NCBI RefSeq assembly: GCF_000758685.1
Contig: NZ_CP009286.1
Coordinates: 2,138,501 to 2,202,500, forward strand
From: Paenibacillus stellifer
Lineage (GTDB): Bacteria; Bacillota; Bacilli; Paenibacillales; Paenibacillaceae
Length of the DNA: 64,000 bases
Direction of reading: 5' to 3'
The number at the start of each line of letters is the position of its first letter. Position 1 is the first letter of the stretch. The notes under the pieces were generated by a model. It saw only the letters and a list, made by a program, of their open reading frames with translations. It had not been told where the DNA came from and ran no database searches. Position numbers and translations under genes: made by a program. Shown piece after piece: positions 1 through 64,000 of this stretch.

Positions 1-1259
1 GCGAGCAAATTACCATTGAAGGAGGCAAACTCCTGGTTCCGGATCATCCGGTCATTCCATTCATTGAAGGCGACGGAACGGGCCGGGATATCTGGAAGGC
101 GTCCAAGCGCGTACTCGACGCTGCGGTAGAGAAAGCTTACGGCGGCAAGAAGAGCATTGCCTGGTACGAAGTGTTCGCCGGAGAGAAGGCGTTCAATACA
201 TATGGAGAATGGCTGCCTAACGATACGCTCGAAGCAATCCGCGAATATATCGTGGCGATCAAGGGACCGCTCACGACTCCGATCGGCGGAGGCATCCGTT
301 CCCTGAATGTGGCCCTTCGTCAGGAGCTGGATCTGTATGTCTGCCTGCGTCCCGTCCGTTATTTCGACGGCGTGCCTTCTCCGGTCAAGCATCCGGAGCT
401 GGTCGACATGGTTATTTTCCGCGAGAACACGGAAGATATTTATGCCGGTATCGAATACCAGGAAGGCTCGGAGCAGGTTAAGAAGGTCATCGAATTTTTG
501 CAAAATGAAATGGGTGTAAGCAAGATCCGCTTCCCTGAGACGTCGGGCATCGGCATCAAGCCGGTATCCTCGGAAGGCTCCAAGCGTCTCGTCCGGGCAG
601 CTGTCGAATATGCGGTCAAGCATGGCCGCAAGAGCGTTACGCTTGTGCATAAAGGCAATATCATGAAGTTCACGGAAGGCGCGTTCAAGAACTGGGGCTA
701 TGAAGTGGCCGAGCAGGAATTCGGCGACAAGGTGTTCACATGGAACCAGTACGACAAGATCAAGGATGCCGAAGGTACCGACGCGGCTAATGCGGCCCAG
801 AAAGCAGCCGAGCAGGAAGGCAAAGTCATCATCAAGGACGCCATTGCGGATATCGCACTGCAGCAGGTGCTGACGCGGCCGACGGATTTCGACGTCATTG
901 CTACGCTGAACCTGAACGGCGACTACCTGTCCGATGCGCTGGCAGCGCAAATCGGCGGAATCGGCATCGCGCCTGGCGCGAACATCAACTATGTGACTGG
1001 ACATGCCATTTTTGAAGCGACTCATGGCACCGCTCCGAAATATGCCGACAAGGATGTCGTGAACCCGGGTTCGGTCGTGCTGTCCGGCGTTATGATGCTG
1101 GAGCATCTGGGCTGGCAGGAAGCCGCCGATCTGATCTACAAAGGCATGGGAACGGCGATCAACAACAAGACAGTTACCTATGATTTTGCACGTTTGATGG
1201 AAGGCGCAACCGAGCTCAAGTGTTCGGAATTCGCTGACGAAGTCATCAAGCATATGTAG
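1..1259 (+). CDS. icd: Isocitrate dehydrogenase, NADP type (5' end cut by the window)
   Basis: TCA-cycle enzyme that oxidatively decarboxylates isocitrate to 2-oxoglutarate in the cytosol. The open frame enters from the left edge (first whole codon at position 3) and reads into a typical bacterial Icd from the FIEGDGTG motif onward. Only about the first five residues of the roughly 423-residue family length are missing. Visible landmarks are the substrate loop [11 protein letters not shown], the [14 protein letters not shown] block and HGTAPKYA; the Lys-Tyr pair in the last is the known NADP-specificity determinant of bacterial Icd. A GTG at 171 is internal, not the start. In Bacillus icd sits between citZ and mdh next to phoPR; here mdh does not follow. 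Confidence 0.97.
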
Positions 1260-1352
1260 TTCCGCAATTGGGCGGAGCCGGCGAAACTTGTAACGGCTTG
1301 GACCATGTGTTACGGGACCATCCTTCCGTTATTGACAATTATATGAACGAGA

Positions 1353-1388
1353 AACCTCGCTTTATGTGGATAAAGCGGGGTTTTTCTT
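1353..1388 (+). terminator. Intrinsic terminator of icd
   Basis: A 12-bp stem (AACCTCGCTTTA pairing with TAAAGCGGGGTT, one G-U) around a 6-nt loop is followed by a T-rich run. It lies 93 bp past the icd stop. Confidence 0.9.
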
Positions 1389-1462
1389 TTGGAATGATAG
1401 TCGATTTGCTATAATATCGTTAGATGTAACATAAATCATAGTAATGTTGGGAGGATCGTGTT

Positions 1463-1894
1463 ATGGACTGGCATGTGCTAATGTTTCTACATATGATCGG
1501 TACGGTGGCGCTCGGCTTCTATCTGGTGCTGCCTTTTGTTCTCAGCAAGGCTGAGAAGCTGTCGTCTGCGGCCAAGGAAGGCACACTCAGCGCGATCGGC
1601 GGTTTCAACCGCTTTGCCCAATACGGGCTTGTCATCCAGCTGCTGACCGGCGGCTACATGATGACCAAGAAAGATGATCTTTCGGTACCCTGGATGATCA
1701 TCGTTACGCTGCTGCTGCTTGCGATGTTCGCACTTGCCGGCATTATGGGCAAACCCCTCCGCCTGGCCGCAAATGGCATGAAGGAGAACCGCGATGTCAC
1801 AAGCGAAACCGGCAAAATCCGGACGCTCAGCGCCCTGCTGGCGGTATTGCTGCTCGTGATGCTGTTCTTCATGGTGTTTAACGAGATTATCTAA
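1463..1894 (+). CDS. Small integral membrane protein, four predicted helices
   Basis: A 143-residue protein of unknown function. Hydrophobic stretches lie near residues 5-26, 50-68, 74-95 and 121-142, with a short basic loop around residues 98-115. There is no signal peptidase or catalytic motif that I recognise. The start is supported by GGGAGG ending about 10 nt before the ATG. It stands alone between two intrinsic terminators, so it is probably monocistronic. It may belong to one of the small DUF membrane families common in Bacillales, but I cannot name which. Confidence 0.8.
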   Translation: MDWHVLMFLHMIGTVALGFYLVLPFVLSKAEKLSSAAKEGTLSAIGGFNRFAQYGLVIQLLTGGYMMTKKDDLSVPWMIIVTLLLLAMFALAGIMGKPLRLAANGMKENRDVTSETGKIRTLSALLAVLLLVMLFFMVFNEII

Positions 1895-1918
1895 AGAATT
1901 GCTGCCTCTCGTATGTTT

Positions 1919-1966
1919 GAAGCTGAACTGCGGTCATTCCGGTGACCTCGGCTCAGCTTCTTTTTG
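1919..1966 (+). terminator. Intrinsic terminator
   Basis: Outer arms GAAGCTGA and TCAGCTTC enclose a second pairing (GGTCA with TGACC) and are followed directly by five T. It ends the small membrane protein gene. Confidence 0.88.
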
Positions 1967-2105
1967 CTGTTTGAGCCTTTTTCGATTGGTTAAGTAAATT
2001 TACATAATGGCTGGAACAACTGAAAGAACCGGTATATTAGCAATTAATCCAGCCATCCTAAAGAAAGTGCGGGCCAGCCAGACAACTACGAGAGGAGAAT
2101 GAGAT

Positions 2106-2978
2106 ATGCCCGAGAGCAATTTGAGCAACCTGAAGACTTTGCCGCCCCAGCATCAGAATCACCAGCCCGGCCTTGAGTCGGAAATGACGCCGCCTCCCAA
2201 GTATGAGCCTAAAGACTACAAGGCGGCGGGCAAGCTGCTGGGCAAGGCAGCTCTTATTACGGGAGGAGACAGCGGGATCGGCCGTGCGGTGGCGGTAGCT
2301 TTTGCCAAAGAAGGCGCCGATGTGGTGATTTCGTATCTGAATGAGCATACCGATGCAGAGGAGACGAAACGCCAGGTCGAGCAGGAAGGACGCAAGTGCA
2401 TACTCGTGTCCGGCGACATCGGTGTAGAAGCCTTTTGCCAGGACCTCATCAACAAAACCGTGGAAGGGCTCGGCAAGCTGGACATTCTGATCAACAATGC
2501 CGCTGAGCAGCATCCGCAGGAGAAGATCGAATATATTACGAACGAACAGCTGGAACGGACATTCCGCACGAATATTTTCTCGATGTTCTATTTGACGAAG
2601 GCGGCGATGCCCCATCTGGGACAAGGCTCAACCATCGTAAATACGACTTCGATAACGGCTTACCGGGGCAGCCCTCAGCTGCTGGACTATTCCGCAACAA
2701 AAGGCGCCATTCTGGCGTTCACCCGGTCCCTGTCCATGAACCTTATAAGCAAGGGCATTCGCGTCAACGCGGTAGCGCCGGGGCCGATCTGGACGCCGCT
2801 CATTCCGTCCACGTTCGACGAGAAGAAAGTCAGCGAGTTCGGCGCTTCGCAGCCGATGAAGCGTCCGGGTCAGCCGGAGGAGCTGGCTCCCGCCTTTGTG
2901 TATCTGGCATCCGACGATTCGTCGTATGTCAGCGGCCAGGTGATGCATGTTAACGGCGGCGAAATTGTAGGCAGCTAA
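2106..2978 (+). CDS. SDR family oxidoreductase, general-stress YdaD/YhdF type
   Basis: A 290-residue short-chain dehydrogenase with an extended N-terminus of about 45 Pro/Gln-rich residues. It has the cofactor motif TGGDSGIG at residues 52-59, an NNAA motif, a catalytic Ser within TTSIT and the YSATK Tyr/Lys pair. The long N-terminal extension and the VNGGEI end match the Bacillus YdaD/YhdF/YhxC subgroup, whose members are sigma-B stress proteins with poorly known substrates. The start is preceded by GAGAGGAGA at good spacing. The gene is monocistronic, with a 160-bp upstream gap in which I could not confirm a sigma-B promoter. Substrate unknown. Confidence 0.92.
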   Translation: MPESNLSNLKTLPPQHQNHQPGLESEMTPPPKYEPKDYKAAGKLLGKAALITGGDSGIGRAVAVAFAKEGADVVISYLNEHTDAEETKRQVEQEGRKCILVSGDIGVEAFCQDLINKTVEGLGKLDILINNAAEQHPQEKIEYITNEQLERTFRTNIFSMFYLTKAAMPHLGQGSTIVNTTSITAYRGSPQLLDYSATKGAILAFTRSLSMNLISKGIRVNAVAPGPIWTPLIPSTFDEKKVSEFGASQPMKRPGQPEELAPAFVYLASDDSSYVSGQVMHVNGGEIVGS

Positions 2979-3084
2979 TCGAACGCGGCTAATCTTAGGC
3001 GGTACAGCCCTTTTATAACAAAAGGGATAGGATTTGCTGGGAATATATGCTACACTACCTGTGGTTACTCAATTTCATAGTCGT

Positions 3085-3172
3085 TGACACTGGGGGCGCC
3101 GCAAGGCTGAGACGAACGTTTAAGTTCGGACCCTTCGAACCTGATCTGGTTTATACCAGCGTAGGGAAGTGA
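3085..3172 (+). promoter_or_regulatory. TPP riboswitch (THI box)
   Basis: The conserved THI-box blocks appear in order: CTGGGGGCGCC near 3090, GGCTGAGA at 3105-3112, ACCCTTCGAACCTGATCTGG at 3130-3149 and ACCAGCGTAGGGAAGTG up to 3171. It lies upstream of the thiazole operon and ends about 50 nt before a strong intrinsic terminator. Repression by premature termination when thiamine pyrophosphate binds is the expected mode. Expression platform assignment is inference. Confidence 0.97.
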
Positions 3173-3223
3173 GAGCGAATGGACGTTTATTCAGCCTTTG
3201 TGGTTCAGTTAACGCGATTTCCG

Positions 3224-3251
3224 CCGCCTTCCTTCGGGAGGGCGGTTTTTT
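3224..3251 (+). terminator. Riboswitch-controlled terminator
   Basis: Arms CCGCCTTCC and GGAGGGCGG (one G-U) close a TTCG tetraloop and are followed by six T. It sits between the TPP aptamer and the tenI start, as expected for the off-state terminator. Confidence 0.92.
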
Positions 3252-3303
3252 GCATCTGGGAATGAGAAGCGGCGCACAGTGCCTAGAGAAAGGAGCTATA
3301 TCC

Positions 3304-3981
3304 ATGCGTCCCGAGATCCATCTGGTGTCCCAAGGAGACATGAACCTCGAATCTCTTCTTGCGATTGCCGCCGGGGTACATCCTTTCGTGGATTTTATTC
3401 ATTTGCGGGAAAAAAGAATCACTGCGAAGGAGCTGCTTCGGCTTGTGGAGGAAATGGCAGAGCACGGCGTTCCGCTCGGAAAAATGATCGTGAACGACCG
3501 GCTGGATGTCGCGCTGGCCTCCGGGGCGGGAGGTGTGCAGCTTGCCGGACACAGCCTGCCGGCCTCAGCAGCAAGGAGGATTGCTCCCGGCATCCGCCTG
3601 GGATGCTCTGTTCATTCGCCGGAAGAGGCGGCCTTGGCGGCAAGGGAAGGAGCGGATTTCTGCCTGTACGGCCATGTCTATGCCTCGGCGAGCAAGCCCG
3701 GTCTTCCTGCGAGAGGGATTGGCGGACTTCAGGCAGCGGTTCGCGCCTGTCCGGCTCCCGTCATCGCCATCGGCGGTATCGGGCCGGAGCTGGCGGGAGA
3801 AGTGCTGCGTACAGGAGCGGCCGGGTTCGCGGTTCTGTCCGGCATTTGCGGGGCTGAAGATCCGGTGTCGGCAGCGAGAGCTTACCGTGAGGCGGCGGAG
3901 GCCGCAATGAAGGGTGAGGCAGCGGAGGCTGCAATGAAGGAAATTACGGAAGGAGATGTTGGCGTTGAAGGTGGTAATTAA
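3304..3981 (+). CDS. tenI: Thiazole tautomerase TenI
   Basis: Converts the ThiG product to the aromatic carboxythiazole tautomer used in thiamine synthesis. The protein looks like ThiE but lacks its conserved QDD-type motif. It carries the TenI signature GHVY...GLPARG with the candidate catalytic His at residue 124, matching the GHVF histidine of Bacillus TenI. The frame is open from 3169, but ATG 3304 follows AAAGGAGC and lies beyond the terminator, so it is the real start (225 residues). The C-terminus carries a tandem EAAEAAMK duplication over the last 25 or so residues. First gene of the operon; it overlaps thiS by 26 bp. Confidence 0.9.
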   Translation: MRPEIHLVSQGDMNLESLLAIAAGVHPFVDFIHLREKRITAKELLRLVEEMAEHGVPLGKMIVNDRLDVALASGAGGVQLAGHSLPASAARRIAPGIRLGCSVHSPEEAALAAREGADFCLYGHVYASASKPGLPARGIGGLQAAVRACPAPVIAIGGIGPELAGEVLRTGAAGFAVLSGICGAEDPVSAARAYREAAEAAMKGEAAEAAMKEITEGDVGVEGGN

Positions 3982-4168
3982 CGGAGAGGAAACCTTGCTC
4001 CCTGAGGAATGCGGGACGCTAGCCGGGCTTCTCCGGCTTCCGGAATGGAAGGACCGGAGACTGGTTGTGGAATTGAACGGAGAGATCGTCAGCCGGGAGG
4101 AATATGACCAACTGTCGCTTAACAATGGCGACCGGATCGAGCTGGTGCATTTTGTGGGGGGAGGCTGA
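3956..4168 (+). CDS. thiS: Sulfur carrier protein ThiS
   Basis: A 70-residue ubiquitin-like sulfur carrier. The C-terminus ends VGGG; the terminal Gly-Gly is adenylated by ThiF and converted to thiocarboxylate to donate sulfur to ThiG. The ATG lies just after GGAAGGAG and inside the 3' end of tenI, so translation is probably coupled. It ends two bases before the thiF start. Length and tail fit the family. Confidence 0.95.
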   Translation: MLALKVVINGEETLLPEECGTLAGLLRLPEWKDRRLVVELNGEIVSREEYDQLSLNNGDRIELVHFVGGG

Positions 4169-4170
4169 TC

Positions 4171-5205
4171 ATGAGCATGAAACCTGATGAGGAGAGCCGT
4201 TACAGCAGGCAGGAGCGCTTCTATGGAATCGGCGCCGAAGGCCAGCGCAGACTGGCGGAGAAGAAGGTCTTGATCGTTGGAGCGGGCGCTCTAGGCTCGG
4301 CATGTGCGGAGACGATGGTCCGCTCGGGGGTAGGCCGCGTTACGCTCGTTGACCGCGATTATGTGGAGTGGAGCAATTTGCAGCGGCAGAATTTATATGA
4401 CGAGGCGGATGCCGCCGAGCATATGCCGAAAGCGGCTGCGGCCGCGCGAAGGCTGCGGAGTGTCAATTCGGCGGTTGAAGTGGAGGGCATCGTCGCCGAT
4501 ATTACAGCGGGTGACATCGCTCTCTATATGGACGGCGTCGATCTTGTTCTGGACGCCTCCGACAATTTTGAGGTTCGGATGATTCTGAACGATATTACCG
4601 CCAAAATGGACATCCCCTGGATATACGGAGCCTGTACCGGCAGCTATGGGCTGTCGATGACAATCGTCCCAGGGCAGAGCGCCTGTCTGCATTGTCTGAT
4701 GGACGGAATACCCGGAGGGACGGATACATGCGATACGGCAGGCATTATCGGACCTGCCGTACAGATGACCGCCGCTTTTCAGACTGCCGAGGCGCTGAAA
4801 TGGCTGTCAGGCCGTACGGAAGCGCTGCGGGGCACGTTGGTCTCCTTCGACCTGTGGACGAACCGTCACTCGTCCGTCCGCACGGACAAGCTGAAGCGAG
4901 CCGATTGTCCGTCTTGCGGGACGAGCCGGACCTATCCGTATCTGTCTGCAGCCTCCCACACCAGGACGGCTGTCCTGTGCGGACGGGATACGGTGCAGAT
5001 TTCTCCGCCCGCGCCGCTCAAGCTGGACCTGGAGGAGTGGGGAAGACGGCTGGCTCCTTATGGAAGAGTGGAGCGGAATCCGTTCATGCTTTCTTTTACA
5101 GCGGATCACCGCCGGCTGGCGGTGTTTCCGGACGGACGCGTCCTCGTTCACGGAACCGGCGATCCGGCGGAGGCGCGTTCGCTGTATCATCGCTATTTCG
5201 GGTAA
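4171..5205 (+). CDS. thiF: ThiF-type sulfur carrier adenylyltransferase
   Basis: E1-like enzyme that adenylates the ThiS C-terminus. The nucleotide-binding motif GAGALG is at residues 37-42, followed by VDRDYVEWSNLQRQ, the usual Asp/Arg/Gln cluster. CLHC and CPSC are the zinc ligand pairs. At 344 residues it resembles MoeB/ThiF proteins; the position between thiS and thiG makes ThiF the better call. It starts 2 bp after the thiS stop with GGGGGAGG as ribosome binding site. The last 100 or so residues are an extra C-terminal segment without a domain I recognise. Confidence 0.94.
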   Translation: MSMKPDEESRYSRQERFYGIGAEGQRRLAEKKVLIVGAGALGSACAETMVRSGVGRVTLVDRDYVEWSNLQRQNLYDEADAAEHMPKAAAAARRLRSVNSAVEVEGIVADITAGDIALYMDGVDLVLDASDNFEVRMILNDITAKMDIPWIYGACTGSYGLSMTIVPGQSACLHCLMDGIPGGTDTCDTAGIIGPAVQMTAAFQTAEALKWLSGRTEALRGTLVSFDLWTNRHSSVRTDKLKRADCPSCGTSRTYPYLSAASHTRTAVLCGRDTVQISPPAPLKLDLEEWGRRLAPYGRVERNPFMLSFTADHRRLAVFPDGRVLVHGTGDPAEARSLYHRYFG

Positions 5206-5263
5206 TTCGCACCATGAAGCTTATGTTATGAAATCCTAATGGGAATCAAGGAGGAATTATTCA

Positions 5264-6037
5264 ATGTCACAGGATCTCTTTCATATCGGCGGCAAAAGCC
5301 TGAGCAGCCGCCTGTTCATCGGCACAGGCAAGTACAGCCGCAATACGCTGATTCCGGAGGTTGTGGAAGCCTCCGGATCGGAGGTCATTACCGTAGCTCT
5401 CCGGAGAATCGATCCCGCTTCCCGTGAGGAAAATATTCTTACGCATATTCCTCCTCATATGACACTGCTTCCGAACACGTCCGGAGCGCGAACTGCGGAG
5501 GAGGCGGTGCGCATCGCACGGCTGGCAAGAGCCGCCGGTATGGGGAATTGGGTGAAGATCGAAGTGATCAATGATCAGAAGTATCTCCTGCCGGACAATC
5601 TGGAGACGGTCAAGGCTACGGAAATTCTGGCGGCGGAAGGCTTCATCGTGCTGCCCTATATGAGCCCCGATCTGTCGGCAGCGCTCCGGCTGAGAGATGT
5701 CGGCGCCGCAGCGGTCATGCCGCTGGGCGCTCCCATCGGCAGCAACCGGGGGCTTAAGACGAAGGAACTGGTCGGCATCCTGATCGAAGAGGCCGGACTG
5801 CCAGTCATTGTGGACGCCGGTATCGGCCGCCCGTCCGAGGCGGCCGAGGCGATGGAGATGGGCGCCGCCGCTGTGCTGCTTAACACGGCGATTGCCACCG
5901 CCCGCGATCCGCTTCTGATGGCCGAAGCGTTCCGCGGCGCCGTCGCTTCGGGACGGCAGGCTTATCTGGCAGGCCTTGGCGCGGTCCGGAATGCGGCCGA
6001 GGCTTCCTCGCCGCTGACCGGATTCCTGAGCGTTTAG
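5264..6037 (+). CDS. thiG: Thiazole synthase ThiG
   Basis: Builds the thiazole phosphate ring from deoxyxylulose phosphate, dehydroglycine and ThiS thiocarboxylate. A 257-residue TIM-barrel protein. The Schiff-base lysine is K98 in NWVKIEVI, and the phosphate-binding loops include PLGAPIGSN and DAGIG. AAGGAGG precedes the ATG. There are 58 bp between thiF and thiG; the 12 bp to thiH argues for one transcript. Confidence 0.97.
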
Positions 6038-6049
6038 GAGGGGCGGATC

Positions 6050-7165
6050 ATGAGCTTTTACGATACCCTTCTGAAGCTGGAAAGTATGCCGCTCGGTGAG
6101 CAATCCGGACAATATGGAAGAAATGATGTGGAACGGGCGTTGTCCCGCGAGAAGCTGGACCCGGAGGATCTTCTAGCCCTCTTGTCTCCGGCGGCTGTCC
6201 CGTATCTGGAGGAAATGGCCCAGAAGGCGCACCGTATTACCCGTGCTCATTTCGGCTACGCCGTCCAGCTGTTCACGCCGATGTACGTGGCGGATTATTG
6301 TGTCAATCAATGCACCTACTGCAGCTTCAGCGTTGAGCATGATTTTGCGCGGAAGAAGCTGACGATGGAGGAGGTCGATCGCGAGGCGTCTGCGATTGCC
6401 GCGACAGGCCTAAGGCATATTCTCCTGCTGACAGGTGAATCCCGGAAGGATTCGCCTGTCAGTTATGTCAAGGAATGCGCGGGGGTTCTACGCAGGCATT
6501 TCTCGTCTGTAAGCATTGAGGTCAACCCGCTGTCGCTTGAGGAATACCGTGAGCTCGCGGCATGCGGAGTTGACGGGCTTACCATGTTCCAGGAGGTGTA
6601 CGACCGGGAGACCTATGCCCGTCTGCATGTTAAAGGGCCGAAGCGGAACTTCAGAGCCCGGCTGGACGCGCCGGAGCGCGGCTGCCAGGCCGGATTCCGC
6701 TCCGTGACCATCGGCGCGCTGCTCGGTCTGTCCGACTGGCGCCGCGAAGCGTTCATGACGGCCATGCATGCCCGGTATCTCCAGGACCGCTATCCGGGAA
6801 CCGAGATTAGCATTGCACCTCCCCGTTTCCGTCCATACCTGGGCAGCTTCAGTCCGGAATCGGATGTAACGGACCGCGCGCTCGTGCAGATTATCCTTGC
6901 CTACCGTCTATTCCTGCCCCGTTCGGGCCTTACTCTGTCGACCCGCGAACCCGCTGCGCTGCGGGACCGGCTGGTGCATCTGGGCATCACGAAAATCTCG
7001 GCGGGAGTGACGACGGAGGTGGGCGGCCATACAGGAGGCGGGGGCACGCCGCAGTTCGAGATTTCCGATGAACGGAGCGTGCCGGAAATCCGGGAGATGC
7101 TGTACCGGAGCGGCCTTCAGCCGGTGTTCAAGGATTGGGACATCCTGGCCGAAGCACCGGTCTGA
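6050..7165 (+). CDS. thiH: 2-iminoacetate synthase ThiH (radical SAM)
   Basis: Cleaves tyrosine to dehydroglycine and p-cresol, supplying the glycine imine for ThiG. The radical-SAM iron-sulfur motif CX3CX2C is at C84, C88 and C91 (YCVNQCTYC), in a 371-residue protein of normal ThiH size. Aerobic Bacillus species use the oxygen-dependent glycine oxidase ThiO for this step. Finding the oxygen-sensitive ThiH beside tenI suggests thiazole synthesis suited to low oxygen. AGGAGGGG precedes the ATG. Last gene of the TPP-controlled operon. Confidence 0.96.
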   Translation: MSFYDTLLKLESMPLGEQSGQYGRNDVERALSREKLDPEDLLALLSPAAVPYLEEMAQKAHRITRAHFGYAVQLFTPMYVADYCVNQCTYCSFSVEHDFARKKLTMEEVDREASAIAATGLRHILLLTGESRKDSPVSYVKECAGVLRRHFSSVSIEVNPLSLEEYRELAACGVDGLTMFQEVYDRETYARLHVKGPKRNFRARLDAPERGCQAGFRSVTIGALLGLSDWRREAFMTAMHARYLQDRYPGTEISIAPPRFRPYLGSFSPESDVTDRALVQIILAYRLFLPRSGLTLSTREPAALRDRLVHLGITKISAGVTTEVGGHTGGGGTPQFEISDERSVPEIREMLYRSGLQPVFKDWDILAEAPV

Positions 7166-7284
7166 CAAAATCTTATATTTGAAGCAGTCTCTATCGCCGC
7201 CGTTCCGATATGATATGATAGATTCAGAATGGAATCTGACTATATCCACATGATTATCGGGACGACGGAGAGGAGCATGATGCA

Positions 7285-8847
7285 ATGCGGCGGTTTGAAG
7301 ACAGCCTGTACGAACTGATTGTTGAAACATCCACCAACCTGCCGGGCGATGTACGCCGGGCGATAGCCGAGGGGCGCAGCCGGGAAGACCGGGCCTCGCG
7401 CTCGGGCCTTGCGCTCGCGACCATCGCGCAGAATATTGGCATGGCAGAGATGGAGGTATCGCCGATCTGCCAGGATACAGGCATGCCTACCTTTATCATC
7501 CATACGCCGGTGGGCGTCAATCAGCTTGCGATCAAGCGGGATATCGAAGCCGCCGTCCGGAAAGCGACGAAGGAAGGCAAGCTGCGGCCGAATTCCGTCG
7601 ATTCGCTGACCGGGGCGAACAGCGGCGATAATCTGGGCGGGGGAACGCCGGTCGTCCATTTTGAACAGTGGGAAGAAGATCAAATCGATGTCCGCCTGAT
7701 TCTAAAGGGTGGCGGCTGCGAGAACAAGAATATCCAGTACAGCCTTCCCGCTGAGCTCGAAGGCTTGGGCAAGGCCGGACGCGACCTGGACGGCATCCGC
7801 AAGTGCATTTTACACGCTGTGTATCAGGCTCAAGGCCAAGGCTGTAGCGCCGGCTTCATCGGCGTGGGCATCGGTGGCGACCGGGCCTCGGGCTATGAGC
7901 TTGCCAAGAAGCAACTGTTCCGGAAGACGGGCGATACGAACCCGGTGCCGGAGCTGGCCGAGCTGGAGGACTACGTACTGGAGCATGCCAATGAGCTCGG
8001 TATCGGAACGATGGGCTTCGGTGGTGAAGTGACGCTGCTGGGCTGCAAAATCGGCGTGATGAACCGGCTGCCGGCCAGTTTCTTCGTCTCCGTGGCGTAT
8101 AACTGCTGGGCGTTCCGGCGCCAGGGGTTGCTGCTCGACGCCGGGACCGGTGAAATCCGCGAGTGGCTGTACGAACGCGGAACAGGCATTTCCGTCGAGG
8201 AGGAAGGAGCGGCAACCGAAGCCGCAGCGGAGGCAGCGCCGGAAGCGGTACCTGATGCGCCTCCTTCCCGCGAGGTCCGGCTGACCACGCCGATTAGTGA
8301 AGAGGACATCCGCTCCCTCCGCGTCGGGGATGTGGTCATTCTCTCGGGTGAAATGCACACCGGACGCGATGCGCTGCATAAGCATCTCATCGATCACGAC
8401 TCCCCGGTGGACCTCGGCGGGGGCGTCATCTACCACTGCGGCCCCGTCATGCTGAACGATGAGGCTGGCTGGCATGTGAAGGCAGCGGGACCGACGACGA
8501 GCATCCGCGAGGAGCCGTATCAGGCCGACATTATCCGCAAATTCGGCATCCGGGCCGTCATCGGCAAGGGCGGCATGGGAGCGAAGACGCTTCAGGCGCT
8601 GGGCGAGCATGGCGCCGTCTATTTGAATGCGATCGGCGGAGCGGCCCAGTATTACGCCGAATGCATCAAGAACGTGAACGGCGCCGATTTCATGGAGTTC
8701 GGCATTCCGGAGGCGATGTGGCATCTGCAGGTCGAGGGCTTTGCGGCGATCGTCACTATGGATTCGCACGGCGGCAGCTTGCATGCGGATGTCGAGAAGA
8801 ATTCGGCCGAGAAGCTCGCCGCATTCCGCGAGCCGGTGTTTAAGTAA
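7285..8847 (+). CDS. fumA: Class I fumarate hydratase, fused alpha and beta parts
   Basis: Interconverts fumarate and malate with a 4Fe-4S cluster. The N-terminal alpha-type part begins around residue 1, with the cluster cysteine C62 in CQDTG and further Cys in GGCEN and GQGCSAG. An Ala/Glu-rich linker of about 25 residues (near 305-330) leads into the beta-type part (VGDVVILSGEMHTGRDALHKHL). At 520 residues it matches FumA/FumB of E. coli. GGAGAGGAG ends 9 nt before ATG 7285. Nearby ATGs at 7277 and 7280 are out of frame. A 6-bp inverted repeat (7220-7237) lies upstream. Like ThiH it is an oxygen-sensitive type. A tartrate dehydratase activity cannot be excluded. Confidence 0.93.
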   Translation: MRRFEDSLYELIVETSTNLPGDVRRAIAEGRSREDRASRSGLALATIAQNIGMAEMEVSPICQDTGMPTFIIHTPVGVNQLAIKRDIEAAVRKATKEGKLRPNSVDSLTGANSGDNLGGGTPVVHFEQWEEDQIDVRLILKGGGCENKNIQYSLPAELEGLGKAGRDLDGIRKCILHAVYQAQGQGCSAGFIGVGIGGDRASGYELAKKQLFRKTGDTNPVPELAELEDYVLEHANELGIGTMGFGGEVTLLGCKIGVMNRLPASFFVSVAYNCWAFRRQGLLLDAGTGEIREWLYERGTGISVEEEGAATEAAAEAAPEAVPDAPPSREVRLTTPISEEDIRSLRVGDVVILSGEMHTGRDALHKHLIDHDSPVDLGGGVIYHCGPVMLNDEAGWHVKAAGPTTSIREEPYQADIIRKFGIRAVIGKGGMGAKTLQALGEHGAVYLNAIGGAAQYYAECIKNVNGADFMEFGIPEAMWHLQVEGFAAIVTMDSHGGSLHADVEKNSAEKLAAFREPVFK

Positions 8848-8877
8848 ATTAATTCAAGCAATCCAGGCAATACGGAA

Positions 8878-8902
8878 GGGCCGGGCATCGAATGCCCGGC
8901 CC
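8878..8902 (+). terminator. GC-rich hairpin after the fumarase gene
   Basis: A perfect 11-bp stem (GGGCCGGGCAT with ATGCCCGGCCC) on a 3-nt loop. No long T run follows, so it may act as a weak terminator or 3' stabiliser. Confidence 0.6.
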
Positions 8903-8963
8903 CTGTTAGTCTGCTTGTCGATTTGCGACCGCCATCCGTCATGCTGGTCTACCAGCTTTGGCC

Positions 8964-9004
8964 GAGTGCTGAGTGCTGAGTGCTGAGTGCTGAGTGCTGA
9001 GTGC
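8964..9004 (+). repeat. Heptamer tandem repeat (GAGTGCT)n
   Basis: Five perfect copies of GAGTGCT and one degenerate copy run head to tail in the gap before phoR. Copy number of such short repeats can vary by slippage. The rest of the 328-bp gap holds only the hairpin at 8878 and no gene that I can see. Confidence 0.95.
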
Positions 9005-9175
9005 CGGGTGCAGAGGGTCGGTGGCTCGGGGTTGATGGGCCGGACACGGAAGGAGTGCGTCCCAGGCTCAGTCTTAACCGTTCCTGAAATGACCGCTGGC
9101 GTTCTCTCCGGTTTCCGGCTACCATAGAAGACGGAAGAAAGAGCTGAAGCAAGAGGGAGAGAGAGGCAGCAGACC

Positions 9176-10972
9176 ATGAAACCGTTTCGGGTCCGACTTA
9201 CCTTGATTTTAATGATTTTGATCGGTATTTCCATTGTAGGGGCGGGCCTTACAATGGCGTATTTGTTCAAGGATTCCCATGTCGGGGCGCTGGAGGACAA
9301 TATGTCCCGGGAGATTGATCTCCTTACCGGGACCATGGAGTTCCGGGACATGGACAGTTCCGAGGCGCTGGCCTATTATACCGCCCAGGCGCAAAGAATC
9401 GGCCGGCTGACGCAGTCCCGCGTCACCTTCATCCGGGAGGACGGTACGGTTATCGGCGATTCCGAGAAGGACCCCAAGCTGATGGACAACCATCTTGGCC
9501 GGGAAGAGGAGCTGCAGGCCGCCAAGGATGGCATCGGACGGGCTATCCGCCACAGCGATACGATCGGCCAGAATATGCTCTATGTCGCCAAGAAGGTAGC
9601 CTCGGAGAACGGCTCCTTCAAAGGCTACATCCGGCTATCGATGGCACTTGATGCCGTCGAACAGGGACTGAACCGGGCCTGGATGATTATGGCTGGCGGG
9701 CTTGTACTACTGTTCGTCGCAGCCGCGCTGGTCAGTTACCGGGTCGCCTACGGGCTTACCTCGCCGCTGGAGCAGATTACAAGGGTGGCCCGGCGCATTA
9801 CCGACCTGGATTACGACGCCAGGGTGCCCCTCAGGCGCAAGGATGAGATCGGCCAGCTGGCCAGCGCCATCAACGTGATGGCGGACAGCCTGCAGACCCA
9901 GCTCCGCACGATCCGCGACAACGAGAATCTGCTGCAGAGCGTGCTGGACAATATGACCGGAGGCATTCTGCTTGTGAATGAGGATGAGCAAATCGTTCTG
10001 CTCAACAAAGCGGCGGAACGGATGCTCGACGTCAGCGCAGCCGATATGGTCGGGCGGAACTTCCGGGAGCTGAAGCGCCATTTCGAGCTGACCCGCATTC
10101 TGGAGGAGGGGCTCTCGCACAGGGAGCCGGTCCATGAGGAACGGAACTTCTACAATTCCGGCGAACGCACTATGCGGATGGACGGCGTACCGATGAATCA
10201 GGGCGGCAGCTATCAGGGCATGCTCTTCCTGCTGCAGGAAGTTACGGAGATTCGCCGGCTTGAACGGATGAGAAGTGAATTTGTCGCCAACGTTTCACAT
10301 GAGCTGAAGACGCCGGTCGCGGCAGTCAAGGGATTCGCGGAGACGCTGCTCGGCGGCGGCGTCAAGGACGAGAAGACAGCCAACTCGTTCCTGCAGATTA
10401 TTTACGATGAGAACGAGCGTCTGAACCGGCTGATCGGCGATATTCTGGAGCTGTCCAAAATCGAATCCAAGCGGGTGCAGCTTGACTGCTCTCCGATTCA
10501 TCTGGAATCCTTCTTTCAGTCGCTGCTGGAGACGCTCAGCAAGGTGGCGGAGAAGAAGAGCATTTCCCTCAGCATGGACGTTCCAGAGGAGCTCTTCATC
10601 GAGGCCGACGAGGATAAGCTGCGGCAAATTTTTCTGAATTTGCTCTCCAATGCGATCAATTATACACATGACGGCGGCAGCGTCCGGGTAACGGCGGCCA
10701 GCCGGGTGAAGACGGACGGGGATGAGACGGTGGTCTTTTCCGTGTCGGATACGGGAATGGGCATCCCCCGCAAGGACCTGCCGCGTATCTTCGAGCGCTT
10801 CTATCGCGTGGACAAGGCAAGGTCCAGAAGCTCGGGCGGCACCGGTCTCGGCTTGTCGATCGTCAAGCATTTGACGGAGCTGCATCACGGAACAATCTCT
10901 GTGGACAGCGATCTCGGGATCGGAAGCACCTTCACCTTGGAGCTGCCGCTGCTTCAGGAAGAGGAAAGTTAA
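9176..10972 (+). CDS. phoR: Sensor histidine kinase PhoR
   Basis: Membrane sensor of the phosphate-starvation system. Domain order: transmembrane helix at about 8-30, an extracytoplasmic sensor segment, second helix near 165-188, HAMP, a PAS region (SVLDNMTGGILLVNEDE onward), then HisKA with the phospho-His in VSHELKTPV. The ATPase domain has the N box NLLSNAINYT, DTGMGIP, ERFYRVD and GGTGLGLSIV. At 598 residues it is close to Bacillus PhoR. Here it precedes phoP, the reverse of Bacillus. The ATG follows a long purine stretch (GAGGGAGAGAGAGG). Confidence 0.9.
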   Translation: MKPFRVRLTLILMILIGISIVGAGLTMAYLFKDSHVGALEDNMSREIDLLTGTMEFRDMDSSEALAYYTAQAQRIGRLTQSRVTFIREDGTVIGDSEKDPKLMDNHLGREEELQAAKDGIGRAIRHSDTIGQNMLYVAKKVASENGSFKGYIRLSMALDAVEQGLNRAWMIMAGGLVLLFVAAALVSYRVAYGLTSPLEQITRVARRITDLDYDARVPLRRKDEIGQLASAINVMADSLQTQLRTIRDNENLLQSVLDNMTGGILLVNEDEQIVLLNKAAERMLDVSAADMVGRNFRELKRHFELTRILEEGLSHREPVHEERNFYNSGERTMRMDGVPMNQGGSYQGMLFLLQEVTEIRRLERMRSEFVANVSHELKTPVAAVKGFAETLLGGGVKDEKTANSFLQIIYDENERLNRLIGDILELSKIESKRVQLDCSPIHLESFFQSLLETLSKVAEKKSISLSMDVPEELFIEADEDKLRQIFLNLLSNAINYTHDGGSVRVTAASRVKTDGDETVVFSVSDTGMGIPRKDLPRIFERFYRVDKARSRSSGGTGLGLSIVKHLTELHHGTISVDSDLGIGSTFTLELPLLQEEES

Positions 10973-10975
10973 GGT

Positions 10976-11007
10976 TTTACACACGGTTAACATTCCGATG
11001 ATATGAT
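10976..11007 (+). promoter_or_regulatory. PhoP box and -10 in front of phoP
   Basis: Two direct repeats, TTTACA (10976) and TTAACA (10987), sit exactly 11 bp apart, the spacing of Bacillus PhoP half-sites. A TATGAT -10 (11002) follows 9 bp after the second. The same geometry recurs before pstB. This suggests phosphate-dependent autoactivation of phoP from a promoter separate from phoR. Confidence 0.7.
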
Positions 11008-11040
11008 GAGCTTGTCAAAAATAATAAGGCGGGGGAATCT

Positions 11041-11769
11041 ATGACTCAACGATTGCTTGTCATCGAAGACGAGCCGACGCTGGCCCGGCTGCTGTCGTAC
11101 AATTTGACGCAGGAAGGCTACGACGTCACGCTCGAGGATCACGGAACGGCGGGATATGACCGTGCGGTTAAAGAACAGTTCGATCTTATTGTCCTCGATC
11201 TCATGCTTCCGGGGATGAACGGAATCGATATTCTCGATAAGCTGCGTGGACAAGGCATCCGGACGCCCATCATCGTGCTCACGGCCAAGAATGCCGAGGA
11301 AGATGTCGTCCGCGGCTTGAAGTCGGGAGCCGACGACTATATGACCAAGCCCTTCGGCGTGTCCGAACTGCTGGCAAGAGTCAGCGCCGTGCTCCGCCGC
11401 GTATCCGGCCTCCCGGATGAGCCGCAGGAAGGGCAGAAGCCGGGCGACTCCACGATCATTCTGGGTCAGCTCGAGATTTACCCCGAGCGCTATGAAGTCA
11501 GCCTTGGAGGCCAGAGCATCAATTTACGTCCCAAGGAATTTGAAGTGCTGCTCTATCTGGCCCGCAAGCCGGGTGTTGTGCTGACACGCGATGATCTCAT
11601 GAACGCCGTATGGGGCTTCGATTATATCGGGGGCCAGCGGACGGTGGACGTGCATGTCAGCTCGCTGCGCAAGAAGCTGGAGCTGGACCCCGATTCTGTT
11701 CATATCGACTCCATTCGGGGTGTCGGTTACAAGCTGGTTGTGAACAAACAAAGAACTCCGGTCGTTTAA
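11041..11769 (+). CDS. phoP: Phosphate response regulator PhoP (OmpR family)
   Basis: Transcription factor activated by PhoR. Receiver domain over residues 1-120 with acidic D10/E11, phospho-acceptor D53 in LIVLDLMLPG and the Lys in LTAK. The winged-helix domain runs from about 140 to 235 (RPKEFEVLLYLARKPG, GQRTVDVHVSSLRKKL). At 242 residues it is of normal length. GGCGGGGG precedes the ATG. It starts 68 bp after phoR with its own PhoP-box promoter and ends at a strong terminator. Confidence 0.93.
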   Translation: MTQRLLVIEDEPTLARLLSYNLTQEGYDVTLEDHGTAGYDRAVKEQFDLIVLDLMLPGMNGIDILDKLRGQGIRTPIIVLTAKNAEEDVVRGLKSGADDYMTKPFGVSELLARVSAVLRRVSGLPDEPQEGQKPGDSTIILGQLEIYPERYEVSLGGQSINLRPKEFEVLLYLARKPGVVLTRDDLMNAVWGFDYIGGQRTVDVHVSSLRKKLELDPDSVHIDSIRGVGYKLVVNKQRTPVV

Positions 11770-11789
11770 CGGCGACGGGGTTCTTTTTT
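11751..11789 (+). terminator. Intrinsic terminator of phoP
   Basis: AAGAACTCCG pairs with CGGGGTTCTT (one G-U), with GTCG/CGAC extending the stem, followed by eight T. The 5' arm overlaps the last phoP codons. Confidence 0.92.
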
Positions 11790-11863
11790 TTACAATGAGC
11801 CGAAATTCCCATGACATTTGTCTTATAGTCTGAAAACAAAATGAAAGACTATCGGAGGGATTC

Positions 11864-13282
11864 ATGGTGCAGGTACTGACCAAGAGCGATGAAGAAGTGA
11901 AACGGGAAGAAGCGAAAGAAGAGAGGGAGCTTCCCGTGGATCGGGACCTTCTCTGGCGCCAGCGTGAGGAAGCCGAACGCAACGAAGACCGTCTTCGTGA
12001 GAAGCGTCGAGCAGCTAAAGGGGGGACTTCTGACGCACAGGCGGATAAAGCTGCTGCTGATGTGGACCGCACGGACATGCCTGTAAGCGCAAGGACGAAT
12101 GGGGTTTCAGCCTCGGTACAGCAGTCAGATCCTGTCTTGACCAGCGGGAAGTCTCCTCTTGAAGCAGAGACGTCTCATTCGGATGCCGGACTGCCGCACG
12201 GCTCAAGAGAAGGCGTTGCGCTGGCCGATTACTGCCAGCCGGTTCCGGAGGTGGGAGGGTTAGTGAACTGTCTGGAGGCGCTGGCCGTATTCCGGAGTCA
12301 TCCCGACGCCCCATGCCTGGTCATAACCGACGCTTCCGGAGCTCCCGGAGGGCTTCTCATGCGCGACGCGTTTCACCGCAAGCTTGCGGGACGGTTCGCA
12401 GCGGAGCTGTTCTACTCCCGGCCTGCCTTACAATTTGCCGACAGAGAGGCTCTGACCGCAGAGATTAACGATCATCCCTCAGAGGTAATCGGACGTGCCC
12501 TGAAGCGCAGCGAGTCGCAGTTCTATGATTCCGTCGTAATTAATCACGGCGGCAGACTGAAAGGCGTATTGACGGTGCGGGACCTGATGAGGCTATCCGG
12601 CCGGCTGCAGGAACGGGCCGAGGAGGAGCGCCGGCTTGCCGTCGAAGGCAGCTTCACCCATGTCGGCTCCATGGAATCGGCGCTTCAGGAAGCGGCGTCC
12701 GCGGCGGATGCAGCCCGCTTGGAATGCGAACGGATGGAGCAGTGGATTGAAACGGGATCGGGCAAAATGGATCATGTTCACACCTCCTACCTCCGTGTGG
12801 AGGGACGGATCGCGGAGCAGCGGGACCAGGTCGCGAAGCTGCTGGAGCATGTGTCGGAAATCGCCTCCCTCACCGGCGAAATCGGCGGAATCGCCGAGAC
12901 CAGCGAGCTCCTGGCGCTCAACGCCTCCATCGAGGCAGCCCATGCGGGCGAGCATGGCCGGGGCTTTCAGGTTGTAGCTTCCGAGGTCCGCTCGCTCTCC
13001 CATCACACCCGCAGGCTGACGGAGAGCATCTCCGCGCTGCTCGCCGGAATCGGCGGGCTGGCCGGACGCACCGCCGAGCTGACCGGCGCCGCATCCGGCG
13101 ACATCGCCGGCGGGGCAGGGGAAGTGGCCGCAGCCAAAAGCCTTTTCCAGAATCTCCGTACCGCCGTCGGGGCGGTAGAACAGGCCGATGAGGCGGCCTG
13201 CCGCCTGGCCCGGCAGAGTGCGGAACGTGCGCGGGAGGTCAAGAATCGGCTGATGGCGATGGGTGATTTTACACAGCGTTAA
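11864..13282 (+). CDS. Soluble chemoreceptor-like protein with CBS-type N-terminal region
   Basis: A 472-residue protein with no membrane helix. A highly charged first 75 residues (Glu/Arg/Lys-rich) is followed by a region at about 125-250 resembling a CBS pair (CLVITDASGAPGGLLMRDAF; VVINHGGRLKGVLTVRDLM). A methyl-accepting signalling domain runs over about 300-465, with the hairpin-tip consensus (ELLALNASIEAAHAGEHGRGF). It therefore resembles cytosolic MCPs that pass nucleotide or metabolite signals to CheA. It lies between phoP and pstB, so a link to phosphate status is possible but is inference. GGAGGG precedes the ATG. Its 3' end contains the pstB PhoP box. Confidence 0.82.
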   Translation: MVQVLTKSDEEVKREEAKEERELPVDRDLLWRQREEAERNEDRLREKRRAAKGGTSDAQADKAAADVDRTDMPVSARTNGVSASVQQSDPVLTSGKSPLEAETSHSDAGLPHGSREGVALADYCQPVPEVGGLVNCLEALAVFRSHPDAPCLVITDASGAPGGLLMRDAFHRKLAGRFAAELFYSRPALQFADREALTAEINDHPSEVIGRALKRSESQFYDSVVINHGGRLKGVLTVRDLMRLSGRLQERAEEERRLAVEGSFTHVGSMESALQEAASAADAARLECERMEQWIETGSGKMDHVHTSYLRVEGRIAEQRDQVAKLLEHVSEIASLTGEIGGIAETSELLALNASIEAAHAGEHGRGFQVVASEVRSLSHHTRRLTESISALLAGIGGLAGRTAELTGAASGDIAGGAGEVAAAKSLFQNLRTAVGAVEQADEAACRLARQSAERAREVKNRLMAMGDFTQR

Positions 13283-13321
13283 CATTTCTCAGGAGTGTCA
13301 TTAACAAACCGGGGATATACT
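13268..13321 (+). promoter_or_regulatory. PhoP box and -10 in front of pstB
   Basis: Half-sites TTTACA (13268), TTAACA (13279) and TTAACA (13301) share an 11-bp register, with one slot degenerate. TATACT (13316) follows the last half-site after 9 bp, exactly as at phoP. The first half-site is inside the 3' end of the preceding gene. Confidence 0.75.
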
Positions 13322-13352
13322 TGTACCGAAGATGCTGAGAAGGAGAACGCAT

Positions 13353-14144
13353 ATGAACGCCACCCTGGCTACCGATACGAAGACTGACAAGAAGACCATC
13401 ATCGACATAGAGAAGCTGAATCTGCACTACGAAGCCTTTCATGCGCTCAAGGATATGGATTTGCAGGTTCCCGAGAAGGCCGTTACAGCTTTTATCGGAC
13501 CCTCGGGCTGCGGTAAATCCACGCTGCTGCGCACGCTGAACCGGATGAACGACATGATTCCGGGCACGGTGATCGAAGGCAAGGTTCTCATCGAAGGAAC
13601 TGACATTTACGGTGCGGACATTGAGGTGGAGAGCCTGCGCAAACAGGTGGGCATGGTGTTTCAACAGCCGAATCCTTTCCCGAAATCGATTTATGACAAT
13701 ATCGCTTACGGTCCTCGCCTTCATGGCAAGCCGGCCAAGGCAGAGCTTGATCAGCTTGTGGAGCAGAGTCTCCGTCAGGCCGCTCTCTGGGACGAAGTGA
13801 AGGACTTTCTGAAGAAATCGGCGCTCAGCCTGTCCGGCGGACAGCAGCAGCGGCTCTGTATCGCCCGCGCGCTGGCCGTTCAGCCCGACATTCTGCTCAT
13901 GGACGAAGCGACCTCTGCGCTTGACCCGGTATCTACGCAGAAGATCGAAGAGTTGATCCAGGAGCTTCGCAAACAATATACCATCGTCATGGTTACCCAC
14001 AGCATGCACCAGGCCGCGAGAGTGTCCGATAAGACCGTCTTTTTCCTGAACGGCGTCATTGTAGAAGCTGCCGGAACGGAGCAGCTGTTCTCGAATCCGA
14101 AAGATTCGCGCACCGAAGATTACATTTCCGGAAGATTCGGTTAA
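13353..14144 (+). CDS. pstB: Phosphate ABC transporter ATP-binding protein PstB
   Basis: ATPase of the high-affinity phosphate importer, acting at the inner face of the membrane with PstC and PstA. Walker [10 protein letters not shown] at residues 49-57, a Q loop in VFQQPNPFP, signature LSGGQQQR, Walker B ILLMDEAT and the switch His in [15 protein letters not shown] fixes ATG 13353; an in-frame ATG at 13332 lies upstream of that site. pstS, pstC and pstA are not in the window, so pstB and phoU are separated from the other transporter genes. Confidence 0.96.
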
Positions 14145-14219
14145 GTCCCGTCCCCGCGTGGAGGGAGATTGTACGATAGATCCGGAAGACATATAGATTC
14201 GAGGAGGATACCCTATTTT

Positions 14220-14879
14220 ATGATCCGAAGAGTGGAATTTGATAAAAGCCTGGATGAGCTGCGCAGCCTGCTCCGCCAAATGGCTGAACATGTGGTTAAC
14301 GCATTGGAAGGCGCAGTATTCTCCCTCCAGCAGCAGGATACGAACCGCGCGCAGGAGATTGTGCAGGCTGACATTCGCCTGAATCAGATGGAAGAACAGA
14401 TCATGGACATCGGCTCCCGGCTGATTATTACCCAGCAGCCTGTGGCGAAGGATCTTCGCCGGATCATCGTGGCCTTCAAAATCTCCAGCGATCTGGAACG
14501 CATGGGCGATCTTGCGCTGGACGTCGCGAAGGTTACTCTGCGTCTGCATGGGCAGCATCTGATCAAGCCGCTGGTGGATATCCCGAGAATGGCCGATATC
14601 GTGAAGACGATGACCTCCGAGGCCATTACTGCTTATCTGGACGAGAACACCGATCTGGCTCACAAAATGGCGCTTGACGACGACCAGGTCGATCATCTCT
14701 ACAGTGCCATGATCAACGAGCTGTACGGCTACATGGTGAAGCAGCCCGAAACGGTATCCCAGGCCATGCTGCTGACACTCGTTGGCCGCTACATTGAACG
14801 GATCGCGGATCACGCGACCAACATCGGTGAAAGCGTCGTGTACCTGGTGACAGGCAAGCGGCCGGATCTGAACCGGTAG
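14220..14879 (+). CDS. phoU: Phosphate transport regulator PhoU
   Basis: Negative regulator that links PstB and PhoR in phosphate signalling. Two tandem three-helix PhoU repeats carry the metal-binding E/DXXXD motifs (SSDLERMGDLALD and YIERIADHATNIGE). 219 residues from ATG 14220, which follows GAGGAGG at a slightly long spacing. The frame extends upstream to a TTG at 14169 without a better site. Presumably co-transcribed with pstB, 75 bp upstream, and ends at a strong terminator. Confidence 0.95.
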   Translation: MIRRVEFDKSLDELRSLLRQMAEHVVNALEGAVFSLQQQDTNRAQEIVQADIRLNQMEEQIMDIGSRLIITQQPVAKDLRRIIVAFKISSDLERMGDLALDVAKVTLRLHGQHLIKPLVDIPRMADIVKTMTSEAITAYLDENTDLAHKMALDDDQVDHLYSAMINELYGYMVKQPETVSQAMLLTLVGRYIERIADHATNIGESVVYLVTGKRPDLNR

Positions 14880-14917
14880 TCTTCCGCAAGGAACGGGAAT
14901 GGACAATATTGAAGCAT

Positions 14918-14968
14918 AGCCGCCCTTTGAACCTTATCTTAAGCGTTCAATGGGCGGCTTATTTATTT
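14918..14968. terminator. Bidirectional terminator between phoU and the CdsA-like gene
   Basis: Arms AGCCGCCC-TTGAAC and GTTCAA-GGGCGGCT with a 12-nt loop are flanked by T-rich sequence on the + side. It lies between converging genes. Confidence 0.85.
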
Positions 14969-14982
14969 TAAAGAAATGCCCC

Positions 14983-15897
14983 TTACATAAAATCATAGAA
15001 ATACCGGATCACATGGAGAAACACCGGCGATGTATAGGTGAGGCTGTCAATCAGGCTGAGATAGCTCTTCTTCGTCGCCTGCGCCTTGTCGTCGTCGCCA
15101 ATCAGCAGATCGCGCTTTAGCACGGAGACGGTCAGGCTGCCGAAGAACCCGCTCAGACTGATCAGCGCGCCGGTAAAGAGCGCGAAGGGGCGGGCGATCG
15201 GAGTCAAGTATGGGGCAATGAAGAAGGAGACCGCCGTAGTCACAAGAAGCGAGCAGGCGAAGCCTTCCCAGGTCAGATTGGGATTGGCGGTCGGAACGAT
15301 CCTGCGTCTGCCGAAATAAAGGGAGAAGAGTACGTGAACGACGTCGCCGAGCTGGGTAAGGACAACCAGATACAGCACAAGTCCGGCACCGTACTCCGGC
15401 GAGGCGACCTGGAAATACGCGAGATGGCTAAGTCCGAACACCATCAGCATAAGCCCCCACTGCGTGGAGCTGACGCTGCGGAGGAACCCTACCGTTCCTT
15501 TGTTGATCAGCCTCGGCAGCGGCAGGAACAGCGATACATAAATGGGGATGAAGACGATGAACATGCCGTACCAGCCGGTGTAGATCCAGTAGAACTGGAT
15601 CGGGATCGCCAAATACGCCCACAGGAACAGTCTGCGGTCCGCTTTGCGGGTGCGGATCATGGAGAAGTATTCCTTGAGCGCGAAGAAGATCAGCACCATT
15701 AAGCTCAGCATAGAGACGACAGAACTGAGCAGGGTGGCCAGGCAGAAGATGAAGAACATGCTCCACCACGTTTTGACGCGAAGGGCGATCGGGGTATAGT
15801 CCTTGTCCGGCTGAATGCGGTCCACAATATAATAGATGAAATGAAACGCCGCCAGTGCGGAGAAGACGAGAATGAGCAAGAGCATCGAATGGTTCAA
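14983..15897 (-). CDS. CdsA-like polytopic membrane protein (phosphatidate cytidylyltransferase family)
   Basis: A 304-residue protein with about eight hydrophobic segments. The C-terminal stretch (GFFGSLTVSVLKRDLLIGD, then LSLIDSLTYTSPVF) aligns in character with the CdsA signature S-x-K-R-x4-K-D...D-x-D. The usual Lys-Asp and terminal Asp pairs are only partly kept, so it may be a paralogue rather than the housekeeping CDP-diglyceride synthase. The likely start is TTG 15897 after GGTGATC; ATG 15885 is the alternative. It diverges from the next gene. Confidence 0.75.
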   Translation of the reverse strand: MNHSMLLLILVFSALAAFHFIYYIVDRIQPDKDYTPIALRVKTWWSMFFIFCLATLLSSVVSMLSLMVLIFFALKEYFSMIRTRKADRRLFLWAYLAIPIQFYWIYTGWYGMFIVFIPIYVSLFLPLPRLINKGTVGFLRSVSSTQWGLMLMVFGLSHLAYFQVASPEYGAGLVLYLVVLTQLGDVVHVLFSLYFGRRRIVPTANPNLTWEGFACSLLVTTAVSFFIAPYLTPIARPFALFTGALISLSGFFGSLTVSVLKRDLLIGDDDKAQATKKSYLSLIDSLTYTSPVFLHVIRYFYDFM

Positions 15898-15988
15898 ACG
15901 CGATCACCAACTTGTCGAAAAATAGAATTTATGGAAGGTTCCTATGTTATTATGAAGGAAGAATTCATTTTTGATAAGGGGATTTCGC

Positions 15989-16540
15989 ATGATGGCTGCC
16001 GAACATTCCGTCTTTATACTGCTTACCAATACCGGGACACTGTTCACCCGTGTCATCCAGACTTATACCAAAGCCCCGTACAATCACGCTTCGATCTCCT
16101 TCGACCGGCAGCTGTCGGAGCTGTACAGCTTCGGAAGAAAGGACCCCGGCAATCCCCTGAACGGAGGCTTCGTGCAAGAGGATATCAAGACAGGAACGTT
16201 TAGCAAGTACCCGGAGACGACCTGTGTCCTCTATGAGCTTAAGGTTACAGAACGGGAAGTCGAGAAGATGAGAAGGGTGCTGCATGTCTTCTTACGCAGC
16301 CGTAACAAATATTTGTATAATCTGCTTGGCGTGATTGGCGTCGCGCTGCAGGAACCGGTTGAGTTCAGCAATTCCTACTTCTGCTCGCAGTTCGTGGCGG
16401 AGATTCTGCAGCGCTCCGGCATCAAGCTGTGGAACAAGCTGCCTGCCCTCGTAACGCCGGATGATCTGAGAAAGTGCGGCCAGCTCACCTTGATTTATGA
16501 AGGCAAGCTGAGTGATTATGAACCGGGGCTGCGGACTTGA
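15989..16540 (+). CDS. Permuted NlpC/P60 (YiiX-like) cysteine hydrolase family protein
   Basis: About 183 residues with no signal peptide. A His in YNHASIS comes before a Cys in YFCSQFVAEIL. This His-before-Cys order and the CSQFV motif are typical of circularly permuted papain-like hydrolases (YiiX/YaeF, poxvirus G6R). Such proteins may cleave amide or thioester bonds of lipids or peptides; the substrate here is unknown. The start at ATG 15989 is preceded by AAGGGGA; a TTG at 15971 is in frame but lacks a site. Confidence 0.6.
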   Translation: MMAAEHSVFILLTNTGTLFTRVIQTYTKAPYNHASISFDRQLSELYSFGRKDPGNPLNGGFVQEDIKTGTFSKYPETTCVLYELKVTEREVEKMRRVLHVFLRSRNKYLYNLLGVIGVALQEPVEFSNSYFCSQFVAEILQRSGIKLWNKLPALVTPDDLRKCGQLTLIYEGKLSDYEPGLRT

Positions 16541-16707
16541 GCGAAGAGGTGAGGGTTTGCCTGCCTTTTTTTCAAATCATGTACTGTACGGAAGCACATG
16601 AACAGAGAAGGATACCGAAGCGGCCGGCTGTCGCGGGGGATTCCTTCTTTTTTTCGCCGGGCGTGTGGTAAGATAGAAGCGATAAGCAATTGAAGACGAG
16701 GTGCATA

Positions 16708-19374
16708 ATGGACAAGGACAAGCTGATTTTAATAGATGGAAATAACGTGATCTACCGGGCATTCTTCGCCATGCCTCCTCTGACGAACACGGCGGGCCAA
16801 CAGACCAATGCCGTCTACGGCTTCACGACGATGCTGCTGCGCCTGATTGAAGAGCATAAGCCGACCCACCTGATCGTCGCTTTCGACGCGGGCAAGGTTA
16901 CCTTCCGCCATGAGGGCTACCAGGATTATAAGGGCGGGAGACAGAAGACGCCGCCGGAGCTGTCGGAGCAGTTCCCCCTGCTGAAAGATCTGCTGAAGAA
17001 TCTGGGCGTTCCCCAGTATGAGATCGTGAACTATGAAGCGGATGACATCATCGGAACCATCTCCCGGGAAGCCGATGAAGCGGGCCGCGAAGTGATGATC
17101 GTCTCCGGGGATAAAGATATGCTGCAGCTGGCGTCGGATCATACGAAGATTGCGCTGATCCGCAAGGGCGTGACGGAAATCGAACTGTACGGCCCGGAGG
17201 AAATCCGGAGCAAATACGATCTGACGCCGGAGCAGATCATTGACCTCAAAGGTCTGATGGGCGATGCGAGCGACAATATCCCGGGCGTGCCGGGAGTCGG
17301 CGAGAAGACTGCGCTCAAGCTGCTTGCCCAGTTTGGCTCGGTCGAGGGCGTTATCGCCGGAACCGGTGAGCTGAAGGGCAAGATGAAGGAGAAGCTGGAA
17401 ACGCATGCCGATGATGCGGTCATGAGCAAGAAGCTCGCTACCATCTTCCGCGAAGTACCGTTGACCCATTCATGGGAGGATATGAAATTTTCCGGTCTCA
17501 AGAGCGACACGGCCGGCCCTGCGCTGGCGAAGCTGGAGTTCAAGTCGCTGCTGGAGCGGCTGAATCTGAGCGGCCATGCGCCTGTGGATGGAGAAGTCGC
17601 CGCACCGGCGCCGGAGCTTGACATTGTGATAGCTGCGGGCGGGTCGGAGCTTGATGCAGCTGTTGCAGCGTTGCCGGAGGTCAAGGCGCTGCATGTGGAG
17701 ACCTACGGCGACAATCCTCACCGGTCCGAGGTGATCGGAGTGGCGCTCTCGACGCCGGAGAAGCATTATTTTGTGCCGTTCGAGACGCTGAAGAGCGGTG
17801 AGGCCGAGGCGTTGCGCGCCTGGCTGGCGGATGAGAAGTCGCCGAAGAACGGCTATGATCTGCACCGCGCGGACCTGGCCCTGCATTGGCAGGGCATTCC
17901 CTTCGCGGGTGCGGTCCATGATGTCCAGCTGGCCGCCTACCTGCTGGACCCGACCGAAGCGAACCAGAACTTAAGCGATCTGGTTGCCAAATACGGGCTG
18001 CCACATCTGGCGGCGGACGAAGAAGTGTTCGGCAAGGGTGCGAAGTACAAGGTGCCGGAACTGGCGGTGCTGGGCGCCCATGTCGCCGCCAAGAGCGCGG
18101 CTGTGCTCGGCGTCGTGCCGAAGCAGGAGCAGGATCTTGCCGATACGGCCATGCTGAAGCTGTTCCACGACCTGGAGATGCCGCTGTCGCGTATTTTGGC
18201 CGACATGGAGAAGCAGGGCATCCTGGTTAACCAGGATGGACTCAAAGAGCTTGGACGTGAATTCGAGCGGACGATTGCCGGGCTTGTGGAGCAGATTTAT
18301 GAGATTGCGGGCACCGAGTTCAATCTGAACTCCACGAAGCAACTGGGTGAAATCTTGTTCGACAAGCTGGGCCTGCCGGTGGTCAAGAAGACCAAAACCG
18401 GTTACTCCACCGACGCCGAGGTGCTGGAGAAGCTGGCCCCTTATCATGATATCGTACAGATGATTCTGCAGTACCGGACGATCGCCAAGCTGCAATCGAC
18501 TTATGTGGAAGGGCTGCTGAAGGAAATTGCGCCTTCGACGGGCAAGGTCCACACCTTCTATCGCCAGACGATCGCCGCAACCGGTCGGCTAAGCAGCCAG
18601 TTCCCTAACCTGCAGAACATCCCGATCCGGCTGGAGGAAGGCCGCAAAATCCGCAAGGTCTTCGTCCCTTCCGAGCCGGGTTGGTCGATTCTGGCGGCTG
18701 ACTATTCGCAGATTGAGCTGAGGGTGCTGGCGCATATTTCGGATGATGCCAGACTGAAAGATGCGTTCCTGCATGATATGGACATTCATACGAAGACGGC
18801 GATGGATGTATTCGGTGTGCCGGCCGAAGCGGTGGACAGCAATATGCGCCGTTCTGCAAAGGCGGTCAACTTCGGCATTGTCTATGGCATCAGCGACTAT
18901 GGCTTGTCGCAGAACCTGAACATTACCCGTAAAGAAGCTGCCAAGTTTATCGACGCTTACTTTGAAGTATTCCAGGGTGTGCGTCGTTATATGGATGACA
19001 TCGTGAAAGAGGCGCGCAAAGCGGGCTATGTCACAACGCTGCTGGAGCGCCGCCGCTATTTGCCGGAGATCAATGCGAGCAATTTCAATCAGCGGTCGTT
19101 CGCCGAGCGGACAGCGATGAATACGCCGATTCAGGGCACCGCTGCCGACATCATCAAGCTGGCCATGATTCACATGGACCGCGCGCTGTTCGAGCGGGGA
19201 CTGAAGAGCCGCATGCTGCTTCAGGTGCATGACGAACTGGTCTTCGAGGTGCCGGAGGATGAACTGGAGATTATGAAGACTCTCGTGCCGGAGGTAATGG
19301 AAGCCGCGCTGAAGCTGTCCGTGCCGCTCAAGGCTGAGGTAAGTTATGGAAGCGACTGGTATGAGGCGAAATAA
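16708..19374 (+). CDS. polA: DNA polymerase I
   Basis: An 888-residue replication and repair polymerase. The 5' nuclease domain covers about 1-290 (IDGNNVIYRAFFAMPP at the start, the Asp cluster in YEADDIIG). The polymerase domain carries motif A (DYSQIELRVLAH), motif B (RRSAKAVNFGIVYG) and motif C (QVHDELVFEVP). In the middle domain the 3'-5' exonuclease carboxylates look lost: the first motif reads VETYG, the second has Ala where the Asp should be, the third lacks its Asp. This is like the thermophilic Bacillus enzyme. ATG 16708 follows GAGGTG. mutM lies 53 bp downstream, as in Bacillus. Confidence 0.97.
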   Translation: MDKDKLILIDGNNVIYRAFFAMPPLTNTAGQQTNAVYGFTTMLLRLIEEHKPTHLIVAFDAGKVTFRHEGYQDYKGGRQKTPPELSEQFPLLKDLLKNLGVPQYEIVNYEADDIIGTISREADEAGREVMIVSGDKDMLQLASDHTKIALIRKGVTEIELYGPEEIRSKYDLTPEQIIDLKGLMGDASDNIPGVPGVGEKTALKLLAQFGSVEGVIAGTGELKGKMKEKLETHADDAVMSKKLATIFREVPLTHSWEDMKFSGLKSDTAGPALAKLEFKSLLERLNLSGHAPVDGEVAAPAPELDIVIAAGGSELDAAVAALPEVKALHVETYGDNPHRSEVIGVALSTPEKHYFVPFETLKSGEAEALRAWLADEKSPKNGYDLHRADLALHWQGIPFAGAVHDVQLAAYLLDPTEANQNLSDLVAKYGLPHLAADEEVFGKGAKYKVPELAVLGAHVAAKSAAVLGVVPKQEQDLADTAMLKLFHDLEMPLSRILADMEKQGILVNQDGLKELGREFERTIAGLVEQIYEIAGTEFNLNSTKQLGEILFDKLGLPVVKKTKTGYSTDAEVLEKLAPYHDIVQMILQYRTIAKLQSTYVEGLLKEIAPSTGKVHTFYRQTIAATGRLSSQFPNLQNIPIRLEEGRKIRKVFVPSEPGWSILAADYSQIELRVLAHISDDARLKDAFLHDMDIHTKTAMDVFGVPAEAVDSNMRRSAKAVNFGIVYGISDYGLSQNLNITRKEAAKFIDAYFEVFQGVRRYMDDIVKEARKAGYVTTLLERRRYLPEINASNFNQRSFAERTAMNTPIQGTAADIIKLAMIHMDRALFERGLKSRMLLQVHDELVFEVPEDELEIMKTLVPEVMEAALKLSVPLKAEVSYGSDWYEAK

Positions 19375-19427
19375 AGTCCCGCGCCCCCGGCTTATCTTGG
19401 TATAATGAAAGCTGAGGTGATGACATC

Positions 19428-20264
19428 ATGCCGGAACTTCCGGAGGTAGAGACCGTTAAGCGAACATTGAACACCTTGATTCACGGTAAAAGAATACAAA
19501 AAGTCACCGTCCGGCTGCCCCGGATTATCCGGCGGCCGGACGATATCACGATATTTGCGCATATGCTGGAAGGCCATACAATCCAGACGGTGGAGCGGCG
19601 CGGCAAATTTCTGCGTTTTCTGCTGGATGGACTCGTGCTGGTCAGCCATCTGCGGATGGAGGGGCGGTACGGCCTGTATGCCGAGGGCGATCCTCTGGAC
19701 AAGCACAGTCATGTGATTTTCCACTTCGATGACGGCACTGAGCTCCGGTACACCGATGTCCGGCAGTTCGGGACAATGGATCTGTTCCTTCCCGGCGAGG
19801 ATCTTCTTCAGCAGCCGCTGAAAAATCTGGGGCTGGAGCCGCTGTCTCCTGATTTTACGGCGGAGGCGTTTAAGGCTCTGCTTGCCGGGAAGAATACAAA
19901 AATCAAACCGCTGCTGCTCAATCAGGCATACGTGGTCGGCATCGGCAATATTTATGTGGATGAGTCCCTGCATGCTGCAGGCATTCATCCGGAGAGAGCT
20001 GCCGGTTCCTTGACCGATGAGCAGATCGTCCGGCTTCACGACTCCATTGTCGATACGCTGACGAACGCGGTGAACGCCGGCGGCTCTTCCGTTAAGTCCT
20101 ACGTGAACGGCCAGGGAGAGAGCGGAAGCTATCAGCATAAGCTTCGGATATACGGGCGTAAGGATGAACCTTGTTACACTTGCGGCTCCAAGGTGGAGAA
20201 GAGCGTTGTCGGGGGACGGGGCACGCATTTTTGCCCAAGCTGCCAGCCTCCGCTGCTGACCTAG
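19428..20264 (+). CDS. mutM: Formamidopyrimidine-DNA glycosylase MutM
   Basis: Removes 8-oxoguanine and ring-opened purines. Processed N-terminus PELPEVE gives the catalytic Pro and Glu. The Lys in RRGKFLRF and the H2TH region (LLLNQAYVVGIGNIYVDE) are present. A C-terminal zinc finger (CYTC ... CPSC) lies near residues 250-272. At 278 residues it is normal. Follows polA in the conserved repair cluster. Confidence 0.97.
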   Translation: MPELPEVETVKRTLNTLIHGKRIQKVTVRLPRIIRRPDDITIFAHMLEGHTIQTVERRGKFLRFLLDGLVLVSHLRMEGRYGLYAEGDPLDKHSHVIFHFDDGTELRYTDVRQFGTMDLFLPGEDLLQQPLKNLGLEPLSPDFTAEAFKALLAGKNTKIKPLLLNQAYVVGIGNIYVDESLHAAGIHPERAAGSLTDEQIVRLHDSIVDTLTNAVNAGGSSVKSYVNGQGESGSYQHKLRIYGRKDEPCYTCGSKVEKSVVGGRGTHFCPSCQPPLLT

Positions 20265-20457
20265 GCCGGTTTATTCTGGATTCTCCAGTCTGCGCTGGAT
20301 TGCGCCGGATAATTAGTTGTTTCACACGGTTTCAAGAAGGATGACACCACCGGGACCTCCCGCCCATATACTGGGTGAAGAATGCTACATTAGCGAACGA
20401 CGGCTTGAGGGGTTGAAGGCCCCTTATAGCCCCGGTTCTTCACGGGAGGGATTGCGG

Positions 20458-21243
20458 GTGTTTAGCCCTTTTGTTTCACTGCTGCTGCTGGCTTTTGCCC
20501 TGAGTCTGGACGGTTTCGGCGTTGGCGTTACATATGGTCTGCGCAAGCTGAAAATTCCTTTGTTCTCGGTTCTGATCATTGCGCTGTGTTCAGGCGTTGT
20601 GATGAGCGTGTCGATGCAGGTCGGCGTGCTGCTCTCATCGGTTGTATCTCCCGGGATTGCGTCCCGTATCGGCGCTGTCATCATTTTGCTGATGGGCTGC
20701 TGGTCGCTGGTGCAGATGCTGATCCAGAAGGATGACGGCAAGGCGGCCGAAGCGAGGGGCGGCGAGCAGGCTGAAGCAGGTGAACATGCGGGAGAGAACG
20801 GCAGTGAATGTGTGCCTGTGGAGCTTGATGTGGTCTTGACGTCATCCGGGCCGTCTTTGCCAGAACCGGTGCGCGCAGATGATGGGAATCAAGACGAGAA
20901 GTCCGCCGTATTCTCGCTGGAGCTTCGGCGTCTTGGGATCGTCATTCAGATTCTGCGCACCCCGTCGTCGGCGGATATGGACAAATCGGGCAGCATTTCG
21001 CCCCTTGAAGCGCTGGTCCTCGGGATTGCGCTTTCCCTTGACGCATTCGGAGCAGGGCTTGGCGCTGCGCTCTTGGGCTTTGAACCGCTGCGGACTTCGC
21101 TTACGATTGCGCTGTTCAGCGGAAGCATTCTGCTTCTGGGGCTTCATACCGGCTTCCGGTTCTCCGGAAGCTCCTGGATGAAGCGGGCTTCGCTGCTGCC
21201 GGCGCTCTTATTGATTGCCATTGGAATACTGAAGCTGTTATGA
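20458..21243 (+). CDS. ytaF: YtaF-type sporulation membrane protein (MntP-like fold)
   Basis: A 261-residue polytopic protein whose two halves each start with a related motif (FALSLDGFGVG near residue 13 and IALSLDAFGAG near 197). The halves are separated by a hydrophilic loop of about 70 residues. This repeat is typical of YtaF and MntP-type exporters. The frame is open from TTG 20317, but GTG 20458 follows GGGAGGG with 7-nt spacing and begins the hydrophobic N-terminus, so it is preferred. Position between mutM and coaE matches Bacillus ytaF. Transport substrate unknown. Confidence 0.88.
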   Translation: MFSPFVSLLLLAFALSLDGFGVGVTYGLRKLKIPLFSVLIIALCSGVVMSVSMQVGVLLSSVVSPGIASRIGAVIILLMGCWSLVQMLIQKDDGKAAEARGGEQAEAGEHAGENGSECVPVELDVVLTSSGPSLPEPVRADDGNQDEKSAVFSLELRRLGIVIQILRTPSSADMDKSGSISPLEALVLGIALSLDAFGAGLGAALLGFEPLRTSLTIALFSGSILLLGLHTGFRFSGSSWMKRASLLPALLLIAIGILKLL

Positions 21244-21252
21244 GGTGAAAAC

Positions 21253-21852
21253 ATGATTATGGGTTTGACCGGAGGAATAGCCTCCGGCAAAAGCACCGTG
21301 TCCGCCCTGCTGGTGAGCAAGGGAGCAAGGCTCGTCGACGCCGATGCCATTGCCCGGGAGATCATGCTCCCCGGACACGAGGTGCTGGCCTCCGTTGCCG
21401 AATTCTTCGGCGCGGAGGTGCTGCAACCCGACGGAACGCTGAACCGGTCGAAGCTGGGGGACATCGTATTCCGCGACCCTGAAGCCCGGAAGACGCTCAA
21501 CGGGCTAACCCATCCGGTGATCCGCAGGATTACCCGGGAGCGGATGGAGGCTTTTGAGCGGGAGGATGCTTCCCGGCTTACTATCGTGGATATTCCGCTG
21601 CTCTACGAAACGGAGCAGGAGGATCTGTTCGAGAAGATCTTGGTGGTTTATGTACCGCGTGAGGTGCAGATTCAGCGGCTGATCGCCCGAAATGGGCTGA
21701 CGGAGGAACAGGCCAAGGCCCGGCTCGATTCGCAGATGGATATTGAGCTCAAACGGGAGAAGGCCGACTACGTGATTGACAACAGTGGCGATCCCGCCGA
21801 AACAGAGAAGCAGATCGAGCAGTTGATGGACAGGCTGGGATTTACATGCTGA
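21253..21852 (+). CDS. coaE: Dephospho-CoA kinase
   Basis: Last step of coenzyme A synthesis, phosphorylating dephospho-CoA. P-loop GLTGGIASGKST at residues 4-15, LVDADAIAREI, and the lid region RLIARNGLTEEQAKAR. 199 residues. GAGGTGA lies 5 nt before ATG 21253. It overlaps the next gene by 7 bp, so translation is likely coupled. Confidence 0.96.
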   Translation: MIMGLTGGIASGKSTVSALLVSKGARLVDADAIAREIMLPGHEVLASVAEFFGAEVLQPDGTLNRSKLGDIVFRDPEARKTLNGLTHPVIRRITRERMEAFEREDASRLTIVDIPLLYETEQEDLFEKILVVYVPREVQIQRLIARNGLTEEQAKARLDSQMDIELKREKADYVIDNSGDPAETEKQIEQLMDRLGFTC

Positions 21853-22415
21853 GGCTGCTGCGCAAAAAACGGGTTCTGCTTCTCTTGTTCATCGGCTTCA
21901 CCGCCGTTCTGTTTCTCAGCACGAACTGGATGTCCTGGTTCTATCCCATCCATTATAAAGAGGATATCCGCAAGCACAGCCTCACTTATCAGGTCGACCC
22001 CTTTCTTGTCGCAGCCATCATCCGGGTCGAGACGAACTACAAGACCGGCAAGGAATCCCGTAAGGGAGCGCTGGGACTCATGCAATTGATGCCTGACACG
22101 GCGAAATGGGCGCTCGAGAAGGCCAAGCTGCCCGATGTTTCGCTGGACAAGCTGAGGGATGAACCTTCCGCTAACATTGAGCTGGGAACCTGGTATCTGC
22201 ATACGCTGTCAGGAGAGTTCGGCGGCAACCGTGCGATGATGATTGCGGCTTATAATGCGGGGCCGGGGAAGGTGAAGAGCTGGCTGGAGGACGGTTCCTG
22301 GGACGGAAGCGAGGAGCAGTTGAAGAATATTCCGTTCGGTGAAACGCGGCACTATGTGCAGCGGGTCATTTATTATTACAATCAGTATGTTGAAATCTAC
22401 GGAAACATGTTCTGA
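21846..22415 (+). CDS. Membrane-anchored lytic transglycosylase (SLT domain)
   Basis: Cleaves peptidoglycan glycan strands. An N-terminal basic stretch plus membrane anchor (residues 9-27) is followed by the SLT domain with catalytic Glu E62 in IRVETNYKTG, GLMQLMPDTA, and AAYNAGPGKV. The 189-residue size fits a minimal anchored enzyme acting outside the membrane. Bacillus has a similar gene (yjbJ family). It shares 7 bp with coaE. Confidence 0.92.
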   Translation: MLRLLRKKRVLLLLFIGFTAVLFLSTNWMSWFYPIHYKEDIRKHSLTYQVDPFLVAAIIRVETNYKTGKESRKGALGLMQLMPDTAKWALEKAKLPDVSLDKLRDEPSANIELGTWYLHTLSGEFGGNRAMMIAAYNAGPGKVKSWLEDGSWDGSEEQLKNIPFGETRHYVQRVIYYYNQYVEIYGNMF

Positions 22416-22435
22416 CCCAAAATTCAACGCATAAA

Positions 22436-22470
22436 GAAGTGCCGGCGGCCTGAAGGCCGCTCAGCACTTC
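22436..22470. terminator. Bidirectional terminator
   Basis: GAAGTGC and GCACTTC arms extend into GCGGCC/GGCCGC with a TGAA loop. It lies between the converging transglycosylase and SASP genes; the T-richer flank is on the - side. Confidence 0.8.
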
Positions 22471-22496
22471 CAAATCATTGCCCTGTTAAAGGCGAA

Positions 22497-22727
22497 TTAC
22501 TGGAATTGTCCAGCCAGCTGTTGTTCGGCCAGAGTTACCAGACGTTTGGTGATGTATCCACCGATCGAACCGTTTTCGTAAGAAGTTTTATTGCCTTGAT
22601 ATCCGTCCGGGGAAAGAGTGATACCAAGTTCTTGGGCAACCTCATATTTCAGTTGCTCCAAAGCGGCGTTGGCTTTAGGTACAACCAGGTTGTTGGTGCT
22701 GGAGCTGCCATTGCTTGCCTGTGCCAT
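22497..22727 (-). CDS. Alpha/beta-type small acid-soluble spore protein
   Basis: A 76-residue DNA-binding protein of the forespore that protects DNA from UV and is degraded at germination. The germination-protease site region KYEVAQELG and the second family motif (GGYITKRLVTLAEQQL) are clear. AGGAGGTGAA precedes the ATG. A CATAATA element on the - strand at 22758-22764 resembles a sigma-G -10, but the nearest -35-like GAATA is only 14 bp away, so I do not call the promoter firmly. This gene shows that the host sporulates. Confidence 0.95.
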   Translation of the reverse strand: MAQASNGSSSTNNLVVPKANAALEQLKYEVAQELGITLSPDGYQGNKTSYENGSIGGYITKRLVTLAEQQLAGQFQ

Positions 22728-22867
22728 TGTTGTTCACCTCCTATCGGTTGGTAACAGTATTATGTGCCGAACCTGCCATATTCATAACCGGAACGGACAA
22801 GGTGTTTACTGGAAAAAAAGTTCCTCTTGATAACCCAAATACAATGCGAAGGAAGTGACCGCGAGGC

Positions 22868-23341
22868 ATGAAATGCCCTTATTGCGACCATACCAATACC
22901 AAGGTGCTGGACTCCCGTCCGGCCAATGAGAACAGATCCATCAGACGCAGGCGAGAGTGTGAGAAATGCAGCCGCCGTTTTACCACATTTGAAATGGTGG
23001 AGGAGACTCCGCTGATTGTGATCAAAAAGGGCGGCAGCCGCGAGGAATTCAGCCGTGATAAAATTCTCCGGGGCCTGATTCGCGCCTGCGAGAAACGTCC
23101 CGTCTCCGTTGAGCGTCTGGAGATGATCGTCTCCGAGGTCGAGAAATCGCTGCGGGGCATCGCCGTCGCCGAAGTGGAGAGCCGTCAGATCGGCGAGCTG
23201 GTCATGGAACAGCTGTATCCGGTGGACGAGGTTGCCTATGTACGCTTCGCGTCGGTATACCGCCAGTTCAAGGACATCAATATGTTCATGAAAGAGCTGA
23301 AGGCGCTGCTGTCCAAGAATGAAGATGAGGATGTGCTGTAA
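22868..23341 (+). CDS. nrdR: Transcriptional repressor NrdR
   Basis: Zinc-ribbon/ATP-cone repressor of ribonucleotide reductase genes, sensing ATP and dATP. Zinc ligands C3, C6, C31 and C34; the ATP cone starts near residue 48 ([19 protein letters not shown]). 157 residues, usual length. It ends the conserved polA-nrdR block. Confidence 0.97.
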
Positions 23342-23407
23342 GACGCTGCGGCATCTTGCAGATCGATCGTCGGATGGAGAGGACAGTTACGTGAATATAG
23401 AAAAGTG

Positions 23408-23436
23408 TTGACATCAGGTTTGGGATTCTGTATTAT
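23408..23436 (+). promoter_or_regulatory. Sigma-A promoter of the first tRNA cassette
   Basis: TTGACA (23408), a 17-bp spacer and TATTAT (23431) stand 68 bp before the tRNA-Ala gene. Confidence 0.85.
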
Positions 23437-23503
23437 ATAAAAGTCGGCTGTGAGATATTGCTTAGTGGACAAGCCGATCAGCATACATATCCCAATTCCA
23501 TAA

Positions 23504-23579
23504 GGGGCCTTAGCTCAGCTGGGAGAGCGCATCGCTGGCAGCGATGAGGTCAGGGGTTCGATCCCCCTAGGCTCCACCA
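23504..23579 (+). tRNA. tRNA-Ala (GGC)
   Basis: A 76-nt cloverleaf with acceptor GGGGCCT/AGGCTCC, anticodon loop CTGGCAG and T-arm GGTTCGATC. The CCA end is encoded. Confidence 0.97.
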
Positions 23580-23585
23580 TATTAT

Positions 23586-23658
23586 GGACTCTTAGCTCAG
23601 ATGGTAGAGCATTCGACTCTTAATCGACAGGTCCAGGGTTCGAGCCCCTGAGAGTCCA
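23586..23658 (+). tRNA. tRNA-Lys (CTT)
   Basis: A 73-nt tRNA with acceptor GGACTCT/AGAGTCC, anticodon loop CTCTTAA and T-arm GGTTCGAGC. CCA is not encoded. The first pair of the anticodon stem is a T-C mismatch, as in the other two copies here. Confidence 0.96.
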
Positions 23659-23669
23659 TTATAAGTAAA

Positions 23670-23694
23670 GACGGCAGAGATGCCGTCTCTTTTT
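23670..23694 (+). terminator. Terminator of the first tRNA cassette
   Basis: GACGGCA and TGCCGTC arms on a GAGA loop, followed by TCTTTTT. Confidence 0.92.
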
Positions 23695-23809
23695 GCGTAT
23701 TCAGGAGAAGAGCGGTACAGCAGCGTGTCCTCCCGAATTCACGTGTTACGGATAGAAAATCTTTTCGGCATTAACGGTCGGTTCCGGGGTTAAAATGACA
23801 TCAGGCGTG

Positions 23810-23863
23810 TTGACAGTTCTGCGGAACGAGAGTATATTAAACAATGAATTAAACAATGTTTAA
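23810..23863 (+). promoter_or_regulatory. Promoter and probable TetR operator
   Basis: TTGACA (23810), 17-bp spacer and TATATT (23833). Overlapping and just downstream of the -10, the 11-mer ATTAAACAATG is repeated directly at 23836 and 23848. The second copy lies in the near-perfect palindrome TTAAAC-AAT-GTTTAA (23849-23863). This is the expected place for autorepression by the TetR protein encoded next. Confidence 0.75.
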
Positions 23864-23909
23864 ATCGATGCTTAAATTGGCATTACTAAGGAGGAGAACA
23901 TGAAATAGT

Positions 23910-24557
23910 ATGGCTAAGGGAGAAGAATCGGCGGCGTCTGGCGACAAAGCAACGAAACAGCAAATTCTAGACGCCACGATCGCATTGATCCGCGAGGAAG
24001 GAATTGCGAACCTGACAATGCGGCGGATCGCCGCCAAAGCGGGCAGCAATCTGGCGCTGGTCAATTACCACTACCACTCCAAGGATAATCTGTTGGAAGA
24101 AGCTACGCGCATGCTGATTTCCGGTTTCGACGACGCATTTGGCGCGCTGGAGGACGAGAGCCTGCCGCCAAGAGAGCGGCTGCTGCGTTTTTTCAAGGCC
24201 TATGTCGGCTATCTTCGTCAGTATCCGGGACTAGCGAAGCAGATGGTGGACCAGAGCGGAAACATCCTGCGTTCCATTCATAAGTATTCCCAATACAGCA
24301 AGACGATAAAGAGAAAAAAAATGCTGGAGACACTAAGCGGCATCAGTGGCGTGACCGACGAGAAGCGGCTGCAGCTGATGATGGTACAGCTCCAGGGAGC
24401 TGTGCTGATTCCGATTGTCATGTACCCCTGCGGAAGAGACGAGGAGGCGGAAGTGGAGTCACCGTTCCAGAATCTCCCGTCGGTCGACGAACAGATTGAG
24501 AATCTGTTTGACCATTATTTTTACCGGTATGACCGGGGTGCCTCGCAGCATCAATAA
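23910..24557 (+). CDS. TetR/AcrR family regulator
   Basis: A 215-residue repressor. The N-terminal HTH (KQQILDATIALIREEG, then NLTMRRIAAKAGSNLALVNYHYHSKDNLL) occupies residues 15-65 and a helical ligand-binding domain follows. It is 21 bp upstream of an efflux pump gene, probably its regulator. The Shine-Dalgarno AAGGAGGAG is best placed for a two-codon ORF (ATG AAA TAG, 23900-23908) that ends 1 base before this ATG, 15 nt from the site. Reinitiation after the mini-ORF is likely. Confidence 0.93.
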   Translation: MAKGEESAASGDKATKQQILDATIALIREEGIANLTMRRIAAKAGSNLALVNYHYHSKDNLLEEATRMLISGFDDAFGALEDESLPPRERLLRFFKAYVGYLRQYPGLAKQMVDQSGNILRSIHKYSQYSKTIKRKKMLETLSGISGVTDEKRLQLMMVQLQGAVLIPIVMYPCGRDEEAEVESPFQNLPSVDEQIENLFDHYFYRYDRGASQHQ

Positions 24558-24578
24558 TTAAGTAGTGGAGATGAAAAA

Positions 24579-26075
24579 ATGAAACCTACTGTACAAGGCG
24601 CCGCGGCCGCCGAAGAAAGCTTTTCGCTGAAAGCCATTATTCCGCCGCTGCTGGCGATTATCGTCGGCATGATTATGGTTATTCTGGACAGCACTGTTGT
24701 CAATGTGGCTATCCCCGCTCTGGTGGATTACTTCGATACGAGCCTCAAAACCGTTCAATGGACGATTACAGGATATACGCTTGCTCTGTCTGCTGTTATA
24801 CCTCTGGCTGGCTGGATGAGCGACCGCTTCGGCGCCCGGCGGGTGTTCCTGGGCACGATCATTATGTTCGTCATCGGCTCTGTACTATGTTCCGTCTCTC
24901 AGAGCTCGACGCAGCTGATTGTCTTCCGGATCATTCAGGGTCTTGGCGGGGGGATGGTCGCCCCGATCGGTATGGCGATGGTATTCCGGCTGGCACCGCC
25001 CGAGCGCAGAGGCTCGATTATGGGCATGCTCGGAATTCCGATGCTGCTGGCGCCAGCGCTGGGGCCGGTGCTGTCGGGCTGGCTGATCGAGTATGCAAGC
25101 TGGCACTGGATCTTCCTGATCAATCTGCCGATCGGCATTCTGGCCGTCGTGCTGGGCTTCAAATATTTGCCGATTACCGAGCGGCATGAGACGCCGCATC
25201 TGGATTTGCTGGGCATGATCCTCGCTCCGATCGCGTTTGCGATGCTGGCTTACGGCGTCAACGAAGGGGGCACGGATGGCTGGTCAACGACAGCCGCCAT
25301 CACGGGCCTTGTCGTCGGCGGGGTAGCGCTGCTGCTCTTTATCGTGGTGGAACTGATGCAGAAAAATCCGCTGCTGGAGCTGCGCGTCTTCGGCTCCTCG
25401 CATTTCACCAGAGGCATTCTGCTGGCCTGGATTACACAGGCTGCCCTGTTCGGCTCCATGCTGTTCGTGCCGCTGTATTTGCAGCAGGTGCGCAGCTATA
25501 CGCCGCTTGAGACCGGACTTATCCTTCTGCCGCAGGCGCTGGCTTCGGGAATCGGGATGCCGCTTGGCGGCAGATTGTTTGACAAGATCGGTGCCCGGCC
25601 GCTGGCTTTTGTCGGGTTGATCATCATTTCTGGAGGACTGTTCCTGCTGTCGGGAATTACGGTCGATACCAGTCTGCCGCATATTATGCTGTGTCTGGGC
25701 ATGATGGGGCTCGGAATGGGCCTGACGATGATGCCGGTTAACACCCATGTGTTGAACTCGGCTCCACGCCATCTGGTCGGTCGCGTTACACCGCTGACGA
25801 CGGCGGCGCAGCAAGTGGTAGTCTCGTTCGCCGTTGCGGGGATGACTGGCTATCTGACTTCGCGGATTACCGCGCATATGGCGGAGGCTGGCAAGGGCGG
25901 CAACCCTCTGGCTGCTGCATCGCAGGGCTTCGACGATGTGTTCTTCTTCACGGCCTGCATCGCCGTGGCCGGCGTTCTGTTCAGCCTGTTCCTGCGCAAG
26001 CCCGCCTCTGACGGCGGGAACTCCGGGAAGAAAGCCGCTCCTGCTCCCGAAGCTGCTTCGATGATCGGACATTAA
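24579..26075 (+). CDS. DHA2-type MFS drug efflux transporter
   Basis: A 498-residue proton-coupled exporter of the EmrB/QacA 14-helix group. Motif A (GWMSDRFGARRVF) lies after helix 2. The LDSTVVNVAIP motif in helix 1 and the motif C stretch (PMLLAPALGPVLSGWL) in helix 5 are specific to drug/proton antiporters. Likely controlled together with the upstream TetR gene and ended by a perfect terminator. The drug range cannot be read from sequence. Confidence 0.93.
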   Translation: MKPTVQGAAAAEESFSLKAIIPPLLAIIVGMIMVILDSTVVNVAIPALVDYFDTSLKTVQWTITGYTLALSAVIPLAGWMSDRFGARRVFLGTIIMFVIGSVLCSVSQSSTQLIVFRIIQGLGGGMVAPIGMAMVFRLAPPERRGSIMGMLGIPMLLAPALGPVLSGWLIEYASWHWIFLINLPIGILAVVLGFKYLPITERHETPHLDLLGMILAPIAFAMLAYGVNEGGTDGWSTTAAITGLVVGGVALLLFIVVELMQKNPLLELRVFGSSHFTRGILLAWITQAALFGSMLFVPLYLQQVRSYTPLETGLILLPQALASGIGMPLGGRLFDKIGARPLAFVGLIIISGGLFLLSGITVDTSLPHIMLCLGMMGLGMGLTMMPVNTHVLNSAPRHLVGRVTPLTTAAQQVVVSFAVAGMTGYLTSRITAHMAEAGKGGNPLAAASQGFDDVFFFTACIAVAGVLFSLFLRKPASDGGNSGKKAAPAPEAASMIGH

Positions 26076-26115
26076 TTGCACGAAGAGCATGTGTACGAAA
26101 AATGCCATGCAACTG

Positions 26116-26143
26116 GCTGCCGAGAATTCTCGGCAGCTTTTTT
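26116..26143 (+). terminator. Terminator of the efflux operon
   Basis: A perfect 22-bp palindrome (GCTGCCGAGAA with TTCTCGGCAGC) is followed by six T. Confidence 0.92.
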
Positions 26144-26172
26144 GTGCCTGTGAGTGCGGTATTGGAGCATAA

Positions 26173-26214
26173 CAACAATCGGAAGCCAACAATCGTAAGC
26201 CAACAATCGTAAGC
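26173..26214 (+). repeat. Three 14-bp tandem repeats
   Basis: Three copies of CAACAATCG[G/T]AAGC stand head to tail; copies two and three are identical. They lie between the efflux terminator and a 45-bp palindrome. Confidence 0.9.
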
Positions 26215-26220
26215 AACAGC

Positions 26221-26265
26221 AGATGCCTTCCCGAACCGGTAATCCGGTCTCGCGGGAAGGCATCT
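26221..26265. terminator. Strong palindrome, probable terminator of the AraC-type remnant
   Basis: Perfect 13-bp arms (AGATGCCTTCCCG with CGGGAAGGCATCT) enclose ACCGG/CCGGT. No T run follows on either strand. Confidence 0.5.
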
Positions 26266-26309
26266 AACCTACACCTCAAGCTTGCAAGCACTGCCAGCAC
26301 GGACAGGCT

Positions 26310-27062
26310 TCAAGAGTCCAGCATGTTGCGGTATTCCTGAGGGGTCATGCCGTAATGCTTCTTGAAGAGCTGGATGAAATAGCTGGGCTTCTGGTAGCTG
26401 AGCTGGACGGAGATTTCGTAGATTTTGTTCGGAGACTCCGCCAGCAGCTCCTTCGCGATCTCCATCCGCACCTGCAGGATGTACTCGCTGATGCCCTCGC
26501 CGGTCTCCAGTTTGTACACCTTGGAGAGATAGGAGGGATTCAGAAAGACATGGGCTGAGATGCTCTGAAGCGACACCGTGCCCGGATTGAGGGCGATATA
26601 CTCCTGAACCTTGCGGATGATGGACGAGCGCGAATCTTTCTCCACCATACTGACGGACCGGCGGTATGCGGCGATGACCCGCTCCGTCCAGGATCGGAGC
26701 TCCTCCACGTCGCTGCCGGCGGGGCGGCCCTGTGCCAGTGCGTAGAAGTCTTCGGGCAGGGTGTCGGCCAGCCACTTCTTGGTCCGGTGAATGAGCGATA
26801 CGATGGATGAAGCGATATTCAAATAGGTCTCCAGAATATGCTCTTGCGAGTCCCGCCAATGTTCCTTCAGCTCGCGGAAAATCGCATCCGCCTTGTCCTC
26901 GGCGGCTTCCCACTGGCCCATTTCCAGTAATGATCCCAGCGTCGGCGCCCGGTACAGCTCGCCGAGACTTCCCATCTCGCCGCGTTCCGGCTCCTTCGCC
27001 AGCGACATGAACAGCTCGGCGTCGCGGCCGATGAACTGGCGAAAACCGGCTACCGACGATTG
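26310..27062 (-). pseudogene. Truncated AraC-type response regulator, C-terminal part
   Basis: The C-terminal 100 residues form a clear AraC DNA-binding domain (TVSLQSISAHVFLNPSYLSKVYK, then YEISVQLSYQKPSYFIQLFKKHYG, then PQEYRN). The preceding 130 residues match the linker region of the YesN-type regulators that sit beside Paenibacillus sugar ABC transporters (about 500 residues). The receiver domain is absent: in-frame coding runs back only to about 27050 and a stop occurs at 27075. The first ATG (27008) has no ribosome binding site. I read it as the 3' half of a gene cut by a deletion. Confidence 0.75.
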
Positions 27063-27196
27063 GTAGAGGGAGGATCATCTACGGCCAATCGCCGATCGAC
27101 GACTTCGACAAGATGGTCGAGAACTGGAAGAAATCCGGCGGCGACCAGATTACGAAGGAAGTCAACGAATGGTATCAATCGGCTTCGGGCAAATAA
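27057..27196 (+). pseudogene. C-terminal remnant of an extracellular solute-binding protein
   Basis: The frame ending at TAA 27194 encodes a tail (PIDDFDKMVENWKKSGGDQI, then TKEVNEWYQSASGK). This resembles the end of LplA/YtcQ-type sugar-binding lipoproteins. No start codon or signal peptide is present. It abuts the truncated AraC-type gene head to head, so one deletion that removed the 5' halves of two divergent genes explains both remnants. Confidence 0.7.
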
Positions 27197-27235
27197 CTTC
27201 CTGATCCGACCCTCCATATCCGGTACATGTGAAAA

Positions 27236-27267
27236 AGGAACGCTGCATCTATATTTGCGGCGTTCCT
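27236..27267. terminator. Hairpin after the binding-protein remnant
   Basis: AGGAACGC and GCGTTCCT form an 8-bp stem around a 16-nt loop. A TTTTT run flanks it on the - strand. Probably the original terminator of the lost transporter operon. Confidence 0.5.
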
Positions 27268-27344
27268 GTTCGTGTAATATTCAACCGAAATGATGCGTAT
27301 CATATAAATTAGTATAGACGGATGTGATTGCCAAAGTGGTATTA

Positions 27345-27363
27345 TTGCTAATAAAAATAGCAA
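27345..27363. promoter_or_regulatory. Inverted repeat upstream of the nitroreductase gene
   Basis: TTGCTA and TAGCAA are separated by 7 bp of A/T, just before the ribosome binding site. It may be an operator for an unknown regulator. Confidence 0.4.
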
Positions 27364-27382
27364 ATTCCAAGGAGGAGAAATC

Positions 27383-28045
27383 ATGTCCGATTCACAATCG
27401 TCCCAGAAACTGGAGGGACAGCTGTTTGATGATGTTGTTAAAGGGCGCCGGTCCGTACGCAATTATGACCCTCACTCCAAGGTTTCGCGGGAAGTGCTGA
27501 CCGAAATATTGCAGCAAGCCGCGCTGGCACCTTCGGCTGCCAACCTGCAGCCTTGGCGCTTTCTCGTTATAGACTCGCCGGAGCTCAAACAAAAGCTGCT
27601 TCCGATTGCGTTCAATCAACAGCAGGTGGTTGAAGCATCGGCAGTCATCGCTGTTCTTGGGGACCTGGAAAGCGTCAGCATGGCCGGGAAGATTTACGGT
27701 CAAGCGGTTGAAGCGGGGTATATGTCTGAGGATACGGCTAAATCCTTCACCGAGCGCTATACCGCGATGTATTCCAACATGTCCTCACAAGACATCCGTC
27801 AAATTGTCATTAATGACTGCGGGATGGCATCGATGCAGTTCATGCTAGCCGCCCGCGCCAAAGGCTACGATACGGTTCCGATGGGAGGGTATGACAAGGC
27901 GGGATTCGTGGAGGCTTTTCACATTCCTGACCGGTACATTCCCGTTATATTGATTGCATTCGGCAAGGCTGCAAATCCTGGTCATCCAACTGTGAGGCTG
28001 CAGATCGAAGAGATAGTGTTCTTTAACGAAATCCTTAAGTCATAA
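27383..28045 (+). CDS. Nitroreductase family protein (YdgI-like)
   Basis: A 220-residue FMN-dependent oxidoreductase. Landmarks are the FMN phosphate-binding RRSVRNYD near residue 22, APSAANLQPWRFLVID, and PMGGYDKAGFVEAF. The overall pattern resembles Bacillus YdgI. Such enzymes reduce nitro compounds or quinones with NAD(P)H in the cytosol; the physiological substrate is unknown. AAGGAGGAG precedes the ATG. Single gene. Confidence 0.9.
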   Translation: MSDSQSSQKLEGQLFDDVVKGRRSVRNYDPHSKVSREVLTEILQQAALAPSAANLQPWRFLVIDSPELKQKLLPIAFNQQQVVEASAVIAVLGDLESVSMAGKIYGQAVEAGYMSEDTAKSFTERYTAMYSNMSSQDIRQIVINDCGMASMQFMLAARAKGYDTVPMGGYDKAGFVEAFHIPDRYIPVILIAFGKAANPGHPTVRLQIEEIVFFNEILKS

Positions 28046-28103
28046 GAAATGATAGTATAATGGATAGGTTCCGGGATAGGGTGAACATTATGAGAAAAAA
28101 GTG

Positions 28104-28132
28104 TTGCATTCTATCTCGGAACTCTGTATAAT
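28104..28132 (+). promoter_or_regulatory. Sigma-A promoter of the second tRNA cassette
   Basis: TTGCAT (28104), 17-bp spacer, TATAAT (28127), 44 bp before tRNA-Ala. Confidence 0.8.
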
Positions 28133-28175
28133 ATTTTCTTGTGAGTGACTTGTTAAACTCTATTAAAAAAACTAC

Positions 28176-28251
28176 GGGGCCTTAGCTCAGCTGGGAGAGC
28201 GCATCGCTGGCAGCGATGAGGTCAGGGGTTCGATCCCCCTAGGCTCCACCA
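28176..28251 (+). tRNA. tRNA-Ala (GGC), second copy
   Basis: Identical over 76 nt to the copy at 23504, CCA encoded. Confidence 0.97.
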
Positions 28252-28257
28252 TATTAT

Positions 28258-28330
28258 GGACTCTTAGCTCAGTTGGTAGAGCATTCGACTCTTAATCGAC
28301 AGGTCCAGGGTTCGAGCCCCTGAGAGTCCA
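28258..28330 (+). tRNA. tRNA-Lys (CTT), second copy
   Basis: Same 73-nt tRNA as at 23586 except one D-loop base (CAGTTGG instead of CAGATGG). The 6-nt spacer to tRNA-Ala is also identical. Confidence 0.96.
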
Positions 28331-28339
28331 TCACAGAAG

Positions 28340-28366
28340 AAACGGCAGAGATGCCGTTTTTTTGTT
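28340..28366 (+). terminator. Terminator of the second tRNA cassette
   Basis: AAACGGCA and TGCCGTTT on a GAGA loop, then a T run. Same design as the first cassette. Confidence 0.9.
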
Positions 28367-28586
28367 TTGAAGCGGTTGTCCTTTTTTCCTGTTCTCACTA
28401 GTAGCGGGTGCGGGGCGATCTGGCTCTTTTTGCGATTACAGATCGGACTAGAGGCCGGGCGAATTGCCGCTATTGGCGGGTATTTGGCCCAAAAAAGGCT
28501 TATGCAACCTATGGTTGACAGTTTGCAAGTCCGGATTGGTGTTCATGAGCAGCACGTTATCCTATGATTAGCGTGAGGTGATGACG

Positions 28587-29361
28587 ATGGAGTTTGCGGA
28601 GAAATTGCAAAGCTACAGGAAACAAAGGGGCATGTCTCAGGAGAACCTGGCTGAAGTCGTGGGAGTATCGCGGCAAGCCGTCTCGAAGTGGGAATCGGGC
28701 CAGTCCTATCCTGAGATGGACACATCTGGTCAAGGGTGCGCCGGGCAGCTCCGGTGGAGATGGGATCGAGCAAGGGGTCAAACACACGATCGAGCATACA
28801 CCGGGCCCATCTGCTATGGATTTGAAGTCTCTGTTTCATTATGAGTACAAGAGCAAGAGAACCTGCTATGGCATTCCGCTCGTTCATATCCATTTCGGAC
28901 GGGGACCTTATGTTGCCAAAGGGATTATTGCGATCGGCAATATAGCGGTTGGTGTTTTATCCATTGGAATTATCGCATTGGGAGGCTTATGCCTGGGCGC
29001 GCTTACCTTGGGACTTATCAGCTTTGCAGGGCTGGCTCTGGGATTGCTGCTGGCCGTTGGGGGCGTCGCAGTTGGCAGCTTGAGCATAGGCGGGCTGGCA
29101 TTGGGAATTGTGGCGATTGGCGGCTTTGCGGCCGGACTGTTCTCTTTTGGCGGCTTCGCCGTTGCCTCGCATATTGCAATCGGCGGTTACGCAAGCGGGC
29201 ATATTGCCATTGGCGATACAGCAAAGGGGGCATATACCCTAGCTATTCAAGATAATGATTTCAGCAGCATCAAGGCGGAGCAGGTTAGAGAGTTGATCAA
29301 TCAAGAGTACCCGAACTTGTGGAAGCCGTTTGCGGACAGGATTGTTTCGTTTTTTGATTAG
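28587..29361 (+). pseudogene. Frameshifted XRE-type HTH protein with glycine-rich membrane tail
   Basis: The first frame from ATG 28587 gives a classic HTH (KQRGMSQENLAEVVGVSRQA, then VSKWESGQSYPEMD) and then loses sense at about 28720. The next frame picks up HLVKGAPGS, then FHYEYKSKR, and a long Gly/Ile/Ala-rich hydrophobic repeat to 29361. Intact homologues in Firmicutes join these two parts through a short linker. About 40 bp, not a multiple of three, appear to be missing at the junction. The second part has an ATG at 28816 but no ribosome binding site. Probably inactive; a working split pair cannot be excluded. Confidence 0.75.
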
Positions 29362-29445
29362 GGTCGCTTCATTAGATAACGCAGTAGATACTGTTTTTTC
29401 GCTGCTAATAAGGTGATTTGACTTTTTATTTGGATTCAAACATGG

Positions 29446-29594
29446 TATAGTTTGGGTAGAAAAGACGTACAATGCGAAGAGAGCGGTGCTTCAACACGAC
29501 TCCCTGAGCAATAGCCGCTTTTAAGGGCGGCGGCTTTAGGTATTACGGGCAGAAATAGACCGCATCCTTTGGCGAGGGCGGTCTATTTCTTTTT
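29446..29594 (+). ncRNA. Antisense RNA antitoxin 1 (with its promoter)
   Basis: Extended -10 TGGTATAGT (TATAGT at 29446) predicts a start near 29458. The RNA would end at a strong terminator, arms GAAATAGACCGC (29552) and GCGGTCTATTTC (29578) plus five T. It overlaps the 3' end of the toxin gene on the other strand and shares most of its first 60 nt with the antisense RNA of the locus at 32229. Boundaries are read by eye. Confidence 0.65.
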
Positions 29595-29666
29595 GAGGTA
29601 ATTCAGCAATGCAATAATGAACATGCCGAACATGAAGATCAAAGACAACGCTTGATACACCTCCAT
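29583..29666 (-). CDS. Type I toxin, holin-like small membrane peptide (27 residues)
   Basis: The peptide starts MEVYQALSL and ends ALLNYLKKK, a single hydrophobic helix with a basic tail, as in the Hol-Tox type I toxin family of Firmicutes. ATG 29666 follows GGGGGGTGAGG. An extended -10 (TGCTATACT, + strand 29728-29733 for the hexamer) predicts a transcript start near 29721. In the 5' UTR, 29693-29705 is complementary with one bulge to 29521-29534 beyond the stop. This kind of 5'-3' pairing blocks translation of fresh toxin mRNA in known type I systems. Predicted membrane toxicity is inference. Confidence 0.75.
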   Translation of the reverse strand: MEVYQALSLIFMFGMFIIALLNYLKKK

Positions 29667-29939
29667 TGGCCTCACCCCCCTCGGGGAGATTAGCCGACCG
29701 CCCTTGCAAGCCTTCGATTGCTATACCAGTATAGCATAATATGGTAAGTCTATGGGAACAAAAGTTCTCTTTAATTATAGGATTTATAGTACAAATAAGT
29801 GAAAAACGTGATCCGCCCTGGAAATTTTTCCAGGGTATCTCTAGCGAAGCTGAGGTATTAGAAGACAAGGCTGGGTGAGCGGTCGCTGTCATATCTCCTT
29901 GGTACTTATGATGGAGACAAGGCTGAAAGAGAACATATA

Positions 29940-29974
29940 GAAATAGACCGATTTCCAAGGAATCGGTCTATTTC
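29940..29974 (-). terminator. Terminator of the aldolase gene
   Basis: GAAATAGACCGATT and AATCGGTCTATTTC, 14-bp arms, 7-nt loop. The first 11 bases of the arm equal those of the antitoxin-1 terminator. Confidence 0.75.
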
Positions 29975-30040
29975 TGCAGCTTCATGGCAGGCTGGAGCGA
30001 ATTGCTTGTGAGCGTAGTAACAGTGACCTGCCGCTTCAAC

Positions 30041-30946
30041 CTAAATCGTCGCCGCGATCTTCTCGATCGAGGCTTTATAAATGGCCTGTATTGACGCGGA
30101 TAACTTTGCATCGAATTCTTCATTGCTCTGCTGGTCGGTCAAATCCTGAGACAGAGCGCGGGAGAAGCTGGCGATAAGTCCGCGATTCCGGGCCAGTCTG
30201 TCGTTGGCTTCACTCTGCGAATAGCCGCCGGACAGCGCCACGACGCGCGCCACATGGGGATCATCGATGAGATCGTGGTAGAAGTCATCCTCCGATGGGA
30301 TGGAGAGCTTCAGCATGACGATGACATTCGAAGGAAGGGAGGCGAGCTGGGCAGCAATCTCCTTTTTGAGAAGGCGCTCCGACTCGGCCCTGTTCGCACT
30401 ATGGATATCGACCTCCGGCTCGATAATGGGAACAAGCCCCGCAGCAAAGATCTTCTTGCCGAGCTCGAACTGCTGCTGAACGACTTCGCGGATTCCTTCG
30501 GGATTCGGTTCTTTGATAACTGACCGCATTTTCGTTCCAAAGATATGCCGGTCAACCGCTCTACGGAGCAGGCCGTCCAAGTCGGGCATGGGCTTCATGA
30601 GCTGAACGCCGTTGCCTGGCTCGGCAAGTCCTTTATCGACCTTAAGGAAAGGCACGATGTTCTTCACCTTCCAGAGGTAGTCTGCAGTCAGCATGCCGTC
30701 GATGGTCCGATCCATTGTATTCTCGAACAGGATGGCGCCGAGAATGTACTTCGAATCGAACGCCGGGCTTTTAATAATCCGGGTTCTCATCTCATGAACA
30801 AGTTCGAACATCTCCTCGTCATTATGGTACCGGTCTTCCTGAATGCCATATTGCAGCAGCGCCTTCGGCGTGCTCCCGCCGCTCTGGTCCAGCGCAGCAA
30901 TAAATCCTTTGCCATTCCGCACCCGTTCCAGTTGTTCCTTATCCAT
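30041..30946 (-). CDS. fda: Class I fructose-bisphosphate aldolase
   Basis: A 301-residue Schiff-base aldolase of the Staphylococcus Fda type, splitting fructose 1,6-bisphosphate into triose phosphates. Family landmarks are [17 protein letters not shown] near the N-terminus, [18 protein letters not shown] and the Lys-containing [10 protein letters not shown]. Bacillus-type hosts usually rely on class II FbaA in glycolysis; a class I enzyme is an extra. GAGAGGAGAG precedes the ATG. Single gene, - strand, between the two toxin loci. Confidence 0.94.
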
Positions 30947-31093
30947 ACAGACTCTCCTCTCGCGTACGGCCGGTCAACCCGGCTTCTTGAAAAACCTGCT
31001 ATATATCTTTACACATTTGTCCGTTTTTTAAGCAGGATTTGGCCGTATCCGGGAGATCAATAAAGGTCTCCAAAAAGAAATTCATACTGAGGG

Positions 31094-31123
31094 TTGACGA
31101 ACTTCTTCTCCTTATGATATATT
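31094..31123 (+). promoter_or_regulatory. Promoter of the third tRNA-Lys
   Basis: TTGACG (31094), 18-bp spacer, TATATT (31118). Confidence 0.75.
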
Positions 31124-31141
31124 ATAAAAGTTCTGAAAAAC

Positions 31142-31214
31142 GGACTCTTAGCTCAGCTGGTAGAGCATTCGACTCTTAATCGACAGGTCCAGGGTTCGAG
31201 CCCCTGAGAGTCCA
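31142..31214 (+). tRNA. tRNA-Lys (CTT), third copy
   Basis: Same tRNA as at 23586 and 28258 except for one D-loop base (CAGCTGG). No tRNA-Ala accompanies it. Confidence 0.96.
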
Positions 31215-31231
31215 TAACTGCAACAACATGA

Positions 31232-31265
31232 ACAAGAACGGCATCGTCGCCGTTCTTGTTTTTTT
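31232..31265 (+). terminator. Terminator of the third tRNA-Lys
   Basis: ACAAGAACGGC and GCCGTTCTTGT arms with a 4-nt loop, then seven T. Confidence 0.9.
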
Positions 31266-31313
31266 GTTTTTGAGCTTCAGCCCGCTGAGTATGATTCACT
31301 TCGTACGATTCAA

Positions 31314-31720
31314 TTACCCTTTTGCAGAACCGCTCGTGATTCCTTCCACATAATACTGCTGCAATTTCCTGAACAGTAACGAAATTGGTATGGCGATCAG
31401 GACACAGCCAGCCGCGAAAATCGAATACAAGCCAATGGCGGCAAAGATAAAATCCATCCAGGGAGCAATAAAGGACATTAACACGGTATAGACAATAATC
31501 GGTTTGGACAGTGGCAAAGTAATCCGGGAAACATATTAAGGACCAAAGCCGTTTTTAAAATATTCTTGCGAAACTTAAATCTTAACCGGGATAAAGCATG
31601 ACGGATACAAATAAGGTGTTCAGAAACCAGGTGAAGAACGGATAATTATCATTGGTGAACAGATTTCGATAATTATCAAAGGTATAGCTTTTGGGAAGAA
31701 TATACGATACAAAACGTCCG
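31314..31720 (-). pseudogene. Degraded maltose-type ABC permease (malG-like)
   Basis: Fragments of one permease appear in order but in different frames and with gaps. Near the N-terminus is FVSYILPKSYTFDNYRNLF, then NTLFVSVM. Next come RFKFRKNILKTALVLNMFPG, then ITLPLSKPIIVYTVLMSFIA, and last FAAGCVLIAIPISLLFRKLQ to SAKG and the stop at 31314. A stop codon and at least three deletions interrupt it; the EAA loop and a block before FAAGC are missing. Clearly non-functional. Confidence 0.8.
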
Positions 31721-31724
31721 CCTT

Positions 31725-31865
31725 TCGCCCGAAAAGAGGTTCCCCCTCTGACTTGAAGGCTTTGGATCGGGTGTACATAATCAACGAGAACGTTGCGCTT
31801 AATACGAAGGTCAAAATGCCGATTACGGAAGCAAGGTTATAGTCCGCTTTCTCAGTCGTCAATTG
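31725..31865 (-). pseudogene. C-terminal remnant of a malF-like permease
   Basis: The piece LTTEKADYNLASVIGILTFV followed by LIMYTRSKAFKSEGE is the typical last helix and tail of MalF-type permeases. It sits directly upstream (in transcription order) of the malG-like debris. The rest of malF and any binding protein gene are absent. Confidence 0.7.
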
Positions 31866-31919
31866 GGGAAGTTTAGGTTAGGGACATCTGCGGTAATCGA
31901 AAAGGAACACGTTAGAAAT

Positions 31920-31968
31920 AACCCAAGGAACTAAGTGGTATGTTCTCACTTAGCTCCTTGGGTTTTGT
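31920..31968. terminator. Long hairpin, orphan
   Basis: Arms of about 17 bp (AACCCAAGGA-CTAAGTG with CACTTAG-TCCTTGGGTT) enclose 9 nt, with TTTTGTTG on the + side. No intact gene precedes it on the + strand. The following 170 bp to the toxin promoter hold nothing I recognise. Confidence 0.6.
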
Positions 31969-32135
31969 TGTCTACTTCTGCTTGCTTGAGCAAATTGTGA
32001 ACAAGGAAAAGCCACCCGACCTCCAAGTCATTTGGTTATGTTGGTTTCTGTTATAGTACCAAGAAGTCGCGTAAAATAAGGATTATCGCTTGCTCGCTTG
32101 TTCTGTTACCGCTCTTTGTAATTCGTTGTCATATC

Positions 32136-32165
32136 TTTCCAGGCCTCTCACCACCGTGGTATAAT
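32136..32165 (+). promoter_or_regulatory. Promoter of toxin locus 2
   Basis: TTTCCA (32136), 18-bp spacer, TATAAT (32160) with an upstream TG forming an extended -10. Confidence 0.75.
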
Positions 32166-32228
32166 AGCTAAAGCAATAGAAGGATTGCAAGGGCGGTCGG
32201 CGCATCTTCCGGAAGGGAGGTGATGCCT

Positions 32229-32342
32229 GTGGAGGTTAAGGACGCTTTGACGCTCATGATCGGTTTCGGTGCGCTGATGATAGCGCTATTGACGCTGGTC
32301 GTGGCCATCGTCGTAGCGGTTAGCCGTAACACAAAGAAATAG
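32229..32342 (+). CDS. Type I toxin, holin-like small membrane peptide (37 residues)
   Basis: The peptide begins MEVKDALTLMIGFG and ends SRNTKK, one long hydrophobic helix with a basic tail, matching the Hol-Tox family. GTG 32229 lies 8 nt after GGGAGG; an in-frame ATG at 32223 is too close to that site. The 5' UTR segment 32189-32201 is fully complementary, with two G-U pairs, to 32396-32408 beyond the stop. This is the expected long-range pairing of a translationally inert primary transcript. Paired with an antisense RNA on the opposite strand. Confidence 0.8.
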   Translation: MEVKDALTLMIGFGALMIALLTLVVAIVVAVSRNTKK

Positions 32343-32484
32343 GCCGCCCTTGACCGGGGATCCGACCTATTTCATGTGGGTAGTACCTGATTAAAGCTGA
32401 CCGCCTTTCAAGCGGCTATTGCTCGGAGAGTCGTGTTGACGCACGGCTCTCTTTGCATTGTGCACTGTTTCTGCATTTATTATA
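32335..32484 (-). ncRNA. Antisense RNA antitoxin 2 (with its promoter)
   Basis: Extended -10 TGTTATAAT on the - strand (hexamer at 32479-32484) predicts a start near 32472. The terminator uses arms GAAATAGG and CCTATTTC (32335-32373) with a TTTGT tail, overlapping the toxin stop codon. The RNA covers the 3' part of the toxin mRNA and resembles antitoxin RNA 1. Boundaries are approximate. Confidence 0.65.
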
Positions 32485-32524
32485 ACACGTATTATTAGTT
32501 TTGAACCATGAAACGGTTGCTTCT

Positions 32525-32950
32525 TCAATGATTGTTATACACTCCAACAAGAATATATTGAAGGGAATCCGATAGAATTGCATGGGGGGCTGTTTCTACT
32601 GTAAATGTCCCTCCCGCCTCCGTCGTTCCGGATTGCTTAGGGATGTCAATCTGATTGAAATTAGAATCTTGTATATAAAAGTGCAGGTACAGCTGGTGGT
32701 ACAAAACAGCCGATTTCCCTTCATTTATTGCAGTCAATCGGACATTTGCTACATTAATGCCAGATGAATTCGTGTGTGTAGTAACAGAAACTTTAAGAGG
32801 TCTGACCCAGCCCGTATCGATGTGGAATGAAGTTGTGATCATACTCAAAGGAACGAACATACTTCCTTTATACAGAGTGGGAACTGTATCCATCTCGGAT
32901 GAAAGGCTAACGGCCGCCGGATGGCTCCAGATATGGAGAAGCTCGAGCAA
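32525..32950 (-). CDS. Hypothetical protein, beta-rich, possibly 5'-truncated
   Basis: Unrecognised protein of up to 141 residues. The body (VRPLKVSVTTHTNSSGINVA, LTAINEGKSAVLYHQLYLHF) has the alternating pattern of a beta sandwich. No signal peptide is visible. The frame is open to 32950 and overlaps head to head with the next gene. Neither that start nor ATG at MDTVPTL has a ribosome binding site; only ATG at MFVPLS has an AAGGA close upstream. It may be the 3' part of a longer gene. Confidence 0.4.
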   Translation of the reverse strand: MLELLHIWSHPAAVSLSSEMDTVPTLYKGSMFVPLSMITTSFHIDTGWVRPLKVSVTTHTNSSGINVANVRLTAINEGKSAVLYHQLYLHFYIQDSNFNQIDIPKQSGTTEAGGTFTVETAPHAILSDSLQYILVGVYNNH

Positions 32951-33409
32951 TTATCAGCGAAGTATGGAATGGAACTGCCTGAGCTTTCGATGTTGATTCA
33001 TAGCTTTAATGATCAGGTACGTCCGGTATTCTGGGAGGATTCTTCCGAGTTGACCGGAGTGCTGTCCATCATGAAGAAGACAGTCTCCGGCGATTGCGAG
33101 TATATATTGACTCATGCCATGCAGTATGAAGATCACAGTAGAGTGGCATTGGAAATCCGGTATTTGCCGGAATCCCGGCAGGACGTAATGTTAAGGCCGC
33201 AGCTTACGCTTGCCGTAATTGGCGAAGGGCAGTATACCGTCAACCCGCAAGGCGGGAGGGGAGGCGGCGGACGGTCGAAGGTTGAGTTCATGGTTATTCC
33301 GCGGCTGCCTGACAGTCTGGAAAATATTGAGTTTTCGCTGGTGCCGCATGCCATGCATATGGAACATACCTCCAAGGAAATCAAGCTGGATAAGCAGGTG
33401 GACTTCTGA
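32921..33409 (+). CDS. Hypothetical protein, possibly 5'-truncated
   Basis: A 162-residue frame (MAPDMEKLEQLSAKYGMELP start, EFSLVPHAMHMEHTSKEIKL near the end) with a Gly/Arg-rich stretch around residue 112. Function not recognised. A stop closes the frame at 32900 and no good ribosome binding site precedes the ATG, so this may be the 3' part of a larger gene. It lies head to head with another unsupported start. An IS element sits between its stop and a terminator that may once have belonged to it. Confidence 0.45.
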   Translation: MAPDMEKLEQLSAKYGMELPELSMLIHSFNDQVRPVFWEDSSELTGVLSIMKKTVSGDCEYILTHAMQYEDHSRVALEIRYLPESRQDVMLRPQLTLAVIGEGQYTVNPQGGRGGGGRSKVEFMVIPRLPDSLENIEFSLVPHAMHMEHTSKEIKLDKQVDF

Positions 33410-33491
33410 GCTGTCCCGGACACCAACTGGTACACGTGAGTGGAAGCGAAGGTTCGTTGGAAAAGGTCAAGGAATCAGGTGATTCTATCTA

Positions 33492-34702
33492 GTACCTTGA
33501 CCAAATCAGATTTAGCATTTACGATCTCCCAATAAGAAGAATTTGGGAGGTTCTAAAAATGAACAAAAAATACGAGGTTAGACTTCAAGCGCCGGAACGT
33601 GAACACATTGAACAACTTCTTCACGGTGAAGCTACATCCAAGGGTATACGAAATCGTTGTTTGGTACTTCTTCTGGCAGACGAATGCCAGGGAGCAATTC
33701 CCAAACAATCGGAAATCGCTCAACGTGTAGGCGTTAGCGAAGCGACCGTGCAAAAGACAATCAAGGAATATTGTAGTTACGGGATTCAAGAAACACTGCA
33801 TTACCGCGAGCGTGCCGAGCCAGCACGTCCCTCACCAATCACGGGTGAGGTCGAGGCGCGAATCATTGCACTGGCCTGTTCCGAGCCACCTGAAGGTTAT
33901 GCGCGCTGGACGGTCCGCCTACTGACTCGTCGCGTGATCGAACTGAACATCTTGGAAGCTGTAGGTCGAGAGACGATTCGAATGACGTTAAAAAAACGAA
34001 ACTTAAGCCTCATTTAAAGAAACAATGGTGCATTCCGGCCAAATCCAGCAGTGAATTTGTCGCGCGGATGGAAGACATTTTGGAGACCTATGCGCTTCCT
34101 TTTGACTCCGAAATCCCACTGATCTGCATGGATGAACAGCCTATTCAGTTACTCGCGGATACCCGTCCACCCGTGCCGATGAAGTCCGGGAAGGTACGTC
34201 GAGAGGATTACGAGTATGAGCGAAAAGGCACATGCTGCTTGTTTTTATTTACCGAACCGTTGGCCGGATGGCGCCATGTCCGTGTGAGTGAACGACGGAC
34301 CAAATCCGATTGGGCTGAGCAAGTCCGCGAGCTTCTTGAAGTGCATTACCCCAAGGCAAAGCGCATTCGGTTGGTCATGGATAATCTGAATACACATACA
34401 ATATCGTCGCTGTATGAAACATTCCCGCCAGAGATTGCACTGTCTTTAGCCAAGCGCCTTGAAATCCACTACACACCCAAGCATGGGAGCTGGTTGAACA
34501 TTGCTGAAATCGAATTGAGCGCTCTGACGAGTCAATGCCTTCATCGCCGAATCGGCTCAATGGAACAATTGCAGCGAGAAACAACCGCTTGGAATCTAGA
34601 TCGTAATCAAGCCCAGAAGTCTGTTCAATGGCATTTCACTACCGAGCAAGCCAGAGGAAAATTAAAACATCTGTACCCCGAGATTTGATTCGGTCAAGGT
34701 AC
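33492..34702. mobile_element. IS630-family insertion sequence, intact
   Basis: A 1,211-bp element. The ends are inverted repeats matching at about 18 of 20 bases (GTACCTTGACCAAATCAGAT on the left; GTACCTTGACCGAATCAAAT read inward from the right). A TA dinucleotide flanks each end (33490 and 33703+1000, that is 34703), the target duplication typical of IS630/Tc1. It carries one transposase gene read by frameshift. Both ends and all catalytic motifs are intact, so it may be active. Confidence 0.93.
33559..34688 (+). CDS. IS630 transposase, expressed by -1 frameshift
   Basis: Two overlapping frames make one transposase of about 376 residues. The first (33559-34017) has the N-terminal HTH region. 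The second continues in the -1 frame after an A7 run (33990-33996) and carries the DDE residues: Asp in LICMDEQP, Asp in LVMDNLNTH and Glu in SWLNIAEIELS. The join of the frames restores the family sequence at KK...LKPHLKKQW. A7 slippage is the known mechanism in this family; a random mutation is less likely because everything else is intact. Confidence 0.88.
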
Positions 34703-34722
34703 TAGTATGGAATACAATTACA

Positions 34723-34747
34723 AACGTCCGAGGTTCGGGCGTTTTTT
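34723..34747 (+). terminator. Terminator downstream of the IS
   Basis: AACGTCCGA and TCGGGCGTT (one G-U) on a 3-nt loop, followed by T. It starts 20 bp past the IS end and may have belonged to the gene at 32921 before insertion. Confidence 0.8.
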
Positions 34748-34892
34748 GCTTTTATTCACGGCGATCGTTGAAGATGATGAAGAATTCGAGATTAGGGGCG
34801 AGAACAATTATAACTAAAGTGTCCCAACAAAGTAAAAAGCGATCTTGATATGATTACTGGGTAAGGTCATGTGAAAAGGGAGGGTTTGAGTG

Positions 34893-36020
34893 ATGCTCAA
34901 CGTATTTGATGTTGCCAGTACGCTAGTCAATCATATAAAGATTAATTACAGGGAAGACATCGCAATTATTGCTTATTACGGGTCGTATGCTCAAGGGTCG
35001 GCTTCAGAGCGTTCTGATTTGGACTTCTTTTTTATTCCCGCGAGTTCCAACGGTTACCATGCCAGCATCCAGTTTATTATCGACGATATAAGCTTTGACT
35101 TTTGGCCTATCAGTTGGGAGCGCGCGGAAAGAATGGCCTCGTTTGAAGAATCGTTTACCACGATCATCGCCGACTGCAAGATTCTGTATATCCGTTCAGA
35201 CGAAGATCGAGAACGCTTCATGAAGCTGCGTGACACAATCTCTACTTTACAGGAGCCGGAGAACGGACAAAAACTGCTAGAGAAATCAGAGGCGGAGCTT
35301 CACGATGTTTATATGAGTTTGTACAGAATGATCCGCGCTGGCGAGTCGGACTCGATTATTTATTACCGGTCAGAAGCACAAAAGGTTTATACAAAAGTGC
35401 TGCAGAGTCTCGCGCTGCTGAATCAATCGTACTTCACTAAAGGATTTGGAAAAAATAAGGAGGAGATTTTACAATACCCGTTAAAGCCTGCTCGGTTGGA
35501 GTTCTATATGAACACGATTATGCGAAGCGTCGAGACGAATGACATTTTGCAGGCTTGTGAGCAGCTGACAGCAGATACTCTTGAATTGATATTGGGGGAA
35601 AAAGAAAAATACACAAGTGCTCCGTCTTACCCGGATCGACTGAAAGGTTTTTTCGAAGAGGTAAAAGGGCTTTTGGACAAAATCATTACGGCTTGTGAAA
35701 AGAAAGACCTGGATACGGCTTTGTTCTATGCGATCCATGTGCAGGGTGAAATCGCCGTTTTTATATATTTTGCCGAAACCGGACAGTGGCCTAGCCCATT
35801 AATGACCTACTCCACTTATCAGGATGCATACATACAAGCGGGGTTCCCGGACCTTGCTGCCCTTCTCAATTCCCATGATTTATTACCGCTTAAAGAAGGC
35901 GTACAGCGACTGAGTTCTCAATTAGAAAGCCATCTGCGAGCTAAAGGAGTGGAAATCAACCGATTTACGGACCTTGAGCAATTCGAAGCGTTTCTTAAGA
36001 AAGCGCATGAAATCGGTTGA
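34893..36020 (+). CDS. Nucleotidyltransferase-domain protein (aminoglycoside adenylyltransferase-like)
   Basis: A 375-residue protein. The polymerase-beta-type nucleotidyltransferase motif GSYAQGSASERSDLDF lies near residues 30-45 (Gly-Ser plus Asp-X-Asp for metal binding). The remaining 300 residues are helical, as in kanamycin nucleotidyltransferase-like proteins. The substrate may be an aminoglycoside, but this cannot be read from sequence. AAGGGAGGG lies 8 nt before ATG 34893; a GTG one codon earlier is possible. Base use is more A/T-rich than in flanking core genes, suggesting acquisition. Confidence 0.75.
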   Translation: MLNVFDVASTLVNHIKINYREDIAIIAYYGSYAQGSASERSDLDFFFIPASSNGYHASIQFIIDDISFDFWPISWERAERMASFEESFTTIIADCKILYIRSDEDRERFMKLRDTISTLQEPENGQKLLEKSEAELHDVYMSLYRMIRAGESDSIIYYRSEAQKVYTKVLQSLALLNQSYFTKGFGKNKEEILQYPLKPARLEFYMNTIMRSVETNDILQACEQLTADTLELILGEKEKYTSAPSYPDRLKGFFEEVKGLLDKIITACEKKDLDTALFYAIHVQGEIAVFIYFAETGQWPSPLMTYSTYQDAYIQAGFPDLAALLNSHDLLPLKEGVQRLSSQLESHLRAKGVEINRFTDLEQFEAFLKKAHEIG

Positions 36021-36051
36021 GTGCGCTAAGCGGGGGTATATTTGCGATAGG

Positions 36052-36105
36052 AAAACAGCGGCAGTCCAGGGCTTTATTTTCCGGTCCGGGACTGCCGGCT
36101 GTTTT
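36052..36105. terminator. Bidirectional terminator
   Basis: AACAGC-GGCAGTCC and GGACTGCC-GCTGTT with a loop of about 20 nt; TTTT follows on the + strand. Lies between converging genes. Confidence 0.8.
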
Positions 36106-36934
36106 ATATGTTCGCACCTGATGGAAAAAGCTCTCTGACGCTCTCCTTCAGCGACGCCGCCGGCCGGCAGAGCAGCCTCTCCAGATCGCCGGACGTTGAG
36201 GTAGTGTCGATCTTGCTCAGGAAGCCATAGACCCAGTTCAGGATTTCCGGATTTCGCGTTAGCGAGACCGGTCTGCCCGACAGCTCAGAGAGCACTTCGG
36301 CCAGATCTTCGAAGCTCCAGGTGGAGGCTGAGGCAAGCTCGTAGGTCCGGTTCTGATGATCTTCGCCTGCGAGCACGGCTGCTGCCGCATCGGCCAGGTC
36401 ACGGCGGGTCACGGAGTTGAACGACCAGTCTCCCGGAAGTACGGCCAGCTCGCCGGTCTCAATCGCTTCCTTAACGCCCAGGCTTCCAATGAAATCCGAA
36501 TACAGTCCGCTTCGCAAAAAGGTATAAGGAATGCCGGTTGTCATAATGGCATGCTCGGTCGCGAGATGGAGGTGAGTCATGGAGAGAGCGCCCTTTTCCG
36601 CAAAAGCAAACCCCGTGTACAGCAGATGTCCGACTTTCGCCTGTTTGGCTGCCTCAACAGCATGGACATGCTGGCGGATCCGGATGGTATCGTCATGATG
36701 AGGGCTGGAAATCAGCAGCAGCCTGGACGCTCCGGCAAACGCCTTCACCAGAGATTCGGGCTGATCGTAATCGCAGTGGCGCACCTCAACCCCTTGCTTC
36801 TCCCATTTGCTGCCGGATTCCAGCTTGCGGACGCAGGCAACGAGCCGGGAGGCGGGTATCGTCTGAAGGAGCCGTTCAATAATCATTCCTCCCAGTTGGC
36901 CGCTGGCACCCGTTATAACAATCTTCATAATCAT
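36104..36934 (-). CDS. NmrA-like NAD(P)-binding protein (quinone reductase QorB type)
   Basis: About 276 residues. The N-terminal Rossmann motif TGASGQLGGMI is followed by the atypical-SDR pattern (YTGFAFAEKGALSMTHLHLA, then GIPYTFLRSGLYSDF) of the NmrA/QOR2 group. Such proteins reduce quinones or sense NADP. The start at 36934 follows AAAGGATG at about 6 nt. It lies 53 bp downstream of a MarR gene on the same strand, with a MarR-type operator in the gap. Likely induced by quinone or electrophile stress (inference). Confidence 0.85.
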   Translation of the reverse strand: MIMKIVITGASGQLGGMIIERLLQTIPASRLVACVRKLESGSKWEKQGVEVRHCDYDQPESLVKAFAGASRLLLISSPHHDDTIRIRQHVHAVEAAKQAKVGHLLYTGFAFAEKGALSMTHLHLATEHAIMTTGIPYTFLRSGLYSDFIGSLGVKEAIETGELAVLPGDWSFNSVTRRDLADAAAAVLAGEDHQNRTYELASASTWSFEDLAEVLSELSGRPVSLTRNPEILNWVYGFLSKIDTTSTSGDLERLLCRPAASLKESVRELFPSGANI

Positions 36935-36956
36935 TAACATCCTTTCTCTGATAAAA

Positions 36957-36972
36957 AGTTAAGGACTTAACC
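36957..36972. promoter_or_regulatory. Probable MarR operator, site 2
   Basis: AGTTAAGGACTTAACC, a near-perfect palindrome almost identical to the site at 37455. It precedes the NmrA-like gene. Confidence 0.65.
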
Positions 36973-36989
36973 AAATGAACAAAGGCTTG

Positions 36990-37427
36990 TCAGGCCTTTT
37001 TCAATATGGCAAGCAGGGACAGAAGCTGATGAAGCTCCTGATCATTCAATGCCTGCATGCTGTGTGCGATCGCCTCCCGGTTGGCAGGCAGATGGCGGAG
37101 GAGCAGGGAATGCCCTTCATCTGTCAGTATGACAACGGTCTTTCTGCCATCTTCGGGATGGGCTTGGCGCCGTATATAGCCATCCTGTTCCAGAGGAATC
37201 AGCAATAGGCTGATGTTGGCCTTGGTCACGCCGATTTTACGCGCAAGCGCGGAGGGAAGAAGGGTTCCGCCCTCTTTCATCAACTCAACGAGAATGCGGA
37301 TGCGCGCTCCGTTCGTTCCCTGGGCCTGCCAGTATTTCTCGGATACCTCGACTAATTTGGCCGTAGTCTCCACCAGCATGAAGAAGACCTCGGTGTGCAG
37401 CGGCTGATCGGCCAGCTCGCCTTGCAT
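36990..37427 (-). CDS. MarR family transcriptional regulator
   Basis: About 145 residues from ATG 37427. Winged-helix pattern: GTLLPSALARKIGVTKANIS (recognition helix), LLIPLEQDGYIRRQAHPEDG (wing), RKTVVILTDEG. GGAGAG on the - strand lies 16 nt before this ATG; a GTG at 37442 abuts the site, so the exact start is uncertain. Two copies of a 16-bp palindrome, one before each gene, point to autoregulation and control of the downstream oxidoreductase. Confidence 0.9.
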   Translation of the reverse strand: MQGELADQPLHTEVFFMLVETTAKLVEVSEKYWQAQGTNGARIRILVELMKEGGTLLPSALARKIGVTKANISLLLIPLEQDGYIRRQAHPEDGRKTVVILTDEGHSLLLRHLPANREAIAHSMQALNDQELHQLLSLLAILKKA

Positions 37428-37453
37428 GTCTTTGATGACGATCACTCTCCATA

Positions 37454-37471
37454 TAGTTAATGACTTAACTA
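37454..37471. promoter_or_regulatory. Probable MarR operator, site 1
   Basis: TAGTTAATGACTTAACTA, arms AGTTAA/TTAACT around TGAC, directly upstream of the marR-type gene. Matches site 2 at 14 of 16 core bases. Confidence 0.7.
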
Positions 37472-37590
37472 AAATCACTGTACATTTCAAACCGGTGGTT
37501 TGTCAACTCCAGAGAAAACGTTTTATTTTCTATGAATATTAACAAGTGTGCCCGGCGCTCCGGGGTGGTATGATAGAGAGGGGTGAAAAG

Positions 37591-38220
37591 ATGAAGAACA
37601 ACGAAACGGTAGAAGATCAGACAACGGCTGATCAACAGGAGCAGCCAAACGAAGAGCAAATGGCGGAGCTCCTGAAGGCGGTCCACCATAACGGAATCGT
37701 AGCTCTGAAAATGCATTATAAAGATGTGGAGGCGCAATTGCTGACCATCGAAGGATACGGGCCTGTGTTCGTATTTCATGTCAAAGATGAAGAGGGCAGC
37801 CGGTATTCCTGCGGGTTCTTCCTGCATGAGCTTGTGGCCAGATTCCAATCGAACAACAACCCTTCCATCTGGTTGGCGTCTTTCTTCGTCGATATGATGA
37901 GAACCAAAGGCGGCAAAGAGCTTATGGGACCTCCAGCCAGCGAGGACGAGGCCAAGAAGGTGATCGACAATATCCTGGTGCCTCAGCTTATCGAAGCGAT
38001 CAATGAGGAATTTGCGCCGGAACAGATGCACGCCGGCCTGGCCTGGAATGAGAAATTCGGTGCGGTATTTGAAGCCGGCTTCCCCTCCATCAAGGATGGC
38101 AGCAATGTATGCGCCGTTCCGCTTCATGTGCTGCTGACCCATCTGGCGCTGAACCGCGACCCGTCCGAGCTTCTGATTCAGGGACTGTACAATATCCGCA
38201 AAGAGAATGGTTTGGAATAA
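37591..38220 (+). CDS. Conserved-looking hypothetical cytosolic protein
   Basis: A 209-residue acidic protein with a Gln/Glu/Asp-rich first 25 residues, then an alpha/beta body (GIVALKMHYKDVEAQLLTIE, GYGPVFVFHVKDEEG). No family recognised, no signal peptide or membrane helix. GAGGGGTG precedes ATG 37591; the frame extends to 37546 without a site. Single gene with a strong hairpin after it. Confidence 0.75.
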   Translation: MKNNETVEDQTTADQQEQPNEEQMAELLKAVHHNGIVALKMHYKDVEAQLLTIEGYGPVFVFHVKDEEGSRYSCGFFLHELVARFQSNNNPSIWLASFFVDMMRTKGGKELMGPPASEDEAKKVIDNILVPQLIEAINEEFAPEQMHAGLAWNEKFGAVFEAGFPSIKDGSNVCAVPLHVLLTHLALNRDPSELLIQGLYNIRKENGLE

Positions 38221-38227
38221 AAAAGAA

Positions 38228-38255
38228 AGCAAAGCGGCCGCCGGGCCGCTTTGCT
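38228..38255. terminator. Hairpin terminator
   Basis: Perfect AGCAAAGCGGCC/GGCCGCTTTGCT stem on a 4-nt loop. The T-rich flank is on the - strand, so it may be bidirectional or serve mainly as a 3' barrier. Confidence 0.75.
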
Positions 38256-38441
38256 CAAATGCAGGAGATTGTTGACGATATTTTTATGCCGCTGATCCAG
38301 TTTAAAAACTCGGTGGGATCGTAGCCTAGATCACTTCCTTCTGCCGGATTTCCCTATATAATGGAAGCGTGTGCATATAGATGGCTGTTCAAAACTGTCC
38401 CGCCATCTCGTTGGGTCCGGTCTGTGCAAAGGAGGGATACG

Positions 38442-38498
38442 ATGTACTACATCATTGATTTTGTACTTGGCATGCTCCATGCAAAGCCTGCGGAATGA
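38442..38498 (+). CDS. Leader ORF, 18 residues
   Basis: ATG 38442 follows AAAGGAGGG at ideal spacing. The peptide is MYYIIDFVLGMLHAKPAE. The last third of the ORF forms one arm of competing hairpins that lead to the HTH gene at 38616. A TATAAT at 38357 is a possible -10 upstream. A regulatory leader peptide is the best reading; a small functional peptide is possible. Confidence 0.6.
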   Translation: MYYIIDFVLGMLHAKPAE

Positions 38499-38606
38499 AC
38501 AAGGCGAAGCTTGGCATGGAGCGAAAATGAAATGGTTCGCCTTCCCTTAAACATGGCCTTCTGACGCAGGCTTTGCCCTTAAAATAACCCATCTTATTTT
38601 AAGGAG
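38474..38606 (+). promoter_or_regulatory. Structured leader with mutually exclusive hairpins
   Basis: Hairpin A pairs GCTCCATGC (38474) with GCATGGAGC (38514). Hairpin B pairs GCAAAGCCTGCG (38481) with CGCAGGCTTTGC (38565) and encloses hairpin C, AAGGCGAA (38501) with TTCGCCTT (38536). A crosses both B and C, so A and B+C cannot coexist without a pseudoknot. A last hairpin, CTTAAAATAA (38578) with TTATTTTAAG (38594), runs into the Shine-Dalgarno AAGGAG (38601-38606) of the next gene. All arms are perfect. Confidence 0.7.
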
Positions 38607-38615
38607 CGGCCTGAT

Positions 38616-38882
38616 ATGGAATATGCGAAAGCGGAAGATTTGCTGCCGGAGGAGCTGCTGCGGGAAATCCAGCGGTATGTTCACGGCGGACTCCTGTACA
38701 TCCCGAACCGCCCGAACGAGCGGAAGAAATGGGGCGAAGGCTCCGGTGCGGCGCAGTATTATGCCGAGCGCAATGCGGAGATTCGCCGGGATCACAGAGC
38801 CGGGATGCAGATCGAGATGTTATCACAGCAGTATGGACTTTCGATCGAACGCATTCGGAAAATTATTTATATGAAGAAGTGA
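38616..38882 (+). CDS. Small HTH protein of the CD3324 / Mor-like type
   Basis: An 88-residue protein. The N-terminal half (AEDLLPEELLREIQRYVHGG, then LLYIPNRPNERKKWGEGSG) and the C-terminal HTH (MQIEMLSQQYGLSIERIRKI) match a family found in Clostridia and Paenibacilli and related to Mor activators. Likely a DNA-binding regulator, target unknown. AAGGAG lies 9 nt before the ATG and is partly inside a leader hairpin, so translation is probably controlled. Confidence 0.75.
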   Translation: MEYAKAEDLLPEELLREIQRYVHGGLLYIPNRPNERKKWGEGSGAAQYYAERNAEIRRDHRAGMQIEMLSQQYGLSIERIRKIIYMKK

Positions 38883-38925
38883 AGCTGTCTCCAAAGTGTT
38901 CGCACGATACGGGAGCAGCCTGATC

Positions 38926-38969
38926 AAGACCTCAAAATCCACAGCAATGTGGAGGATGAGGTCTTTTTA
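38926..38969 (+). terminator. Intrinsic terminator
   Basis: AAGACCTCA and TGAGGTCTT arms with an inner TCCACA/TGTGGA pairing, followed by T. Ends the small HTH gene. Confidence 0.9.
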
Positions 38970-39095
38970 TTGTGACTCCCCAGAACGAAAGCGCGACGCA
39001 ACGCAACAGCAGGGTCGTCCTTTTTTTATTACGAAAATGGCGCTGTGTTCCTCTTCTATGGATCGGTACAATTAAGCTCGAAAGGAGGGAACGCT

Positions 39096-40022
39096 ATGAC
39101 GTATTCCCTAAAGAAATGGGACGACAAGGACTTCCTGCGCATTCGCGACTTCCTGGCACAGACCTTGAAGGAAAACCCCAAGACGCAAAATTGGCTCATT
39201 GACCGCTGGAATTTTTGCCGGTATTTTGCCCATATCATGCACGAAAGCTTTGAGATATGGCCGGAAACGGTCGGGATCTGGGAAAATGATCATCATGAAA
39301 TCGTCGCTGTGGTCAATTCGGAGGGGGAAATTCAGAGCCATGAATCCGGGGTCGCTTTTTTCCAGCTCGCCAGCCGATTTGATGATGAATTTATGAACGA
39401 ACTGATCGACTTCGCGGAGGAGAAAATTGCGATAACTGCCGAAGGAATAACCTCCCTATCCTTTGTCCTGGACCAGAACGAACAGATGGAACGGCTGATG
39501 AAATCAAGAGGATATGAGCTGCGGGACTGGAAGGATGCCACTTCCTGCATGCCGGTCGTCAGCCAGCTTCCAGTAAATATTCCAGACGGATTCCGGCTGG
39601 CTGATGGGCATGAGCTGAAGGAAAGGGCGCAGGGGATGGCGCATGGAAGAGCCTTTGGCTACTGTACGGAGGAGCAGCCTGGCGAGATGATGCCGGAACG
39701 CTGTTACAAGGCCATGAGACAGGCGCCGGATTACAGACCAGACCTGGATATGGCCCTGCTCGATCAGGATGGAGTAATCGCCTCATTCACGACACTCTGG
39801 TATGACAGTCTGAACCGGTTGGCCGTTCTGGAGCCTGTAGGCACGCTTCCGAAATACACCAGAATGGGACTTGCCAGAGCCGTTATCTACGCAGGGATCA
39901 ACCGGGCCATAGACATGGGAGCAGAGAAGATCTACGTTGGAACAGATCGTCCGTTTTATCGCGCGATTGGTTTTAAACCGGTGTATATCAAAGATGTTTG
40001 GCTCAAGAGGTGGCCTATTTGA
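39096..40022 (+). CDS. GNAT acetyltransferase, double-domain
   Basis: A 308-residue protein with two GNAT-like halves. The C-terminal half shows the acetyl-CoA loop (PVGTLPKYTRMGLARAVIYA) and the final GTDRPFYRAIGFKPVY pattern. AAAGGAGGG lies before ATG 39096. The substrate cannot be told. Single gene. Confidence 0.85.
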   Translation: MTYSLKKWDDKDFLRIRDFLAQTLKENPKTQNWLIDRWNFCRYFAHIMHESFEIWPETVGIWENDHHEIVAVVNSEGEIQSHESGVAFFQLASRFDDEFMNELIDFAEEKIAITAEGITSLSFVLDQNEQMERLMKSRGYELRDWKDATSCMPVVSQLPVNIPDGFRLADGHELKERAQGMAHGRAFGYCTEEQPGEMMPERCYKAMRQAPDYRPDLDMALLDQDGVIASFTTLWYDSLNRLAVLEPVGTLPKYTRMGLARAVIYAGINRAIDMGAEKIYVGTDRPFYRAIGFKPVYIKDVWLKRWPI

Positions 40023-40112
40023 TCGACCATTTTCCTCCGCTCCGCATATGGTAAGGCATACGGCGTTATTTCGGCAGTGCGCCGATCAGAACGGAGCAGG
40101 GAGGGAGCCTAG

Positions 40113-41270
40113 GTGAACAGCTATCGGTGTGAATGGAGAGGTCCCATCCAGGCCAAAAGCGGGCTCGGAACAGCCAGCCGGGGCTATGTGCGGGCTCTTC
40201 GGCGGCATGGGGTCGCGGTTAGCGCAGGGGGGCGGACAGGGGCGGCTCCGAAGAAGCAGGCGGGTTCCCATACGGTGCTGATCTGCCACACACAGCCTCA
40301 TCGCGTGCAGGTTGAGAAGGAGAAGAAGCGCTATGCCCGGGTCATTCTGAATACGGTCTGGGAGACGACAAGAACTCCGGACCGCTGGAAGCTTAATATG
40401 AACCGCTTCGACGCCATTTTTGTTCCTTCCCGGCAGAACAGGGAGGCTCTCCGCAGCAGCGGGGTTAAGGTTCCCATCTATATCGTGCCGCATGGTGTGA
40501 ATACCGGAGAGTACCGGCCGGATCATCCGAAGATGCAGGTTCCAGGTGCGGGCGGACGCTTTGTATTCGTCTCCGTATTCGGTTTTCAGCACCGCAAAAA
40601 TCCCGAAGGGCTGCTCCGCGCCTATTGGGAGGAATTCTCGGAGCGTGATCAGGTTCTCCTGATCATCAAGACGAACGGATACTCGCCATCGGAAAATGAG
40701 GCATGGATCCGGTCCCAAATCCGCCGCTATAAGCAACAGCTTGGCATAACCAAGCGGACCGCCCCTGTGCTGGTCATCGGCAGGCGGTTGTCGCCGGAGC
40801 AATTGAAAGGACTATATACGTTAGGAAATGTGTTCGTTCTGCCGACCCGGGGAGAAGGGGTTGGGCTGCCGTTCCTGGAGGCGATGGCCAGCGGAACGCC
40901 GGTGATCGCTACGGGCTGGGGTGGTCATATGGATTTCTTGAACAGCGGCAATTCCTTTCTCGTTAACTACAAGCTGCAGCAGCCGGGAGTCAGCATGGGC
41001 AGCCGGCATGCTATTTCCCGGCGCTTCCGGTCATCCTTCGCGAACTCGGGCCAGCGCTGGGCGGAGGCTGATCTTCGCAGTCTGCGGCTGCAGATGCGGA
41101 CCGCATTCGAGAACCCCGGCCTGTGCAGGAGAAAAGGCATTCAGGCGCGCCAAGATGCCTCGAAGCTGAGCTGGGATCGTTCGGGTGCGATGATGAAACG
41201 GGCGATTGAGCTGACCCTGCGGCAGACGAAACGCCAGGGATTGAAACGGCGTTCTCCAACGCGCCCCTAA
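40113..41270 (+). CDS. Glycosyltransferase family 4 protein
   Basis: A 385-residue GT-B glycosyltransferase. N-terminal acceptor domain (GPIQAKSGLGTASRGYVRAL), C-terminal donor domain with GRRLSPEQLKGLY and the EX7E-type motif RGEGVGLPFLEAMASGTPVI. Probably transfers sugars to cell-surface glycans; donor and acceptor unknown. GTG 40113 follows GGAGGGAG. The basic C-terminus (RQTKRQGLKRRSPTR) is unusual. Confidence 0.88.
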   Translation: MNSYRCEWRGPIQAKSGLGTASRGYVRALRRHGVAVSAGGRTGAAPKKQAGSHTVLICHTQPHRVQVEKEKKRYARVILNTVWETTRTPDRWKLNMNRFDAIFVPSRQNREALRSSGVKVPIYIVPHGVNTGEYRPDHPKMQVPGAGGRFVFVSVFGFQHRKNPEGLLRAYWEEFSERDQVLLIIKTNGYSPSENEAWIRSQIRRYKQQLGITKRTAPVLVIGRRLSPEQLKGLYTLGNVFVLPTRGEGVGLPFLEAMASGTPVIATGWGGHMDFLNSGNSFLVNYKLQQPGVSMGSRHAISRRFRSSFANSGQRWAEADLRSLRLQMRTAFENPGLCRRKGIQARQDASKLSWDRSGAMMKRAIELTLRQTKRQGLKRRSPTRP

Positions 41271-41311
41271 CAAGCAATGTGGAGAAATTGCGAGCTTTGG
41301 CTCTTCATGAC

Positions 41312-41347
41312 AAAGAGGCCATCGGCTAAGCCGTTGGCCTCTTTAGG
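41312..41347. terminator. Bidirectional terminator
   Basis: AAAGAGGCCA-CGGC and GCCG-TGGCCTCTTT on a 3-nt loop, between converging genes. Confidence 0.85.
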
Positions 41348-41366
41348 CTTGAAATGCAGCAGCGGT

Positions 41367-41834
41367 TTATAACTCCTTGGTCATAAAGGCGCTGTTCGGG
41401 TCCGGAATGTAGTCGGCAAAAGGCTCGCAGTATTGGAAGCCCAGGCTCTCGTACAGCTGTCTGGCCGGAAGGAATGAATCCATTGATCCCGTCTCCAGGC
41501 TCAGCCGCTGGTAGCCGCGCTTCTCCGCTTCTCCGATAATATGTACAAGCAGATGCCGGGCGGCGCCTTTCCGAAGATGCCGGACAGCCGTGCGCATGGA
41601 TTTGATCTCGCCGTGTCCGTCATCCAGTTCCTTAATCGCTCCGCAGCCGACAAGCTCGGGACCTTCCCAAATGCTCCAGAAGGTGATTTCCGGCTTTCTC
41701 AATTCATCCAGATTCAGAGCATGCACGCTTTCGGGGGGAGAGCTCTCGTACATTCCCTTCAAATGCTCCCCGATCAGACCGATAATTTCCTTGCCGGTTA
41801 AATCATCCACTTTAATCTCAAATTGCGGCTCCAT
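41367..41834 (-). CDS. GNAT N-acetyltransferase
   Basis: About 155 residues. The acetyl-CoA binding segment is atypical but recognisable (TAVRHLRKGAARHLLVHIIG), followed by RLSLETGSMDSFLPARQLYE and LGFQYCEPFADY, as in YafP/PhnO-type acetyltransferases. ATG 41834 (MEPQF) is preferred; the frame runs to 41846. Substrate unknown. Confidence 0.88.
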   Translation of the reverse strand: MEPQFEIKVDDLTGKEIIGLIGEHLKGMYESSPPESVHALNLDELRKPEITFWSIWEGPELVGCGAIKELDDGHGEIKSMRTAVRHLRKGAARHLLVHIIGEAEKRGYQRLSLETGSMDSFLPARQLYESLGFQYCEPFADYIPDPNSAFMTKEL

Positions 41835-41959
41835 TGATGGTATCACTCCAGCTTCTCATGTAGAATTAATCCGCACTGAAGCTCCAAATCAATCTTCGGC
41901 AGAGACGGAAAACGGGAGTCTTGAGGCGTTACTAGTATTAAAATGCAAGTCTGCTTGCC

Positions 41960-42001
41960 ATGTCAAGTATATTGACATATTTGAGAGGCCGGTTTTATAA
42001 T
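41960..42001 (+). promoter_or_regulatory. Promoter with a palindrome over the -35
   Basis: TTGACA (41972), 18-bp spacer, TATAAT (41996). ATGTCAA and TTGACAT, 5 bp apart (41960-41978), form a perfect inverted repeat covering the -35, a good operator candidate. A shorter repeat GCAAG/CTTGC lies at 41945. Confidence 0.65.
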
Positions 42002-42038
42002 GAGAAAAATTAAAATTCCTTCTAAAGAAGCAGCCATA

Positions 42039-42185
42039 ATGAGCACTATGAAGCTGAACCCCGGAGGGGCCATGAGCATATGTGTAATGCCAGCCAACGG
42101 CGAGCCGATCATTCGGCTGGAAGTGAAGGAGATTCTGCAGAACGATTTACAAGTGAATATCACCTCCACAGCTAAGACGCATTGA
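42039..42185 (+). CDS. Small hypothetical protein
   Basis: The frame runs 42000-42185, but its first ATG (42000) overlaps the -10 box, so ATG 42039 (48 residues) is more likely if the gene is real. The ribosome binding site is weak (AAAGAAG). The product ends NDLQVNITSTAKTH, without recognised domain. After it, a 5-bp GC hairpin at about 42195 and a TTTTT run near 42249 are the only visible elements before eutA. Confidence 0.35.
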   Translation: MSTMKLNPGGAMSICVMPANGEPIIRLEVKEILQNDLQVNITSTAKTH

Positions 42186-42294
42186 TCAGGCAGAGCAGCC
42201 GTTTCGCGCATGTACGCGCGGTAGAAGGGTGACTGTCGTTCAGAGCGTCTTTTTGTCTATTGTCAGGCATAAAGGCATATAAGGAGGGAAGGAA

Positions 42295-43770
42295 ATGGAA
42301 GGATGGATCACGAGTGTCGGCATCGATCTCGGAACCAGCACGACCAAGTGGCTGCTGTCGAGACTGAAGCTGACGCGGACCTCAGGCGGCTTCGCTCTGC
42401 CGAAATACGAAATCACCGAACGGGTGGTGGAATATGCCAGCCCTATTTATCCGACGCCCCTGCTGGGAGACGACCGGATTGATGTTCCGTCCGTTGTCTC
42501 TCTTCTGGATAGGGAATACGTTAGAGCGGGTTTGCTTCCCGCTCAGGTGCAAACCGGGGCTGTCATTATAACCGGAGAGACCGCCACCAAGCGGAACGCC
42601 GAGGAGCTGGCCCATGGATTGGCCCGGCATGCCGGGCAGTTCGTGGCAGCCGCGGCGGGAGCCGACCTGGAGTCGCTACTGGCAGGCAAAGGCTCGGGCG
42701 CACAGCGGTATTCGCTGGACCGGGACGAGGTGATCGCGAATGTGGATGTTGGCGGAGGGACCGCCAATACCGCGTACTTCCGCCGGGGCCGGATGATCGC
42801 GACCGCGACGTTCCATATCGGCGGACGCCTGGTCCGCCTGGAGGAGAGCGGCCGGCTCACCTACACGGCCGCTCCCCTGCGGGCGTGGCTTGACGGCCAG
42901 GCCGCCGCCACTGTGCCCGAAGCCGGTTCCACGGCTTCGCTGCAGGAGCTGCGCATGCTGTGCGCAGCTATGGCCGACACGCTGCTGCGCTGCGTGTCCG
43001 GCGAGCCCGCGGCGCTCCGGGAAGCGCAGCCGCTGCTCGTGGGGGCGCCGGCCGTGCCGCTGCCGGCGCCGGGGGAGATCTGGATCTCGGGCGGCGTCGG
43101 CGCCCTGATCGGGGAGACTCCGCCGCGCAGCATGGCGGAGACGGCGCGGCACGGGGACATTGGACCGCTGCTTGCGGCCGAGCTGGCCGCAAGGGCAAGG
43201 TCCTTTCCCGTGCCGGTGCGGGCTGCGGAGCATCCCGCGCGGGCGACGGTGATCGGGGCGGGCACCCGGACCACGGAGGTCAGCGGCGCGACGATGTATT
43301 ACAGCCCGGGCCTGCTGCCGCTGCGTAACATCCCGGCTGCTGTCTGCGAGCTTCCGGAGGAAGCAGCTGACGCCGGGGAGGACGCCCGCCTGCTGCGGGA
43401 GGCCGTGGCGGAGGCGGTGCAGCGGGCGCTGTCCGTGTACGGCCAAGCCGGCGGCGACCCGCCCTTCGCACTGTGCCTTCGGTCCGGCGGCATCTGCTCC
43501 TACCGGAGGCTGCAGCGCATTGTTGATGCCCTTCTGCCGTCTTTTGAAGCTGACGGCCTGCGGGAGAAGATTATGCTCCTGGTATGCGAGAGCGACATGG
43601 CGAAATCGCTGGCCTACATGCTGCTGGGCAGGCTGCCGGAACCCCGGCGGAGCAGACTGGTCTGCCTGGATCAGCTGTCGCCCAGTGACGGGGACTATCT
43701 CGATGTGGGGGAGCCGATCAAGGAAGATGTGGTGCCGGTCGTGATCAAGAGCCTGGTGTTTGGTGGATAA
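42295..43770 (+). CDS. eutA: Ethanolamine ammonia-lyase reactivating factor EutA
   Basis: A 491-residue ASKHA-fold chaperone that exchanges damaged cobalamin in ethanolamine ammonia-lyase using ATP. The N-terminal phosphate loop GIDLGTSTTKW (residues 9-19) and the second, VDVGGGTANTAYF, are clear. AAGGAGGGAAGG precedes the ATG. The 43000-43450 stretch is very GC-rich. First gene of an eutA-eutB-eutC set. Confidence 0.92.
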   Translation: MEGWITSVGIDLGTSTTKWLLSRLKLTRTSGGFALPKYEITERVVEYASPIYPTPLLGDDRIDVPSVVSLLDREYVRAGLLPAQVQTGAVIITGETATKRNAEELAHGLARHAGQFVAAAAGADLESLLAGKGSGAQRYSLDRDEVIANVDVGGGTANTAYFRRGRMIATATFHIGGRLVRLEESGRLTYTAAPLRAWLDGQAAATVPEAGSTASLQELRMLCAAMADTLLRCVSGEPAALREAQPLLVGAPAVPLPAPGEIWISGGVGALIGETPPRSMAETARHGDIGPLLAAELAARARSFPVPVRAAEHPARATVIGAGTRTTEVSGATMYYSPGLLPLRNIPAAVCELPEEAADAGEDARLLREAVAEAVQRALSVYGQAGGDPPFALCLRSGGICSYRRLQRIVDALLPSFEADGLREKIMLLVCESDMAKSLAYMLLGRLPEPRRSRLVCLDQLSPSDGDYLDVGEPIKEDVVPVVIKSLVFGG

Positions 43771-43786
43771 GGTGGAGGTGAAGGAA

Positions 43787-45151
43787 ATGAAGCTTTCGAT
43801 CTCTTTAAGGGGAACGGAATACCGGTTCAGGGATTTGAAGGATGTGATGGCCAAGGCGAACGAAGAGCGCTCCGGTGATTCGCTGGCCGGTATCGGCGCA
43901 GGTGATATGACAGAGAGGATTGCCGCCAAATCGCTGCTCGCGGATTGTCTGCTGTCGGACATCCGGGCGAATCCGCTGCTCCCGCCGGAGACTGACGAAG
44001 TATCCCGGGTGATCGAGGAGGATGTCGACGAGGGCGTATATGCCGGGATCAGCGGATGGTCGGTCGCCGAGCTTCGCGAGCATATGCTGCGTACCGAAAC
44101 TTCCGGCAGCGAGCTGCTGCGGCTGGGCCAGGGACTGACAAGCGAGATGATCTCCGCCGTCTGCAAGCTGATGTCCAATCTGGACCTGATTCAGGCGGCA
44201 TCCAAAATCGAAGTGATCACGACATGCCGGACCTCAATCGGGCACCGGGGTACGCTGGCTTCACGGGCACAGCCCAACCACCCGTCCGATCATGTGACCG
44301 GAATCAAGGCCTCACTATTCGAGGCGCTGGCATACGGGATCGGGGACGCGGTTATCGGCATCAACCCCGTCAGCGACACGACGGAGACGATGAAGGCACT
44401 GCTGTATGCAACGCAGGAAGTCATCGGCCGCTTCAGCATCCCTACCCAGAACTGCGTGCTGGCCCATGTTACGACCCAGATGCGGGCGGTGAACGAGGGC
44501 GCTCCCGCCGATATGCTGTTTCAGAGCCTTGCCGGTACGGAGGAGGGGAACAAGGGCTTCGGCATCGGCCTTCAGCTGCTGCAGGAAGCGGATGCCCTGA
44601 TCAGAGAGCGGGGGACGGCGCCCGGTCCGAACCGCTGGTATTTCGAGACCGGCCAAGGCTCGGAGCTGTCTTCAGGCGCCCATTTCGGCATCGACCAGGT
44701 GACGCTGGAAGCGAGATGCTACGGGCTTGCCCGGAGATTTAAGCCGTTCATCGTGAACACAGTCGTCGGGTTCATCGGTCCGGAATATTTGTACGACAGC
44801 AAGCAGGTTATCCGGGCCGGACTGGAGGATCACTTCATGGGCAAGCTGCATGGGCTGCCGATGGGCGTGGACATCTGCTATACGAATCATATGAAGGCCG
44901 ACCAGAATGATATGGAGGTGCTTGGCGTGCTGCTGGCTTCGGCGGGCGTCAACTTTGTCATCGGCGTGCCGATGGCGGATGACTGCATGCTGAATTACCA
45001 GTCACTGGGCTACCACGATATCGCGGCTCTGCGCGAGACGCTCGGACGCCGGCCTGCTCCTGATTTTGAAAAATGGCTGGAGGCGGCGGGCATTATGGAA
45101 GGCGGAAAGCTGACCCCGGCGGCGGGCAATGCCAGAAGGTTCATGTTCTAG
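43787..45151 (+). CDS. eutB: Ethanolamine ammonia-lyase large subunit EutB
   Basis: A 454-residue TIM-barrel subunit that, with EutC and adenosylcobalamin, converts ethanolamine to acetaldehyde and ammonia. Family blocks include LMSNLDLIQAASKIEVITTC, SRAQPNHPSDH and DICYTNHMKADQNDMEVL. GTGGAGG lies 8 nt before ATG 43787; a GTG at 43760 is in frame and overlaps eutA. Length is normal. Confidence 0.96.
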   Translation: MKLSISLRGTEYRFRDLKDVMAKANEERSGDSLAGIGAGDMTERIAAKSLLADCLLSDIRANPLLPPETDEVSRVIEEDVDEGVYAGISGWSVAELREHMLRTETSGSELLRLGQGLTSEMISAVCKLMSNLDLIQAASKIEVITTCRTSIGHRGTLASRAQPNHPSDHVTGIKASLFEALAYGIGDAVIGINPVSDTTETMKALLYATQEVIGRFSIPTQNCVLAHVTTQMRAVNEGAPADMLFQSLAGTEEGNKGFGIGLQLLQEADALIRERGTAPGPNRWYFETGQGSELSSGAHFGIDQVTLEARCYGLARRFKPFIVNTVVGFIGPEYLYDSKQVIRAGLEDHFMGKLHGLPMGVDICYTNHMKADQNDMEVLGVLLASAGVNFVIGVPMADDCMLNYQSLGYHDIAALRETLGRRPAPDFEKWLEAAGIMEGGKLTPAAGNARRFMF

Positions 45152-45181
45152 AATGGTCAAGCGACAGGGAGGGGAGCGGAA

Positions 45182-45916
45182 TTGGAAGTAAATCCGGACG
45201 CGAAGGGAGCAGAACCGGGCGAGGACCGGTTCCGGGATTGGATGAAGCTTACGCCGGCGAGGCTGGATGTGGGCCGTACCGGAACGCGGCCGTTGACCCG
45301 GGACATGCTGAAACTGCGTCTTGACCATGCTGAAGCGGTCGACGCGGTATACGGGGAAGTCAAGGAGGAGACGCTTGGTGAATTCGGGCTGTTCACGGTG
45401 GAGACGCAGTACAGGGACAAGGAGCATTATTTGAAAGCCCCGGACAGCGGCCGTGTCCTGACCCCTGAGGGCGCACGAACCGTCTCCGACCGCTGTATGC
45501 ATAGTCCTCAGGTGCAAATTGTCGTATCCGACGGACTCAGCGCCAGAGCTATAGACGATAATCTGCGGGATGTGCTGCCCGCGCTGCGCGATTCGCTCTC
45601 CGCCAACGGGCTGAAGGAGGGGACTTCTTTTTTTGTAAAAGGCGGAAGGGTTGGCGTCATGGACGATATCGGACGGCTGCTGGAGCCTGAGGCGCTTGTT
45701 CTGCTGATTGGAGAGCGGCCGGGGCTGGTAACCGCCTCCTCAATGAGCGCGTATATGTGTTACAGGCCGCGTCCGGGACGGAAGGATTCCGACCGGATGG
45801 TCATCTCGAACATTCATATCAGCGGAACGCCTCCCGTTGAAGCCGGAGCGCATATCGGGACATTGCTGCGCAAAATGATTGAGCAGAAGGTCAGCGGCGT
45901 CAAGCTCGAAGTTTGA
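45182..45916 (+). CDS. eutC: Ethanolamine ammonia-lyase small subunit EutC
   Basis: A 244-residue small subunit completing the cobalamin site. Blocks: LTPARLDVGRTGTRPLTRDM, LRLDHAEAVDAVYGEV, VVSDGLSARAIDDN and GERPGLVTASSMSAYMCY. Start TTG 45182 follows GGAGGGGAG. No microcompartment shell, aldehyde or alcohol dehydrogenase, transporter or regulator gene follows, so downstream acetaldehyde handling must be encoded elsewhere. Confidence 0.95.
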   Translation: MEVNPDAKGAEPGEDRFRDWMKLTPARLDVGRTGTRPLTRDMLKLRLDHAEAVDAVYGEVKEETLGEFGLFTVETQYRDKEHYLKAPDSGRVLTPEGARTVSDRCMHSPQVQIVVSDGLSARAIDDNLRDVLPALRDSLSANGLKEGTSFFVKGGRVGVMDDIGRLLEPEALVLLIGERPGLVTASSMSAYMCYRPRPGRKDSDRMVISNIHISGTPPVEAGAHIGTLLRKMIEQKVSGVKLEV

Positions 45917-46083
45917 GCGATGTGATGTGCCTGAATTCCGGCGATCAGCCGCAGCCGGGGCTGCGCACCCGCCTCTTTTTGAATATAACGCCTTCTGTCC
46001 GGTTAGGGAGAGGCGGTTGTCCAGTTCGGCATCCAAGCCGCCATCATAGTCTATTAGCAGCTGGAACAGAGAAGGCGGTGGGG

Positions 46084-46971
46084 ATGTTGGTTAAGGTATC
46101 GGTTCTGCTGCCCGCTTACAATACATCGAATTACATTGAGGAAGCCATTCACAGCCTGCTGCAGCAGACATATCAGGATTTCGAGATCATCGCGATTGAC
46201 GACGGTTCCACAGACGGGACGCTGGACAAGATCCGGGCGTTCGGTGACTCCCGAATACGGGTGGTCACCCACCCGGTCAACAGAGGTTTGGTCAATACCC
46301 TGAACGAAGGGCTAACCTTGTCCAGGGGGGAATATATCGCCCGTATGGACGGAGACGATATATGCATGCCGCAGCGTCTGGAACGTCAGGTGGCGTTCAT
46401 GGACGCCAACCCGCATATCGGCGCAGCCGGTTCTCAAGCAGTACTGCTGGGTCTGGATCAAGTGACGGATAAGCCTCTGCATCATGAGGAGATCCGCTGC
46501 TGGCAGCTGTTTCACTGCACACTGATTCATCCTACCGTCATCCTGCGGAGATCGGTGCTGGAGGCGAACGGAATCCAGTATTTATTCTATCCTCATGCCG
46601 AGGATTATGAGATCTGGAACCGTCTAGCCGATGTTACCGGCTTGGCGAATCTGCCGGAAGTGCTGCTGTATTACCGGCAGCATCCGGGACAGGTGTCCAA
46701 CCAGTATCAGGGCCTGCAGGCACAGACGGCTGAATTAATCCGGAGGAAGCAGCTGCGGCGGCTTGGCCTTGAGCCCTCCTATGAGGAGTATCAGATCCAT
46801 CTGGATTTCTGCCATTATAGAATCAAGGTCCATGATTATACGGCCTATTCCAAAGCGTTCGCCTGGGCGCAGAAGATAATTCAGGCGAATGCGGAGAGAC
46901 ATCAATACGACCCGGAAACGCTAAGCATGGTGCTGTCCCGCTGCTTCAAGATGTCGGAAGCGTTCAGCTGA
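46084..46971 (+). CDS. Glycosyltransferase family 2 protein
   Basis: A 295-residue GT-A enzyme. N-terminal SVLLPAYNTSNYIEEAIHSL, then IDDGSTDGT and the metal-binding DGDD (RMDGDDICMP). Probable role in surface polysaccharide or protein glycosylation. The frame opens at 45913, but ATG 46084 after GGTGGGG starts the conserved domain. No membrane helix, so cytosolic. Confidence 0.9.
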   Translation: MLVKVSVLLPAYNTSNYIEEAIHSLLQQTYQDFEIIAIDDGSTDGTLDKIRAFGDSRIRVVTHPVNRGLVNTLNEGLTLSRGEYIARMDGDDICMPQRLERQVAFMDANPHIGAAGSQAVLLGLDQVTDKPLHHEEIRCWQLFHCTLIHPTVILRRSVLEANGIQYLFYPHAEDYEIWNRLADVTGLANLPEVLLYYRQHPGQVSNQYQGLQAQTAELIRRKQLRRLGLEPSYEEYQIHLDFCHYRIKVHDYTAYSKAFAWAQKIIQANAERHQYDPETLSMVLSRCFKMSEAFS

Positions 46972-47002
46972 CCCTGGCTATCAAAACGTGAGCAATAGAA
47001 TA

Positions 47003-47117
47003 AGGGGATGTCCCGAGTGTGATATGCCCCCCATTCAATAGACAGGTGATATCATTCAACCTGCTGCTGAAAGGGGGGCATAGCAGAGCCATAACGTGGC
47101 TGCCCGGGATATCCCCT
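47003..47117. repeat. 115-bp three-arm palindromic element
   Basis: Outer arms AGGGGATGTCCCG (47003) and CGGGATATCCCCT (47105) pair at 12 of 13. Inside, TATGCCCCCC (47023) pairs with GGGGGGCATA (47073) and encloses CAGGT/ACCTG (47043, 47059). AGCCA (47087) pairs with TGGCT (47097). This gives a three-way junction. There is no T run and no ORF. It may be a structured RNA, a REPIN/MITE-like repeat or a double-strand terminator between converging genes. Confidence 0.7.
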
Positions 47118-47153
47118 GATTGTTGTTATGCGAATTCTGGTTGACTTGCGCGG

Positions 47154-47702
47154 TCAGGTCACACTTGATATTCCCGCCTGTTTATTCCACTTTGACAGGA
47201 TGTAGCTTTTGACTTGCTGTGCCACTTGGGACGGGGGTGTACAAGTTGTGTCAATTGTAGGCATCGGCGGATTGTATTCGGTGTCCGCATGATCGAGAAG
47301 CCACTGGGCAAATTGCTTATGCTGCAGCAGCATATCGTCCGTCCATATGGCGTTGTCTCCGCGGCTGCGAAGGCGGAAATTGCGGGTTGCATCATCACAG
47401 TGCAAGTTGATAAAGCATAGTTCACTAAAATGAGTGTAGGTATCGCATTTTTGCGCATCCCAAGGCATGAACGTTCCGCATATAATCGTGCCTCTCCCTG
47501 ACAATGCCACAGATTTAGCAAAATGAAGCAGCAGGTTGTATCTGTCCTGATATTCGAGCTTAGAACCTGTTGTGCCGAAATTATCGTCATCCGTGCTGAA
47601 CAGAACAAATTCAGGCATTTGTTCTCTTAGCTCATGCATTACGGTTGTCTTTCCTACGCCACTGGCTCCTGTGATAATAAATAATGGCAGTTTCTCTTGC
47701 AT
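47154..47702 (-). CDS. P-loop kinase-like protein
   Basis: 182 residues from ATG 47702, after AAGGAGA at 9 nt. Walker A GASGVGKTT at residues 12-20, and DDDNFG after FVLFST. A lid-like helical region follows (RLRSRGDNAIWTDDMLLQHK). Resembles small nucleoside or gluconate-type kinases, or a nucleotide-binding protein of that fold; substrate unknown. The open frame continues upstream without a site. Confidence 0.75.
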   Translation of the reverse strand: MQEKLPLFIITGASGVGKTTVMHELREQMPEFVLFSTDDDNFGTTGSKLEYQDRYNLLLHFAKSVALSGRGTIICGTFMPWDAQKCDTYTHFSELCFINLHCDDATRNFRLRSRGDNAIWTDDMLLQHKQFAQWLLDHADTEYNPPMPTIDTTCTPPSQVAQQVKSYILSKWNKQAGISSVT

Positions 47703-47948
47703 AATCCGGTTCTCCTTATAGGCTGCATAATAGGGTCCAGCCCTTGATGAAGGCCGCGCCTTGGCTGGATGCCAAATGACGGAGCCGTCAACAAGCTGCT
47801 GAAGCAGGCGTCTGGCAGACTGCAAAGGAGTGATTCCCCAAGCAATGGGAGAATCACTCTTTTGTCTTTGCAGGGTTAGCGGATGACGGAATGGGCTGTC
47901 TCTGCCATGCAAATCTGCTTCAGAGCCAGCGGTTTTCGCTTCTCCGGG

Positions 47949-49229
47949 TTATTCGATGTGCGATTGGAGGGGCAGATACACGTCCCGAAAGCGTTCGAAA
48001 TCCGCCTTGCGGCATTCCAGTTCAAGTCTGGTGCCGTTCTCCTCGTAGCTGACCGCCTGTACAAGGGCGTGTTCATTGAAGTAGGAGACTACATTTCCCC
48101 GGTCAAAAGGGATCAGAACCTCGCAGCTTACATAATCGGTAAAAATGCGGCTGCGAATCAGCGACATCAGCTCATCCAGGCCGCTTCCTTCGGCGGCTGA
48201 CATGATCACGCCGTTATCCGTGGCGAACGGATACGCGGAATCTGTGAGATCGGCCTTGTTATAGGCGTAAATCATCGGGATGTCATCAACCCCGAGCTCA
48301 CTCAGCGTCTCCCGGGTCACTTCCATCTGCTGCTCGTATTTCGGATTGGCATAATCCGCGACATGAATCAGCAGATCCGCTTCCGCGATCTCTTCAAGGG
48401 TCGAACGGAACGCCTTGACCAGATGATGGGGCAGCCGGCTGACGAAGCCGACCGTATCGGTCAGCAGGAAGGTCTTCTTGTCCGGCAGTGTTATTCTTCT
48501 GACCGATGTCTCCAGGGTGGCGAACAGCATGTTGCGCGCCAGTACATGCTTATCCGGTCCGGCACCGCTGTAATCCATAATGGCGTTGAGCAGGCTGGAC
48601 TTGCCGGCGTTCGTATACCCGACGAGGCAGACGACGGGGATTTCATTCTTCCCGCGCTGCTTGCGCTGGATTTGGCGCCGCGCCACGAGCCGTTCGAGCT
48701 CCTCTTGCAGCGAGGCGATCCGGTCCAGTGAGGCTCGGCGGTCCAGCTCGAGCTTCGTCTCGCCGGTGCCCCGGTTCTTGAGCCCGGAGCCGCCTCCCTG
48801 GCGGCCCAGCGAATCGCGCTGTCCCGCAAGCCGGGTCAGCATGTACTGCAGACGGGCAATCTCGACCTGAAGCTGTGCTTCCTTGGTCTTGGCCCGCTCG
48901 GCAAAGATATGCAGAATCAACATCGTCCGGTCCAGAACCTCGCGCCCAAGCTTGCGCTCCAGGTTGCGGATTTGGGAAGGGCTAAGCTCCCCGTCAAAGA
49001 TCACAGCCGATACGTCCAACTGGTCGGCCAGCGCCGCCAGTTCCTTCAGCTTGCCGGAGCCGATGTAATGGGCGGCGTTGGTCTTGGCGGCCTTCTGGGT
49101 AACTTCTCCCACAGTCTCAATGCCGCATGCCGCGGCGAGATTGCTCAGCTCCTCCATCGAATAAGCGAAGTCTTCGTCCTGTTGAAGCTGGACGCCGACA
49201 ATAATGGCAGTGGTGGTCATGGATTCCAT
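47949..49229 (-). CDS. hflX: Ribosome-associated GTPase HflX
   Basis: A 426-residue GTPase that splits or rescues stalled ribosomes; some family members give macrolide-lincosamide tolerance. N-terminal HflX domain with the coiled-coil region (LERKLGREVLDRTMLILHIF, RAKTKEAQLQVEIARLQYML) and the Gly-rich RQGGGSGLKNRGTGETKLE. Then the G domain: G1 GYTNAGKSSLLN, G3 DTVGF, G4 NKAD. AGGAGGAAT lies before ATG 49229. A structured leader of about 380 nt ending in a terminator directly precedes it. Confidence 0.94.
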   Translation of the reverse strand: MESMTTTAIIVGVQLQQDEDFAYSMEELSNLAAACGIETVGEVTQKAAKTNAAHYIGSGKLKELAALADQLDVSAVIFDGELSPSQIRNLERKLGREVLDRTMLILHIFAERAKTKEAQLQVEIARLQYMLTRLAGQRDSLGRQGGGSGLKNRGTGETKLELDRRASLDRIASLQEELERLVARRQIQRKQRGKNEIPVVCLVGYTNAGKSSLLNAIMDYSGAGPDKHVLARNMLFATLETSVRRITLPDKKTFLLTDTVGFVSRLPHHLVKAFRSTLEEIAEADLLIHVADYANPKYEQQMEVTRETLSELGVDDIPMIYAYNKADLTDSAYPFATDNGVIMSAAEGSGLDELMSLIRSRIFTDYVSCEVLIPFDRGNVVSYFNEHALVQAVSYEENGTRLELECRKADFERFRDVYLPLQSHIE

Positions 49230-49270
49230 ATATTTATTCCTCCTCGTGTCGTTACAGGTTAGATCACAAC

Positions 49271-49648
49271 AAAAAAAGCACAGGCATCTGCCTGTGCGGT
49301 TGCACTAGTGGTGGAGGACACGGAAGGAAAGGGTCGCATACGGTAAACCTGCTAAGCGGATGGAGTGGACGCGGCGCGTTTCTCTCATCAACTCGAACGG
49401 TCAGCCCTAAGGTTCAACATGGCCCATAGAGGGGGTCAGTCATCGAACCTCCGTAAGGGAGCGGCTTAACGCCGCGGAAACCCGAACGGGGAGCCGGTAT
49501 ATCCGTATGAATCAGGGTTACCCTGTACATGAACAGACCTATCCTGGAGTCCTCCACCCGCAGGCAGAGTAATGGCGCAGTTAAATTAGGCGCGCACATT
49601 TCGAATCCGGATAAAATCTATCACGTGTAACCCTCCATTCCTAAAGTT
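49271..49648 (-). promoter_or_regulatory. Structured hflX leader with terminator/antiterminator
   Basis: The promoter at 49655 predicts a start near 49648. A 12-codon leader ORF comes first, then about 250 nt closed by a perfect helix GGTGGAGGAC/GTCCTCCACC (+ strand 49310-49319 with 49549-49558). An intrinsic terminator (GCACAGGCA/TGCCTGTGC, + strand 49278-49297, then seven T) ends 40 nt before the hflX ATG. The sequence flanking the closing helix (+ 49558-49567) can pair with the 5' arm of the terminator (+ 49288-49299) with a 2-nt bulge, making an antiterminator. Inner pairing AGGTTC/GAACCT also exists. Not matched to any RNA family I know. Confidence 0.7.
49586..49624 (-). CDS. hflX leader peptide, 12 codons
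   Basis: GTG start at 49624 with GGAGGG 6-7 nt upstream. The peptide is MIDFIRIRNVRA. It contains Arg-X-Arg (RIR, residues 6-8), the +X+ motif at which macrolides stall ribosomes in several resistance-gene leaders. It lies at the 5' end of the structured leader. Function as an attenuation peptide is inference. Confidence 0.6.
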   Translation of the reverse strand: MIDFIRIRNVRA

Positions 49649-49654
49649 AAGTCG

Positions 49655-49683
49655 ATTCTAACACGGGAGGGATTGCTTGGCAA
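49655..49683 (-). promoter_or_regulatory. Promoter of the hflX leader
   Basis: On the - strand TTGCCA, a 17-bp spacer and TAGAAT preceded by TG (extended -10). Confidence 0.8.
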
Positions 49684-49846
49684 ATCTTTTCATCCAACTT
49701 CGCATTTAATCCGTGGGCTCTATTAATGCATATTAAACGGGTAGGAAATATGAGATATAATTCACTGACAACTGGGAAACTGGCCGATAAACTGGCGGAA
49801 GACAGCAGGAATCCGGCCGATAAAAATCAGAGGAGAGTGAACGAAG

Positions 49847-50302
49847 ATGAGCGAAATCAGAGGCGGAATCGTTGATTATTTGAATGGCACCCGGTTTGTG
49901 GTGCTGGCGACTGTGAACCAGGATGGCGCGCCGGAGGTGCGAACCCTCGGCGGGTTCGCAGTGGACGGCTACAAGGTGTATTTTTCAACGGATGAGGGAA
50001 CGGAGAAGGTGAAGCAGATCCGGAGCAATCCGGCTGTGACGCTCCTTTTTCAACATGAGAACCAGGAGCTTGCCGGCTTTGTGAATGTGTCGGTCCGTGG
50101 CGAAGCCCGGCAGGTTGACAATGCGGAGGAGCTGGCACATGCGATAGCAGCGCTCGGAAACCGGAATCCGCGGTTCAAGGAACGCGCTGACAAAGGAGAG
50201 CTTGCGAACACCGCAATCATCGGAGTAACGGCCTCCGAGATCAAGGTGCTCGATTTTGCCAAGGGTAGAGGCGCCGAAGCGGTTGAGGTGATTGCAGTAT
50301 AG
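49847..50302 (+). CDS. Pyridoxamine 5'-phosphate oxidase-like flavin protein
   Basis: A 151-residue split-barrel protein of the PNPOx family. N-terminal LATVNQDGAPEVRTLGGFAV and KVYFSTDEGTEKVKQIRSNP follow the flavin- or F420-binding pattern; the remainder is a beta barrel. Members include general stress protein 26 and heme-degrading or flavin-reducing proteins, so the reaction is open. AGAGGAGAG precedes the ATG. Monocistronic, ended by a terminator. Confidence 0.85.
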   Translation: MSEIRGGIVDYLNGTRFVVLATVNQDGAPEVRTLGGFAVDGYKVYFSTDEGTEKVKQIRSNPAVTLLFQHENQELAGFVNVSVRGEARQVDNAEELAHAIAALGNRNPRFKERADKGELANTAIIGVTASEIKVLDFAKGRGAEAVEVIAV

Positions 50303-50366
50303 GCTGAAGTGGGACGAACCGTCCTTTGGCGGCCAGCTAGATGAAAATGAATGGGATGCACATGTG

Positions 50367-50391
50367 GGATGCCTCTGGGCATCCTTTTTTG
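50367..50391 (+). terminator. Intrinsic terminator
   Basis: GGATGCC/GGCATCC stem on TCTG, then six T. Confidence 0.92.
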
Positions 50392-50457
50392 CGCAGCTAT
50401 CCGTTATAATATTTCTGAATCAAGTGTGCGAGATTAACGACGGAGGTAGACAGACAC

Positions 50458-51144
50458 ATGGAGGCGAAGAACACGGTAATCGCTAAACTGAACCTGCATA
50501 AATACCCGGAGAAGCTCATTCTGAACATGCCGGAGGGAGCCGGATATTTCGATGAACTGGAGTTCGATACGGCATTCGAACGGGAACGGTATGACCTGAT
50601 TTTTATTTTTGTCTTCCAACTGGATCAGTTGAAGGACGAGCTTAATTCCGTTATTGCAAGGCAGGCGCTTCGTGACGGAGGGTATTTGTATTTCGCCTAT
50701 CCGAAGAAAAAAAATCCGCGCTACAAAGATTACATCGAACGCGACAGCCTTCTGCCGGCCCTGTCCGCCGACGAGGATGGCTATGTGCCGGGCAGCACGC
50801 TCAAATTTTCCAGAATGGTGAGTCTGGATGAGGTGTTCACGATAGTCGGATTAAAATCGCAGGCGAAGGCAGCGGGGAAGAAAGAGGCGTCCAAGAGCAG
50901 TCAGAGGGTGGATGATTATATCGCCCGCATCCCCGACATCGAACGGTATTTGGAGAGCGATCCCGAGGCCCTGAAGCTGTACAGCGGACTCACACCGGGC
51001 TACCGGAAGGACTGGGCACGCTATGTATACAGCGCGAAGAGACCGGAGACTCAGGAGAAGCGGCTGGCTGAGATGAAGGAGATTCTGGGCAAGGGGTACA
51101 AAACCGTGGAGCTGTATCGGCAGCGGCCGGAAGCCCAGGTTTAA
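50458..51144 (+). CDS. YdeI/OmpD-associated family protein
   Basis: A 228-residue cytosolic protein in two parts. Residues 1-125 form an unnamed domain (MEAKNTVIAKLNLHKYPEKL start). The C-terminal 70 residues carry the YdeI-type helical signature (LYSGLTPGYRKDWARYVYSA, then RPETQEKRLAEMKEIL). The family is linked to stress or bacteriocin tolerance in some bacteria, but the mechanism is unknown. GGAGG lies 12 nt before the ATG. Confidence 0.75.
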   Translation: MEAKNTVIAKLNLHKYPEKLILNMPEGAGYFDELEFDTAFERERYDLIFIFVFQLDQLKDELNSVIARQALRDGGYLYFAYPKKKNPRYKDYIERDSLLPALSADEDGYVPGSTLKFSRMVSLDEVFTIVGLKSQAKAAGKKEASKSSQRVDDYIARIPDIERYLESDPEALKLYSGLTPGYRKDWARYVYSAKRPETQEKRLAEMKEILGKGYKTVELYRQRPEAQV

Positions 51145-51172
51145 TCGTTACTCGTTAATCGGCAAAAAAAGA

Positions 51173-51200
51173 GGCCCGTAACGGCATGTTACGGGCTTTT
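51173..51200. terminator. Bidirectional terminator
   Basis: GCCCGTAAC/GTTACGGGC stem on a 5-nt loop with TTTT after it and A7 before it. Confidence 0.9.
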
Positions 51201-51250
51201 CAATGTGTATGAGGTGTGTGAGGGTTAACTGGTGTGAGGGCAATCCTGGT

Positions 51251-52303
51251 TTATGACGTATAATTCCGTCCCAGACCGAGTTCCGTCAAGGCCTGCCGGT
51301 AGGCGATCGAGGTCCGGTCGGCCGGAATATGGGCTTCCGCCATGAGATCCAGCGGCAGATCCTCCGGCGTCTGGGCCTCCACCATTTCGGCATCCTCCTG
51401 GAACACCTGAAGATTGAATTTGATGGTGTCCTCAATCGGCGCATCCTTGTCGAAGTTGCGGGAGATCGGAACGAACAGCCGCGTATACCGCGCTGATACC
51501 GGGGAGGCGCAATTGAGGATCATCAGCTTGCCGTCCTCCGGGAAATGAACGGTGAGCGAAGCGGCGAACGGCGGGAAGACGCGGAAGGCGCGGAGCCACA
51601 TGAAGCCCTCGGGCACTGGCACATTCTGTCCCTTGCCGTAGTTGCTGACCGTGCTCCAGTAGTCGGCGAACAGCTCGCTGCCTTCGCGGCGGACCTGGTA
51701 CTGCGGAACCTCGGTGTTGTTGCGGTCGCCGAAGCTCTCGGTATGAACATAGGCGAAATGGGACACGTCCAGGAAGCCTTCCATTTGGCGTCCGGCCGAT
51801 CCGGCGATATCGAAGCTGGGGGGCAGGATGTTGATGAAATCGGGGTCCTCCCATCCCGGGAAATCCGGAATATTCTCCTCGCCGCCGCCGACACAGGTCC
51901 AGATCAAGCCATAACGTTCGACGGAAGGATACATGATCAGCTTCAGCTTCGGCGATATTTTACTGCCCGGATGGGCGGGCACTGCCGTACAGGCGCCTTC
52001 ACAGTTATAGCGGAAACCGTGGTACGGACAGACGATTTCGCCGTTCTCGACCCAGCCGAGGCTAAGGGGAGCACCGCGGTGAAAGCACAGGTCTCTGGCG
52101 ACAGCTACTTTGCCTTCGCTGCGGTACAGGACGAGCTTGACGTCCAGCAGCTTGACCGCGACCGGCTTGTCGCCGATTTCGCTGGCGATTGCCACGGGAT
52201 ACCAGTACTGGGAGAGCACCCGCCAATCGTTCTCGGTAAAAGTGCAGTCGCGCGGAAGCGACATTTCGGCGGCATCGGCGGGAGATTTGGCTTTTGTGTT
52301 CAT
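51251..52303 (-). CDS. Rieske-type aromatic ring oxygenase, alpha subunit-like
   Basis: A 350-residue oxygenase. The Rieske 2Fe-2S ligands are C73-X-H75 and C92-X2-H95 (CFHRG...CPYHG). The mononuclear iron site is in DVSHFAYVHTESFGD. It resembles VanA-type demethylases and related monooxygenases. No reductase or ferredoxin partner gene is adjacent, so electrons must come from elsewhere. GAGGTGAACGAGC precedes the ATG. Substrate unknown. A structured RNA element lies in its upstream region on the same strand. Confidence 0.88.
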   Translation of the reverse strand: MNTKAKSPADAAEMSLPRDCTFTENDWRVLSQYWYPVAIASEIGDKPVAVKLLDVKLVLYRSEGKVAVARDLCFHRGAPLSLGWVENGEIVCPYHGFRYNCEGACTAVPAHPGSKISPKLKLIMYPSVERYGLIWTCVGGGEENIPDFPGWEDPDFINILPPSFDIAGSAGRQMEGFLDVSHFAYVHTESFGDRNNTEVPQYQVRREGSELFADYWSTVSNYGKGQNVPVPEGFMWLRAFRVFPPFAASLTVHFPEDGKLMILNCASPVSARYTRLFVPISRNFDKDAPIEDTIKFNLQVFQEDAEMVEAQTPEDLPLDLMAEAHIPADRTSIAYRQALTELGLGRNYTS

Positions 52304-52376
52304 GCTCGTTCACCTCGTGTATGAGTTTTGGGATTGGCATTCGGGCAGCTGCGCTGGAGATCCGGCGGGATACATG

Positions 52377-52489
52377 CAAAAGCCCCAGGCTCCAAAGAGA
52401 CGACAGTCCGAAATTATTTCCTATCGCAAGACGCCTAAAGGGCAGCCGCGGGAAGCATCGGGTCTGTACAGCCTCTTGTAGCCTGGGGC
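52377..52489 (-). ncRNA. Structured RNA element upstream of the Rieske gene
   Basis: On the - strand GCCCCAGGCT (start near 52489) pairs perfectly with AGCCTGGGGC (ending 52382), followed by TTTTGC. Between them an imperfect long hairpin can form (AAGAG/CTCTT, ACAG/CTGT, CC/GG). Length about 108 nt, ending 74 nt before the Rieske start. It may be a riboswitch-type leader with terminator or a separate small RNA. I could not match it to a known class. Confidence 0.55.
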
Positions 52490-52627
52490 AATTTACGGTT
52501 GCCTGTAGAAACGCCCGTTCCGATCAACGCGCTTATACAAGAAAGACTTTTCGTGTTAGATTTATTAACATACATCAGAATTAAACTAATCATAATCAGG
52601 GGAGCTGTTTCTGTCAATATTGATTTG

Positions 52628-52708
52628 GATATTAAAAATATCACGTCCTGCTCCCGGAATAGCTTGACGAGCGTTCTGCCAGAGGCTGATCGTCCGACGG
52701 TGGCAGAA
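52628..52708. other. Two palindromes in the 512-bp gap
   Basis: GATATT-AAA-AATATC (52628-52642) looks like an operator. TTCTGCCA (52674) pairs with TGGCAGAA (52701) as an 18-nt-loop hairpin. Besides these and the structured RNA the gap 52304-52815 holds no gene I can support. Confidence 0.45.
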
Positions 52709-52815
52709 TAGGGCATTCATTTATGGCAATCGGAATGGGAGCGGACCTGATTCCGCAGAGATGGGAGCTTATGTGTCACGCCGTCCGAATTTTTCTTCGT
52801 GAACTGCACAAGGCT

Positions 52816-54084
52816 TTACCGGCAGCGGCGTACCCGGGCTTTCAGAAACCGTACATTGACTTCACCGCTGCCGACAGCTCTCCGGGACTCCTTCAGGCGA
52901 AAAGCGTTTCTCTTCAGCAGCATCTTCACCTTGCCGGGGGTAAGAGAGGGGTTTCTCTGCAGCATCAGAGCCGCAGCGCCGGAGACGATCGGTGTAGAGA
53001 TACTCGTTCCGGAGAGCGTGAAGTAACGAGTGCCGACCCGAAGGTAGGGCAGCTCACGGTCGAGAGCCGAACCAGGTGCTCTTAGCGAGATCACAGATTC
53101 GCCCGGGGCTGCCAGGTCGGGCTTGCAAATCCGGCCAGCGGCCGGCCCCCGGCTGGAGAACAAGGTCACCCGGTCGTCGCCCTGCCATACGGTGCGCCGG
53201 TCGTCGACGGCGCCGACGGTAATGGCGGCCGGGCTGGTCCCGGGGGACTCGATGGTTCCCCGGCCCGGACCGGCGTTCCCGGCGGCAATGACGACGACCA
53301 GTCCGGCGCGCACCGCCCGTTCGACCGCCTGGCATAGCGGGTCGTCATGGCAGGGCGTCAAGGCCGGACCGCCCAGCGAAAGCGAGAGTATGCGGAGTTT
53401 CAGCCGCTTCCGCCGCGCGATGCACCACTCAATTCCTTTGATGATTGTGGAGTCGTAGCCGAAGCCGTCCTCGTCCAGCACTTTGACTGCGACAATGCCG
53501 GCTCTGGGGGCGGGTCCCCTGTATTTTCCCCTGCTGGACCAGCCGTTGCCCGCCGCGTCGCCGGCGATATGCGTGCCGTGCCCGTTGTCGTCATAGGGCC
53601 GGATTCTGTGATTCACGAAATCCTTGAAGGCTGCGATCCGGTTCACCGGCCGGATCAAGTCGGGATGGGGATAGACGCCTGTATCGAGCACGGCGATGCG
53701 GACTCCCCGGCCGTCAAGTCCCGCGCTTCGCCGGACGGCGGCAGCACCAATGGAAGGCGCCGCGATATTCAGCGATGCCCGCTTGATGCGGTCGAGATAG
53801 ATCCTTGAGACCGCGCCGCATGCGCACAGCTTCTTCAGGCAGCCGGCCGGAACACGGCAGGATACCGATTGAAGCAGATTCAGCTTGTGATGAATATGCA
53901 GCTTATACGGAGCCGCATGGAGCTTCAGCGACCGCAGCAAGTCAGGGGTCAAGGGCCGCTGAAGCTGAATAATGACCGGAATAAGCGGCTTCCGGGCATC
54001 TTTAGTCCGAGTATGCCGCAGCTTGCTTCTTAAGGGCCGGTTGAGCTTGGCGGAGTGCTCCTTCGGCCAGCTTTTGTAGGACAT
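52816..54084 (-). CDS. Subtilisin-type serine protease, AprX-like
   Basis: A 422-residue S8 protease without a signal peptide, so probably cytosolic like AprX. Catalytic Asp D134 in VLDTGVYPH, His H169 in NGHGTHIAG, Ser in GTSISTP near residue 366, and the oxyanion Asn in AAGNAGP. The first 110 residues are Arg/Lys/Leu-rich and form a propeptide-like region with a Cys cluster (SCRVPAGCLKKLCAC). GAGGTGAGG favours ATG 54084 over the ATG two codons earlier. Single gene. Confidence 0.92.
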   Translation of the reverse strand: MSYKSWPKEHSAKLNRPLRSKLRHTRTKDARKPLIPVIIQLQRPLTPDLLRSLKLHAAPYKLHIHHKLNLLQSVSCRVPAGCLKKLCACGAVSRIYLDRIKRASLNIAAPSIGAAAVRRSAGLDGRGVRIAVLDTGVYPHPDLIRPVNRIAAFKDFVNHRIRPYDDNGHGTHIAGDAAGNGWSSRGKYRGPAPRAGIVAVKVLDEDGFGYDSTIIKGIEWCIARRKRLKLRILSLSLGGPALTPCHDDPLCQAVERAVRAGLVVVIAAGNAGPGRGTIESPGTSPAAITVGAVDDRRTVWQGDDRVTLFSSRGPAAGRICKPDLAAPGESVISLRAPGSALDRELPYLRVGTRYFTLSGTSISTPIVSGAAALMLQRNPSLTPGKVKMLLKRNAFRLKESRRAVGSGEVNVRFLKARVRRCR

Positions 54085-54255
54085 GATCATACCTCACCTC
54101 TTCAAGGCAGGGTATGCGGCTACCGGGCACGGAGTACCAACCTATGATTCTGGCAAATTCGCCGCTTTTTGAACAAAGTAGGCAGATTAAGAGTTTCCAT
54201 CCGAGGCTCTTCGGCATCTACTGTAGCATCCTCTCAGAAAGTGGTGAAGTGATTC

Positions 54256-54609
54256 ATGATCAAAGCTACTGTCAAGAAAACCGTTGCCGTGAAGAAGCCC
54301 TCCGCAAGCCGGGCGAAAGCCGTCGCTCCGAGAAGAAGACGCCGGATCAGACAGACGCTGGACCGTTTTGTCGTCATTGCAACGAATCTGAACAGCGTGC
54401 CTCGCGACACCTCCGGCTGGACTGCCGAGCTGTCCCGGAACAACACGACGATAACAGCGGATTTTGACGACTTCGGCGTAGCTCGTTTTACCTCGATCTC
54501 AACATTGACTACGGTATCGTATATTCTGCGTATCCGTGATGACAACGGCACTGTGCTGACGACCCGGACCGTTCCGGCGAACCGCGAGGTCTATGTCGCC
54601 AGATTCTAA
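54256..54609 (+). CDS. Small protein with basic tail and beta-rich body, unknown function
   Basis: 117 residues. The first 35 are Lys/Arg/Ala/Val-rich (MIKATVKKTVAVKKPSASRA, then APRRRRRIRQTL), like a nucleic-acid-binding tail. The rest (RFVVIATNLNSVPRDTSGWT to REVYVARF) alternates in the way of a small beta sandwich. Not a family I recognise. AAAGTGGTGAAGTG precedes the ATG. It stands alone between divergent neighbours. A DNA- or spore-coat-associated role is possible but unproven. Confidence 0.7.
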   Translation: MIKATVKKTVAVKKPSASRAKAVAPRRRRRIRQTLDRFVVIATNLNSVPRDTSGWTAELSRNNTTITADFDDFGVARFTSISTLTTVSYILRIRDDNGTVLTTRTVPANREVYVARF

Positions 54610-54670
54610 AGACACCAGGGTTTAGGCTCCGTGATAGGGACAAGCCTGTCAGCTTCAGCCTGCTGCCGGA

Positions 54671-55831
54671 TTATCCGGTAATCCGGGGCTCCGTATACCA
54701 TGCCGGGTTCGCCGCCCATTGATACTGAGACAGCAGATTGTGGAACACGGAATCCCAGCTTCGCGCCCGCGCCGTCTCGAGCGCTCCGCTTCCCAGTTCG
54801 GCCCGCAGCCGGGGATCAAGCAGCCGGATGGCAGCTTCGGCCATGGCATTGGAATCACCGAACGGAGTGACCAGCGCGTTGCGGCCATCCTCGGTGAAGT
54901 CGGTCACTCCGCCGGAATTGGTGCAGATCACGGGCAGTCCGCTTGCCATCGCTTCCAGTACGACGTTGCCGAAGGTTTCGGTGCCGGAAGGGAAGATGAA
55001 GGCGTCCGCACTTGCATAAATGGCAGCGAGCTCTTCACCTTCACGGCTGCCGGTGAACACGGCGTTCGGAATTCTTCTCTCAATCAGCTCGGGCAGATAC
55101 GGTCCCTCTCCGGTAAAGACCCACAAGATGTCCTGGCCGTGTACGGCATTGACCTTGTCGATGCTGTCCGCAAGGTTATCCAGTCCTTTCTCTACCGCAA
55201 TCCGTCCGACATAGAGAAACATGGTTTTGCCGGTTCCGCCCAGAGCCTCCCTGACATCCAGGGAGGCTCTTTCTGGATTGAAACGCTTCAGGTCGATCCC
55301 CCGGGGCCACAGCGCCAAATCCTGCATGCCGGCCCGGCCAAGATCACTCAGCGTGCTGCGGGACGGAGCGAGATTAAGCAGGGCGAAGCTGTGGAACCAG
55401 CGCATATAGGCCCACAGCGGTCTGCTTAAATATTGAAGACGGTAATACTTCAAGTACTTGTCAAAGCTCGTATGGTAGGACATGACAACCGGCAGATTCA
55501 ACGCTCTTGCGGCGCGAAGCCCCGCCAGGCCGATTCCGAGCTCGGTAACGATGTGCACAACATCGGGCTTGAACGCCTCCAGCCGCTCCATAATCCGGGG
55601 AAGCGAGGGGAAGGCCAACCGGCAGTCCGGATAAATGCGGGGCGCGGCGCCCCTGAACCGGATGGCGGGATATCCGGTATCTTCCTTCCCGGGCATCTCG
55701 TAATCGGGGGCGAAGAACAGATGGGGATGGCCATTTCGGGTCAGATAATGGCTTAATTCCTTCAAAGTGTTGGAGACTCCGTTGATTTGCGGGCAGAATG
55801 AATCCGTGAATAAGGCAATTCTCAAGATCAT
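54671..55831 (-). CDS. Glycosyltransferase family 4 (MgtA/PimB-like)
   Basis: A 386-residue GT-B enzyme. N-terminal LRIALFTDSFCPQINGVSNT is the hallmark of alpha-mannosyl/glucosyl transferases acting on lipids. Donor site: YVGRIAVEKGLDNL and the EX7E motif in GTETFGNVVLEAMASGLPVI. Likely makes a glycolipid at the membrane. GGAAGGGAT precedes ATG 55831; the frame extends to 55885. Confidence 0.9.
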   Translation of the reverse strand: MILRIALFTDSFCPQINGVSNTLKELSHYLTRNGHPHLFFAPDYEMPGKEDTGYPAIRFRGAAPRIYPDCRLAFPSLPRIMERLEAFKPDVVHIVTELGIGLAGLRAARALNLPVVMSYHTSFDKYLKYYRLQYLSRPLWAYMRWFHSFALLNLAPSRSTLSDLGRAGMQDLALWPRGIDLKRFNPERASLDVREALGGTGKTMFLYVGRIAVEKGLDNLADSIDKVNAVHGQDILWVFTGEGPYLPELIERRIPNAVFTGSREGEELAAIYASADAFIFPSGTETFGNVVLEAMASGLPVICTNSGGVTDFTEDGRNALVTPFGDSNAMAEAAIRLLDPRLRAELGSGALETARARSWDSVFHNLLSQYQWAANPAWYTEPRITG

Positions 55832-55999
55832 CAAATCCCTTCCCGTAGAGGTAGCCGCTATCTTCACTATAGGGCAGGAGTGCAAAGCTGGAAGCGAAGG
55901 AAGGTTAACTTGCCGTTAAATAAATAACGGTATGTTTTGTCGTTGCCTTTTTCCCTCGCCAGCCTCTATATTTGATGTGGAATCCAAAAGGAGGTAAAA

Positions 56000-56734
56000 A
56001 TGGCTAATATCTCGAAAGTGATCATAACCGGCGCAGCCTCCGGCATCGGAAGAGCTGTGGCAGAGGCCTGCCTGCGGGAAGGAATAACTGTGCTGGCCTG
56101 CGATCTGAACGGTGAATTGCTGAAGGAATTGGAGCGTACGGAAGGCGCCGAAGGCAAAGTGCACACTGACCGGCTGGATATCGGCCGCTATGAAGAGGTG
56201 CGTGAATGGTTTGACTCCTTGTACACGAAGCACCCGGATGTGGACGGGCTGGTCAACAATGCCGGCATTTATCTCGCCAAGAACCTGCTGGATTACAGGG
56301 AGGATGAGATCGACAGGGTGCTGAACGTGAATATCAAAGGAGCCGTCTACTGCTCGCAGCTGTTTGGCGGGCGGCTGCTGGACGAGAGAAGAACCGGCGC
56401 CATCGTCAATCTGTCCTCCGTCTCGGGGATGGAAGGCAGCTCGGATGCGATCTATGGTCTATCCAAAGCGGCGATCCTTGGCCTTACCAAGAGCTGCGCC
56501 ATGAATTTCTCGCCTTACATACGCGTGAATGCGGTCGCTCCGACGATGGTGGAGACCGCTATGATGGATGCGATTCCCGATTGGCGGAAGAAGGAGTATT
56601 TCAGCCATCAGCTCGTTCCGTCTCCCGTACTTCCCGAAGACGTTGCGGAGACGGTGCTGTTCCTGCTGTCGGATAAATCACGGCATTACACGGGAGCGAC
56701 CTTTGATATCAATAACGGCTGTTATTTGAGATAG
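56000..56734 (+). CDS. SDR family oxidoreductase
   Basis: A 244-residue classical short-chain dehydrogenase. Cofactor motif TGAASGIG near residues 10-17, NNAGIY near 90, catalytic Ser in LSSVSG and YGLSK. AAAGGAGG precedes the ATG. A small inverted repeat CCGTTA/TAACGG at 55913-55930 lies upstream. Substrate unknown. The next gene starts 12 bp after it and is probably co-transcribed. Confidence 0.92.
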   Translation: MANISKVIITGAASGIGRAVAEACLREGITVLACDLNGELLKELERTEGAEGKVHTDRLDIGRYEEVREWFDSLYTKHPDVDGLVNNAGIYLAKNLLDYREDEIDRVLNVNIKGAVYCSQLFGGRLLDERRTGAIVNLSSVSGMEGSSDAIYGLSKAAILGLTKSCAMNFSPYIRVNAVAPTMVETAMMDAIPDWRKKEYFSHQLVPSPVLPEDVAETVLFLLSDKSRHYTGATFDINNGCYLR

Positions 56735-56746
56735 GGGGATTAAATC

Positions 56747-57673
56747 ATGGTACTAACACAAGAGGAACAGCAAGAGATTGTCCGTTGGATGTACCGGAAT
56801 GCAAGACCGCTGGAGCTTGCATGGTGGCGGTTTCACTTCGAAGACGGCAGCACGGAGGATGTTCTGAAGGCGCTTTCCGCCTTTCAGAATGAGGATGGCG
56901 GCTTCGGCCACGCGCTTGAGGCGGATTCCTGGAATCCGGAGTCATCGCCGCTGCAGACATCGACCGCAGCCCTGCTGCTGCTGGAGCTTCGGGCCTCGTC
57001 CGATCATCCCATTGTCCGGGGAGTTCTTCGTTATCTGGACAGTGGCGACTCTTTTGAAAGGGGAAAATGGAAGCTCGCCATCCCTTCGAACAATGATTAT
57101 CCCCATGCGCCCTGGTGGCATACAAGCTCCCTGTCCGAAGAACGGGAGCAATATAATCCCACCGCCATTCTCGCGGGCTTTATCCTGAAATACGGCGAAC
57201 CGGGCAGTGCGCTTTACGCCAAAGGAACGGCCATTGCTGCAGAGCTCGCCTCGGAGTTTCTCCGACATCCGGAGATCGAGCGGCATCCGCTGGAATGCGT
57301 GAATGTCATGCTGGAGTGTCTGGAGAGTTCCGGCCGTGGCGAAGCTGGCGAGGGGATCTCAACCTCGCTTCTGAAAGAAGCGGTGCTTGCCCGAATGAAC
57401 CAGGTCATTGAACGGGACCCGGCAAGGTGGGGAGAGTATACATGCAGACCCTCCGTATTCATCAAGTCCCGCCAGAGCCCGCTTTATGAAGCCAACCGGG
57501 AGCTTATACGGAAAGAGTTAATGTATCTGGCGGAGACGAGAGAGCCTGGCGGGGTCTGGAATCCGAACTGGAGGTGGGCGGGGTTTCCCGAGGCCTTCGC
57601 GATCAGTGAGAACTGGTGGAAGGGCCGGATTGCCATCGAGAACATGCTCGTATTCCGCGCCTTTGACGCCTGA
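56747..57673 (+). CDS. Alpha-toroid (prenyltransferase/squalene-cyclase fold) protein
   Basis: A 308-residue helical protein. QNEDGGFGHALEADSWNPES and GVWNPNWRWAGFPEAF resemble the QW-type repeats of terpenoid cyclase and prenyltransferase barrels, but the catalytic Asp-rich motif of the cyclases is not seen. Function unknown. It lies 12 bp after the SDR gene. Confidence 0.7.
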   Translation: MVLTQEEQQEIVRWMYRNARPLELAWWRFHFEDGSTEDVLKALSAFQNEDGGFGHALEADSWNPESSPLQTSTAALLLLELRASSDHPIVRGVLRYLDSGDSFERGKWKLAIPSNNDYPHAPWWHTSSLSEEREQYNPTAILAGFILKYGEPGSALYAKGTAIAAELASEFLRHPEIERHPLECVNVMLECLESSGRGEAGEGISTSLLKEAVLARMNQVIERDPARWGEYTCRPSVFIKSRQSPLYEANRELIRKELMYLAETREPGGVWNPNWRWAGFPEAFAISENWWKGRIAIENMLVFRAFDA

Positions 57674-57708
57674 CGGCAGAGGTCAGGGGAGATTTTTGTC
57701 CGTCGCCG

Positions 57709-57754
57709 ATGTCTGACGTCAATGCCTGTCAATGTCTAACGTCAATGCCTGCCG
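57709..57754. repeat. Two 23-bp direct repeats
   Basis: ATGTCTGACGTCAATGCCTG (57709) and ATGTCTAACGTCAATGCCTG (57732) differ at one base, in the gap between converging genes. Confidence 0.85.
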
Positions 57755-58828
57755 TCATTGCCTTACGGCATGGCCGGTCTGGATATCTTCCCTTCCGTTA
57801 TGCTGGACCGTCTCGGGAATATACAGGTTATGTCCACGCTGCCTGCTCCTGTTCTCCCAGTGGATGGAGGCGAACAGACGCTGAGGGCTGACGAGCGGGG
57901 AGCCGCCGTTAATGCGGGGGATCGCCAGCGGATCGTCGCTGCGCTCAGCCAGGCCCAAGGAAGTTGTGAACGCATAGCGAATGCCCGACTGTCTGACGAT
58001 CCTTTGAACCTCGGGTGTATAAAGGCCGTAAGGATAAGCGAACGTATCGACCGGATGGGCATTCATCGGCTTCAGAGTTCCGATGCAGCGGTTCAAGTCG
58101 GCAGTGATGCGTTCCGCATATTGCTGCGGGCTTTCCGCGATCCCGTTTCGGACCAGGGGGGCGGTCAGAGCATCCGTGCGCACGCCAGTTTTGTAGTGGA
58201 GCCGGTCGGTGTGTGGCTGCACCTCCATAGCCGGGTCCGACCGGATCATGTCCGCGATCTCCTGTCTGGTCATATGCGGCGTGTTCACCACGGCTCCTTT
58301 GCTGAAATCCCCGGTAATTACGAAGCTGACGCCCGGAATATTACGTTCCCGCATAATGGGATAGGCGGTTGTGTAAAAATTTTCGTAGCCGTCGTCGAAC
58401 GTAACCATTACGGCATTTTCCGGAACCTCTCCTCCCTGCATGAAGAGACGGAACTGCTGAAGGGAGATGAAGTTCATCCCTTTTGAACGAAGGAAATCCA
58501 GCTGCTCTGCAAAACGGTCCGGTGTTATGATATCTCCTCCTTTCTGGGTAGGGTTGATATCATGGTACATCAGTACGGCAACCTTGTTGCGGTACAGAGT
58601 CGCTCTGGGAATATTCTTGAACTGCTCCACGGGCGGCAGCTCCGACTCGGATAACGGCTCTGTCTCGCGGGATACGTGCCGGGGGGCTGCGATTGCCGAA
58701 GCGGAAGCTGCGGGGTGTAAGGGAGAAGGGGATTGGACCGGGAAGTCATTTTTCTGTCCGAGCACGATCACCGCCATACCCGCAACCAGTCCTCCCGCGA
58801 GAACAAACAGCCATTTATGGAGCTTCAT
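57755..58828 (-). CDS. Polysaccharide deacetylase, membrane-anchored
   Basis: A 357-residue NodB-fold enzyme. An N-terminal membrane anchor (residues 6-24) is followed by a low-complexity Ser/Pro/Ala linker to about 60. The deacetylase domain has the metal motifs TFDDGYENF and the His pair in VQPHTDRLHY, and VDTFAYPYG. Closest in style to IcaB/PgaB-type or YxkH-type deacetylases acting outside the membrane on N-acetylated glycans. AGAGGTGACG precedes ATG 58828. Confidence 0.9.
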   Translation of the reverse strand: MKLHKWLFVLAGGLVAGMAVIVLGQKNDFPVQSPSPLHPAASASAIAAPRHVSRETEPLSESELPPVEQFKNIPRATLYRNKVAVLMYHDINPTQKGGDIITPDRFAEQLDFLRSKGMNFISLQQFRLFMQGGEVPENAVMVTFDDGYENFYTTAYPIMRERNIPGVSFVITGDFSKGAVVNTPHMTRQEIADMIRSDPAMEVQPHTDRLHYKTGVRTDALTAPLVRNGIAESPQQYAERITADLNRCIGTLKPMNAHPVDTFAYPYGLYTPEVQRIVRQSGIRYAFTTSLGLAERSDDPLAIPRINGGSPLVSPQRLFASIHWENRSRQRGHNLYIPETVQHNGREDIQTGHAVRQ

Positions 58829-58972
58829 ACTACACGTCACCTCTGGGATTTTCGGTTAAAAGAACGCCAATATTACTATATCGTCTGAAATCTCTTTCAT
58901 ATGCAAAGTAATTGTATGGGACGATATGTTATTAATGCAATGGATCAAATCATGCGGAAGAAGGAGAGCATT

Positions 58973-59524
58973 TTGACAATTCTGAATACGGAACGTTTGA
59001 CGATAAGAAGGTTCAAGCCGGAAGACTGGCAGGATCTGCATGCCTATTTGTCGCTTGAGGATGTGATCCGGTATGAGCCTTACGGCGTGTTTACGGAAGA
59101 AGAATCGAAACGGGAGGCCGCTAGCCGCTCGGAGAACCCGGCGTTCTGGGCTGTATGCCTGAAGGATACCGGGACATTGATCGGCAATTTGTATTTTCAA
59201 CAGCAAGAGCCTAAGCAATTCGAGACGTGGGAGCTCGGATATGTGTTTCATTCCGGCTACCAGGGCTTCGGCTATGCGACCGAGGCAAGCCGTGAGCTGA
59301 TGAAGCTCGGATTCAATGAGTTTAAGGCCAGACGCATGATCGCCCACTGCAATCCTCTGAACAGCCGATCCTGGCGTCTGCTGGAACGGCTGAAGTTCCG
59401 CCGGGAAGGGCATGCCCTTCAGACCGTCTACTTCAAATGCGATGAAGCGGGGAATCCGCTGTGGCATGATACTTACAGCTACGGGATGCTCCGCGACGAA
59501 TGGGAGTTAATCTCCCATAGCTGA
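58973..59524 (+). CDS. RimJ/RimL-type GNAT acetyltransferase
   Basis: 183 residues from TTG 58973, after AAGGAGAG at 5-6 nt; ATG 58952 is in frame but lacks a site. N-terminal NTERLTIRRFKPEDW, acetyl-CoA loop GYQGFGYATEASRELMKLGF, then RMIAHCNPLNSRSWRLLERL. The family acetylates protein N-termini or small molecules; the target is unknown. Confidence 0.88.
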   Translation: MTILNTERLTIRRFKPEDWQDLHAYLSLEDVIRYEPYGVFTEEESKREAASRSENPAFWAVCLKDTGTLIGNLYFQQQEPKQFETWELGYVFHSGYQGFGYATEASRELMKLGFNEFKARRMIAHCNPLNSRSWRLLERLKFRREGHALQTVYFKCDEAGNPLWHDTYSYGMLRDEWELISHS

Positions 59525-59554
59525 TTTCGTGCAGCTCTGAACATTTGGTGCGGC

Positions 59555-59577
59555 GCACAAATATTGTGCTGTTTTTT
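59555..59577 (+). terminator. Probable terminator
   Basis: GCACAA-ATA-TTGTGC palindrome followed by TGTTTTTT. Short stem, moderate support. Confidence 0.6.
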
Positions 59578-59676
59578 AGACAACATGACAATAAACTTTC
59601 CATGGACATTTCAAGGTGAGTCTTCAACAGATATAATAGGGACTAAAGAACATGCTACGGAAAGGCAGGAAGAGCC

Positions 59677-61116
59677 ATGAGTCTGGAAGCCCTGAATGAA
59701 CAAGTCACACGAGATCTGTCTTACCTGGCCTTCGGTGGCGCTGATTGGACGCTGCCCCGTGAGTCCGCGGAAAGTCATGTGTACGATGTGGTCATCGTCG
59801 GCGGAGGCCAAAGCGGCCTCGGCGCGGCATTCGGTCTGCTGCGTGAACGGATTTCGAATATCCTGATTATAGATGAGAACCCGGAGGGCCAGGAGGGTCC
59901 CTGGGAGACATACGCCCGGATGGTGACGCTTCGGACGCCTAAACATCTGACTTCTATTGATTTGGGAATCCCTTCGCTGACCTTCCGCGCCTGGTGGGAG
60001 GCGAGATTCGGTTCCGAAAGCTGGGAGACGCTGGGCAAAATACCGCGCGGTGAATGGATGAGCTATTTGCGCTGGTACCGGAAAGTGCTGAACTTGCCCG
60101 TGATCAACGAGGTGAAGCTTGCGCTGGTGGAGCCGGCGGCGGAAGGCATTCACCGTCTTCACATTGAAGGCCCGGGTGCGCCCGGCACTTATCTGCTGGC
60201 CCGAAAGGTTGTGCTTGCGACCGGCATCCAGGGCGGCGGCGAGTGGCATGTGCCGCCGATGATTGCGGATGCTCTGCCCCGGAGATTGTACGCCCATACG
60301 TCGGAGACAATCGACTTTGCGGCCCTGAAGGGCAAACGCATCGGGATTCTTGGCGGCGGCGCTTCCGCCTTCGATAACGCCAACCACGCATTGTCCGAAG
60401 GCGCTGCGGAGGCCCATGTCTTCGTGCGCAGGGAGAAGCTGCCGAGCGTGAACCCGATCCGCCAGATGGAGGTATCGGGCATGATCGAGCGGTTTCATAC
60501 ACTTAGTGATGCCGAGAAGTATACGGTTATCTCCCATTTCTTCAAAACGAACCAGCCTCCGACGAACGATACGTTCGAACGGGCCGCTTCCTGGCCCGGC
60601 TTCGCACTGCATCTCGGTTCTCCTTGGCTGAGCGTCGAGGAGGACGGCGCGGGTGTCTTGGTCACGACACCGAAGGGACGATTCACGTTCGACTATGTGA
60701 TCGTCAGCACCGGGCTGCTCAGCGATCCGGCGCTGCGCCCCGAGCTGCGGCTGATCGGGCCTTATATCGCCCGCTGGAGCGATTACTACACGCCTCCGGC
60801 CGGGGAGGAGAATCTGCTTCTCGATATGCATCCCTATCTTACCACCGGCTTTGCCGTCAAAGGAAGGGACGAGGAAGGCGAGAAGCGGCTTCACGGGGTG
60901 TTCGTCTTCAATTATTCGGCGCTGGCCAGCAACGGACTATCCGCATCGGCGATATCGGGCACGAGAAATGCGATCCCCAAGCTGGTCGCCGGGGTTGCGG
61001 ATCAGCTGTTCCTTGACGATAAGGAACAAATCCTGAAGAACTTCCTGAATTACAGCGAAGAGGAGTTTGTCGGTGAATGGCCGAAGGCTGCCGCCGAGGC
61101 AGCAGCGAAGTCCTAA
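59677..61116 (+). CDS. Flavin-dependent monooxygenase, two-dinucleotide-site type
   Basis: A 479-residue protein. FAD motif VIVGGGQSGLGAA near residues 40-52, a second Rossmann motif RIGILGGGASAFD near 226-238 for NAD(P)H, and VIVSTGL in the C-terminal part. It resembles FMO/Baeyer-Villiger-like enzymes but lacks the exact FXGXXXHXXXY/F fingerprint. A TATAAT at 59632 is a possible -10. Substrate unknown. Confidence 0.8.
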   Translation: MSLEALNEQVTRDLSYLAFGGADWTLPRESAESHVYDVVIVGGGQSGLGAAFGLLRERISNILIIDENPEGQEGPWETYARMVTLRTPKHLTSIDLGIPSLTFRAWWEARFGSESWETLGKIPRGEWMSYLRWYRKVLNLPVINEVKLALVEPAAEGIHRLHIEGPGAPGTYLLARKVVLATGIQGGGEWHVPPMIADALPRRLYAHTSETIDFAALKGKRIGILGGGASAFDNANHALSEGAAEAHVFVRREKLPSVNPIRQMEVSGMIERFHTLSDAEKYTVISHFFKTNQPPTNDTFERAASWPGFALHLGSPWLSVEEDGAGVLVTTPKGRFTFDYVIVSTGLLSDPALRPELRLIGPYIARWSDYYTPPAGEENLLLDMHPYLTTGFAVKGRDEEGEKRLHGVFVFNYSALASNGLSASAISGTRNAIPKLVAGVADQLFLDDKEQILKNFLNYSEEEFVGEWPKAAAEAAAKS

Positions 61117-61348
61117 AACTTGATCCATGAGGGGCCTCATGAGCGATTAGTACGACGCCTGGATTTCCGATACCCGGATTTCCCGGCGTTTTTTCGTTGT
61201 TCCCGGGGAGTTTAGCCACTCAAAATAAGCTTCGTTGCGGAGAGAAAAAAAGATGACGAACTCGTGAAACCCATCCGGATGAAAGGACGTATTAACGCTC
61301 AGACGGCTTGATAACAGCCCCTTAGAAAACGGAGGAGGAACAGGGAAT

Positions 61349-62143
61349 ATGGCGGCACATGAAATTGATTATGTGATTATGGGCGAGGAAATGCAATGTG
61401 TGGAGGTTCAGCTGGACCCTGGTGAAAGCGTTGTTGCGGAAGCGGGCAGCTTCATGATGATGGACCCGGAAATCCGCATGGAGACGATTTTTGGGGATGG
61501 CAGCAGCTCCGGCGGTGGAGGCGGATTGATGGGCAAGCTGATGGGAGCCGGCAGACGCGTGCTCACCGGTGAGAGCCTGTTCATGACGGTGTTCACGCAT
61601 GGCGGGAATTACGGCAGACGCTCTGTTACGTTCGCAGCCCCGTATCCCGGCAAAATCATTCCGCTTGATCTGCTTCAGTACAATGGCAAGATCATCTGTC
61701 AGAAGGACGCATTTCTCTGCGCAGCGAAGGGCGTGTCCGTTGGCATCGAGTTCCAGCGCAAGCTGGGAGCGGGATTCTTTGGCGGCGAGGGCTTCATCAT
61801 GCAGAAGCTGGAAGGTGACGGTCTGGCGTTCGTTCATTCCGGCGGCTATGTGATGGAGAAGACGCTGCAGCCCGGCGAGGTACTTCGGCTGGATACCGGC
61901 TGTCTTGTCGCCATGACCTCCTCCATTGATTACGATATCGAAATGGTAAAAGGCATTAAATCGGCGCTGTTCGGCGGTGAAGGGCTGTTCTTCGCTACCT
62001 TGCGCGGTCCCGGTAAAGTCTGGGTGCAGTCGCTGCCATTCAACCGGATGGCTGACCGTATCCTGTCGGCGGCCCGAGGAACGGGCCGGAAGGAAGAGGG
62101 CAGCATTCTTGGCGGCCTCGGCAATCTGCTGGACGGCAGATAA
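61349..62143 (+). CDS. AIM24 / TIGR00266 family protein
   Basis: A 264-residue beta-helical protein of the AIM24 family. Typical blocks: [28 protein letters not shown] and [20 protein letters not shown]. It has the Gly-rich [17 protein letters not shown] insert at about 50-70. Bacterial members are linked to membrane or stress roles without a defined reaction. Single gene, terminator at 62252. The 232-bp gap before it shows nothing notable. Confidence 0.9.
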
Positions 62144-62251
62144 GATGCTGTTCACCGCGGGCTGTCGCGGAAGAGCTGCACTGTGATATAAGCTGTACGC
62201 GTACAGTCCTGTCCCTGACCAGCGGGCAGGCTGGTGCGGCGGAAGCAGAAG

Positions 62252-62282
62252 AAGACCGGATTCCGAGGAATCCGGTCTTTTG
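62252..62282. terminator. Bidirectional terminator
   Basis: AAGACCGGATTCC/GGAATCCGGTCTT perfect stem on a 2-nt loop, followed by TT. Confidence 0.92.
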
Positions 62283-62299
62283 CTATGCTCGCGAATGGC

Positions 62300-63091
62300 T
62301 TATACATCCAGCCGGTAGTAGGGCAGGTCTAGAGTGGGGACGAAACCGAGCTTTTGCGCCAGATTGTAGGAGCCTTCGTTCCCCTTCCGGCAAGCCCAGA
62401 CCGGCTCCAGTCCATGCTCCAGGCAGTATTCAATCAGCGCCGCGCTTGCGTGATAGGCATACCCTTTTCCCCGATGGCCTTCCATGCTCTCAATTCCGAT
62501 CTCGAGCTGGCCGTCTTCAATAAACGCCGCAAAGGCAGTCGAGGCCGCTTCGCCTCCGTCCACTACCGTAAATCCGATGCCGCTTGCTTTAAATTGTTCT
62601 GCGCTTCTCCAGAAATGCTTCGGCGCCACGCCTTCCAGCTTGGCAAAAAGCTCCGGAGCCGTCTGCACGATCTCCGGTTTCGAATCGGTCATGCCGGAGG
62701 CCTTAAGCTGATGCCGTTCCTGGTCGAACCCAAAATTGATCCGGGCATATTCGGTAACCTTTCCGTTTTCTTTCACTATCTCATTGCCCAGGAGCGCGCA
62801 CCAGGAGTGAGGGTATACCTGCAGCCATTCGGTCTTCGTTCTGACCCCGCGCCGATTGCTTATGTAATCTGTCAGTTCTTCCGCAAAATCTTGCCTGCCG
62901 CTCTCGCCCGCCAGCAGCGACATCCCGTAGGGATGAACGATATAGACGGCGCGGGGCTCGTCCGCATCATCGGCAAATACCTCGCCCGGAACCTGCCCGC
63001 GAAGGACGGCCTTGGCGAACAGCGTGTTGATCGGCGTCTGCTGCAAAATTTCTTCGGCTCTGCCATATTGCTTCGAGTTTAAAGAGATCAT
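62300..63091 (-). CDS. GNAT acetyltransferase (zwittermicin-type, PF12746-like)
   Basis: A 263-residue protein. N-terminal non-catalytic half, C-terminal GNAT with IGIESMEGHRGKGYAYHASA and CRKGNEGSYNLAQKLGF. The family includes a self-resistance acetyltransferase of zwittermicin producers, but most members have unknown substrates. Its start overlaps the stop of the LysR gene by 4 bp (63088-63091), so the two are translationally coupled. Confidence 0.88.
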   Translation of the reverse strand: MISLNSKQYGRAEEILQQTPINTLFAKAVLRGQVPGEVFADDADEPRAVYIVHPYGMSLLAGESGRQDFAEELTDYISNRRGVRTKTEWLQVYPHSWCALLGNEIVKENGKVTEYARINFGFDQERHQLKASGMTDSKPEIVQTAPELFAKLEGVAPKHFWRSAEQFKASGIGFTVVDGGEAASTAFAAFIEDGQLEIGIESMEGHRGKGYAYHASAALIEYCLEHGLEPVWACRKGNEGSYNLAQKLGFVPTLDLPYYRLDV

Positions 63092-63987
63092 TCGGACACT
63101 TCCTTTGCTGAATGTTCATCAAGCGACTGCTTGAATACCTGCACGGCCATGTTAGCCGGACCGGTTTTGGGCATGATCACGGAGAATTCCCGTTCCATCC
63201 GCCCTTGGTTCGCCTTCAGTTCCACAATTTCACCAGATTCCAGTTCCCTCCGCACAATCCATTTTGACAGAATTGAGATGCCGAGTCCCGAGGCGACACC
63301 CTCCTTGATGCCCTGGCTGCTGTTGAAAATATACGATTTCTTGACGTCCAGTGCGTGCTTCGAAATAAAGCTGTCGCTGAAGGCACGGGTTCCCGATCCG
63401 CTCTCCCGGATTACCCATACCTGCTTCTGAAGCTGCTCCCGGCTAATGGAACGCTCCTTCGCGAGCGGATGACCTTGAGCGGCGACCAGGACCATTTCAT
63501 CTTTCATAAATGGGTACACGCTCAAATCCGGCGCATGGGTTTCGCCTTCGATCAAACCCAGATCAAGGGCGCCTGTTCGGACCTCATGAACCGTCTCTTC
63601 GGTGTTCCCGATCCTGACCTCAACCTCAACAAGGGGATACCGGCGGACAAAAGCGGCAAGACGCCCGGGCAGCACATATTCCCCGACTGTAAAGCTAGCC
63701 CCGATCCGCAGCGTGCCGGTGACTTCATTCTGCAGCAGCGCAATAGCCTGGGCCGCTTCATCATACAATCCCAGCATCACCTTGGCCCGCGAATACAAAA
63801 TCTCCCCGGCTTCCGTCAGGCTGACCTGTTTCGAATTGCGGTTAAAAAGCCGTGCGCCGAACTCGTTCTCCAGATTGCGGACATGGAGGCTGACCCCGGG
63901 CTGAGAGAGATTGAGCCGCTCGGCCGCTCTGGAGAAATGGCGCTCCTCGGCGACTGTAACAAATACACGAATCGCATCGGTTATCAT
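63088..63987 (-). CDS. LysR family transcriptional regulator (CysL-like)
   Basis: A 299-residue regulator. The N-terminal HTH (FVTVAEERHFSRAAERLNLS, QPGVSLHVRNLENEFGARLF) covers residues 8-62, followed by a substrate-binding domain (LRIGASFTVGEYVLPGRLAA). AGGAT lies before ATG 63987, just inside the window. Forms an operon with the acetyltransferase. The effector is unknown; LysR proteins usually also regulate a divergent gene, which here would lie outside the window. Confidence 0.92.
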   Translation of the reverse strand: MITDAIRVFVTVAEERHFSRAAERLNLSQPGVSLHVRNLENEFGARLFNRNSKQVSLTEAGEILYSRAKVMLGLYDEAAQAIALLQNEVTGTLRIGASFTVGEYVLPGRLAAFVRRYPLVEVEVRIGNTEETVHEVRTGALDLGLIEGETHAPDLSVYPFMKDEMVLVAAQGHPLAKERSISREQLQKQVWVIRESGSGTRAFSDSFISKHALDVKKSYIFNSSQGIKEGVASGLGISILSKWIVRRELESGEIVELKANQGRMEREFSVIMPKTGPANMAVQVFKQSLDEHSAKEVSE

Positions 63988-64000
63988 AGCGAATCCTCAT

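Follow-up and report, generated by a model that had tools for sequence, protein, structure and literature searches.

The hflXr-type gene and its leader

The window, that is, the whole stretch of 64,000 nucleotides of Paenibacillus stellifer DNA that was analyzed, carries an hflX gene preceded by a long structured leader. The elements of this locus are listed below; P2, P3, and P4 were mapped onto the window from the columns of A1, an alignment of 17 sequences that was not fitted to a model.

47949..49229, minus strand: hflX of the HflXr type, 426 aa (TIGR03156, E 9.8e-130; type from the tree and a longer loop)
49239..49244, minus strand: Shine-Dalgarno sequence of hflXr, read from the sequence
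49271..49297, minus strand: intrinsic terminator, GCACAGGC-AGAT-GCCTGTGC-T7
49288..49319, minus strand: 3' side of the antiterminator, made up of Y' (49319-49310) and of X' (49299-49288), the latter sharing bases with the terminator 5' arm
49515..49633, minus strand: OFF domain P1-P4, from conserved helices and covariation
49549..49567, minus strand: 5' side of the antiterminator, made up of X (49567-49558) and of Y (49558-49549)
49569-49564 with 49557-49552, minus strand: P4
49593-49587 with 49580-49575, minus strand: P3, across the uORF stop codon
49586..49624, minus strand: uORF of 12 codons, MIDFIRIRNVRA, GTG start and TAA stop
49601..49609, minus strand: Arg6-Ile7-Arg8 codons, the expected stall site, numbered as in ErmDL Arg6-Leu7-Arg8
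49626-49609 with 49544-49529, minus strand: P2
49633-49627 with 49522-49515, minus strand: P1, a helix of the OFF domain
49631..49636, minus strand: Shine-Dalgarno sequence of the uORF, GGAGGG, partly within P1
49655..49683, minus strand: promoter, -35 TTGCCA, spacer of 17 nt, extended -10 TGTTAGAAT

The promoter is of the sigma-70 type (49683-49655, minus strand), with TTGCCA at 49683-49678, an extended -10 (TGT-TAGAAT) ending at 49655 and 10 of 12 matches to the consensus; similar boxes, judged by eye, are present in relatives, and the region 49200-49850 holds 2 promoter-like sites against 0.9 in shuffles. The uORF (49624-49586) begins with GTG, so that the first letter of MIDFIRIRNVRA is a Val codon read as the initiator Met. 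The terminator (49297-49271) has 8 bp, 6 of which are G-C, followed by 7 T (one terminator in the sequence, where shuffles give 0.5), and its end lies 41 nt from the hflX ATG (49229). A closing helix of 10 bp joins 49558-49549 with 49319-49310, with 229 nt in between, and the fold of 49655-49265 has z = -4.03, none of 100 shuffles being equally stable. The first-pass annotation had described this promoter with its 17-nt spacer, the 12-codon uORF with its ribosome binding site, a perfect closing helix of 10 bp, and a terminator ahead of the hflX ATG, and all of them were found where it had placed them. At the gathering score, no Rfam family was found on the window leader nor on 10 loci of the leader family; two matches near the leader fall below that score, namely aspS (21.5 bits where gathering requires 42.5; E 0.3) and a plant miRNA.

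The source genome (one contig, 5.66 Mb) encodes two proteins above the TIGR03156 cut-off, and the window HflX is 40% identical to its own paralog and 55% to a Listeria HflXr (locus L264). The Listeria gene is presumably lmo0762/hflXr, as judged from its lplA2 neighbor and a 14-aa R-L-R uORF. The two hflX types are told apart by identity (39-43% vs at least 58%), and the other type is present in 23 of the 24 genomes examined. The leader (E up to 0.1) precedes the gene at 8/8 fetched loci of the window type and at 0/23 loci of the other type; three more second copies, outside that search, belong to genomes (G003, G009, and G015) in which the leader stands before hflX. In a tree of 53 HflX proteins, two rows of which (L013 and L040) are one locus, 23 proteins of the other type are split from the remaining 30 at 100/100, and 29 of these 30 are linked to the leader, the exception being L265, where no leader was seen. 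Moreover, in a subset of 18 proteins a loop in the N-terminal half has at least 2 extra residues in 11/11 of the window type and 0/7 of the other type, the window HflX having 2 more residues in GGGSGLKNRG than its paralog L053. A helical-domain loop (HD-loop) longer than that of canonical HflX is reported for HflXr (PMC12493154), and the loop with extra residues would correspond to it. On sequence grounds, the window hflX is an HflXr-type second copy belonging to a clade distinct from that of the housekeeping copy. HflXr as a class is the antibiotic-resistance form of HflX, marked by increased resistance to lincomycin and erythromycin.

On the same strand, 3' of hflX, a gene at 47154-47912 (-) gives weak NCBIfam matches to P-loop kinases, below the cut-offs. 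Elsewhere in the window are a TPP riboswitch at 3082-3184 (+) and a purine riboswitch at 52459-52560 (-), two tRNA-Ala(GGC)/tRNA-Lys(CTT) pairs about 4.7 kb apart at 23504-23659 and 28176-28332, a third tRNA-Lys(CTT) at 31142 and, between the latter and the second pair, an Rfam BsrG match (29481-29721 (-), 66.6 bits).

The putative OFF domain and antiterminator pairing

The earlier description of the leader left out the OFF domain P1-P4, within which the uORF lies. In A1, 98.3% of the cells are paired against 33-47% when the strands are slid, and 6 cells are changed on both sides (shuffle mean 1.5; reached by 0/500 shuffles); these cells sit on just 2 pairs, a number that 94/500 shuffles reach, and therefore the helices are conserved in A1 with little covariation. 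Among 86 distinct sequences both-side changes occur in 25/35 pairs and 179 cells (shuffle means 15.1 and 44.1; 0/500 shuffles reach the observed values), with 91.8% of the cells paired against 33-45% when slid, and among 67 further sequences they occur in 28/35 pairs and 322 cells (shuffle means 21.9 and 126.8; reached by 0/500 shuffles, slid versions being far lower); both sets are model-fitted, and their covariation figures lean upward because the fit favors structure. Conservation of the uORF and of the helices before hflX in relatives, set beforehand by the first-pass annotation as a test of its reading, was found for both, and the covariation of the helices is present in the wider, model-fitted alignments. 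When the window leader is folded unmasked, its minimum-energy structures contain P2 and P4, while base 49631 of P1 pairs with 49327 and not with its P1 partner; the P1 3' strand was not found, as searched, in the relatives L004 and L008, the latter containing N.

Two pairings could compete with this domain. X/X' would join the 5' strand and loop of P4 to the terminator 5' arm, and Y/Y', in hflX leaders, would join the P4 3' strand to the stretch just 5' of that arm. The strand adjoining the closing helix (49567-49558) is able to pair, as proposed earlier, with 49299-49288, which includes the terminator 5' arm; the closing helix, which had been thought to exclude the terminator, does not do so alone, being the inner half of the antiterminator, with the exclusive pairing (X/X') adjoining it.

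The X/X' pairing is matched by no more than 5 of 100 shuffles in 50 of 78 distinct leaders (HflX 37/53, Mph 9/20, Erm 1/1, Est 3/4) and is not better than shuffles in the other 28. Own partners pair better than foreign ones on average (HflX -15.6 vs -14.3; Mph -14.9 vs -13.9), a gain that is small because most arms are alike. Among leaders with altered arms, the own partner is preferred in L040, L058, L072, and L089 (a foreign one is as good in 2/77 each), L082 (3), L091 (4), L057 (5), and L059 (6), a group that includes near-copies; no such preference appears in L111 (33 of 77), L105 (35), L110 (56), L078 (67), and L113 (69), and L077 and L079 fail as well. The Y/Y' helix is significant at p 0.05 in 23/43 HflX leaders and in 0/6 Mph leaders. 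The terminator finder missed 4 of 91 leaders (L032, L109, the second of L066, and L074) and took a hairpin far from the gene, which may not be a working terminator, in the esterase leaders L057-L059 and L094 and in L063, L064, L069, L076, L078, L080, and L062. A terminator core CACAGGC..GCCTGTG recurs among hflX, mph, and erm leaders, and the erm leader of Bacillus paralicheniformis has it too.

When the uORF is masked in transcripts cut after the terminator 5' arm, the predicted X/X' pairing rises from 0.29 to 0.69 over the 78 leaders, with an increase of more than 0.1 in 53 and a decrease in none. In the 66 leaders where a control mask of equal length fits, the values are 0.35 unmasked, 0.73 with the uORF masked, and 0.22 with the mask elsewhere, the control raising the pairing in 1 leader and lowering it in 22. 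For the window leader the prediction is 0.04 free, 0.53 with the uORF masked, and 0.04 with the mask elsewhere, and when the cut transcript is folded to minimum energy with the mask in place, P4 gives way to pairing of 49566 with 49289 and 49553 with 49315. At full length the predicted equilibrium of the window leader favors the terminator (0.95) even with the uORF masked; antitermination would therefore have to be decided before the terminator 3' arm is made.

Spread, downstream genes, and putative sensor peptides

By blastn, 20 of 60 genomes have the leader, a count that includes the source genome and also G004, which matches around the terminator only. Two covariance models were used, both with rough E-values due to a short calibration: R1, from the uORF domain of 17 hflX leaders and with no erm, esterase, or mph leader in its training set, and R2, from 92 order-set matches, the window leader among them. 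R1 matched 160/296 genomes of the order, in 26/48 genera, and at least 24 of the 160 have two matches. The order set comprises 92 matches in 91 loci, namely the best 30 among the matches listed, 60 picked so as to favor weak and second matches, and the window locus; the downstream genes are hflX in 63, mph in 20, a macrolide esterase in 5, erm in 3, and 1 unclassed, and this last (L112) was recognized as Mph in a looser search only. All 92 inspected matches precede HflX, Mph, Est, or Erm genes. NCBIfam places 3/3 Erm examples over the curated cut-off; for esterase NF052610, L094 is over the cut-off and L059 just under it, and 4/4 Mph examples have Mph as best match, yet below allele-level cut-offs. 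The best relatives of the L077 product are solved macrolide phosphotransferases, and the esterase reading of L074 and L057 is in pieces. At L066:201-2782 two leaders stand in series, in the order leader-hflX-leader-erm.

R2 matched 109/398 genomes drawn from the class (43/145 genera), 33 of the 109 belonging by hand count to the window's own family, and 15/398 genomes drawn from the phylum. The class set examined consists of 67 matches, 7 class-level loci and 60 picked, of which 66 are outside the order and one (L198) is in the window's family. Genes were assigned here by best similarity to one example each, with only the Msr, Erm, HflX, SDR subfamily, one esterase, and EmrB subfamily (LmrB) examples passing curated cut-offs, as Mph 15, Erm 12, HflX 8, esterase 7, Mef-like 7, LmrB-like 5, Msr-type ABC-F 5, TlrB-like 3, SDR 2, Tet-like MFS 1, and none 2; drug-resistance families thus account for 63/67, the rest being the 2 SDR genes and 2 unclassed (L185 and L186). 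Outside the class there are 9 matches in 8 genomes (E up to 7e-4), before genes read by eye as SDR, Mef-like (2), ABC-F (2), Mph, Erm (2), and HflX. With E up to 1, R2 gave no match before the Lysinibacillus plasmid hflX (L265), at msr(G) behind mef(F) (L266 and L268), or at the other-hflX locus L053. The macrolide phosphotransferase family acts on macrolides, and the genes downstream of the leader, being nearly all of the macrolide-resistance type, point to macrolides as the sensed class.

On a Priestia megaterium plasmid (L267:219-2964), a leader of 56.2 bits is followed by an RNA methyltransferase gene and then by msr(I) and an MFS gene. An SDR gene follows the leader in three genomes, at L160:615-1523 (+), L174:415-1368 (+), and L300:1876-2751 (+), assigned by NF006114 for L160 and by similarity or eye for L174 and L300; the uORFs before these genes have 6 codons (MIDFSR, MIDSSR, and MLIFSR). 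The leader-linked SDR is a candidate macrolide-modifying enzyme.

A Shine-Dalgarno sequence followed by a uORF with R/K-X-R/K is present in 130 of 159 matches, and the motif begins at codon 5 or 6 in 113. By the criteria used R-X-R is absent in 29/159, namely 12/12 esterase leaders and 17 before other genes; in the L040 and L042 leaders R-V-W stands in its place. Seven class-set esterase leaders (L144, L153, L155, L157, L167, L176, and L195) have a MAN-stop uORF at the usual start position, although a longer frame could begin at a GTG lying two bases upstream; among the order-set esterase leaders, L057-L059 and L094 encode longer peptides without R-X-R and L074 has no start there. The Mph leaders L067 and L198 have the uORFs MVD and MLI. 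These three-codon uORFs (MVD, MLI, and MAN), set on the same scaffold, recall the vmlR uORF MIN, a known three-residue sensor for lincomycin (PMC9226507), and such tripeptide sensors would suit drugs that stop synthesis after few residues.

The proposed mechanism and its relation to known leaders

The attenuator interpretation of the first-pass annotation is supported, and the window leader very probably controls its hflXr-type gene by ribosome-mediated transcription attenuation in response to macrolide-type antibiotics. In the absence of drug, the uORF would be translated and released, and its coding strand would pair with the stretch 3' of P4 (P1 and P2); with P1/P2 formed P4 would stay closed and the terminator would form, giving a short RNA of about 375 nt, a length that assumes the start point suggested by the promoter. 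In the presence of drug, a ribosome would stall on the uORF, most likely with the Ile7 codon in the P site and the Arg8 codon in the A site, and cover one P1/P2 strand, leaving the domain open; Y, on the P4 3' strand, could then pair with Y' ahead of the terminator, and X, on the P4 5' strand, with X' in the terminator 5' arm, and with this antiterminator formed polymerase would continue into hflXr, whose product would split or rescue stalled ribosomes. This would make the window hflX a drug-inducible resistance gene rather than a housekeeping one and would give a defined two-state RNA.

A compatible variant, less likely than not, is that the attenuator responds not to macrolides of the erythromycin type but to some other ribosome drug, be it lincosamides or tylosin and further 16-membered macrolides. 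The Listeria rli80 leader is induced by lincomycin as well as by erythromycin via ribosome stalling (PMC6310831), and the tlrB peptide MIIQFIRYR, with an FIR-x-R end resembling MIDFIRIR, answers tylosin and not erythromycin (PMC6851288); on the other hand, family members drive macrolide phosphotransferase-family genes, and R6-I7-R8 of the window peptide has the same positions as the motif Arg6-Leu7-Arg8 of ErmDL, which stalls the ribosome with Leu7 in the P site (PMC8298421). Because Arg-X-Arg peptides do not all respond to the same drugs, the one sensed by the window leader cannot be narrowed down to erythromycin or to lincomycin.

As for the family, the balance tips slightly towards one homologous attenuator RNA, made of P1-P4 and an antiterminator between a P4 strand and the terminator arm, with an exchangeable sensor peptide tuned to the gene, taken up across Bacilli and beyond by at least eight resistance families (hflXr, mph, erm, macrolide esterase, msr, mef, tlrB-like, and lmrB-like) and by an SDR gene with no known action on antibiotics. 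The opposite view, that the erm, mef, msr, mph, esterase, and hflXr leaders are convergent, sharing a similar peptide and any hairpins, is rather unlikely; it draws on the 'no discernible homology' stated by Chancey et al. 2015 for the 5' region of mef(E) and that of erm(K), whose leader peptides are alike (PMC4335068), and on the preference of model-fitted alignments for structure. A search with the ErmD/ErmK leader-peptide DNA pattern alone gave 64 named loci, including Bacillus paralicheniformis and B. sonorensis, and R2 matches all of them except L210; the genes downstream of these 63 are ABC-F in 25, Erm in 12, Mef in 12, and TlrB-like in 11, with 3 too near the locus end. A sequence-only model gave 62 matches, mostly over positions 36-122 and so extending beyond much of the peptide pattern, and R2 scored higher in 62/62, by 16.5 bits on average, although it also covers more positions. 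These results, together with the recurrence of the terminator core in hflX, mph, and erm leaders, argue against convergence. If the leaders are indeed one RNA, ErmK, rli80, and mef/msr leaders, studied singly, would all be versions of a single module; a resistance gene whose function is unknown could therefore be found through its leader, a gene-blind search bringing up new ones, SDR first, and sequence would show how the sensor peptide is matched to the enzyme.

Amino-acid attenuation, in which slow translation of Arg codons under arginine shortage relieves termination, would fit the 3 Arg among 12 uORF codons and a geometry that would suit a trp-type attenuator; it is very improbable and was rejected on account of the resistance genes downstream (92/92 in the order set, 63/67 in the class set) and of the 7 class-set esterase leaders that keep the scaffold with a MAN-stop uORF devoid of Arg. 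Still less credible is a ligand-binding riboswitch working without translation, suggested by the strong conserved structure and a domain closed by P1 and rejected given the coding-frame signal (synonymous one-base differences of 0.42 in the uORF frame vs 0.23 and 0.10 in the other frames among 43 distinct 12-codon uORFs of the order set, counted over pairs of sequences that are not independent), the lack of an Rfam match at gathering on the window leader or the 10 family loci, and the loss of lincomycin induction of rli80 upon ErmC expression (PMC6310831).

Among the known systems close to the macrolide-type attenuator proposed here is rli80, which precedes hflXr (lmo0762) in Listeria monocytogenes (Duval 2018, PMC6310831) and likewise has an R-X-R uORF lying within an anti-antiterminator region, alternative terminator and antiterminator, and an HflXr gene. 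The Listeria leader L264 encodes MRYIRLRFPKNLCN, which fits the 14-aa R-L-R ORF of rli80 (PMC6310831), and R2 scores rli80 in two records, with 39.2 and 35.2 bits, against 100.4 bits for the window. The window differs in its uORF of 12 codons with RIR and in the 229 nt separating the closing-helix strands, and the P1-P4 scaffold is not described for rli80 in the accessible sections of PMC6310831; by sequence comparison the window leader is related to the rli80 attenuator.

The uORFC-6-1 element (Brewer 2021, PMC8632094) has an Arg-Leu-Arg uORF before hflX in Bacillales, a covarying structure, and a proposed attenuation; it counts 51 representatives, primarily at hflX, and the accessible sections describe neither an antiterminator with the terminator arm nor other resistance genes. 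The window element also precedes hflX, with R-I-R in place of R-L-R; the uORFC-6-1 structure is described as wholly 3' of the uORF start, as P3 and P4 are in the window, while the window P1 5' strand and first P2 pairs precede the GTG. The window element is likely uORFC-6-1, as compared by description only.

In Bacillus licheniformis, the erm(K)/erm(D) leader (ErmDL; PMC8298421, PMC4335068) shares R-X-R at codons 6-8 and, for erm(K), transcription attenuation; its peptide is MTHSMRLRFPTLNQ and it drives a 23S rRNA methyltransferase. Leaders with the ErmDL peptide are matched by R2, and that of Bacillus paralicheniformis has the same terminator core. The mef/msr (Mef(E)L, MTASMRLR; PMC4335068), tlrB (PMC6851288), and vmlR (PMC9226507) leaders have in common ribosome-mediated attenuation and a short uORF; for mef(E) of pneumococcus and for tlrB and vmlR of B. 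subtilis the comparison is one of published descriptions. Before tlrB homologs, 180 R/K-X-R/K leader peptides have been predicted (PMC6851288).

In the accessible portions of the open-access literature no report was found that joins these leaders into one RNA family or places such a leader before mph or esterase genes. Judging from the same sources, hflXr attenuation in Listeria, uORFC-6-1 before hflX, and the similarity of erm(K), mef, and msr peptides are already known, and the new part may be the family-wide scaffold with exchangeable sensors, three-residue ones included.
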